Positions 1 through 33,365 of a DNA stretch of 33,365 bases are shown piece by piece. Position 1 is the stretch's first letter, and the number at the start of each line of letters is the position of its first letter. Both the position numbers and the translations under genes were made by a program. Below the pieces are notes generated by a model, which saw nothing but the letters and a program-made list of their open reading frames with translations, had not been told where the DNA came from and ran no database searches. Source of the DNA: an uncultured Bacilli bacterium (GTDB lineage: Bacteria > Bacillota_I > Bacilli_A > RF39 > UBA660); assembly GCA_944332675.1 (NCBI GenBank), contig CALVKJ010000006.1:1-33365 (forward strand), in the 5' to 3' direction.

Positions 1-21
1 CTATGATGCGTTTAAAAGTAT

Positions 22-50
22 TTGACAAAAGTGAATTTATAGTGTAATAT
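22..50 (+). promoter_or_regulatory. Sigma-A-type promoter of greA
   Basis: TTGACA at 22-27 and TAATAT at 45-50 are separated by 17 bp. The start site would fall near 57, giving a leader of about 30 nt before the greA start. Confidence 0.8.
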
Positions 51-87
51 TATGAACTGATAATGAAATAAAAAGGAGAAATTGATA

Positions 88-552
88 ATGAAAGATAATA
101 AAGTTATAATGACTGCTGAAGGTTATTTAGAAGCTGAAACTGAGTTAAATGAGCTTAAAAATGTCCGTCGTCAAGAAATAATTGAAGCAATTAAAGAAGC
201 TAGAGCTCAAGGAGATTTATCGGAAAATGCCGATTATGATGCTGCGAGAAATGAACAAGCTATAGTTGAAGCGAAAATTCAAGAACTTGAATATAAGCTA
301 GAACACGCAGAAATAATCGATAATAAAAATAAGAATGAAGTTAATTTGGGTTCAACAGTTACTATTTCTTATGACGATGGAGAAACTGAAGAATATAAGC
401 TTGTTGGTTCAATGGAAGCTGATCCATTTGAAAATAAGATTTCTAATGAATCTCCACTTGGTATAGCATTACTTAAACATAAGATTGGTGATGTAGTAGA
501 AGTTGCTAGTCCAAATGGTGGATATAATATAAAAATTGAAAAAATTGCTTAA
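88..552 (+). CDS. greA: Transcription elongation factor GreA
   Basis: GreA binds in the secondary channel of RNA polymerase and stimulates cleavage of backtracked transcripts. The 154-residue length is normal. The N-terminal coiled coil carries the family pattern (EAIKEARAQGDLSENADYDA, about residues 34-53), including the acidic tip region, followed by the C-terminal globular domain with LGSTVT and the final SPLGIALL / GDVVEVASP segments. An in-frame TTG lies at 82, but the AAGGAG site (73-78) is only 3 nt from it and 9 nt from ATG 88, so ATG 88 is chosen. The gene is monocistronic, with its own promoter and a terminator just after the stop. Confidence 0.97.
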   Translation: MKDNKVIMTAEGYLEAETELNELKNVRRQEIIEAIKEARAQGDLSENADYDAARNEQAIVEAKIQELEYKLEHAEIIDNKNKNEVNLGSTVTISYDDGETEEYKLVGSMEADPFENKISNESPLGIALLKHKIGDVVEVASPNGGYNIKIEKIA

Positions 553-580
553 AACTAACGAATTTGTTAGTTTTTTTCTT
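551..580 (+). terminator. Rho-independent terminator of greA
   Basis: A 9-bp perfect stem (AAAACTAAC / GTTAGTTTT) with a 6-nt loop is followed by a T run, immediately after the greA stop. Confidence 0.9.
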
Positions 581-588
581 AAAATAAA

Positions 589-617
589 TTGCTTAATTTT
601 AATAATTATTATATAAT
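589..617 (+). promoter_or_regulatory. Promoter of tig
   Basis: TTGCTT at 589-594 and a perfect TATAAT at 612-617 are separated by 17 bp, about 27 bp upstream of the tig start. Confidence 0.75.
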
Positions 618-643
618 AATAAGTGCTTAAGGAAGGAATATTT

Positions 644-1891
644 ATGAAAAAAAATGTACATGAAATTGAAATTAAATTAGATAAGGAATGGGTTTCTGCT
701 TTAGATGCAACATTCAAGAAAAAAAATAAAGAAACTAAGATCGATGGTTTCCGTAAAGGTGCTGCTCCAAAAGATGTTTATTTGAAACATTTTGGTATTG
801 AATCTTTATATATGGATGCAGTTGATGCAAGCATTAGTGTTGCATACAAGAAGGTATTAGATGAAAATAAGTTAGTTCCAGTTGTTGAACCAAAAGTTGA
901 TGTAACTGGTATAAGTGATTCTAATGTAATATTTAAGTTTACTATTATTACTAAACCTGAAGTAACTTTAGGAGAATACAAAAACTTAAAAGTTAAAAAA
1001 GAAAAAGTTACTGTTAGTGATGAAGAAATTAACCATGAAATTGATCACTTAAGAGAACATTTAGCGGATGTTATTGTTAAAGAAAATGGTGAAGTAGCGG
1101 AAGGAGATACTGCTGTAATTGACTTTACAGGTTTTGTTGATGGTAAAGAACTTGAAGGTGGTAAAGGTGAAAACTTCCCACTTGAAATAGGAAGTCATTC
1201 ATTTATTCCAGGATTTGAAGAAGGGTTAGTGGGACTTAAAGCTGGAGAAGAGCATACTTTAGAACTTAAATTTCCAGAAAATTATATTGAAGACTTGAAA
1301 GGTAAAGATGTAACATTTAAAGTTAAAGTAAATGAAGTAAAGACTCGCGTTTTACCAGATGTAAATGAAGATTTCTTTAAAGATTTAGGTTATGAAGATA
1401 TTAAGACAGAAGCTGAATTAAAGGCAAAAATTAAAGAAGAAATTAAACATCAAAAAGAACATCAAGCAGATGATGTATTTGTTGATAAATGCTTGGAAGC
1501 TGCTGCTAAAAATATGAAGGTAGATATCAATGAAGAAATCATTGATGATGAGGTTCACAGAATGATCGATCAATATGCACAACAATTACAAATGCAAGGT
1601 ATGAATATTGATGATTATTATAAAATGACTGGAACTAAAGAAGAAGATTTACATAAAATGATGGCTCCAGAAGCTGAAAAGAGAGTAAAATATCGTTATT
1701 TACTTGAAGGAATTGCTGAAGCTGAAGATCTTAAATTCACTGAAGAAGAAATTAATAATAGAGCTGAAGAAATGGCTTCACAATTTGGAGTTTCTAAAGA
1801 AGAATTAATTAAAATCTATGGTTCTATGGATATAATTGAATATGATTTAAAAATGCATAAAGCCTTAGAAATATTAAAAGAAAATAATTAA
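644..1891 (+). CDS. tig: Trigger factor, ribosome-associated chaperone
   Basis: Trigger factor binds the ribosomal exit tunnel via L23 and is the first chaperone met by nascent chains. At 415 residues it has the full three-domain plan: the N-terminal ribosome-binding domain with the signature GFRKGAAP at residues 35-42, an FKBP-type peptidyl-prolyl isomerase domain (about 150-240, with VIDFTGFVDG and PGFEEGLVG), and a helical C-terminal domain. A GTG at 623 extends the frame, but AAGGAAGG at 629-636 lies 7 nt before ATG 644, so ATG 644 is used. Its terminator has been split by the insertion sequence at 1912-3276. Confidence 0.97.
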   Translation: MKKNVHEIEIKLDKEWVSALDATFKKKNKETKIDGFRKGAAPKDVYLKHFGIESLYMDAVDASISVAYKKVLDENKLVPVVEPKVDVTGISDSNVIFKFTIITKPEVTLGEYKNLKVKKEKVTVSDEEINHEIDHLREHLADVIVKENGEVAEGDTAVIDFTGFVDGKELEGGKGENFPLEIGSHSFIPGFEEGLVGLKAGEEHTLELKFPENYIEDLKGKDVTFKVKVNEVKTRVLPDVNEDFFKDLGYEDIKTEAELKAKIKEEIKHQKEHQADDVFVDKCLEAAAKNMKVDINEEIIDDEVHRMIDQYAQQLQMQGMNIDDYYKMTGTKEEDLHKMMAPEAEKRVKYRYLLEGIAEAEDLKFTEEEINNRAEEMASQFGVSKEELIKIYGSMDIIEYDLKMHKALEILKENN

Positions 1892-1898
1892 AATTTTA

Positions 1899-1911
1899 GA
1901 ACACTGTAAAG
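1899..1911 (+). terminator. Left half of the tig terminator, disrupted by an IS
   Basis: AGAACACT (1898-1905) would pair with AGTGTTCT (3283-3290) around a GTAA loop and run into TTTTTT, if the IS and one copy of the 8-bp duplication were removed. The stem is thus rebuilt only in the pre-insertion sequence. Confidence 0.75.
1904..1911 (+). repeat. Target site duplication of the IS, left copy
   Basis: CTGTAAAG directly abuts the TGAACT end of the element and is repeated at 3277-3284. Because the element ends in TG...CA, the identical stretch seen by eye extends to 12 bp (CACTGTAAAGTG). Confidence 0.75.
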
Positions 1912-1936
1912 TGAACTAGTCAACAAAAAGTAGACA
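1912..1936 (+). repeat. IS terminal inverted repeat (orfB-side end)
   Basis: It starts TGAACTAGTC and ends AAAAGTAGACA, matching the reverse complement of 3252-3276 at 20 of 25 positions. Confidence 0.85.
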
Positions 1937-1948
1937 GTTAAATAGAAT

Positions 1949-2770
1949 TTATTTGAACCCTAGTTGAGTTCTATACTCAACCGGAGTTTTATATTGTAAT
2001 GCATAGCTCGGTCTATAATTATTATGATCATATATAATAGCATTTATATAATCGTCTACAGTATCATAATCATCTTGATTGAAATCTAAATACATTTCTT
2101 TCTTTAACCATCCGTTTTTTGATTCAATAATCGGATTATCTGTAGGTGTTGCTATTCTCGACATAGACCTAGTTATGGTATAATCTTTATGTACTTGAGA
2201 AAGTGCTATAGATGAGTATATGATTCCTTGATCGCTGTGCATAATCGTATCTTGGGATTCATATCCTCTTTTTATTTTGCTTTCTAACATACTTTCCAAA
2301 GCTAATTTATGGTTTATTGGATTACTACAATGCAAAAAAGGCTTTACGTTTGAACCAATAATCTCATCATTAAATACATCTACATAATATGTCCAATCAT
2401 ATCTTTGCCTTTTAAACCATATCATTGTTGTATCAGTTACAACTTTTTCTAATGGTTTATTAGTATTCCAATTACCATTTATTAAATTTGGATATTTAAT
2501 TGATTCTTCTCCTGGTTTTTTATATACAGAATAATGTTTTGCTTTACTTCTTATTTTCAACAATTTACATACTTTATGCACTAAATTATCTGATACAATC
2601 CATCCTGTTTCACGTCTAATAATTGCATTTATTCTTCTATATCCATAGCTTTTCTTTTTATTATGTATTTTTATTATTAATTCTCCTAAATCTTTTCTAT
2701 TTAACTCATAATTGTTTAAAATATTTTTTGTTTTTATCCATTTGTAATAACCGCTTCTTGATACTTTCAT
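1949..2770 (-). CDS. IS3-family transposase OrfB (DDE integrase)
   Basis: This is the catalytic half of the IS3 transposase (rve integrase core). It shows an HTH_21-like N-terminus (KSYGYRRI), then the DDE triad: D in VVTDTTMIW, D in MHSDQG, and E in PIIESKNGW with 35 residues between the last two, the D(35)E spacing of this family. The separate ORF starts at MKVSRSGYYKW, but the same frame is open upstream through residues such as EFEIIEDLSNEYSIKSLCAV back to the poly-A slip site at 2887-2893. The functional product is therefore probably an OrfAB fusion made by -1 frameshifting. Confidence 0.93.
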   Translation of the reverse strand: MKVSRSGYYKWIKTKNILNNYELNRKDLGELIIKIHNKKKSYGYRRINAIIRRETGWIVSDNLVHKVCKLLKIRSKAKHYSVYKKPGEESIKYPNLINGNWNTNKPLEKVVTDTTMIWFKRQRYDWTYYVDVFNDEIIGSNVKPFLHCSNPINHKLALESMLESKIKRGYESQDTIMHSDQGIIYSSIALSQVHKDYTITRSMSRIATPTDNPIIESKNGWLKKEMYLDFNQDDYDTVDDYINAIIYDHNNYRPSYALQYKTPVEYRTQLGFK

Positions 2771-2838
2771 AACAGCACAAAGTGATTTTATTGAATACTC
2801 ATTACTTAAGTCTTCTATTATTTCAAATTCCTTTTGTT

Positions 2839-3189
2839 TTATTTCTTGAATACTACAATTGAACCATCTCCTTTCACAAGGTATCCTTTTTTTAGTCTTT
2901 CGTTCTCGATTTTTAACTTCATTATTTCTAATTCAAGTTTTTCAGTTTCATTTAATTCTTTTCTTGAAGAATATTTTGCCAATGGATTTCCAGGTTTTTT
3001 CTTTGGTTTTAGACCATCAATACCATTTTCATTATATTTTTTTACCCATATGCTTAACATTCCATTATTTATTCCTGTCTCTTTTGTTACTTGTGATGAG
3101 CTTTTTTCGAATTCTATTATTGGTTTAATTATTTTATATTTTTCTTCAGCTGACCAATATTTATTTGTTCCACCTTTAGGTCTTCCCAT
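2839..3189 (-). CDS. IS3-family OrfA, HTH DNA-binding subunit
   Basis: A 116-residue protein with the N-terminal HTH_28/transposase_8-type fold (YWSAEEKYKIIKPIIE, SSSQVTKETGINNGMLSIWVKKY), a KKKPGNPLAKYSSRKE linker and a C-terminal leucine-zipper-like helix (ELNETEKLELEIMKLKIENE), the usual OrfA plan. AAGGAGATGAT precedes the ATG. The end of the gene contains A7G, where ribosomes can slip into the orfB frame. OrfA alone typically acts as a regulator of transposition. Confidence 0.9.
   Translation of the reverse strand: MGRPKGGTNKYWSAEEKYKIIKPIIEFEKSSSQVTKETGINNGMLSIWVKKYNENGIDGLKPKKKPGNPLAKYSSRKELNETEKLELEIMKLKIENERLKKGYLVKGDGSIVVFKK
2886..2893 (-). promoter_or_regulatory. Programmed -1 frameshift site (A7G) between orfA and orfB
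   Basis: On the minus strand the orfA codons CTA AAA AAA GGA contain seven As then G. A -1 slip gives a frame with no stop all the way into orfB. An AAAGGAG sequence lies just downstream on the same strand. IS3/IS150 elements are known to use A6G-type slippery runs. Confidence 0.75.
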
Positions 3190-3212
3190 ATTATCATCTC
3201 CTTATATAAATT

Positions 3213-3221
3213 ATTATAGCA
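3213..3221 (-). promoter_or_regulatory. Extended -10 promoter of the IS
   Basis: On the minus strand, TGC-TATAAT lies about 25 bp upstream of the orfA start. No good -35 hexamer is seen, as is common for extended -10 promoters. Confidence 0.55.
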
Positions 3222-3251
3222 ATTAAAAAAGTAGATCACATTCTATTTTTG

Positions 3252-3276
3252 TGTCTACTTTTATTTTATCAGTTCA
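3252..3276 (-). repeat. IS terminal inverted repeat (orfA-side end)
   Basis: The reverse complement begins TGAACTGATA and ends AAAAGTAGACA. It pairs with 1912-1936. Confidence 0.85.
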
Positions 3277-3284
3277 CTGTAAAG
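3277..3284 (+). repeat. Target site duplication of the IS, right copy
   Basis: CTGTAAAG is identical to 1904-1911. The following TGTTCTTTTTT is the right half of the tig terminator. Confidence 0.75.
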
Positions 3285-3369
3285 TGTTCTTTTTTATATC
3301 AAAATTAACCACGTGCGGTTAGGGATAATTCACCACTTATTGTTACACTATAGTAATGAAGTGGTTGGT

Positions 3370-3609
3370 ATGAAAATAAATGATGCTATATCTAAGAAAT
3401 TATTAAAAGTATGTGCTGAGAAAAAAATGTCGGTCAATAGACTGGCGGTGCTTTGTTGTCTTACTCAGAGCACTGTGCAAAATATAATTGATGGCAATTC
3501 AAAAAATCCAAAGATTCTTACATTAGTTAGAATTTGTGATGGCTTAAATATTACATTAAAAGAATTCTTTGACGATGAATTATTTACAAATTTAGATAGA
3601 GAGGATTAA
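3370..3609 (+). CDS. Small XRE-type helix-turn-helix protein
   Basis: The 79-residue protein is essentially a single Cro/C1-type HTH domain: KLLKVCAEKKMSVNRLAVLC, then LTQSTVQNIIDG as the likely turn and recognition helix, then TLVRICDGLNITLKEFF. It has no partner domain. An in-frame GTG at 3313 would add 19 residues that do not resemble the family, so ATG 3370 is preferred, although its ribosome site (GGTTGG) is weak. An inverted repeat (CCACTT...AAGTGG, 3333-3364) lies at the presumed promoter and could be an autoregulatory operator. The neighbour downstream is surface protein P1, in the same direction but behind a terminator-like hairpin. Whether it controls P1 is an inference. Confidence 0.8.
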   Translation: MKINDAISKKLLKVCAEKKMSVNRLAVLCCLTQSTVQNIIDGNSKNPKILTLVRICDGLNITLKEFFDDELFTNLDRED

Positions 3610-3634
3610 CCTTATATGGTTATTTCCTTTTTTA
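3603..3634 (+). terminator. Terminator of the HTH gene
   Basis: A short stem (TAACC / GGTTA, extendable to GGA...TCC) overlaps the stop codon and is followed by TTTTTTT. Confidence 0.6.
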
Positions 3635-3670
3635 ATTTTTATATTATAATTATTTAGATAGTAGACAGTG

Positions 3671-3704
3671 TTCGACAAGATAGTGTGGTTAAATTTGATA
3701 GAAT
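3671..3704 (+). promoter_or_regulatory. Spo0A-box-like element and promoter of surface gene P1
   Basis: TTCGACAAGAT at 3671-3681 is the reverse complement of a 0A-box-like TTGTCGAA. Its TCGACA (3672-3677) could act as a poor -35, with TAGAAT at 3699-3704 as the -10, spaced 21 bp. The same arrangement occurs upstream of P3 (28317-28350). Spo0A-activated sigma-A promoters are known to have 0A boxes over the -35 and spacers of about 21-22 bp. Binding is inferred only. Confidence 0.45.
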
Positions 3705-3727
3705 AATCAAAAGGATTGGTGAAATAT

Positions 3728-4885
3728 ATGAATAAAAAGATAATAGTTAGTATAATTTGTATTTTATTAGTTATCTCTATTTCTTTGGTAATAGTGGTAA
3801 ATAATAGTTATTCTAATAAAACGGTTTTAAGTGATGGCGAAGTAAATACTGAGAAGAATAATACCTCAAATATGTTAACGATGATGTATGAAACCGAAGC
3901 TGATAGTGGAGAATATCAAGTTGCTAGTGATACAAATTGGCTTAGTGGTGATTATGTTTTTAATGAAACACTATCTAGGTGTGAAAATGGAAGCAATTTA
4001 AGGTGGGATGATACTACAAATAGAGTTATAATTGAAGCTACTACTGCTGATAAATGTTATGTTTATTTCGATATTTTTGTGCCAGAGTTGAAATATGCTT
4101 ATTTAGTTGATGCTAATTCAGTTCCGCCGTATTTAACAGGAGATATTGGTTCAACAATCTCCGATGAAATAGTATTATTAATAGATAGTGTTATTGGCGA
4201 GGATATTAACTTAGAAGCTAATAAAATTACAAAAAATAGTATTTCTAGTGATTATAATTATGTCTTAAATTACGGATATAATTCTGCTGTACATATAAAG
4301 AATTCTAATATTCATTTATCATATGGAACAATTCAAGCAATTGGAGATAATGCTTTAGGTTTATATATTGAGGATTCATCAGTAACAATGGGAAATATAG
4401 AAATCATCCAAAATAATGGAATTCCTAGTATTATAATTGATAATTCAATATTTGACTGTGAAGCCCCGATGTTAAATAACAATTTAATTTATATACGTAA
4501 TACTTCAGTGCTTACTTTTTTTTCTGATACTATTTCTAATATGGAGATTGCTTCAGGATCTAATGTTAATATTAAAAACCAATCTAGTTTAGAGAGCATA
4601 ATTAGTGTTGGTAATAATTCTAATTTAACTTTTATTAACAATGGATCATTTTCTGGTAGCATTAGTTATGATTGGGGGCAAAGTGAAACTATTGTAAATT
4701 TTGAGAATATGTCTATGTTAAACTTAACTGGTGATTTATATGTTACTGTTTTTAATGATATCACTGGTTATTCTGGAATAAATTCAAATGGATATAATAT
4801 TTATTATGATAGAAATTCTAATCCGCAATTAGATGGAAGCATTATTTCTCTTAATGGTGGAGGGAGTTTGCTTCCATTTAATTAA
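3728..4885 (+). CDS. Membrane-anchored surface protein P1 with the two-Cys DKCYVYF module
   Basis: The function is unknown. The 385-residue protein begins with a short basic stretch and one membrane segment (about residues 5-24), so most of it is outside the cell. A linker leads to a module at 49-115 shared with the proteins at 15882 and 28371: LTMMYETEADSGEYQV, FNETLSRCENG and TADKCYVYFD, with Cys85 and Cys110, which probably form a disulfide. The remaining 270 residues are rich in Asn, Ser and Ile and carry short repeating strand-turn units (AVHIKNSNIHLSYGTI, LGLYIEDSSVTMGNI), suggesting a right-handed beta-helix adhesin-like fold. ATG 3728 is chosen by analogy with the MKKK/MIKKK starts of its paralogs; a TTG at 3716 is possible. 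The 3' end abuts an IS remnant, so the C-terminus may be truncated. Confidence 0.8.
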   Translation: MNKKIIVSIICILLVISISLVIVVNNSYSNKTVLSDGEVNTEKNNTSNMLTMMYETEADSGEYQVASDTNWLSGDYVFNETLSRCENGSNLRWDDTTNRVIIEATTADKCYVYFDIFVPELKYAYLVDANSVPPYLTGDIGSTISDEIVLLIDSVIGEDINLEANKITKNSISSDYNYVLNYGYNSAVHIKNSNIHLSYGTIQAIGDNALGLYIEDSSVTMGNIEIIQNNGIPSIIIDNSIFDCEAPMLNNNLIYIRNTSVLTFFSDTISNMEIASGSNVNIKNQSSLESIISVGNNSNLTFINNGSFSGSISYDWGQSETIVNFENMSMLNLTGDLYVTVFNDITGYSGINSNGYNIYYDRNSNPQLDGSIISLNGGGSLLPFN

Positions 4886-4892
4886 AAGTACA

Positions 4893-4995
4893 ATTGATGA
4901 GTATATGATTTTTTGAACGCTGTGTGTTTTGAAATTTATATACTCTTTTAATTTTGTATTCTAGTATATTTTTTAGTGGACTAGAAGTATTCCGA
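4893..4995 (-). mobile_element. Decayed IS3 orfB fragment
   Basis: This stretch aligns with 2212-2310 of the intact IS: GATGAGTATATGATT is identical, and the first 30 bases match at about 26 positions. Read on the minus strand it gives LEYKIKRVYKFQ and, after a frameshift, HSVQKIIYSSIV, against LESKIKRGYESQ and HSDQGIIYSSIA in the intact transposase. The catalytic Asp of HSDQG is lost. It comes from a related but diverged IS3 element. Confidence 0.8.
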
Positions 4996-5008
4996 TTATA
5001 GATTTTTC

Positions 5009-5092
5009 TTTGTTGTATATTATTATCTTAATACAACTGTAATTCTAACTGGAGGCACCGGTACAGAATCTGATCCTTATCGTATTGCGTAA
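5009..5092 (+). pseudogene. Orphan C-terminus of a surface protein
   Basis: A short frame ends in NTTVILTGGTGTESDPYRIA and a stop at 5090. The GGTGTESDPYRI tail matches the C-terminal style of P2 (SGDGSNSNPYEV), so it is probably the severed 3' end of a P1/P2-like gene, cut off by the IS fragment before it. It has no start or upstream body, and it overlaps the 3' end of the convergent flippase gene by 16 bp. Confidence 0.65.
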
Positions 5093-6381
5093 ATACATTT
5101 TTTGAGGGCTTTAAAGTTTAAGAAGACTACAAATAATATATTGATAATTTCTGATATAACAAGACTATATATTCCAATATGGCAAAGGGATAATATACTT
5201 AAAGTGATGAGTTTTAGAATAACACCATATAAAGATATACGCATAGTTGTTTTGGCATTGCCTAAAGCTTGGAGGCTTGAGGTAAGAACACCTTCTAAGT
5301 AAAAAAGAACAAATACGGGAGCAAGTATTTTAATATATTTGCTTCCGATTGTTGTTTTATAAAGACTAAATAATAAGATATCCCGAAATACATAGATGAA
5401 AAAAGAAAATGTTAGACCAATTAATAGGGCAAAAAGTAGGCCTTGTCTAATTCTTCTTTTAACCATTAAAATATTTCCTTGAGAGTAAAATTTACTTACT
5501 TCGGGGAGTAAAGAAGTAGATACAGCAGCAATAAAAAATGAAGGCATAGTAAGTAGAGATATACTATAAGCGTTATATGCCCCATATTCTGCTAAGATAT
5601 AAGAACTGGAATAACCAGAAAATAAAAGTAAGTTAGTAAGTATTATTGGTTCAAAAAAATAGCCGATGTTACCAACGATTCTACTAGAAACTGTGGGTAC
5701 GGAAATATCTAATATATTGGATATATTATCTTTACTGGGAGCTAAGTTAGTTTTTAGATTAATGCGACGAGGTAGAAAGAAAAAGAAGACAATAATACTA
5801 CTAATTTCAGATAATATGGTTAAGAGAATTAAACCGATGACAGCATACATTACTCCTTTATCCATCAATATTGGCAAAACGATAATTATTATAATAAGTC
5901 TGATAATTTGTTCTATAATGTTACTAGTTGCGTGTGGTAACATATTTTGTTTGCCAGCAAAATATCCTTTTAGGACACTAGAGATAGATACGAAAGGTAA
6001 GGTTAAGGCAAAAGCTACTAATATTGGCCCAGCGAGTGGTTCTTTTAGTAAAGTGGTAGCAATAAAGTCGTGAGTGAGTAAAATAATTATAATTAATATA
6101 GCATTAATTCCTAAAATTAGAGCGGTAGCAGATGTTAAAATACGGATGCTTCGTCCTTTTGCTTCAGCTACTAATTTAGATATGGATATCGGTATTGATA
6201 ATGTAGCTATTGTCAGTAATAAAGAATAAGTGGGCGTTGCAATTGTGTAAAGACTGATTCCATATGGACCAATAATTCTAGTATAGACAATGCGAATAAT
6301 AAAGCCAATAACTTTGGTTAGTAAGCCACTTAATATCAAAATAACTGTCGATTTAATGAATATATTATTGTTTTTACTCAT
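5077..6381 (-). CDS. SpoVB/MurJ-like polysaccharide or lipid flippase (MOP superfamily)
   Basis: A 434-residue integral membrane protein of the MATE/MOP exporter superfamily, closest in pattern to SpoVB/YtgP proteins of Firmicutes that move lipid-linked cell-wall precursors such as lipid II across the membrane. The N-terminus (KSTVILILSGLLTKVIGFIIRIVYTR) and the segment YTIATPTYSLLLTIATLSIPISISKLVAE are characteristic, and about 12-14 hydrophobic helices follow. The AAAGG site lies 6-7 nt before ATG 6381. The gene is divergent from rel. Its last five codons and stop lie inside the orphan surface-protein tail on the other strand, so its native C-terminus may have been altered by the same rearrangement. 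Spore-specific versus general wall role cannot be decided. Confidence 0.85.
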   Translation of the reverse strand: MSKNNNIFIKSTVILILSGLLTKVIGFIIRIVYTRIIGPYGISLYTIATPTYSLLLTIATLSIPISISKLVAEAKGRSIRILTSATALILGINAILIIIILLTHDFIATTLLKEPLAGPILVAFALTLPFVSISSVLKGYFAGKQNMLPHATSNIIEQIIRLIIIIIVLPILMDKGVMYAVIGLILLTILSEISSIIVFFFFLPRRINLKTNLAPSKDNISNILDISVPTVSSRIVGNIGYFFEPIILTNLLLFSGYSSSYILAEYGAYNAYSISLLTMPSFFIAAVSTSLLPEVSKFYSQGNILMVKRRIRQGLLFALLIGLTFSFFIYVFRDILLFSLYKTTIGSKYIKILAPVFVLFYLEGVLTSSLQALGNAKTTMRISLYGVILKLITLSILSLCHIGIYSLVISEIINILFVVFLNFKALKKCIYAIR

Positions 6382-6468
6382 GATTTACCTTTCCATTGCT
6401 TTTAAATTGTTATATAATAAGTATATGTGGGGAATAAAAAATACTTTAAAGAATCTTGAGGTGAGAAA

Positions 6469-8595
6469 GTGAAAGATACAATTACATTTGCGGAATTAGA
6501 GCCCCGACTTAAAAAAAGAGATAATTTTAAAGAAATAAAGAAAGCTTATGAATATGCTTTAGAAGAACATACAGGAATGATGCGCCTTAGTGGGGATGCG
6601 TTTTTAACCCATCCTTTAGAAGTAACTAAGATACTTATGGATTTAAATGTTGATGATACAACAATTATTGCTTCTTTACTTCACGAAGTAATTAATAATG
6701 GTAATACAACCTATGAAGAACTAAAAGAATTATTTGGAGAAGAAGTAGCGATGATTGTAAATTCGGTATCAAAGATCAATAAATTAGAGCTTCCTGATAA
6801 TAATGAATCATCTATTCTTTATTTGCGAAAAATTTTAGTTGGATTAGCGGAAGATGTGCGAGTTTTATATATAAAGCTTGCAGACCGTTTACATAATATG
6901 CGGACGAATTGGGCAATCAATCCCGCAAAGCAAAAAGAAAAAGCCAATGAAACAATGAGTGTTTTGGTACCGATTGCCCACCGGCTTGGTATTAATTCGA
7001 TAAAAAGTGAACTTGAAAATTTATCACTTTATTATTTGAAACCAGATGTTTATAATGATATCTTAGAAAAACTAAATAATACAGTTGCTGAACTTGATGA
7101 TTATTTAGAAGAGATGAAGGAAAGCATTGTAGAACTTCTGACAGATGCTGGCATTACTTTTGAAATAAAAGGCCGTGTTAAAAGCGTTTATAGTATATAT
7201 AATAAGCTTAACAATGGTAAAGAATGGGATAAAATTTATGATATATTAGCACTCCGAGTATTTGTCAATACAGAGGCTGAATGTTATCAAGTCATCGGTT
7301 TAATCCATTCAAGATTTAGACCAATGCCTAAAAGATTTAAAGATTATATTGCTAGCCCTAAGGAAAATATGTATCAATCTTTACATACTACAGTTTTTGG
7401 TGTGGAAGGAAAAGTATTTGAAATACAAGTACGGACTTACGAAATGGATGAAATTGCTGAAAAAGGGGTGGCAAGCCACTGGTCTTACAAAGAAAAAGGA
7501 ACTAAGAAAATTCAAAATATTATGGAACAAAAGTTAGAAATGTTTCGTAATGTAATTGAGGCAAGCATTAATGAATCTGATGTTGATTTTGAAAATACTG
7601 TTACAACTAATATTTTTTCAGAATCAATTTATACGTATACACCTAAAGGAGATGTTATTGAGCTTCCTGTTGGATCAACCCCAATAGACTTTGCTTACCG
7701 TATTCACTCGCGTGTTGGGGATACTACAGTTGGAGCTATTGTAAATGATCAAATAGTACCTCTTTCTTATGAATTACAAAATGATGATGTAGTAAATATT
7801 AAAACTAATCCTAATGCAACTCCTAATAAAGATTGGATCAATATTGCTAAGACTAATCAAGCAAAGAATAAGATTAAAGCCTATTTTAGTAAAAAGGATA
7901 AAGAAGAATATATAACTAAGGGTAAAGAAATATTAGAAAAAGAATTACGTAAGAGAAAATTAGCATTTGGTGAAGTTTTAACGAGTGATGCAATAAATAA
8001 AATTACTAAAGACTTAAAATTGAAGGATTTAGATGATATTTATTTAGCAATTGGCTCTTTACGTTATACGGCAGGATATATAATTAATTTGACTAGCAAC
8101 GATAAAAAAATGATCGAAGATGCTTTTTTAGAAAGAAAAAGAGAATTACCTAAAATTAATTATAAGAGTGATATTTTAGTTGAAGGAACTGGTAATATAA
8201 TGGTAAATATTGCTAAATGTTGTATGCCTGTTAAAGGGGATGAAATAATAGGTTATATTACTAAAGGGCAAGGAATTAGTGTTCATAAAAAGAATTGTCC
8301 AAATGTTCCCGATGATACTGAAAGACTTATAAATGTCGAATGGAATAAAGATAGTACGAACTTTTATTATACGAATATTTATGTTACAATTAAGGGCACT
8401 AAAGACATTTTAGCAGAAGTAATTACGGAAGTTGGGAAGAAAGATTCTCAAGTCCGTTCTTGCAAGACAATTGAAAAAGATGATAAATTGATATATGAAT
8501 TAAATATTCGGATTAAAGATAAGGATGAATTAGAAAAAATTACTAATGCTTTACTTAAGTTAAGTAATGTTGGTGATGTAAGTAATTCATTATAA
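6469..8595 (+). CDS. rel: RelA/SpoT family (p)ppGpp synthetase, hydrolase site altered
   Basis: A 708-residue long RSH enzyme making the stringent-response alarmone. In order it has an HD hydrolase domain (1-180), a synthetase domain (about 240-350: YDILALRVFV, RFKDYIASPKENMYQSLHTTVFG, FEIQVRT), a TGS domain (from 386, YTPKGDVIELPVGSTPIDFAYRIH), a zinc-finger-like RIS region (KCCMPVKGDEI near 582) and a C-terminal ACT domain. The synthetase keeps the RxKD loop of bifunctional Rel. The hydrolase motif, normally HDVVEDT, reads HEVINNG at residues 72-78: the metal-binding Asp is Glu and the catalytic ED pair is NN, while LADRLHNMRT is intact. Hydrolysis is probably lost or weak. The start is GTG, with GAGGTGAG upstream. 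It leads a six-gene run with very short or overlapping junctions. Confidence 0.94.
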   Translation: MKDTITFAELEPRLKKRDNFKEIKKAYEYALEEHTGMMRLSGDAFLTHPLEVTKILMDLNVDDTTIIASLLHEVINNGNTTYEELKELFGEEVAMIVNSVSKINKLELPDNNESSILYLRKILVGLAEDVRVLYIKLADRLHNMRTNWAINPAKQKEKANETMSVLVPIAHRLGINSIKSELENLSLYYLKPDVYNDILEKLNNTVAELDDYLEEMKESIVELLTDAGITFEIKGRVKSVYSIYNKLNNGKEWDKIYDILALRVFVNTEAECYQVIGLIHSRFRPMPKRFKDYIASPKENMYQSLHTTVFGVEGKVFEIQVRTYEMDEIAEKGVASHWSYKEKGTKKIQNIMEQKLEMFRNVIEASINESDVDFENTVTTNIFSESIYTYTPKGDVIELPVGSTPIDFAYRIHSRVGDTTVGAIVNDQIVPLSYELQNDDVVNIKTNPNATPNKDWINIAKTNQAKNKIKAYFSKKDKEEYITKGKEILEKELRKRKLAFGEVLTSDAINKITKDLKLKDLDDIYLAIGSLRYTAGYIINLTSNDKKMIEDAFLERKRELPKINYKSDILVEGTGNIMVNIAKCCMPVKGDEIIGYITKGQGISVHKKNCPNVPDDTERLINVEWNKDSTNFYYTNIYVTIKGTKDILAEVITEVGKKDSQVRSCKTIEKDDKLIYELNIRIKDKDELEKITNALLKLSNVGDVSNSL

Positions 8596-8605
8596 AGAGG
8601 TATTT

Positions 8606-9193
8606 ATGAAACAAACTATAATGGTTGATATGGATGAAGTTATTACTGAGGGGGGATTTTTGCATTTAGTAAACGAATTTGGTAAAACAAATTATACTTT
8701 AGATGATGTTAAAGGCTATTATATGCAAGATTTGGTACCCGATAAACAAGAGTTCTTTAAGTTTTTTATAACTAAAAATCAATATGATTACTCTAGGTTA
8801 TTACCGGATGTTGTAGAAGTACTAAAAATATTACAAGAATACTTCGATATTTATATTGGAACTTCTTATACAATAAAAGAAATTCCTAGAGAATGTGGAA
8901 TTATTTTATTGCAAAAACATAATTTCTTGTACGATAATTTACCTTTTATTCCGCCGGAAAACTATATATTTATATATAATAAATCTTTACTTAATTGTGA
9001 TATTAAAATTGATGATAAATTGGATAATTTAACTAATGCTAAAGTTAAACTATTATTTACGGCTTATCATAATAAGGATTTAAGTGATGAATATTTACAA
9101 AGTTTAGGGGTAATAAGAGTAAATAATTGGCTAGAAATAAAGAATATTTTATTAAAGGAGTTTAATAATGAGGATAGTAGTACAAAGAAGTAA
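8606..9193 (+). CDS. HAD-family 5'(3')-deoxyribonucleotidase-like protein
   Basis: A 195-residue protein resembling the NT5C (cytosolic deoxyribonucleotidase) family of the HAD superfamily, which dephosphorylates deoxynucleoside monophosphates. HAD motif I is VDMDEVI (residues 7-13, two Asp), motif II is the Thr/Ser in YIGTSYT, and the acidic motif is KIDDKLDN. The GGFLHLVNEFGKTNYTLDDVKGYY cap region fits the family. It starts 10 bp after rel with AAAGAGG upstream, and its last 26 bp overlap dtd, indicating cotranscription and probably translational coupling. The substrate is inferred from the family. Confidence 0.78.
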   Translation: MKQTIMVDMDEVITEGGFLHLVNEFGKTNYTLDDVKGYYMQDLVPDKQEFFKFFITKNQYDYSRLLPDVVEVLKILQEYFDIYIGTSYTIKEIPRECGIILLQKHNFLYDNLPFIPPENYIFIYNKSLLNCDIKIDDKLDNLTNAKVKLLFTAYHNKDLSDEYLQSLGVIRVNNWLEIKNILLKEFNNEDSSTKK

Positions 9194-9602
9194 ATATAGT
9201 AAGGTTGAAGTTGCAGGAAAGCTAGTAAATGAAATTGATAGTGGTTTAGTTTTATTGGTAGGATTTACTGAAGGAGATTCTGAAAAAGAAATTGGGCAAC
9301 TTGCTAGAAAAGTAGCTAACTTGCGAATATTTGATGATGAAGCTGGTGTTATGAACAAATCTATTTTAGATGTTGGTGGCAAAGTTTTGTCAATTTCGCA
9401 ATTTACTTTATATGGCGATGCTACCAAAGGAAATAGGCCATCATATATAAAAGCTTTGCAAAGTGATGAAGCTATAAAATTATATGAAAAGTTCAATGCC
9501 GAATTAAATAAATATGTAGAAACTTTACCGGGGATATTTGGAGCAGATATGCAAGTATCAATTCATAATGATGGTCCAATAACTATATTATTGGAGGCTT
9601 AA
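9168..9602 (+). CDS. dtd: D-aminoacyl-tRNA deacylase
   Basis: Dtd hydrolyses D-amino acids and Gly mischarged on tRNA. It has the normal length (144 residues) and family motifs: MRIVVQRSKYSKVEV at the N-terminus, the catalytic SQFTLYGD, GNRPSY, and the C-terminal cross-subunit motif NDGPITILLE (usually NSGPVT). AAGGAG precedes ATG. The rel-dtd adjacency is conserved in Firmicutes; here a nucleotidase sits between them. Confidence 0.95.
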   Translation: MRIVVQRSKYSKVEVAGKLVNEIDSGLVLLVGFTEGDSEKEIGQLARKVANLRIFDDEAGVMNKSILDVGGKVLSISQFTLYGDATKGNRPSYIKALQSDEAIKLYEKFNAELNKYVETLPGIFGADMQVSIHNDGPITILLEA

Positions 9603-9603
9603 T

Positions 9604-10323
9604 ATGCAAAAAGTTCTTATGATTATTCCCGCATATAATGAAGAAGCTAGTTTACTTGATGTCGTTGCAGATATTAAAAAAATTAGTATGCCTGATACAA
9701 TAATTGATTATGTAATTATTAATGATGGATCGACTGATAATACGCGGGAGTTATGTCGTAGTAATAAATTAAGTTTTATCGATTTACCTTGTAATTTAGG
9801 TATTGGGGGAGCAGTACAAACAGGTTATAAATATGCTTATTATAAAGACTACGATATAGCTATTCAATTTGATGGTGATAATCAACACGATGCTATGTTT
9901 ATACCAGATTTGGTTAGGGAAATAAATAAAGGTAATGATCTAGTAATAGGTTCAAGATTTGTTAAAAACTTAAGTGAATTTAAATCGAGTTTCTTAAGAA
10001 GAGTTGGAATAAATATATTATCAGGGATAATTAAGTTTTGTACAGGTGTTAAAGTTTATGATGTAACAAGTGGGTACCGGGCTACAAACAAAAAATTAAT
10101 TAAGTATTTTGCAAGTAAATATCCAACTGATTATCCGGAACCTGATACTTTAGTCCAGGTTTTAAAAAGAAAATGCAAAGTAAGTGAAATACCAGTAAAA
10201 ATGCGAGAAAGAAAAACAGGAAAAAGCTCAATAAATGGATTTAAATCAGCTTATTATATGATTAAAGTAACTCTAGCTATAATTATTGCGGATTTATCTA
10301 CTAAAGGAGAAGATTTAAAATGA
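9604..10323 (+). CDS. Family 2 glycosyltransferase (DPM/GtrB-like)
   Basis: A 239-residue GT-A fold enzyme, probably transferring a sugar to a polyprenyl phosphate. Nucleotide-sugar motifs are PAYNEEASLL (9-18), NDGSTDNT (40-47) and the metal-binding DGDNQHD (90-96), followed by VIGSRFV and GYRATNKKL. It has no long C-terminal membrane domain, unlike classic GtrB; the two membrane genes that follow may supply anchoring and flipping. It starts 1 bp after dtd (GGAGG upstream) and its stop overlaps the next ATG by 4 bp. Confidence 0.88.
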   Translation: MQKVLMIIPAYNEEASLLDVVADIKKISMPDTIIDYVIINDGSTDNTRELCRSNKLSFIDLPCNLGIGGAVQTGYKYAYYKDYDIAIQFDGDNQHDAMFIPDLVREINKGNDLVIGSRFVKNLSEFKSSFLRRVGINILSGIIKFCTGVKVYDVTSGYRATNKKLIKYFASKYPTDYPEPDTLVQVLKRKCKVSEIPVKMRERKTGKSSINGFKSAYYMIKVTLAIIIADLSTKGEDLK

Positions 10324-10673
10324 ATATGCGTTTAATAATATTTTTAATAATATTTTGCTTAGTTTTTGGAATTATAATATTTTACAATATATTCCGAAGA
10401 AAAATAACATTACAATATTCTTTAATGTGGTTTAGTTATTGTATTTTGATGTTGATAGTTTTGATATCTACCCCAATACTCGATAAAGTTACTAGTTTTT
10501 TAGGGTTTGAAGTTACTTCCAATATGGTTTTTTTCTTTGGATTTATCATATTGCTAGTTATATCATTTACTTTAACTAAGTTTTTGTCTTTGCAAAAGGA
10601 AAAAATAACGATGCTTACTCAAGAAGTTGGAATATTAAAAAAGGAATTAGAAAATTATCATGAAAAAAATTAA
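10320..10673 (+). CDS. DUF2304-family membrane protein
   Basis: A 117-residue protein with three hydrophobic segments (about 3-21, 33-50 and 66-84) and a charged coiled-coil tail (KEKITMLTQEVGILKKELEN). Its size, topology and the QYSLMWFSYCILMLIVL segment fit DUF2304, a family typically encoded directly after polyprenyl-phosphate glycosyltransferases. It overlaps the preceding gene by 4 bp and the following one by 14 bp, so the three are translated together. The function is not established; a role in anchoring the glycosyltransferase is an inference. Confidence 0.75.
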   Translation: MNMRLIIFLIIFCLVFGIIIFYNIFRRKITLQYSLMWFSYCILMLIVLISTPILDKVTSFLGFEVTSNMVFFFGFIILLVISFTLTKFLSLQKEKITMLTQEVGILKKELENYHEKN

Positions 10674-12876
10674 ACAATTGTTAGAAAAATATTATGTTTA
10701 TATATCCTATATTTTTTCGGCAGGTATTTCTTTTGTTTTAGATTTAGCTTTATTTTCTTTATTTTTATGGATATTAGATGGAAAAGTTGCAGCAAGTATA
10801 ATTATTGCCTCTTACTTAGCTAGAGCAATATCTTCATTTATTAATTATCTAATAAACAAATATAAGGTCTTTAAATATGAAAAGAAAGCAAAAGAAAAGG
10901 ACAATACGGTATTTGAGTATTTTGGCTTAGTAATTATCAATATTACGATATCAGCAGTTTTAGTTGATGCAATATCTAGTATTATTCCAATATATGCAAC
11001 ATTTATAAAAGGAATAATCGATGTATTAATATTTGTAATAAACTTCTTTATTCAAAAGAAATTTATCTTTAATAAAGAAAATAAGAATACTAAATTTTTG
11101 AAATATATTTTGCCTCTAATTAGTTTTGTGGCAATATTTATTAGACTAAATGACACTGGCATTAGTTTTGATTATGAAATATATGAAATAATTAGTATGT
11201 TTATAGTACTTCCAATATTATATTTTTTGTATATTAAAGTATTTAAAAAAGCAAATTATAAAGGAATAAATATATTAAGTTTAATATTTACAGTTTTAAT
11301 GATCTTAGGATATAGTTATGATTATAATTATACTCCAAATCTAGTGTTTAATAGTAATATTCATATATTAATTACTTTAATTAAGTTTATAGGTTTTTAT
11401 TTTCTATTTAAAAATTTGCTTAATAGTATATATGAATATTTTATAAATAGTAAGTTTAAAGAAAAAACTAATAAGATAAGTAATTTATTTGCTAAGCATC
11501 CATTCATTTTTAGCTTTACGGTTTTATTTTTAGTATATGGTATATATTTAATAATCTTTTATCCTGGGGTAATTAATTATGATAATGCTAATCAAATAAA
11601 AGAAGTACTCGGTATACATACGAGATATTTAGATAGTATTGTGGTAATTAATGAAAATATTACTTTAACTAATTTTAATCCAATATTACACACTTTACTT
11701 TTAGGTAATTTATTTAAACTTGGTGTTAATATCGGTAATGTCAATTTTGGTTTATTCTTATATTCTTTCTTACAAATGATAATAGTAGTATTAATACTTA
11801 GTTATACTCTTAAGTTTTTATACAAGGAAGGGGTAAAAGTTAAATATCTGTTATTAATACTTTTATGTTATATTGTAATACCATATTTCCCACTATATGC
11901 TATTACCTGTGTTAAAGATACTTTATTTACAATGTTTGTCTTACTTTATGTAATTAAATTATATCAGTTTATAAAATATGATTTTAAGTTTAAAGACTAT
12001 GCCCTATTAATAATCACAATATTACTAGTAATATTATTTAGAAATAATGGTATTTATTTAATACTTTTAAGTTTACCATTTACTTTAATTATTAAAAAAG
12101 GAATCCGCAGGCAAATTGTACTTATGTGTGTGTTAGTTATTGGATTTAATTATGGGTATGGGCAAGTGCTAAGTGTTTTAGAAATACCTAATACTAGCAT
12201 CAGAGAAATGTTATCGATTCCTTTTCAACAAACGGCTAGGTATGTTAAGTATCATGGAAGTGATGTAACAGATGAAGAAAAGGATGCAATAGATACTATT
12301 CTTACGTATGATACTTTAGCTGATAGATATAATCCGATACTTTCAGATAAAGTAAAAAATGAATATAATAAGTATGCAACAAACGAAGAATTAATGGATT
12401 ATTTTGCATCTTGGTTTCAAATGTTTTGGAAGCATCCGATGACTTATGTCAATGCGACAGTTAGTAATGTTTATGGTTATTTTTATCCAGCAACTTATAG
12501 GTGGTATGTTTATAATACTTTAAATGAAAAGCTGCCAGAGGCCGGTTTTGATTATCATTTTATTGATGCTTTAGAGCCAGCGAGAGGATTCATTCAAGGA
12601 TATAGTGAAGTATTTAAATATGTGCCGGGGGTCCAATTAAGTGTCAATTGTGGCTTTTATACTTGGAGTTATTTATTCTTGATGGTAGTTTTGATAATGC
12701 AAAAGAAATCTAGATATATCATATTGCTAGCTCCAGCGTTTTCTCTTGTTTTAATGAATGTAGCGGGTCCAGCGAATACTTATTTTAGATATGTTTTACC
12801 ATATGCAGTAACATTATTTACAATACTTCCTTTGATTCTACTAGAAATAAATAAAAATTTTAGAAGGTCTAAGTAG
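10660..12876 (+). CDS. Fusion of a GtrA-like domain to a DUF6020-like polytopic membrane protein
   Basis: This 738-residue protein has an N-terminal GtrA-like four-helix domain (about 1-140; YIFSAGISFVLDLALFSLF, SSFINYLINKYKVFKYE, FFIQKKFIFNKE). GtrA proteins are thought to flip polyprenyl-linked sugars. A long multi-spanning part follows, with YPGVINYDNANQIKEVLG near 305, resembling the DUF6020 / glucosyltransferase GtrII-like group that may act on lipid-linked sugars outside the membrane. The fusion would combine flipping and transfer in one chain, matching the GT2 and DUF2304 genes before it. It is the last gene of the rel operon; the aspS1 leader promoter starts 10 bp later. Confidence 0.72.
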   Translation: MKKIKQLLEKYYVYISYIFSAGISFVLDLALFSLFLWILDGKVAASIIIASYLARAISSFINYLINKYKVFKYEKKAKEKDNTVFEYFGLVIINITISAVLVDAISSIIPIYATFIKGIIDVLIFVINFFIQKKFIFNKENKNTKFLKYILPLISFVAIFIRLNDTGISFDYEIYEIISMFIVLPILYFLYIKVFKKANYKGINILSLIFTVLMILGYSYDYNYTPNLVFNSNIHILITLIKFIGFYFLFKNLLNSIYEYFINSKFKEKTNKISNLFAKHPFIFSFTVLFLVYGIYLIIFYPGVINYDNANQIKEVLGIHTRYLDSIVVINENITLTNFNPILHTLLLGNLFKLGVNIGNVNFGLFLYSFLQMIIVVLILSYTLKFLYKEGVKVKYLLLILLCYIVIPYFPLYAITCVKDTLFTMFVLLYVIKLYQFIKYDFKFKDYALLIITILLVILFRNNGIYLILLSLPFTLIIKKGIRRQIVLMCVLVIGFNYGYGQVLSVLEIPNTSIREMLSIPFQQTARYVKYHGSDVTDEEKDAIDTILTYDTLADRYNPILSDKVKNEYNKYATNEELMDYFASWFQMFWKHPMTYVNATVSNVYGYFYPATYRWYVYNTLNEKLPEAGFDYHFIDALEPARGFIQGYSEVFKYVPGVQLSVNCGFYTWSYLFLMVVLIMQKKSRYIILLAPAFSLVLMNVAGPANTYFRYVLPYAVTLFTILPLILLEINKNFRRSK

Positions 12877-12885
12877 TTTGATTGT

Positions 12886-12914
12886 TTGACAATTTAGTTT
12901 AAATATAGTATATT
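12886..12914 (+). promoter_or_regulatory. Promoter of the aspS1 T-box leader
   Basis: TTGACA at 12886-12891 and TATATT at 12909-12914 are separated by 17 bp. Transcription would begin near 12921, just at stem I of the T-box. Confidence 0.8.
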
Positions 12915-12921
12915 AAATACA

Positions 12922-13114
12922 TAAATTATTGGTTGAGCCAGTAGTTAATTGAAAATTTATAGAGATTTAGTGGTTGGTGGAAACTAAAAGTGGAAAATTA
13001 ATGAAGATAGCAGCCGTAAATAATTGCGTAATTCTGCGTTAAAGATAAAAGAGCATAGATTCTATGAATTAAGGTGGCACCGCGGGTAATCCGTCCTTAA
13101 ATTGTAGGGTCTTT
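12922..13114 (+). ncRNA. T-box riboswitch leader, Asp specifier (GAU)
   Basis: The T-box sequence AAGGTGGCACCGCGG is at 13071-13085. The stem I base pairs AATTATT-GGTT (12924-12934) with AGCC...AATAATT (13012-13025), and the upper helix pairs TTAATT (12945-12950) with AATTAA (12996-13001). AGAGA at 12961 is followed by a TTTAG/CTAAA hairpin. The specifier loop (TGAAGATAGC) contains GAT at 13006-13008, an Asp codon, matching the downstream aspartyl-tRNA synthetase. Uncharged tRNA(Asp) would block termination. The terminator stem uses bases on both sides of the T-box (about 13058-13074 with 13096-13111) and ends in TTTTTT. Confidence 0.92.
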
Positions 13115-13140
13115 TTTATTTTTTAGAAAGGATGATTGAA

Positions 13141-14877
13141 ATGAATTTAAACACAGATTATAATATTAAAAATGTTGGTGAAGTAATTACACTTAATGGT
13201 TGGGTACAAAAAGTACGTAACTTAGGGGGAGTAATTTTTATTGATTTAAGAGATAGATCAGGAATAATGCAACTTGTTGTAAGACCAGAAAGTTCTTCTT
13301 ATGAAATTGCTAGTAACCTAAAAAATGAATATGTAATAAATGTAGAAGGAAAAGTAGTTGCTCGGGAAAAAGTTAATAGTAATATACCTACTGGAGAAAT
13401 TGAAATAGAAGTAGAAAGTATGAGGTTACTTAATAAATCTTTAGAGCTACCATTTGAAGTAAGTGATACAACTACTGCTTTAGAAGATACTAGACTTAAA
13501 TATCGTTATTTAGATTTAAGAAGAAATACTCTAAGTTCTAATTTAATTACAAGACATAAAATTACTTTAGCGGTTAGAAACTTTTTGGATAAAGAAAGAT
13601 TTGTTGAAGTAGAAACACCTGTGCTATGTAAAAGTACACCAGAAGGAGCAAGAGATTACTTGGTTCCATCAAGAGTAAACAAAGGTAAATTTTATGCACT
13701 TCCACAATCTCCTCAAATATTTAAGCAACTATTGATGGTTGGAGGAATCGGAAGATATTTTCAAATTGCTAAGTGTTTTCGTGATGAAGATTTAAGAGCA
13801 GATCGTCAGCCGGAATTTACCCAAATCGACATTGAAATGAGTTTTGTTTCGGAAAATGATGTAATGGATCTAGCAGAAAGATTAGTTGCTCACGTATTTA
13901 AAGAAATCAAAGACATTGATATTAAGTTACCTTTAATGAAAATGAAGTATGATGATGCTATTGAAAAGTATGGATCTGATAAACCAGATTTAAGGTTTGG
14001 TATGGAGATAAAAGATATAACTGATATATTTAAAAATACAGAAATTGGCTTCTTTAAGGGCAATATAGATAACGGTGGAATAATTAATGCAATTGTTGCT
14101 AAAAATGCTGCTAGTAATTATTCAAGAAAAGAAATAGATAAATTAACAGATTATGTTAAAACTTATAAAGCATCTGGATTAGCTTATTTAAAAATAGAAG
14201 ATGAAATTAGTGGTTCTATTGCTAAACTTATGAGTGAAGAAGAAAAGAATAACTTGATTGATAAATTAGCTTTAGAAAAAGGTGATATTGTATTTATTAT
14301 TAGTGATAAAAAAGCGATAGTTAAGACTGCTCTTGGAGCTCTAAGATGCAAACTTGCAAGAGATTTAAATTTAATTGACTCAAGTGATTATAAATTACTT
14401 TGGGTAGTAGATTTCCCTTCATTTGAATGGAGTGAAGAAAATGATAGATTTATGGCAACCCACCATCCATTTACAGCACCAAAAGATGAAGATGTCGATA
14501 AACTTTTAACTGATAAAGCACATTGCTATTCTAAGGCTTATGATATAGTTATCAATGGTTATGAAGCTGGTGGTGGTTCAATCCGTATTCACGATGAAAG
14601 TGTTCAAGAAAAGATGTTTGAAGCATTAGAACTTACCCCAGAACAAATAAAGACTAAATTTGGTTTCTTTGTTGATGCTTTAAAATATGGAACACCACCA
14701 CACGGCGGACTTGCTTTTGGTTTAGATCGTCTTACAATGCTTTTGACGGGAACAGAAAACATAAGAGATGTTATAGCATTTCCAAAGACTGCATCAGCAA
14801 GTGATTTGATGAGTGAATGTCCAAATGTAGTTGATGATGCCCAACTAAAAGAATTAGGCATAAAAATTGAAAAATAA
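13141..14877 (+). CDS. aspS: Aspartyl-tRNA synthetase 1
   Basis: A class II synthetase attaching Asp to tRNA(Asp). The 578 residues cover the OB-fold anticodon domain (GWVQKVRNLGGVIFIDLRDR), motif 2 (FRDEDLRADRQPEFTQIDIEMSF), the bacterial GAD insertion domain, GYEAGGGSIRIH and motif 3 (GLAFGLDRLTMLLTG). An ATG at 13132 directly abuts the AAAGG site (no spacing), so ATG 13141, 9 nt from it, is the likely start. It is controlled by the Asp T-box and followed by its own terminator. A second AspRS is encoded at 22557; this copy, with the standard GGGSIRIH signature and an Asp leader, is probably the discriminating enzyme for tRNA(Asp). Confidence 0.96.
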   Translation: MNLNTDYNIKNVGEVITLNGWVQKVRNLGGVIFIDLRDRSGIMQLVVRPESSSYEIASNLKNEYVINVEGKVVAREKVNSNIPTGEIEIEVESMRLLNKSLELPFEVSDTTTALEDTRLKYRYLDLRRNTLSSNLITRHKITLAVRNFLDKERFVEVETPVLCKSTPEGARDYLVPSRVNKGKFYALPQSPQIFKQLLMVGGIGRYFQIAKCFRDEDLRADRQPEFTQIDIEMSFVSENDVMDLAERLVAHVFKEIKDIDIKLPLMKMKYDDAIEKYGSDKPDLRFGMEIKDITDIFKNTEIGFFKGNIDNGGIINAIVAKNAASNYSRKEIDKLTDYVKTYKASGLAYLKIEDEISGSIAKLMSEEEKNNLIDKLALEKGDIVFIISDKKAIVKTALGALRCKLARDLNLIDSSDYKLLWVVDFPSFEWSEENDRFMATHHPFTAPKDEDVDKLLTDKAHCYSKAYDIVINGYEAGGGSIRIHDESVQEKMFEALELTPEQIKTKFGFFVDALKYGTPPHGGLAFGLDRLTMLLTGTENIRDVIAFPKTASASDLMSECPNVVDDAQLKELGIKIEK

Positions 14878-14879
14878 TT

Positions 14880-14911
14880 AAACTGTTTAGGGATATCCTG
14901 AGCAGTTTTTC
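14880..14911 (+). terminator. Terminator of aspS1
   Basis: AACTG/CAGTT plus TTTAGG/CCTGAG forms a stem of about 11 bp with wobble pairs, followed by TTTTT. Confidence 0.85.
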
Positions 14912-14954
14912 TATTTGTTACGAAGTTATTTAATTTACATATTGAAAATGAACG

Positions 14955-15290
14955 AATGTTATGACATACTGTATTTAGTTATAGAGCTAAACTTTATAAT
15001 TGTACTAATGGAACAAAAAATATAAATAAGTCAGTAAAAAGAAATATGGATAGACTTCCCGATAATTTTATGTTTAGATTAACTTATGAAGAGTATAATA
15101 ATTTGAGGTTCCAAATTGGAACTTCAAACGAAAAGGCGGAAGAAGATACAATCCCTATGTATTTACTGAACAAGGAGTTGCTATGCGTAAATATATATCT
15201 AGCAATCTAATATTAGATGATTATATAGTTTATCATTGTGGAGCTAGTATTAATAAAATTGGGTATAAAACATTTTCAATAACTGGATAA
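14955..15290 (+). pseudogene. Decayed ORF6N (KilA-N-like) phage-type gene, copy 1
   Basis: Stops and frameshifts break the gene, but ORF6N family blocks are clear: KLYNCTNGTKNINKSVKRN and MDRLPDNFMFRLTYEEY from 14989, RFQIGTSNEKAEED, and after a 1-nt frame change VFTEQGVAMRKYISSNLI, then HCGASINKIGYKTFSI and a stop. The N-terminal part upstream of 14989 is split over frames. ORF6N domains are DNA-binding modules found in phage anti-repressors and host toxins or regulators. The copy is non-functional and marks a past mobile or phage insertion. Confidence 0.85.
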
Positions 15291-15339
15291 ATGATGAAAA
15301 TGTATATAAGTTGTTAATAAATAAAATATAAGGGAGAAA

Positions 15340-15551
15340 AATAGTGTGAATGATTTAGCAGAGAGTGAATCAGTAAAAAAAATATAGAAAAAATTTCGGG
15401 ATCTTTTATGTTTAGGTTAACCAGCGAAGAACGTAAAGTTTTTTCAAGGTTCCATTTTGGAACCTTGAAAGGTAGAGAACATAAGCTATTCAAATTGTTA
15501 ATACTTTTATTGCTATGCGTAAATATATATTCGCTAATTTAATTGTAATAA
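15340..15551 (+). pseudogene. Decayed ORF6N gene, copy 2 (tandem)
   Basis: A second, shorter and more degraded copy of the same family: FMFRLTSEERKVFSRFHFGT followed in another frame by VNTFIAMRKYIFANLI, matching FMFRLTYEEY...RFQIGT and VFTEQGVAMRKYISSNLI of copy 1. An in-frame TAG lies near 15385. It lies about 400 bp after the equivalent part of copy 1, so it arose by tandem duplication or two insertions. AAGGGAG upstream (15330-15336) may be the remnant of its ribosome site. Confidence 0.78.
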
Positions 15552-15560
15552 ACAGAATAT

Positions 15561-15752
15561 TTATAATTCTTTAATTAGTTTAACTATATCTTTATCAGTT
15601 ATTTCTAATATTTCAATAATTAATTTTAATGTTTTTAAACTTGGTCTAGAAGTACCGTTTTCAATTCTTTGGACTTGTCTAGGACTTATGTTTAGCTTTT
15701 CCGCTAATTCTTCTTGGGTAATGTTATGTTGTATTCGATATTCTTTTATCAT
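15561..15752 (-). CDS. XRE-family repressor, divergent from surface gene P2
   Basis: The 63-residue single-domain Cro/C1 HTH protein has helices in IKEYRIQHNITQEELAEKL, turn and recognition helix NISPRQVQRIENGTSRPS, and TLKLIIEILEITDKDIVKLI. ATG 15752 is preferred over the longer frame from 15800 because the family starts at MIKEYR and AGGCGG lies upstream. The 130-bp region to the divergent P2 gene holds two 13-bp palindromes 20 bp apart (15801-15813 and 15821-15833) and a third at 15775-15789, the typical setting for an autoregulating repressor that also controls its neighbour. Confidence 0.88.
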   Translation of the reverse strand: MIKEYRIQHNITQEELAEKLNISPRQVQRIENGTSRPSLKTLKLIIEILEITDKDIVKLIKEL

Positions 15753-15774
15753 AAGGTACCGCCTAAAGATATAA

Positions 15775-15789
15775 TTCCATAATTTGGAA
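15775..15789. promoter_or_regulatory. Palindrome near the XRE gene, possible operator
   Basis: TTCCATAATTTGGAA is a 15-bp palindrome (TTCCA/TGGAA) between the XRE start and the paired operators. Its sequence differs from the GACAT sites, so it could bind another factor or be chance in AT-rich DNA. Confidence 0.35.
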
Positions 15790-15800
15790 AATAAAGCCAC

Positions 15801-15833
15801 GACATATTGTGTCTTAAATTGACATATGATGTC
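15801..15833. promoter_or_regulatory. Paired operator sites between the XRE repressor and P2
   Basis: GACATATTGTGTC (15801-15813) and GACATATGATGTC (15821-15833) are each palindromic, share the GACATAT half and are centred 20 bp apart, two helical turns. Together with flanking CCAC/GTGG they also form one large imperfect inverted repeat (15798-15837). A TTGACA overlaps the second site. The layout is typical of a Cro/C1-type dimer operator pair. Confidence 0.65.
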
Positions 15834-15881
15834 GTGGTTTTGCTTTATTTTGCTATGTATACTTTTTATGGTAGGTGTATT

Positions 15882-17288
15882 ATGATAAAGAAAAAAATTT
15901 TATTTGGTTTAGTTGGAAGCACATTATGCTTATTTATTTTTATAGTTATATTAAATTTAAAATATGATAATGGTGTAATTATTGAAAATGAAAAAAGTAG
16001 AACTACTGTTAAAAATACAAATGCATTAACAATGATGTATGAAACAGAAGCTAATTCTGGTGAATATCAAGTTTTAGATAGTGATACTTGGATTCAAGAT
16101 GGATATATTTTTAATAACGAACTTTCTAGATGTGAAAATGGAGGAACTCTTTCTTGGAATGATGAAACAAATAAAGTAATTATGCAGACAAATTCTTCTG
16201 ATAAATGTTATGTTTATTTTGATGTATATAGTGTAAAATATTTTAATGAAAAGATTTTAGAGGACAATCCAACAACATTAACTAGAACGGATTTCTCTGC
16301 ACCACTAACAAATGAAAATACAAAGACGATATATAAAGTTTCTGGTAATTGGACAGAAGATATTAATGGTGATGGCGAAGGGGAAGTAGTATACTATTTT
16401 GCAGGTAACGCATTAAACAATTGGGTAAAATTTGGAAAAAATGAAAATGATGAAGATTTGTATTGGAGAATTATAAGAATAAATGAAGATAATAGTGTTA
16501 GGTTGTTATACTCAGGTACATCTCCCAGTACAATAGAAGGATATATTAGTTTGAACTATTACTTTATGTCTTCCTCTGATGTTAAATTTGTTGGTTATAT
16601 GTTTGGTGAATCAGGTACGTTAGATAATAATAGATTAAACACAAATAATTCAAATATTAAAAGCGTTGTAGATGAATGGTATGGAAATACTTTTATGGTT
16701 AAAAATGATCTTGAAGGTAATTTGTTTAATAATTATGTTAGTAAAACAGCTATTTACTGTAATGATAGGGTAAGAACTACAGAAATGCAAAGTTATGAAT
16801 GGTATTATTATGGTGCCTATAATAGACTTTATGATAATAAACATCCATCATATAAATGTGGAAATGATTTTTCGGGTAATTTATTTGATAATTATAGTTA
16901 TTTAGATAAATTCAGTGTAAGCACAACTTATGGAGGAAATGGCGATTTAATATATCCAGTGGCATTGATTACAGCTGATGAAATTGCATATGCTGGTGGA
17001 GTTTATAATATTGATGCAAAAGCGTGGTATTATTATAATTCATTAGGAGAAAGCATAATAGGCGACAACTATTGGTGGACAATGAGCCCATCTTATGGCT
17101 CTTACGCTGGATATGCTAGAGTTTTTTCAATGAATAATGCCACCTTATCAGACCGTAATGCATCGTCTTCGGCAATTAGACCAGTAATATCATTGAAATC
17201 GTGTGTATATTGGTTGTCGGGTGATGGATCAAATTCAAACCCTTATGAAGTTTATTTAGATGACAGTTGTTCATCTGTGGAAAATTAA
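15882..17288 (+). CDS. Membrane-anchored surface protein P2 with two-Cys module and DUF6273-like lectin-type domain
   Basis: A 468-residue protein with one N-terminal membrane segment (about 6-25), then the shared module at 48-115 (LTMMYETEANSGEYQV, LSRCENGG, SSDKCYVYFD; Cys84 and Cys109). The rest is a DUF6273-like, C-type-lectin-related domain: DLYWRIIRINEDNSVRLLYSG near 200, WYYYNSLGESIIGDNYWWTMSPS, then AIRPVISLKS and a final SGDGSNSNPYEV tail. FGE/C-lectin folds of this type often bind ligands at the cell surface. The start is ATG 15882, with GGTAGGTG upstream; the longer frame from 15807 runs through the operators. It is probably repressed by the divergent XRE protein. Confidence 0.82.
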   Translation: MIKKKILFGLVGSTLCLFIFIVILNLKYDNGVIIENEKSRTTVKNTNALTMMYETEANSGEYQVLDSDTWIQDGYIFNNELSRCENGGTLSWNDETNKVIMQTNSSDKCYVYFDVYSVKYFNEKILEDNPTTLTRTDFSAPLTNENTKTIYKVSGNWTEDINGDGEGEVVYYFAGNALNNWVKFGKNENDEDLYWRIIRINEDNSVRLLYSGTSPSTIEGYISLNYYFMSSSDVKFVGYMFGESGTLDNNRLNTNNSNIKSVVDEWYGNTFMVKNDLEGNLFNNYVSKTAIYCNDRVRTTEMQSYEWYYYGAYNRLYDNKHPSYKCGNDFSGNLFDNYSYLDKFSVSTTYGGNGDLIYPVALITADEIAYAGGVYNIDAKAWYYYNSLGESIIGDNYWWTMSPSYGSYAGYARVFSMNNATLSDRNASSSAIRPVISLKSCVYWLSGDGSNSNPYEVYLDDSCSSVEN

Positions 17289-17325
17289 AAAATGTTATTT
17301 TTTATAATTTAACAAATGGATATTT

Positions 17326-17356
17326 AAAAGTGTAATCTTAAATGGATTGCACTTTT
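17326..17356 (+). terminator. Terminator of P2
   Basis: A 12-bp stem (AAAAGTGTAATC / GATTGCACTTTT, one G-T pair) with a 7-nt loop. The T tract is short. The right arm doubles as the -35 region of hisS. Confidence 0.8.
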
Positions 17357-17375
17357 GTTCCTGTGATGTTAAAAT
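17347..17375 (+). promoter_or_regulatory. Promoter of hisS
   Basis: TTGCAC at 17347-17352 and TAAAAT at 17370-17375 are 17 bp apart, with an extended -10 TGT before it. The -35 overlaps the P2 terminator stem. Confidence 0.7.
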
Positions 17376-17402
17376 AGTTACATAAGGAAGGAATGATTTA
17401 AA

Positions 17403-18653
17403 ATGATTGCAAAGCCAAAAGGCACATATGATTTGATGGGAGTAGATGCTAAGATCTATACTTACATAAGTCATGAAATTGAAGATATGATGAGTAATTA
17501 CAACTATGAGCTTATTAGAACACCAATTTTTGAGGCTAGTGAATTATTCCATCGTAGTGTTGGTGAAACTACGGATATTGTAACAAAGGAAACTTACGAT
17601 TTTAAAGATCGGGGAGATAGAAACATTACCCTTAGACCTGAAGGAACTGCGGGAGTTGTTAGAAGTGTAATTGAAAATAAGTTATATGGCAATAAGAATG
17701 ATGCTATAAAACTTTATTACAATGGAACAATGTATCGTTATGAAAGACCTCAATCTGGGAGAAATAGGGAATTTACCCAATTTGGTATCGAAGCATTTAA
17801 TTCAAATGATCCAATGCTTGATGCTGAAGTAATAAGTGTTAGTTATTATCTTTTAAATAATTTAGGGATTGAAGCTACTGTTGCTATAAATTCACTAGGT
17901 GATGCCGAATCTAGAAAGAATTATACAGATGCTTTAGTTAAATATTTGAAGCCACACATTAATGATTTATGTGAAGACTGTCAAAATAGAATTAATACAA
18001 ATCCACTTAGAATACTTGATTGTAAAGTTGATAAGGATAGCGAAATACTTAAAAATGTTCCTAAAATTAGTGATTATTTAAGTAAAGAAAGTAAAGAACG
18101 TTTTGAAAAAGTAAAAGAATATTTAAATATCTTAGATATTAATTATGAAGTTAACGAAAATATTGTTCGAGGACTTGATTATTATGATGAAAATGTTTGG
18201 GAATATATTGCTGATAGTGATGGAGTTACTCTCGGTGGTGGTGGAAGATATAACCACTTAGTTGAGGCTCTTGATGGCCCAAGTATACCAGCGGTAGGAT
18301 TTGCAATGGGCATTGAAAGAATAATTTTAAATATTAAAGAAAATATTGAAGTTAAGAATCTTGATCAAGCAGTTGATGTTTATATTATGAGTGTGAGTGA
18401 TGAAGAAAAAATCCGAGCACTAGAAATTGCACAATATTTAAGGCTTAATAATGTAGCAACAGAAATAAATAGTTGTAATTTAAGTATGAAATCACAATTT
18501 AAAATTGCTGATAGATTACAAGCTAAATTCTTAATTATTTTAAATAATGAAGATTTACAAAAAGGCTTGGTTAATATTAAGGATAATGCTACAAAAGAAG
18601 AAATAAAGGTTGATGAAGCAGAAGTAGTCGATTGGATTTTAGGTAATATTTAA
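17403..18653 (+). CDS. hisS: Histidyl-tRNA synthetase
   Basis: A class II synthetase charging tRNA(His). The 416 residues are the normal bacterial length. It shows the N-terminal KPKGTYDLMG, motif 1, motif 2 (MYRYERPQSGRNREFTQFGIE), the HisRS-specific signatures VRGLDYY and GGGGRYNHLVE, motif 3 (PAVGFAMGIERIIL) and a C-terminal anticodon-binding domain (DVYIMSVSDEEKIRALEIAQYLR). AAGGAAGG precedes ATG. The gene opens a run with the unknown gene at 18670 and asnS. In many Firmicutes hisS is followed by aspS; here aspS is elsewhere. Confidence 0.97.
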   Translation: MIAKPKGTYDLMGVDAKIYTYISHEIEDMMSNYNYELIRTPIFEASELFHRSVGETTDIVTKETYDFKDRGDRNITLRPEGTAGVVRSVIENKLYGNKNDAIKLYYNGTMYRYERPQSGRNREFTQFGIEAFNSNDPMLDAEVISVSYYLLNNLGIEATVAINSLGDAESRKNYTDALVKYLKPHINDLCEDCQNRINTNPLRILDCKVDKDSEILKNVPKISDYLSKESKERFEKVKEYLNILDINYEVNENIVRGLDYYDENVWEYIADSDGVTLGGGGRYNHLVEALDGPSIPAVGFAMGIERIILNIKENIEVKNLDQAVDVYIMSVSDEEKIRALEIAQYLRLNNVATEINSCNLSMKSQFKIADRLQAKFLIILNNEDLQKGLVNIKDNATKEEIKVDEAEVVDWILGNI

Positions 18654-18669
18654 TATTTTTGAGGGGTTT

Positions 18670-19065
18670 ATGGAAGCAGAAATTGTTGAATTTAGTAAAA
18701 GAGATAGTGATATAAGGCTTATTAGACGTTGGTGGCGGAGTAATCCCGCTTTTTCTACAATAGATGAAGATATTGTTTTTGAGGATTTACTAGAAAATCA
18801 TTTTACAAAAATAGTAGCATTTATGGCATTTATGTGGATGAATAACGAAAATCCTAAGGATGTTGTAGTTTTTTCAATAAATAGCGGAACTATTGATGAA
18901 TTGCGTAAACCAGAAATGAATTTTGAAGAAATAGAAAATATGGATGGTTTGATTGAAAAATTTTTAATGGCAATAAAAAATGAATTAGAAAAAGAAGAAA
19001 TTTTAAATGATGAAAAAATTCGGGAGAGATTAAAAAGTGCGTTTAATGCATTATTTGGTATGTAA
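18670..19065 (+). CDS. Unknown 131-residue soluble protein between hisS and asnS
   Basis: No family recognised. The protein is acidic, lacks a signal or membrane segment and looks mostly helical. Notable features are RRWWRSNPAFSTIDED near the N-terminus, a hydrophobic helix FTKIVAFMAFMWMNNENP, and a lysine/glutamate-rich C-terminal helix. It has a good ribosome site (GAGGGG) 16 bp after hisS and ends 11 bp before asnS, so it is translated as part of the synthetase operon. A role in translation is only suggested by position. Confidence 0.72.
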   Translation: MEAEIVEFSKRDSDIRLIRRWWRSNPAFSTIDEDIVFEDLLENHFTKIVAFMAFMWMNNENPKDVVVFSINSGTIDELRKPEMNFEEIENMDGLIEKFLMAIKNELEKEEILNDEKIRERLKSAFNALFGM

Positions 19066-19076
19066 AGGAGAAAAAT

Positions 19077-20447
19077 ATGACTATTAAAGAAATCTTAGAT
19101 AAAAAAGAGGAATTATTAGATAAGAAAATTACTGTAAGCGGTTGGATTAGAAATCATCGCCCTCAGAAAGAATTTGGATTTATTGATTTTTCTGATGGAA
19201 CTTGTTTTAAACATTTGCAAATTGTTTATGATAATACTTTAGAAAATTTTAGTGAAATATCAAAATTATTGGTAGGTTGTTCTTTAGAAATTGAAGGTAT
19301 TTTGGTTAAATCTAGTGGTAATCAGGATGTTGAGGTAAAGGCTGATAAAATTATTCTTTTAGGTGAATGCCCAGAAGATTATCCAATTCAACCGAAAAGA
19401 CATACAAAAGAATTTTTAAGAGAACAAGCATACTTAAGAGCTAGAACTAATATGTTTCAAGCGGTATTTCGTATTCGTTCTTTAGCAGCTCAAGCGATTC
19501 ACAAGTATTTTGGTGATAATGGGTATGTGTATGTTAATACACCTATTATTACTGCAAGCGATTGTGAAGGCGCTGGGGAAATGTTTCAAGTTACAACTCT
19601 CGATTTAGATCGTATTGCTAAGAGTGGCAAAGTAGAATATGATAAAGATTTCTTTGGTAAAAAAGCAGGTCTTACAGTATCTGGCCAATTAGAGGGCGAA
19701 ACTTATGCTATGGCCTTTTCTAAAATTTATACTTTTGGACCGACTTTTAGAGCAGAAAACTCTAATACTAAAACTCATATGTCTGAATTTTGGATGATTG
19801 AACCAGAAATAGCTTTTTGTGATTTAAATGGACTTATGGATGTTGAAGAAGATATGCTTAAATATGTCATTAATTATTGCTTAGTAAATGGCAAGGATGA
19901 AATGGAATTCTTAGATAAGTTTGTTGAAAAGGGCTTGATAGAAAAGTTAACTAAACTTGTTAATAGCAAGTTTACGAGAGTTACTCACGAAGAAGTAATT
20001 ACTATTTTAAAGGAATCTAAGCAAAAATGGGAATTTGAACCAAATTATGGTGAAGATATAGCTAAAGAACACGAAAAATATATAACTGAATATTTTGATG
20101 GCCCAGTATTTATTACGAATTGGCCGAAGGATATAAAAGCATTTTATATGAAACAAAATGAGGACGGTAAGACAGTTGCAGCGGTCGATTTAGAAGTTCC
20201 TGGTGTAGGTGAACTAATGGGAGGAAGCCAAAGAGAAGAAGACTATAATAAATTAACTAATAGAATGAAAGAACTTGATATGGATCCAAATGAAATGTAT
20301 TGGTATGTAAATTTAAGAAAATATGGTACTTGTGTTCATTCTGGATTTGGCTTAGGTTTTGAAAGATTGGTAATGTATTTAACAGGTATGGAAAATATTA
20401 GAGATGTAATTCCATATTATCGTACTCCAGGAAATTGTGATTTTTAA
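19077..20447 (+). CDS. asnS: Asparaginyl-tRNA synthetase
   Basis: A class II synthetase charging tRNA(Asn) directly. The 456 residues include the OB-fold (VSGWIRNHRPQKEFGFIDFSDG), the AsnRS-type block FGPTFRAENSNTKTHMSEFWMIEPE (motif 2), the AsnRS-specific insertion between motifs 1 and 2 (VTTLDLDRIAKSGKVEYDKDFF) and motif 3 (GFGLGFERLVMYLTGMENIRDVIPYYRTPG). AAAGGAG precedes ATG. With aspS2-gatCAB also present, this genome has both routes to Asn-tRNA. Confidence 0.96.
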   Translation: MTIKEILDKKEELLDKKITVSGWIRNHRPQKEFGFIDFSDGTCFKHLQIVYDNTLENFSEISKLLVGCSLEIEGILVKSSGNQDVEVKADKIILLGECPEDYPIQPKRHTKEFLREQAYLRARTNMFQAVFRIRSLAAQAIHKYFGDNGYVYVNTPIITASDCEGAGEMFQVTTLDLDRIAKSGKVEYDKDFFGKKAGLTVSGQLEGETYAMAFSKIYTFGPTFRAENSNTKTHMSEFWMIEPEIAFCDLNGLMDVEEDMLKYVINYCLVNGKDEMEFLDKFVEKGLIEKLTKLVNSKFTRVTHEEVITILKESKQKWEFEPNYGEDIAKEHEKYITEYFDGPVFITNWPKDIKAFYMKQNEDGKTVAAVDLEVPGVGELMGGSQREEDYNKLTNRMKELDMDPNEMYWYVNLRKYGTCVHSGFGLGFERLVMYLTGMENIRDVIPYYRTPGNCDF

Positions 20448-20511
20448 CTTTATAAAAGATATTATAGAAGATTGTTTATCAAAAATATAGATTATTGAAA
20501 GGCAAGGAAAA

Positions 20512-21063
20512 ATGAATAAAATTATAGTTGTAGTTGGTATGTGTGGGGTTGGTAAGACGGTTGCGTGTGATTATTTGGAATCACTTGGTTTGGATAGAAT
20601 ATATTTTGGAGCTATTACTTTTGAAAAGTTAAAAGAAGAAGGATTGGAAGCTACCCCTGATAATGAACGGTTGATGAGAGAAAAATTACGTGAAAATGGG
20701 GGAATGGGAGTTTTTGCTACTTTAAATTTACCAAAGTTAGAGAAAATGGTAGAAAAAAATAATGTAGTAGTTGAAAGTCTTTATTCGTGGGATGAATTAA
20801 AAATTGTCCAAGAAAGATTTGGTGAACAAGTAATAACAGTTGCTATTACTGCTGATAAAGCATTACGTTATGATCGTCTTGCTAAGAGAGATATTAGACC
20901 ATTTAGCTTGGAAGATGCAATAAAAAGAGATATTACAGAAATAGAAAATATTGCTAAAGCGGGGCCAATTGCTTATGCTGATTATTTCGTTGATAATAAT
21001 GGATCGATTGAAGAATTTCATCAAAGAATAAATGATTTGTTAGAAAAAGTGAATAATGAATGA
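20512..21063 (+). CDS. P-loop NMP-kinase-like protein (dephospho-CoA kinase-like)
   Basis: A 183-residue P-loop protein with Walker A GMCGVGKT (residues 9-16), an LMREKLRENGGMGVFA segment, a hydrophobic VVVESLYSWDEL strand and a lid-like RYDRLAKRDIRPFSLEDAIKRD. The pattern is close to the AAA_18/UPF0200 and dephospho-CoA-kinase-like kinases. The substrate is unknown. It starts 64 bp after asnS. The small antitoxin-like ORF begins inside its last 8 bp. Confidence 0.75.
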   Translation: MNKIIVVVGMCGVGKTVACDYLESLGLDRIYFGAITFEKLKEEGLEATPDNERLMREKLRENGGMGVFATLNLPKLEKMVEKNNVVVESLYSWDELKIVQERFGEQVITVAITADKALRYDRLAKRDIRPFSLEDAIKRDITEIENIAKAGPIAYADYFVDNNGSIEEFHQRINDLLEKVNNE

Positions 21064-21214
21064 TTTAAATAAAGAAGCTGTAGAAGAAGCTTTAGCGAGT
21101 GTAGAATTAGAAGATTTAAAAGTAAGTGAAGATGTAATACAAGATGCTCTTGATGAAAAAAAAGACATAAAGTTAGTAAGGAATAAAGGAGAAAAATGTG
21201 ATGGAAAGTCATGA
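21056..21214 (+). CDS. VbhA-like antitoxin (small ORF, partner of Fic)
   Basis: The 52-residue frame reads AVEEALASVELEDLKVSEDV over residues 8-27. This resembles the VbhA-family antitoxin helix that blocks Fic proteins through an S/T-x-x-x-E-G/N motif; here the motif is S-VEL-E-D, with Asp in the last position. It starts in the overlap with the preceding gene's stop, and its 3' end overlaps the fic start by 14 bp, the compact arrangement of toxin-antitoxin pairs. It appears intact although its toxin is broken. Confidence 0.65.
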   Translation: MNDLNKEAVEEALASVELEDLKVSEDVIQDALDEKKDIKLVRNKGEKCDGKS

Positions 21215-21660
21215 TGCTAGATGGGATAATTATTTTTATCTAGGAACAAATGTCTTGAAAAACAAATGGAGAGTTTCGAAATGTCGATATACGTAAAGAT
21301 TTTTATTTTGTAACTAATAGCGAAATCTAATCGAGTTTAAACATAGTTTTAAGTGAGATGCATAATGATTTTTTGAAATGTCAAACTTATCAAGATTATG
21401 TCATATTTTTAGCAGAATTTTACTATGATATATTGACCGTACATCCTTTTAGAGAAGGTAATGGCAGAACAACTAGAGAATTCTTAAGGGAATTTGTCGA
21501 CAAGTACATAAAAGACTATAAATTAAAATGGTCAAGAATGGATAAAGAACAATTAAATATGGGTGTTAAATATGGCTATGTTGGTAAAAGTTTGCTAGAA
21601 ATAGAAATTGCCAAAGGTTTGGTGAGTAGAGAAGAAGAATTAACTAGTAATGCTAGATAA
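21201..21660 (+). pseudogene. Decayed Fic-domain (AMPylase) toxin gene
   Basis: The gene begins well (AAAGGAG, ATG 21201, MESHDARWDNYFYLGTNVLKN), the usual N-terminus of small Fic proteins. About 45 residues seem deleted at 21270, after which the frame changes to GEFRNVDIRKDFYFVTNSEI (Fic GEFR block) and hits a stop at 21328-21330. The last part (from 21358) keeps a perfect Fic active-site loop HPFREGNGRTTREF, where the His is the catalytic base for transfer of AMP to target proteins. The deletion, frameshift and stop make a full toxin impossible. The C-terminal 100 residues could still be translated from ATG 21358 but lack the first Fic helices. Confidence 0.88.
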
Positions 21661-21682
21661 TTTATTAATATAAATGTTTTGG

Positions 21683-21718
21683 AAAGTACGGCGATAAATT
21701 AGTTCGTACTTTTATTAT
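21683..21718 (+). terminator. Terminator-like hairpin after fic
   Basis: AAAGTACG (21683-21690) pairs perfectly with CGTACTTT (21705-21712), followed by a modest T-rich tract. Confidence 0.6.
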
Positions 21719-21738
21719 TTAGAATGGGAAAGGAAAAT

Positions 21739-22326
21739 ATGAATTTATCAGAAGAAGATACATACTTATTGTTAAACAGCTTAAATTTTAAAGGACAGAT
21801 AAGTGATAATTTAAAAAATGCATATAGTGATTATAAGCTTGGAAAAGTAACGGATTTTTCTTTAGAGATGGCTGAAGAAATGGAAGTTACTTTTATATTA
21901 GAACAGTTGGGATTTTCGATTAATGAAATTGGGACATTTTTGTATGCTAAAATGATTGTTGGTGTTTTATCTTATTTAAAAGGAATACCAGTGCGGGGTA
22001 TAGTTTTAACAAGTGATGAATTAATTGAACAATTAAATAATAAATTTTCACAATTTTATTTAGATGTTGCTCGCAATGACTTAGATATTGGTATTAAGAC
22101 TTATCATTTTGCTATTGAGAGATCTATTTTAGCAATAGATACAAAGAAATGTAAAGAAAGATGCATTCAAATCTTGGGTGAATGTTATGATTTAACAGAT
22201 TATCCTAAAAATGCTTTTTTAATTGCTACTTATATATATGGTGTTAATAAAAAACGTGATGAAGATGAATTAATACGGAAAAGAATTTCTATTAAAAGTG
22301 ATAGCTTGACAAGTAAAATAAATTAA
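21739..22326 (+). CDS. Spo0A C-terminal-domain-like protein without a receiver domain
   Basis: A 195-residue soluble protein. From about residue 43 it follows the pattern of the Spo0A DNA-binding domain: VTFILEQLGFSINEIGTFLY against ITxIIHEIGVPAHIKGYxYL, KTYHFAIERSI against RAIRHAIEVAW, and YPKNAFLIATYIYGV against KPTNSEFIAMVADKL. The order and spacing agree apart from one insertion (about 15 residues). It has no phosphoacceptor domain, and the SRVER recognition segment of Spo0A is not kept, so its DNA target would differ. The start is ATG 21739, with GGGAAAGGA just upstream; an in-frame ATG at 21724 is less likely. The promoter of the next leader lies in its 3' end. The similarity was read by eye. 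Confidence 0.5.
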   Translation: MNLSEEDTYLLLNSLNFKGQISDNLKNAYSDYKLGKVTDFSLEMAEEMEVTFILEQLGFSINEIGTFLYAKMIVGVLSYLKGIPVRGIVLTSDELIEQLNNKFSQFYLDVARNDLDIGIKTYHFAIERSILAIDTKKCKERCIQILGECYDLTDYPKNAFLIATYIYGVNKKRDEDELIRKRISIKSDSLTSKIN

Positions 22327-22334
22327 TGTAAAAT
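22306..22334 (+). promoter_or_regulatory. Promoter of the aspS2-gatCAB T-box leader
   Basis: TTGACA at 22306-22311 and TAAAAT at 22329-22334 are 17 bp apart. The -35 lies in the 3' end of the Spo0A-like gene. Confidence 0.8.
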
Positions 22335-22340
22335 TATGAC

Positions 22341-22540
22341 ATATCGATTTTTTATGGGAAACGAGTAGTTTAGAGGAACCTTAACAGAGAAGGTTAGATG
22401 CTGGAAATACCGAAGGGAAATTTAGATGAAAAACAGTTCCAAGATACATAAAAACGCAGGAGTGCGATAAAATAACTTGAGCCTAGAAAAGTAAGGTGGC
22501 ACCGCGGACTTGTTCGCCCTTACAGTTTCTAGGTTTTTTT
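22341..22540 (+). ncRNA. T-box riboswitch leader, probable Asn specifier (AAC)
   Basis: The T-box sequence (TGGCACCGCGG) is at 22497-22507 and AGAGA at 22386-22390, followed by the GGT/ACC apical hairpin. The stem I base pairs GGAAC (22375-22379) with GTTCC (22436-22440). In the specifier loop just before this, AAC (22432-22434) is followed by AG, exactly as GAT-AG in the aspS1 leader. AAC is an Asn codon, which fits regulation of the indirect Asn-tRNA pathway. A GAA Glu codon (22428-22430) lies one base upstream in the same loop. The terminator pairs CCTAGAAA (22482-22489) with TTTCTAGG (22526-22533), plus GTAAGG/CCTTAC, then seven Ts. Confidence 0.9.
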
Positions 22541-22556
22541 AGTTAAAGGAGAGAAT

Positions 22557-24302
22557 ATGAAAAAGTTTAATAATGCGGAATTTAGTAAAAAAGATGTTGG
22601 TAAGTCTGTAACTGTATATGGTTGGGTAAATAAAAGAAGAGATATGGGAGGCGTAATATTTGTCGATCTAAGAGATCGCTCTGGAATACTTCAAGTTGTC
22701 TTTAATCGTGGATTTTTAAAGCAAGAATTTAAAATTGCGGAATCTTTAAAGAATGAATATTGTATTGAAGTAACTGGAGAAATCATTTTAAGAGATGAAG
22801 ATATGATTAATCCTAGTATAGAAACTGGAGAAATAGAACTTATGGCTAGGGAATTAAATATTTTAAGTGAATGTGATATTTTGCCATTTAATGTTTATGA
22901 TGAAGATACGGAAATCAATGAAAATATTGCTTTAAAATATCGTTATCTTGAACTTAGAAAAGATTATCTTAAAAACAATATAATTTTAAGACATAAAATA
23001 ATAACTAGTGCTAGAGAGTTTTTAAATGATCAAGGATTTTTAGAAATAGAAACACCAATTCTTTGTAAAAGTACACCAGAAGGAGCAAGGGATTACTTAG
23101 TTCCATCAAGAATTAATAAAGGGTCATTTTATGCGCTTCCCCAATCGCCACAAATATTTAAACAAATACTTATGGTTAGTGGCTTTGAAAAATATTATCA
23201 AATTGCTAGGTGTTTTCGTGATGAAGATTTACGGGCAGACCGTCAGCCGGAGTTTAGTCAAATTGACTTAGAAATGTCTTTTGCAGAGGAAGAAGATGTA
23301 TTTGCTGTTACAGAAGGTATGATCAAAAAAATTGTAAAAGATGTTAAAGAAATAGAACTTGCAGATTTTCCAAGGATGACTTATAATGAAGCTATGGATA
23401 GATATGGATCTGATAAACCTGATACAAGATTTGAATTAGAGTTATTGGATTTAACGGAAATCCTAAGAGATACATCGATGAATGTGTTTCGTAAAAATAT
23501 CGAATCTGGTGGCATTGCTAAGTGTTTGATTGTCAAGAATAATGGTGATAAATACTCAAGAACGGATGTTGAACACTTAACTGATTTTGTCAAGATTTAT
23601 GGCGCAAAGGGACTTGCTTGGCTGAAGTATGATAATGATCAATTCAATGGGGTTATTGCCAAAAATTTGGAAGATGAAAAACTAGAGTGGATTAAAAACA
23701 CTTATGGTGTAGATAATAACGATTTAATACTAATTGTTGCTGATAAGCCAAAGATTGTCTATGCTTCCCTTGGAGCTTTAAGAGTAAAAATTGCTCGAGA
23801 AATTAATTTAATTGATGAAGATAAATTAAATTTCTTATGGATTACCGATTTTCCATTCTTTGAATGGAGTGATACTGAAAAAAGATGGAAGGCAGAGCAT
23901 AACCCATTTACAATGGTTAAAGATATTAAGACGATTGATGATCCAGAACACTGTATATCAAGGAGTTATGACTTAGTAGTAAATGGTTATGAGCTTGCTA
24001 GTGGAGGAGTAAGAAATCATAAATACAAGGATTTGCAAAAGATATTTAAAGCTTTAAATATAAGTGATGAAGAAGCTGGGGCCAGATTTGGCTTTATGCT
24101 AGAAGCTTTTAAGTTTGGTGTTCCACCCCATGCTGGTATTGCTCCGGGAATTGAAAGACTTGTTATGGTACTAGCGGGAACTAACGACATTAAAGATGTT
24201 ATAGCCTTCCCTAAGACACAAAGTGCTCAAGACTTAATGGATGGAGCACCAGATGTAGTAAGTGATAAACAACTAAGAGAATTAGGTATAAAGATTATTT
24301 AG
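22557..24302 (+). CDS. Aspartyl-tRNA synthetase 2, probably non-discriminating
   Basis: 581 residues with all AspRS features: OB fold (GWVNKRRDMGGVIFVDLRDR), motif 2 (FRDEDLRADRQPEFSQIDLEMSF), a GAD domain and motif 3 (GIAPGIERLVMVLAG). It differs from AspRS1 at the active-site loop, GYELASGGVRNH instead of GYEAGGGSIRIH; the SG-xRNH form is familiar from AspRS enzymes of bacteria that make Asn-tRNA indirectly. Its operon position before gatCAB and its Asn-type T-box match the C. acetobutylicum AspRS2-GatCAB operon. It probably charges Asp onto tRNA(Asn) for GatCAB. AAAGGAGAG precedes ATG. Confidence 0.92.
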   Translation: MKKFNNAEFSKKDVGKSVTVYGWVNKRRDMGGVIFVDLRDRSGILQVVFNRGFLKQEFKIAESLKNEYCIEVTGEIILRDEDMINPSIETGEIELMARELNILSECDILPFNVYDEDTEINENIALKYRYLELRKDYLKNNIILRHKIITSAREFLNDQGFLEIETPILCKSTPEGARDYLVPSRINKGSFYALPQSPQIFKQILMVSGFEKYYQIARCFRDEDLRADRQPEFSQIDLEMSFAEEEDVFAVTEGMIKKIVKDVKEIELADFPRMTYNEAMDRYGSDKPDTRFELELLDLTEILRDTSMNVFRKNIESGGIAKCLIVKNNGDKYSRTDVEHLTDFVKIYGAKGLAWLKYDNDQFNGVIAKNLEDEKLEWIKNTYGVDNNDLILIVADKPKIVYASLGALRVKIAREINLIDEDKLNFLWITDFPFFEWSDTEKRWKAEHNPFTMVKDIKTIDDPEHCISRSYDLVVNGYELASGGVRNHKYKDLQKIFKALNISDEEAGARFGFMLEAFKFGVPPHAGIAPGIERLVMVLAGTNDIKDVIAFPKTQSAQDLMDGAPDVVSDKQLRELGIKII

Positions 24303-24317
24303 ATTGAAGGTGGTAAA

Positions 24318-24794
24318 ATGTTTAAAGTAGAAGAAGTTATAGGGATAAATTTAGATAATGGAACATATCGACCTTTAGAACTTTTAGATGATATTATATG
24401 GCTATCACCAGCGGCATATAATGACACAATTAAAAAGTTAGGAAGAATTTATTTAGCATTAAAGGAAGAAAATGGAGAAGTAATTGATACAGACATTGAT
24501 GAGAAAATAGCGGATAATCCTGATTTTTGGGAAGTTTTAAAACCAATTGTAACTAAAATAGTTGCCCAATTTTCCAATTTAGAGATTAGTGATACGGAAA
24601 CATTTTTTGAAACTTTGTGTCATATCAATGGGTTTGGAAGTTTTGCTTTGAATTTAGAAGACTTTACGATTCAAAAGTTAGATTTTTTTGAAGGCACCAA
24701 AACTGGTATAAAAATTACTGCAGATTCTGGAGAAAGTGTTTATAGTTTTGATGCTCGTGATCGAGATGATTTTGGAAGGATGAGAGTAAGATGA
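24318..24794 (+). CDS. Unknown 158-residue protein in the aspS2-gatCAB operon
   Basis: No family recognised. It is acidic and soluble, with a mixed alpha/beta look and no signal peptide. Segments include VEEVIGINLDNGTYRPLELLDDIIWLSP at the N-terminus (in two parts), FETLCHINGFGSFALNLEDFTIQKLDFFEG in the middle, and a C-terminal SGESVYSFDARDRDDFGRM. GAAGGTGG lies just upstream of ATG, 16 bp after aspS2, and the gene overlaps gatC by 4 bp (ATGA), so it is translationally coupled to the amidotransferase. A role with GatCAB is a positional inference. Confidence 0.72.
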   Translation: MFKVEEVIGINLDNGTYRPLELLDDIIWLSPAAYNDTIKKLGRIYLALKEENGEVIDTDIDEKIADNPDFWEVLKPIVTKIVAQFSNLEISDTETFFETLCHINGFGSFALNLEDFTIQKLDFFEGTKTGIKITADSGESVYSFDARDRDDFGRMRVR

Positions 24795-25087
24795 GTAAAT
24801 TTACAAAAGAAATGGTCGATAGTTATGCTGATAAGTTGCTTATTGGTTTAACTCCAGAAGAAAATGAATTAGTTTTAAAAGAATTTGATATAATTGATGC
24901 AAATATGCAAATAATTGCTGATATGCCTAATATTAATGAAGTTACACCGATGACTCACGCATTAGATGATTTTGAATTTGTTTTAAGAAGTGATGAAGCA
25001 GAAGAATCAGTTCCAATTGAAGATTTACTTCGCAATTGCGATAGTTATGAAGATAGAGAAATTGAAGTACCAAAGGTGGTGGGATAA
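24791..25087 (+). CDS. gatC: Asp/Glu-tRNA amidotransferase subunit C
   Basis: GatC is the small subunit that holds GatA and GatB together. The 98-residue length and the pattern ADKLLIGLTPEENELVLKEF, ADMPNINEVTPMTHALDDF and VPIEDLLRNC (position of the usual LRxDxV region) fit the family. It starts in an ATGA overlap and ends with TAATG, sharing one base with the gatA start, so the cluster is tightly coupled. Confidence 0.92.
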   Translation: MSKFTKEMVDSYADKLLIGLTPEENELVLKEFDIIDANMQIIADMPNINEVTPMTHALDDFEFVLRSDEAEESVPIEDLLRNCDSYEDREIEVPKVVG

Positions 25088-26544
25088 TGACTGAACTAGG
25101 AATTGAAAAATTACATGAAATGTTAAAAAAAGGAGAAGTAACTAGTGCAGATTTGATTAAAGAAGCTTTAGAAAAATCCCATAAAGTACAAGATAAATGT
25201 AATGCTTTTGTAACTATTATGGATGATGCAAAAGAGCTTCCAGTAACAGATGAAATGTTATCAGGTATTCCTTATGGAATTAAGGATAATTATTCTACCA
25301 AAGATATATTATCAACTGGTTCTAGTAACACTCTAAAAGATTATGTGCCATTTTTTGATGCTACGGCAGTTGCTAATTTAAAACGCCGTGGAGCTGTTGC
25401 AGTAAATAAAACAGCTTTAGATGAATTTGGTATGGGAGGAACTGGTACTACTGCTCACACTGGTGTTATAAGAAATCCATGGAATACAAAACGTATGTGT
25501 GCGGGATCTTCTAGTGGTTCAGCAGCTGCTGTTGCGGCAGGAGTTTATCCATATGCCTTAGGTAGTGATACGGGAGATTCTATTCGTAAACCGGCAGCTT
25601 TTTGTGGTATAGTTGGTTATAAACCTACATATGGAATGATTTCTAGATATGGCTTATTTCCTTTTGCTTCAAGCTTAGATACTTGTGGGGTACTTACACG
25701 TAGTGTTAAAGATGCCGCAATTGTAGTTGATGCGATGAAAGGAATTGATAAGTATGACCAAACTAGTTGGGATTCAAGTGATATTCACTTATATGATTCA
25801 ATTGATGGAAACGTAAAGGGGAAAAAATTATTCTATATCAAAGAAATAACTGATATAAGTAATTATCCTGATGCTTCAAATGAACTTAAAAGACATTTAG
25901 AAATATTTTATGAAACTTTAGATAAGTTACGCAATATTGGTTGTGAAGTAACCGAAGTATCAATAGATAAAACTTTGCTTAGAGCAATTCCTAGCGTATA
26001 TGTTTGCTTGTCTTGTGCTGAAGCAACTAGTAATATGTCAAATTTAACAGGAATAATTTTTGGTCCTAGAGGTAAAGGTGATAACGTTTTAGATATGATG
26101 AAAGATCACCGAACTAAAGGGTTTTCACCACTTATTAAAAGAAGATTTGTAATTGGTTCATATATCTTACAAAAAGAAAATCAAGAAAGATATTTTGTTA
26201 ATGCCCAAAGAGTTAGAAGATTAATCGTCGATAAAATGAAAGAGTTATTTAAGACTTATGATGCTTTGATATTGCCAGTTTCTACTGGAGTTGCACCATA
26301 TATCGACGGATCTAAAGATGAGTTATCTAGTGATGATACAGCAATACTTGAAGAACATTTACAAATTGGTAATTTTGGTGGTTTTCCATCAATTACTATA
26401 CCTAATGGATTTATCGATAATCTTCCAGTAGGAATAAATATTACAGGGGATTGTAAGACAGATGCGAATGTCTTAAATATTGCTTATGCTTTGGAGAGTG
26501 AAATGAATTATAAAGATATGATTGCGGGGTGCCCAAATGAATAA
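25087..26544 (+). CDS. gatA: Asp/Glu-tRNA amidotransferase subunit A
   Basis: GatA is the amidase-signature subunit that releases ammonia from glutamine. The 485 residues include the catalytic Lys in GIPYGIKDN, the Ser/Gly-rich block CAGSSSGSAAAVAAGVYPYALGSDTGDSIRKPAAFCG (written here as CAGSSSGSAAAV and SDTGDSIRKP), giving the Ser-cisSer-Lys triad, and GYKPTYGMISRYGLFPFASSLD. The TGDSIR form, instead of the common TGGSIR, also occurs in my recollection in Mollicute GatA, so it is probably tolerated. It overlaps gatB by 8 bp. Confidence 0.95.
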   Translation: MTELGIEKLHEMLKKGEVTSADLIKEALEKSHKVQDKCNAFVTIMDDAKELPVTDEMLSGIPYGIKDNYSTKDILSTGSSNTLKDYVPFFDATAVANLKRRGAVAVNKTALDEFGMGGTGTTAHTGVIRNPWNTKRMCAGSSSGSAAAVAAGVYPYALGSDTGDSIRKPAAFCGIVGYKPTYGMISRYGLFPFASSLDTCGVLTRSVKDAAIVVDAMKGIDKYDQTSWDSSDIHLYDSIDGNVKGKKLFYIKEITDISNYPDASNELKRHLEIFYETLDKLRNIGCEVTEVSIDKTLLRAIPSVYVCLSCAEATSNMSNLTGIIFGPRGKGDNVLDMMKDHRTKGFSPLIKRRFVIGSYILQKENQERYFVNAQRVRRLIVDKMKELFKTYDALILPVSTGVAPYIDGSKDELSSDDTAILEEHLQIGNFGGFPSITIPNGFIDNLPVGINITGDCKTDANVLNIAYALESEMNYKDMIAGCPNE

Positions 26545-27967
26545 ATATAAAGCTGTAATTGGTCTAGAAATGCATTGTGAACTTAAGAGTAATTCAAAAG
26601 TATTTTCTTCAGCTCGTAACTCTTATAATGAAATAGCTAATGACAACGTGCGTCCTGTTGATATGGCTTTTCCGGGAACTTTGCCAGTAGTAAATAAAGA
26701 ATGCGTTAGAAAAGCTTTACTTATGAGTATGGTTTTAGGTTGTAAACAACCAGAATATATGTATTTTGATCGGAAGAATTATTATTATCCAGATTTACCT
26801 AAAGGATACCAAATTACCCAAATGCACGATCCGGTCGGAGTAGATGGAGAAATAATTATAGAATGTGATGGTTATGAAAAAACTGTCCAAATTCACGATA
26901 TACACTTAGAAGAAGATGCCGCAAGTCTAGATCACTTATATGATGTATCTTTAATCGATTATAATAGAGCAGGGGTACCACTTTTAGAACTTGTTACGGA
27001 ACCTTGCTTAAATTCAGCAGAGGAAGCCGTAGCTTTTCTAGAAACAATGCGTCGTATTTATCAATACTGTGATGTATCTGAAGCCGATACTAAAAAGGGG
27101 CAAATTAGATGTGATGTTAACGTATCAATAATGGATCCAGATGCAACGGAACTAGGAACTAAAGTCGAAATAAAAAATATTAATTCCTTTGGTAATGTCT
27201 ATGATGCAATTGTTTATGAAATAAAAAGACAATCTGAACTTAAAGATGCCGGCAGATATGATGAAGTGGTTCAAGAAACCAGAAGATTCGATGAAGAAAC
27301 CGGTACAACTATTCATATGCGTAGTAAAGTTGATGCAATTGATTATAAATATTTTGTTGAACCAAATATTCCCAAATATAAGATAGATAAGAGTTGGTTA
27401 ATGGAAATAAGAGAGTCTATTCCAATGTTACCAAGGGAAAGAAAAGCTATGTATATTAATGACTTTGGTTTATCAGAATATGATGCAGGTATTATTATTA
27501 AGGAAAAAGACTATGCTGATTATTTTGAAGAATGTGTGCGCCTAGGAATGGATGCTAAAACTGCTGCAAACTGGCTTACAGTACAAATTATTGCTTATTT
27601 AGGTAAACACGATATAACTTTGAGTGATTTTTACTTAAAACCTAATTTATTAAAGCAATTAATTGATGAACAAGTTAAGGGTACCATTTCTTCAAAACAA
27701 GCTAAAGAAATATTCTTTAAAGCTTTAAGTGATGAAAAAGAACCGAAAACTTATATTAGTAAAGATACTGCTCAGATAACTGATAAGGCAGAAATTGAAA
27801 CAATAATTGATACAATACTAGAAAATAATCAATCACAAATAGAACAATATAAGAATGGTAAAACTAACCTTTTTGATTACTTTGTAGGTCAAGTAATGAA
27901 AGAAACTAGAGGTAAAGCTAATCCTGTAATAACTAAAGAAATATTAAAAGACAAGTTAGATAATTAG
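26537..27967 (+). CDS. gatB: Asp/Glu-tRNA amidotransferase subunit B
   Basis: GatB activates the tRNA-bound Asp or Glu with ATP and transfers ammonia from GatA. The 476 residues have GLEMHCELKSNSKVFS, the signature YYYPDLPKGYQITQ, HLEEDAASLDH, DYNRAGVPLLELVTEP and a C-terminal YqeY-like helical domain (KGTISSKQAKEIFFKAL, VMKETRGKANP) that reads the tRNA. ATG 26537 is used; a TTG at 26522 is weaker. It is the last gene of the aspS2 operon and ends in a shared bidirectional terminator. Confidence 0.95.
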   Translation: MNKYKAVIGLEMHCELKSNSKVFSSARNSYNEIANDNVRPVDMAFPGTLPVVNKECVRKALLMSMVLGCKQPEYMYFDRKNYYYPDLPKGYQITQMHDPVGVDGEIIIECDGYEKTVQIHDIHLEEDAASLDHLYDVSLIDYNRAGVPLLELVTEPCLNSAEEAVAFLETMRRIYQYCDVSEADTKKGQIRCDVNVSIMDPDATELGTKVEIKNINSFGNVYDAIVYEIKRQSELKDAGRYDEVVQETRRFDEETGTTIHMRSKVDAIDYKYFVEPNIPKYKIDKSWLMEIRESIPMLPRERKAMYINDFGLSEYDAGIIIKEKDYADYFEECVRLGMDAKTAANWLTVQIIAYLGKHDITLSDFYLKPNLLKQLIDEQVKGTISSKQAKEIFFKALSDEKEPKTYISKDTAQITDKAEIETIIDTILENNQSQIEQYKNGKTNLFDYFVGQVMKETRGKANPVITKEILKDKLDN

Positions 27968-27985
27968 TTAACTTGTCTTTTTCTT
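27946..27985. terminator. Bidirectional terminator between gatB and the RHH gene
   Basis: A perfect 13-bp stem (AAAAGACAAGTTA at 27946-27958 with TAACTTGTCTTTT at 27969-27981) has a T run on the plus side and As before it, so it serves both convergent genes. It includes the ends of both reading frames. Confidence 0.88.
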
Positions 27986-28150
27986 TGGTTTGCTCTCATC
28001 AGGATTTTCAATTCTATATTTTTTTATAGCCTCTTTTATTAAGTATTCGATTTCTTTATTAACACTTCGAGAATGAGCTTCTGCCATTTCTTTTAGTTCT
28101 TCCATTAACTCTTCATCAATCCTTAATGGATACGGATTAAACGTTTTCAT
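27968..28150 (-). CDS. Ribbon-helix-helix (Arc-like) DNA-binding protein
   Basis: A 60-residue protein with the Arc/CopG layout: a short strand FNPYPLRID (5-13), helix EELMEELKEMAEAHS, and helix SVNKEIEYLIKEAIKKY, then a basic KPKKK tail. ATG 28150 is chosen because it begins the fold and GGTAGGTG lies 5 nt upstream; the longer frame from 28225 runs through the operator region. It is divergent from surface gene P3. The intergenic region has repeated CAATATGAT and a widely spaced AAAATGATA/TATCATTTT inverted repeat that could be its operator. Confidence 0.85.
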   Translation of the reverse strand: MKTFNPYPLRIDEELMEELKEMAEAHSRSVNKEIEYLIKEAIKKYRIENPDESKPKKKTS

Positions 28151-28174
28151 ACTACACCTACCAACTTCACAATT

Positions 28175-28228
28175 AAAATGATACCAATATGATTTCAATT
28201 TTGCTAGTATGCAATATGATATCATTTT
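28175..28228. promoter_or_regulatory. Repeat cluster, possible RHH operator
   Basis: AAAATGATA (28175-28183) and TATCATTTT (28220-28228) are perfect inverted copies. CAATATGAT occurs twice as a direct repeat (28185-28193 and 28212-28220). The cluster lies just upstream of the RHH gene, where Arc-type proteins usually autoregulate. Confidence 0.5.
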
Positions 28229-28316
28229 GAATACTTTTAAAAGAATTTTATTTTTTTTATAATTTTTTATATAGTACAGTAGGTATTATACACAAAAGTT
28301 TAATGTTTATGCGCAG

Positions 28317-28350
28317 TTCGACAAAATTTCCAATTTCTATTTGCTATTAT
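28317..28350 (+). promoter_or_regulatory. Spo0A-box-like element and promoter of surface gene P3
   Basis: TTCGACAAAAT at 28317-28327 and TATTAT at 28345-28350 are arranged with 21 bp between TCGACA (28318-28323) and the -10, exactly as upstream of P1 (3671-3704). The reverse complement ATTTTGTCGAA fits the 0A-box consensus. Binding is not shown. Confidence 0.45.
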
Positions 28351-28370
28351 GTTTTAGAGGTGCATTTTTA

Positions 28371-29127
28371 ATGAAGAAAAAAGTATTAGTTTTAAGTAGT
28401 TTGGTTATATTTGCTTTAATAATAGGCATAGTTACTCTATTTTATAGTGATAATGATAAAATAGTACTTGAAAGCGGTAAAAGTAATCGTGTAGCTAGTA
28501 GTAATTTCTTAACAATGATGTTCGAAACGGCATCTGGTAGTGGGGAATATCAAGTTGCTAGCGATAATGAATGGCCAATTGAGGGATATACATTTAATGA
28601 AACATTATCTAGCTGTGAGAATGGAAGTATAATTACATGGGATGAAGAAAATAAAAAAGTATTGATGCAAGCCAATACTAGTGATAAATGCTATGTTTAT
28701 TTTAATTATGGTGTGCCATGTACCAATTATATGGAAGTTGGAGATACCATAACAACGAAAGAAGAAAATTGCGGACCATTTGCTAGTGGCTGCTCTCCAA
28801 CATATCGCACTGAAAATTTTGTATATGCTAGTTATGTATTACGCCATGAAACTAGTGAATTATACGAAAATTCCATATGTTTTAGAATCTTATTATACAG
28901 CACTATTAAACCCTATTAACGGAAATTATGAAAATTATACCATTGGCCAAGAATATGGCTTATATAATGATGATTATGTAATACAAACTGAACCAAACCA
29001 AGGGTTTTATGCTTACAGTTATAAACTTGCATCTGACCAAAATTATTGTGATATATGTATTAATGGCTATACTGGAACTGTTGTAGATTGCAATTCTGAA
29101 AACTGGTGGGTAAATAATGGTGAATAA
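28371..29127 (+). pseudogene. Surface protein P3 with the two-Cys module, frameshifted
   Basis: The N-terminus is complete: MKKKV start (AGAGGTG upstream), membrane segment (about 5-24), and the shared module at 46-112 (LTMMFETASGSGEYQV, LSSCENGS, TSDKCYVYF; Cys82 and Cys107). The frame then continues with VPCTNYMEVGDTITTKEENC and stops at 28919. The +1 frame carries a long, natural-looking continuation (IPYVLESYYTALLNPINGNY ... NYCDICINGYTGTVVDCN ... NNGE, ending 29127). Removing one A from the run at 28867-28870 joins them as ETSELYE-IPYVLESYY, giving about 251 residues. So this is a one-base insertion, an assembly error or a slippage-controlled phase switch. The extracellular part has many Cys and resembles neither P1 nor P2. 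Confidence 0.72.
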
Positions 29128-29192
29128 TTAAAATATTTTTTCTAAAATTCATAATTTTATGTTATACTTATACTAGAAAATGAGGTATGGCT

Positions 29193-29957
29193 ATGAATGA
29201 TATTAAAGATGCTAAAGGAAATATTTTGTTAGCTTTTGCTATATTGCTATTATTATTTACGATATGTATAGTTTTTTATAATATTAATTGGGGGAATAAA
29301 AATAATAATATGAATGTATCAACCAATATTACATTTGATGGTGGAACTGATACTTTAAGTCAAGAATTACAATATATTATTCCTTATGTAACTATTAATG
29401 ATCCAGTATATGTTACAGCATATCAAGATAAGGATGTAAAAATTAGTGATGTAAATAATGATATTTTGCTTACTAAGGGTTATTTTAATAATATGGAAAG
29501 TAATACTTTTGATTCAGGAGAATTAATATTTAAGATAAGTGATTTATATGGTAGTGATTTATTTATTGTTAATAAGAACTTTAATGTAAATGGTACTAAT
29601 GAATGTAATTATAGTGATAGAAAATATACTTGTAGCGAAAAAAGATATAATGGAATATTATATAAAGCTGATAGAGATATAGCTAATATTAGTATTGGTG
29701 ATGATAAAATCTATTTAACAGAAGATATATTATTTTATAGTGAAGAAAAGATTCAAAATATAACTGAGTATAAAATATATAATAATGGTTTATATGAAAC
29801 TGTAGTTTTAACTTTTAGTAGTAATGATATAGATGAAGAAAATGTAACATTTGAAGAGTATATTATTGACAATCTTGGTGGCTTAAGGGTACAATATCAA
29901 AGTAGTTTTGTTATTAATGATGACAAATACAATTGGATTGGAACCGTGATTTTATGA
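29193..29957 (+). CDS. Membrane-anchored ectodomain protein, unknown
   Basis: No family recognised. The 254-residue protein has one membrane segment (about 11-29, ILLAFAILLLLFTICIVFY) and an extracellular part rich in Asn, Asp, Ile and Tyr, apparently beta-rich, with a Cys pair around NECNYSDRKYTCSEKRY. ATG 29193 is 7 nt after the GAGG site, better than ATG 29187. It lies 66 bp after the frameshifted P3 and overlaps the next gene by 4 bp (ATGA), so the two are a translational unit and may form a complex. Confidence 0.7.
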   Translation: MNDIKDAKGNILLAFAILLLLFTICIVFYNINWGNKNNNMNVSTNITFDGGTDTLSQELQYIIPYVTINDPVYVTAYQDKDVKISDVNNDILLTKGYFNNMESNTFDSGELIFKISDLYGSDLFIVNKNFNVNGTNECNYSDRKYTCSEKRYNGILYKADRDIANISIGDDKIYLTEDILFYSEEKIQNITEYKIYNNGLYETVVLTFSSNDIDEENVTFEEYIIDNLGGLRVQYQSSFVINDDKYNWIGTVIL

Positions 29958-30415
29958 AAATAACTAAATATCATTATTTAGTAGGTACATTAGTAATACT
30001 TGTTATATTTACAGCAGCCTTGTTAGGGGTGTGGATTGGCCTTGGCAATAACGGTTACCGTACTATTGCTGATGGTATTATTATTAAAGATGATGGTAAA
30101 GAACACGAATCAATAATGCTTACGGCTTATACTGAATATACTGATTTATTAGATGATTTAGGAATAGCTAGAGATGTATTTCTAACTAATGGAGATTTTG
30201 AAGAATATGATTATATAATTGATTATATTTACTATGAAGATGATTTAAAAATTAATGAGATAAATTTGGAAATTACTGATGATGGGGTAATTATTGGATA
30301 TGATGCTAATAAAGAAGTAGAAGAAAGTGATGAATTATTAATTTATTTTATTAGAATAGAAAAAGATTCACTTAGTGATTATAAATTTGCTGGAAGAGAA
30401 TTTGAAGTAAAATAA
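29954..30415 (+). CDS. Membrane-anchored ectodomain protein, unknown (coupled partner)
   Basis: A 153-residue protein with one N-terminal membrane segment (about 10-31, YLVGTLVILVIFTAALLGVWIG) and an acidic extracellular domain (DDGKEHESIMLTAYTEYTDLLDD, DYIYYEDDLKINEIN in two parts). No family is recognised. The start is in the ATGA overlap with the preceding gene, and the stop lies in the loop of a strong terminator, so the pair forms a two-gene operon. Confidence 0.7.
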   Translation: MKITKYHYLVGTLVILVIFTAALLGVWIGLGNNGYRTIADGIIIKDDGKEHESIMLTAYTEYTDLLDDLGIARDVFLTNGDFEEYDYIIDYIYYEDDLKINEINLEITDDGVIIGYDANKEVEESDELLIYFIRIEKDSLSDYKFAGREFEVK

Positions 30416-30431
30416 CCTTTTACTTTTTTTT
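30405..30431 (+). terminator. Terminator of the two-gene ectodomain operon
   Basis: AAGTAAAA (30405-30412) pairs perfectly with TTTTACTT (30418-30425) around a 5-nt loop holding part of the stop codon, then a T run. Confidence 0.85.
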
Positions 30432-30437
30432 TGACTA

Positions 30438-30446
30438 TGTTATAAT
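30438..30446 (+). promoter_or_regulatory. Extended -10 promoter of the HerA-like gene
   Basis: TGT-TATAAT at 30438-30446. TTTACT at 30419-30424 (16-bp spacer) can serve as a weak -35 and overlaps the preceding terminator. Confidence 0.65.
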
Positions 30447-30470
30447 TTATATAGCATAGGAGAGATAAAA

Positions 30471-32354
30471 ATGTTTGGAAAAATTGTTTATATTGGGGAT
30501 AGTGAAGCCCACGTTGAAAATTTGCAAAAGGAAGCAAGCGAAGCAGACTTAATGAATATGAATGTCATATTTGAAGAAAATAATCAAAGAATACTAGGTG
30601 AAGTGTTTGAACTAGGTAGCGAAGTAATTAAGATTAGATTTTTAGGAGAATACATCAATGGTAAGTATGTAAATGGGGTTTTAAGAAAGCCAATGCTTAC
30701 AAGTAATATTAGAATGATTAATTCAGAAGAATTAATGGAACTAGTTGGTACTTATAATGCCTCAAGCTTTATTTTAGGAGAAAGTGCGATATATAAAGGA
30801 TTTAATATATGTCCAGATATCAATAGTTTATTTTCCAATCATTTAGCGATATTTGGTAATTCTGGATCTGGTAAGTCTTGTGGAGTAGCAAGAATTATTC
30901 AAAATATATTTAATAATAAATTTGCAGTGCAATATAATGCTAATTTGTTTATATTTGATTCATTTGGTGAATATAAGAATGCTTTTGGTAAGTTAAATGA
31001 AATAAACCCTAATTATAGTTATAAGTTTATTACAACTAATCCAACAGATCCAACTGATATTCTTTTAAAAATACCTGTAAGTTTACTAGAACTTGATGAT
31101 ATGGCACTTTTATTACAAGCATCAAATCACGCGCAACTTCCAATAATAGAACACACTATTAAGCTAGCTAAGATATTTTCAACTGATACAGAAGAAGCTA
31201 GAGCATATAAAAATCACTTGATTGCTAAAGCTTTGTTGGCGGTATTATTTAGTAATGAAACGGTAGCTAGTAAGAAAAATGAAATATTTACGATAATTGA
31301 AGTGTGTAATACACCAGAATTTAACTTTGATTCAGTTATTCCAGGGTTAGGATACACTAGAACATTTAGTGAATGTTTTGAAATAGATTCTAATGGTAAT
31401 TTTGGTGAATCAGTTCTTATAACTAATTATATTTTAGGTAAGATAAATGATGAACTTGATTCAATAAAAGCGCCGGAGACTGCTAGTTATTCTTTGAAAG
31501 ACTTTGCTAAAGCTATGGAATTTACCCTTATTAGTGAAGGATTCCAACACAATCAAAACTTGCACGATGATGCAGTAATATTAAGAGTTAGATTAAATTC
31601 TATAATAAATAGTAAGATGTATGAATATTTTTCTAATGAATATATTCCTGTTAAAGATTATATTTCATCACTTGTTGCTATGGGTAATCGTAAAGCACAA
31701 ATTATCAATATTAACTTAGAAGATGTCGATGATACATTTGCTAAAGTATTTGTTAAGATTATTTCAAGACTTATATTTGACTTTTCTAAGGAAAGCAAAG
31801 AAAGAGCGAAGATACCATTTCATTTATTCCTAGAAGAAGCACACAGATATATTCAAAAAGATAATGATACTTTCTTACTAGGTTATAATATATTCGACCG
31901 TATTGCTAAAGAAGGAAGAAAATATGGGGTAATACTTGATATAATTAGTCAAAGACCAGTAGAAATATCCGATACTGTTATTGCCCAATGTAATAATTTT
32001 TTGATATTTAAGATGACACACCCTCTAGATATTAAATATATTGGGGAAATGCTTCCAAATATTTCTGCAGATATCCTAGACAAACAAAAAGTATTACAAC
32101 CAGGAAATTGTGTATGTTTTGGTGGAGCATTTAAAATACCGATGATTGTTAAGATGGAAATGCCTAATCCAATGCCATTTAGTAGTAACTGTGATGTGTC
32201 TGGTTGTTGGAAATTACAAGTTAACAGTTTACCACAAGAAAATCCGAGTGCCCCAGGTGATACTCCAAATAATGGGGATATTCAAAATGCTCCAATTATC
32301 GAAGGACCTGCTGATAGTCCAATGCCAACAAGTCCAGAAATAATTGCTGCATAA
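30471..32354 (+). CDS. HerA-like DNA-translocase ATPase
   Basis: A 627-residue FtsK-HerA superfamily ATPase. An N-terminal HAS-barrel-like domain (1-110, KIVYIGDSEAHVEN, GEVFELGSEVIKIRFLGE) precedes the DUF87 core with Walker A FGNSGSGKS (128-136), Walker B FHLFLEEAHRYI (about 449-460) and the arginine/sensor block IAKEGRKYGVILDIISQRPVEIS. A C-terminal region ends in a Pro/Asn-rich, probably disordered tail (about 580-627). HerA hexamers pump DNA and often work with NurA nuclease in repair; no NurA, SIR2 or other HerA-linked partner gene is next to it. AGGAGAG precedes ATG. Cellular role is uncertain. Confidence 0.85.
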   Translation: MFGKIVYIGDSEAHVENLQKEASEADLMNMNVIFEENNQRILGEVFELGSEVIKIRFLGEYINGKYVNGVLRKPMLTSNIRMINSEELMELVGTYNASSFILGESAIYKGFNICPDINSLFSNHLAIFGNSGSGKSCGVARIIQNIFNNKFAVQYNANLFIFDSFGEYKNAFGKLNEINPNYSYKFITTNPTDPTDILLKIPVSLLELDDMALLLQASNHAQLPIIEHTIKLAKIFSTDTEEARAYKNHLIAKALLAVLFSNETVASKKNEIFTIIEVCNTPEFNFDSVIPGLGYTRTFSECFEIDSNGNFGESVLITNYILGKINDELDSIKAPETASYSLKDFAKAMEFTLISEGFQHNQNLHDDAVILRVRLNSIINSKMYEYFSNEYIPVKDYISSLVAMGNRKAQIININLEDVDDTFAKVFVKIISRLIFDFSKESKERAKIPFHLFLEEAHRYIQKDNDTFLLGYNIFDRIAKEGRKYGVILDIISQRPVEISDTVIAQCNNFLIFKMTHPLDIKYIGEMLPNISADILDKQKVLQPGNCVCFGGAFKIPMIVKMEMPNPMPFSSNCDVSGCWKLQVNSLPQENPSAPGDTPNNGDIQNAPIIEGPADSPMPTSPEIIAA

Positions 32355-32359
32355 TATAG

Positions 32360-32388
32360 GGATATTACGTTAATGTGATATCCTTTTT
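32360..32388 (+). terminator. Terminator of the HerA-like gene
   Basis: GGATATTAC (32360-32368) pairs with GTGATATCC (32375-32383, one G-T pair), followed by TTTTT. Confidence 0.85.
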
Positions 32389-32409
32389 ATCTTGAAAAGG
32401 GTAGCAAAT

Positions 32410-32438
32410 TTGCATTTTAGAGTATTTTGTGATATAAT
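32410..32438 (+). promoter_or_regulatory. Promoter of the glucosaminidase-like gene
   Basis: TTGCAT at 32410-32415 and TATAAT at 32433-32438 are 17 bp apart, with an extended -10 TGA before the hexamer. Confidence 0.75.
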
Positions 32439-32477
32439 TATGAACATACTTGAAATAAGGAGAGTATAATAAATTAG

Positions 32478-33296
32478 ATGAAAAATTATATATTAAGTAA
32501 TAAAAAGGGAATAATTTTAGTTATTCTGGGGGTGATGATATTAATAGTAATGTTACTATTATATCACCGAAGTTTGCATCAAGAGTTACTTGTTAGTTCA
32601 ATAAGTACATTTGATGCAAAAGTAAGCGAACCAGAATCTAAAAGGGTATTAACAGAAGAAGAATTATTAGATATATATATTAATGATAATATAGAAATTA
32701 TTAATTTTTTTGCTGATGTATTTAAAATAAATACAGATACTTTGACGGAAAAATTAAAGCTTGATTATCAAAATATTGGATTATTTGATACTGAAAACTT
32801 AGAATATACATTGAGTGAATATTTACTTAATCTTGAGGATAGTGAAAAAGAGCTATTTGATAATACTATAGAGCCTTGTCAAGATTCTAAAGAGTATATT
32901 ATTGCTTTACTTAAGTATTTTAGTAATATTTATACTAATGTTGATTTCAGTATAGCTGCTGCGATAGCTCAAATTGAGTCCGGCTATACCGCAAGTAGTA
33001 TGCTTAATAAAAACAATGTTTTTGGTGGTATGTCCGGTGGATCATTAATAAGATATAAAAATATTGAATATGGAATATTAAGATATGTAAAACTTCTTAG
33101 TGATGGATATTTTGGCAAAGGACTTACAACTGTTGAAGCTATAGGTAGAGTATATAATCCTACATATAATGAAGCAGGAGTAAAAATAGCTAAACCAAGT
33201 TGGGTAAATAAAGTAAACAATGCGTTAGATGAATTTACCAATATAGAAACAGAAATTACTATTGCAGCAGTTTTAGCACTTAAAAATATTGGTTAA
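32478..33296 (+). CDS. Membrane-anchored glucosaminidase/lysozyme-like cell-wall protein
   Basis: A 272-residue protein with an N-terminal membrane anchor (about 11-30) and a C-terminal glucosaminidase-type domain (about 150-250): IAAAIAQIESGYTASSMLNKNNVFGG, with the likely catalytic Glu in QIESGY, then IRYKNIEYGILRYVKLLSDGYFGKG and PSWVNKVNNAL, typical of peptidoglycan-cleaving N-acetylglucosaminidases and related lysozyme-fold enzymes. The middle (60-150) is helical and acidic. It would act on the cell wall outside the membrane. AAGGAGAG is 12 nt before ATG. It is followed by a terminator at the window end. Confidence 0.8.
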   Translation: MKNYILSNKKGIILVILGVMILIVMLLLYHRSLHQELLVSSISTFDAKVSEPESKRVLTEEELLDIYINDNIEIINFFADVFKINTDTLTEKLKLDYQNIGLFDTENLEYTLSEYLLNLEDSEKELFDNTIEPCQDSKEYIIALLKYFSNIYTNVDFSIAAAIAQIESGYTASSMLNKNNVFGGMSGGSLIRYKNIEYGILRYVKLLSDGYFGKGLTTVEAIGRVYNPTYNEAGVKIAKPSWVNKVNNALDEFTNIETEITIAAVLALKNIG

Positions 33297-33335
33297 TTGT
33301 CAAATAGTGTGTGTGGCACAAGATAATTACCATAC

Positions 33336-33365
33336 GAGGTAGCTTAAATAGCTACTTCTTTTTTA
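33336..33365 (+). terminator. Terminator at the window end
   Basis: GAGGTAGCT (33336-33344) pairs with AGCTACTTC (33350-33358, one G-T pair), followed by a T run that reaches the end of the window. Confidence 0.88.

Follow-up and report, generated by a model that had tools for sequence, protein, structure and literature searches.

The window analysed in this study, a stretch of 33,365 nucleotides from an uncultured Bacilli bacterium, raises the question of why an insertion sequence lies inside the terminator of tig and why the target that it duplicated is so long. The gene, taken from the open reading frame list (644–1891, plus strand; stop codon at 1889–1891), was named tig (trigger factor) in an earlier note on this DNA. 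Reading of the sequence placed a 1365-bp element, TGAACT...AGTTCA, at 1912–3276, where it splits the tig terminator. On the plus strand, the left arm of the terminator, AGAACACT, lies at 1898–1905, the right arm, AGTGTTCT, at 3283–3290 and the T run at 3290–3295, and two copies of CTGTAAAG, an exact repeat according to the script, adjoin the element at 1904–1911 and 3277–3284. When the element and one repeat were removed, the joined flanks folded as AGAACACT-GTAA-AGTGTTCT-TTTTT with an 8-bp stem and a 4-nt loop, in agreement with the stem, GTAA loop and T run that the earlier note had described after excision. The duplicated 8 bp take in the 4-nt loop and the adjacent 2 bp of each arm, and they are therefore centred on the axis of the hairpin. 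Downstream of the split terminator lies a short helix-turn-helix gene of the Cro/C1 type (3313–3609).

A tig match was found in 28 of the 30 genomes of the window's genus, and 24 of the 27 other tig loci given to the script were readable beyond the stop codon. One of these, locus L280 of genome G029 (same genus, tig 92% identical), carries GGAACACTGTAAAGTGTTCTTTTTTT with a single CTGTAAAG; its left arm is near-identical to that of the window and intact, its hairpin is unbroken, and the downstream sequence is the same as in the window. Since the hairpin and the sequence that follows it are the same in L280, where nothing interrupts them, the insertion into the tig terminator is real and clean. 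The sequence, the fold and this empty site together bear out the original description of an IS3-family element in the tig terminator with an 8-bp duplication.

The element ends in 25-nt imperfect inverted repeats, as seen by end-to-end alignment, one adjoining the orfB end (1912–1936) and the other upstream of orfA (3252–3276), and its transposase is encoded on the minus strand. The boundaries are supported by a 99% identical copy in another genus (L011 in genome G031), which shares the end bases at a different site, where a 10-bp repeat lies in a different terminator. orfA (2839–3189, minus strand) encodes a helix-turn-helix protein with Pfam matches to HTH_28 and HTH_Tnp_1. The orfB frame (1949–2932, minus strand; first ATG at 2770) is open for 327 codons from 2932 to 1952, with its stop at 1949, and encodes a DDE integrase core. 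The two frames overlap, and a run of seven A on the minus strand at 2887–2893 inside the overlap is a likely -1 frameshift site. OrfB scored 172 bits against the IS3 model of NCBIfam (NF033516; cut-off 160) and contains the Pfam domains HTH_21, rve_3, rve and rve_2. The IS3-type integrase-core transposase (NF033516, rve_3 and HTH_21) and the IS3-type TG...CA inverted repeats were both found, and the IS3 identity given earlier holds. The IS3 family is further marked by a -1 frameshift that joins the overlapping orfA and orfB and by a circular intermediate of the copy-out/paste-in kind. Members of the IS3 family characteristically make a short duplication of fixed length (3–5 bp), a trait that is not part of the NCBIfam model. 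The duplication was 8 bp in the window and 4–16 bp in 70 relatives, longer than is usual for IS3, as had been noticed from the window itself. Since the fixed 3–5 bp duplication is absent, the element was filed by its transposase and ends as a variant IS3 subgroup, not as an ordinary member.

The window's own genome contains one full copy and three ends at contig edges, two of which have in common a 14-bp repeat within another terminator-like hairpin. Relatives of OrfB were found in 62 of 386 genomes of the family (E ≤ 1e-20) and in 42 of 395 genomes of the class (E ≤ 1e-40). The 80 named relative loci come mostly from Bacilli metagenome assemblies from animal guts, and they include the complete Tenericutes bacterium MO-XQ and a Mogibacterium assembly. 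Among the matches listed from plasmid and phage records, relatives reached at most about 40% identity, the closest being on a MO-XQ plasmid. Three copies have internal deletions (L049, 514 bp; L337, 594 bp; L050, 764 bp) and keep both ends and the exact repeat in a terminator; they may reflect movement in trans or deletion after insertion.

How constant is the duplication? Both ends were placed by script in 115 distinct places, 91 of which passed the end-score cut. In 54 of these an exact repeat of at least 4 bp was flush with the ends, 13 belonged to a 3-bp group and 24 had no repeat. The 3-bp group consists of twelve elements at 3 bp and L024 at 4 bp, which was assigned by its position on the tree. 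Three genomes contributed further copies in which both ends and an exact repeat were present, and these enlarged the 54 to a set of 70 variable-length insertions. Exact repeats in this set spanned 4–16 bp: 4 bp in 6, 5 bp in 5, 6 bp in 13, 7 bp in 8, 8 bp in 15, 9 bp in 6, 10 bp in 5, 11 bp in 1, 12 bp in 3, 14 bp in 3, 15 bp in 4 and 16 bp in 1. When left and right flanks were swapped among the 70, an exact repeat of at least 4 bp occurred in 134 of 13,803 combinations, so the observed repeats are above chance, and a shorter repeat of at least 3 bp could hide within only three of them. At contig edges, 8–15 bp were common to 7 of 21 left-right pairs within a genome, and at least 6 bp to none of 135 pairs between genomes. 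The expectation that other copies would sit in terminators with 8-bp repeats was borne out for the terminators; a fixed length of 8 bp was rejected by the range among the 70 insertions.

The long repeats might be artefacts of assembly or pre-existing repeats, since many of the source sequences are metagenome assemblies. This is scarcely credible, because L280 has a single repeat copy and the pattern recurs in G749 and G476, whose chromosomes are finished, and in MO-XQ, whose chromosome is complete. In G749, 13 of 17 distinct two-ended places had repeats of 4–9 bp and the other four had none flush; eight copies in G476 had repeats of 4, 6, 6, 5, 4, 6 and 5 bp and, in one case, none; and four copies in MO-XQ had 5, 7, 4 and 7 bp. 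Since copies within one genome differ, duplication length is not a property of the element. No exact flush repeat of at least 3 bp was found in 25 of 108 distinct placed copies (the 24 above and L323). Some of these 25 look decayed, such as L116 with one mismatch in six by eye, and some others look recombined. In still others, at L261/L312 and L262/L315 of G749, exact 6- and 8-bp repeats are offset from the element by 1–2 bases on one side; the offset bases are possible leftovers of a circle junction.

The position of the duplication within the hairpin was evaluated by pairing the arms outward from the repeat. Complementarity was 7.74 of 10 at register 0 (n = 54) and fell to 5.1 or less when one arm was slid by 1–4 bases in either direction, and swapped flanks gave 4.97, never exceeding 5.61 in 5000 draws. 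For the enlarged set of 70, the value was 7.59 as compared to 4.90 for swapped flanks (maximum 5.47). In folds of the joined flanks, the hairpin axis coincided exactly with the midpoint of the duplication in 38 of the 54 sites and lay off it in 16, and the mean fold energy was -12.4 versus -5.9 for swapped flanks. Because A tracts pair with T tracts, 474 of 540 pairs of swapped flanks likewise formed a stem across the site; bridging alone thus proves nothing, and only energy and register count. One off-centre case is a contig-edge pair in G005, whose 10-bp repeat begins in the right arm of a terminator. The centred duplication at tig and the usual symmetry among relatives correct the placement of the insertion in the loop and right arm by the earlier note. 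An alternative is that ordinary IS3 elements insert anywhere and selection keeps only the harmless insertions behind genes. The insertions are indeed mostly beside gene ends; selection, however, is blind to a one-base register between duplication and hairpin axis and cannot yield duplications of 4–16 bp, which makes this explanation very improbable.

A centred repeat of variable length implies that some feature of each arm positions the joining made there, and with two equal arms symmetric cuts would follow automatically. These elements are, on the evidence of the sequences, probably an IS3-family group whose target is the inverted repeat of intrinsic terminators, with the joinings set separately in each arm. 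The sequences show that each end of the element is joined to one strand within one of the hairpin arms, usually 3–7 nt inward from the A or T tract, and that the span between the two joining points is duplicated, giving 4–16 bp that are usually symmetric about the axis. The two points of strand transfer would then have no fixed stagger, unlike those of ordinary transposases, and equivalent features of the two arms would set each of them. Less surely, the cue may be the fold that the terminator adopts on extrusion, as a hairpin or cruciform, rather than its letters, with the gaps then presumably filled by host repair.

The relation of the cuts to the tracts bears on what is recognised. The edges of the repeat lay a median of 5 nt from a tract on each side, and this depth was independent of repeat length (rho 0.03). 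In 39 of 59 sites the two edges differed by at most 1 nt in the distance to their tracts, as compared to a mean of 6.3 and a maximum of 16 in 5000 random placements. At least one edge was 3–7 nt from a tract in 57 of the 59, which, together with the off-axis cases, fits separate placement of the joinings. No one ruler accounts for the cuts at every site, whether it is taken from the tract or from the axis, and neither wins: in the 39 symmetric sites, depth from the tract and half-length of the repeat were equally variable (SD 1.39 and 1.44). Information content was 5.76 bits when the sites were aligned on the edge, versus 5.1 bits in the best 16 columns when they were aligned on the axis.

A serious rival of the extruded hairpin is that the transposase recognises two inverted half-sites in normal duplex DNA, each an A tract plus a few bases on its strand, tolerating any spacing and requiring no extrusion. 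The bases most conserved relative to the cut, T at 7–9 nt outward on both sides (0.81–0.93), speak for such half-sites, and the edges at 3–7 nt from a tract fit them as well. Against them, a 4-base tract was missing on one side in 8 of 54 sites, the left arm at tig has no directly adjoining A tract, and the arms pair well beyond the tracts (3.74 versus 1.47 over the first five positions). Moreover, in a background of 138,835 bases from the window and the tig loci, only 33 of 454 A4...T4 intervals had paired inner arms as compared to 26 of 46 target intervals, and such hairpin-like intervals made up 0.45% of the background bases. The spacing of A and T tracts as the whole of the target is weakened by the same rarity of hairpins in the background. 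We consider duplex half-sites rather unlikely. Since the arms pair beyond the tracts and some sites have no tract on one side, an extruded hairpin or cruciform appears the likelier cue. It is quite possible, and we put it forward tentatively, that the DDE transposase of this group works with a stagger set by the target, recognising the extruded terminator hairpin or cruciform and placing each joining separately in its arm.

Gene context was examined in the 63 of the 70 insertions with at least 250 nt of both flanks. In 56 of the 63, an open frame of at least 70 codons had its 3' end no more than 80 nt from the site, and 27 of these 56 sit between two converging open frames. Thirteen of the 63 sites were also inside an open frame of at least 100 codons, a looser mark that includes chance frames. 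Landing just past genes would spare coding sequence and find abundant sites. Arm pairing, folds and these gene-end positions uphold, for the whole group, the earlier proposal that the element targets terminator hairpins, and the 56 sites fit its suggestion that genes are spared. Nearly all sites being terminator-like and close to gene ends, the target might instead be the active terminator, at which RNA polymerase pauses with its RNA hairpin and the DNA bubble sets the cut sites. There was, however, no preference for orientation (the longer tract was on the right in 23, on the left in 24 and tied in 7 of 54 sites), and the cuts are symmetric on both strands, unlike what would be expected for a one-way polymerase; this explanation is improbable.

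A quick, unrooted maximum-likelihood tree of 105 OrfB rows placed all thirteen 3-bp elements on one starred branch of 31 rows that held no variable-length element, so that the two states are separated by one change on the tree. The 3-bp elements also lie at hairpin loops, with no pair inside the repeat in 13 of 13 folds. Seven alignment columns, each conserved to at least 80% in both groups, separate the 3-bp clade; these residues were rejected as the cause of the switch because some variable-length elements have them too. Other copies with duplications of 3–5 bp outside hairpins, the pattern that would speak against hairpin targeting, were not found, the 3-bp sister clade being in hairpins as well.

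An ordinary IS3 control outside hairpins was sought among the IS3 elements of G476 and G749 and in E. coli, and these reach hairpins too. A distant IS3-like element of about 1.7 kb in G476 (L325, L327, L329 and L331) was seen by eye in terminator hairpins in all four copies read, with a 3-bp repeat in three. Twelve copies of a third IS3-like element, with palindromic ends GGAACT...AGTTCC, were read in G749 (L340–L351); several, among them L344, L345, L347 and L349, are in terminators with 3-bp repeats by eye, and others look recombined. Single IS3 elements of Listeria innocua (L353) and Enterococcus faecalis (L355), with about 33% OrfB identity, split terminator hairpins with a 3-bp repeat by eye, and in both the search for inverted repeats extended into the terminator arms. 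An E. coli IS3 element with repeats of 3–4 bp was in strong hairpins at three of five distinct sites, in a weak one at one and in none at one. Its copies at L359, L363 and L364 lie at the axis of hairpins with a common TCCAT...ATGGAC, with 3–4 bp repeats, and its target is perhaps the end of another element. Since these more distant IS3 elements are also in hairpins with repeats of 3–4 bp, hairpin targeting extends beyond the group of the window element, and the hallmark of the group is its variable, centred duplication.

The two active sites of a transposase are thought to be a rigid distance apart on the target, which is why the length of the duplication is taken as a fixed signature of the enzyme. 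Duplications of 4 to 9 bp made by one element in one genome, mostly centred on hairpins, question this view, and a clean comparison is offered by close sister elements that use targets of the same kind and duplicate 3 bp. If a stagger set by the target is true, the duplicated length follows the target, and the rigid 3-bp stagger of the sister clade places a change between coupled and uncoupled strand transfer on one tree. Landing in terminators is a common safe-haven strategy, and if the rule is reproducible, the group offers a natural means of placing DNA directly after genes. The ends of these elements will be misplaced by annotation pipelines that look for a repeat of 3–5 bp.

Several known systems resemble this group in part. 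Group IIC introns likewise insert beside terminator hairpins and spare genes; they are retroelements with RNA-based chemistry, unlike the present DDE group. Searches of open-licence literature gave no report that brings together terminators, a centred duplication of variable length and an IS3 transposase, and this is weak evidence that none exists. IS1272/TnSha1, of the IS1182 family, target hairpins, several of them mapped terminators, with little preference for primary sequence (PMC4923244, PMC5678879). Their transposase reportedly belongs to a different family, and they delete part of the stem, inserting bluntly without duplication (PMC4923244, PMC5678879), whereas the present elements have exact duplications and the joined tig flanks retain the whole L280 hairpin. 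The IS1202 family resembles the present group in its unusually long duplications: one subgroup makes duplications of 16–28 bp, and elements with short and long duplications form separate subgroups (PMC10132070). Its transposase is large (441–457 aa in the Acinetobacter elements) and modelled on TnsB, and the Acinetobacter elements target dif-like sites, with no hairpin target reported in the available part of that source (PMC10132070). A parallel in both family and target is with IS1397, ISKpn1 and ISPsy8, IS3-family elements that insert into palindromes (REP or palindromic-unit targets); ISPsy8 lies on the axis of symmetry of a predicted REP hairpin and makes a duplication fixed at 3 bp (PMC1525189). 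These three use one repeat family, whereas the present group uses unrelated terminators with duplications of 4–16 bp, and ISPsy8 takes one fixed position, in contrast to the variable duplication here (PMC1525189). The combination of one repeat family, a fixed position and 3 bp that marks the REP-targeting kind was not found in the present group, and the window element reads as a variant of the hairpin-targeting IS3 elements in which the strand joinings would be set separately by the two arms of the target.
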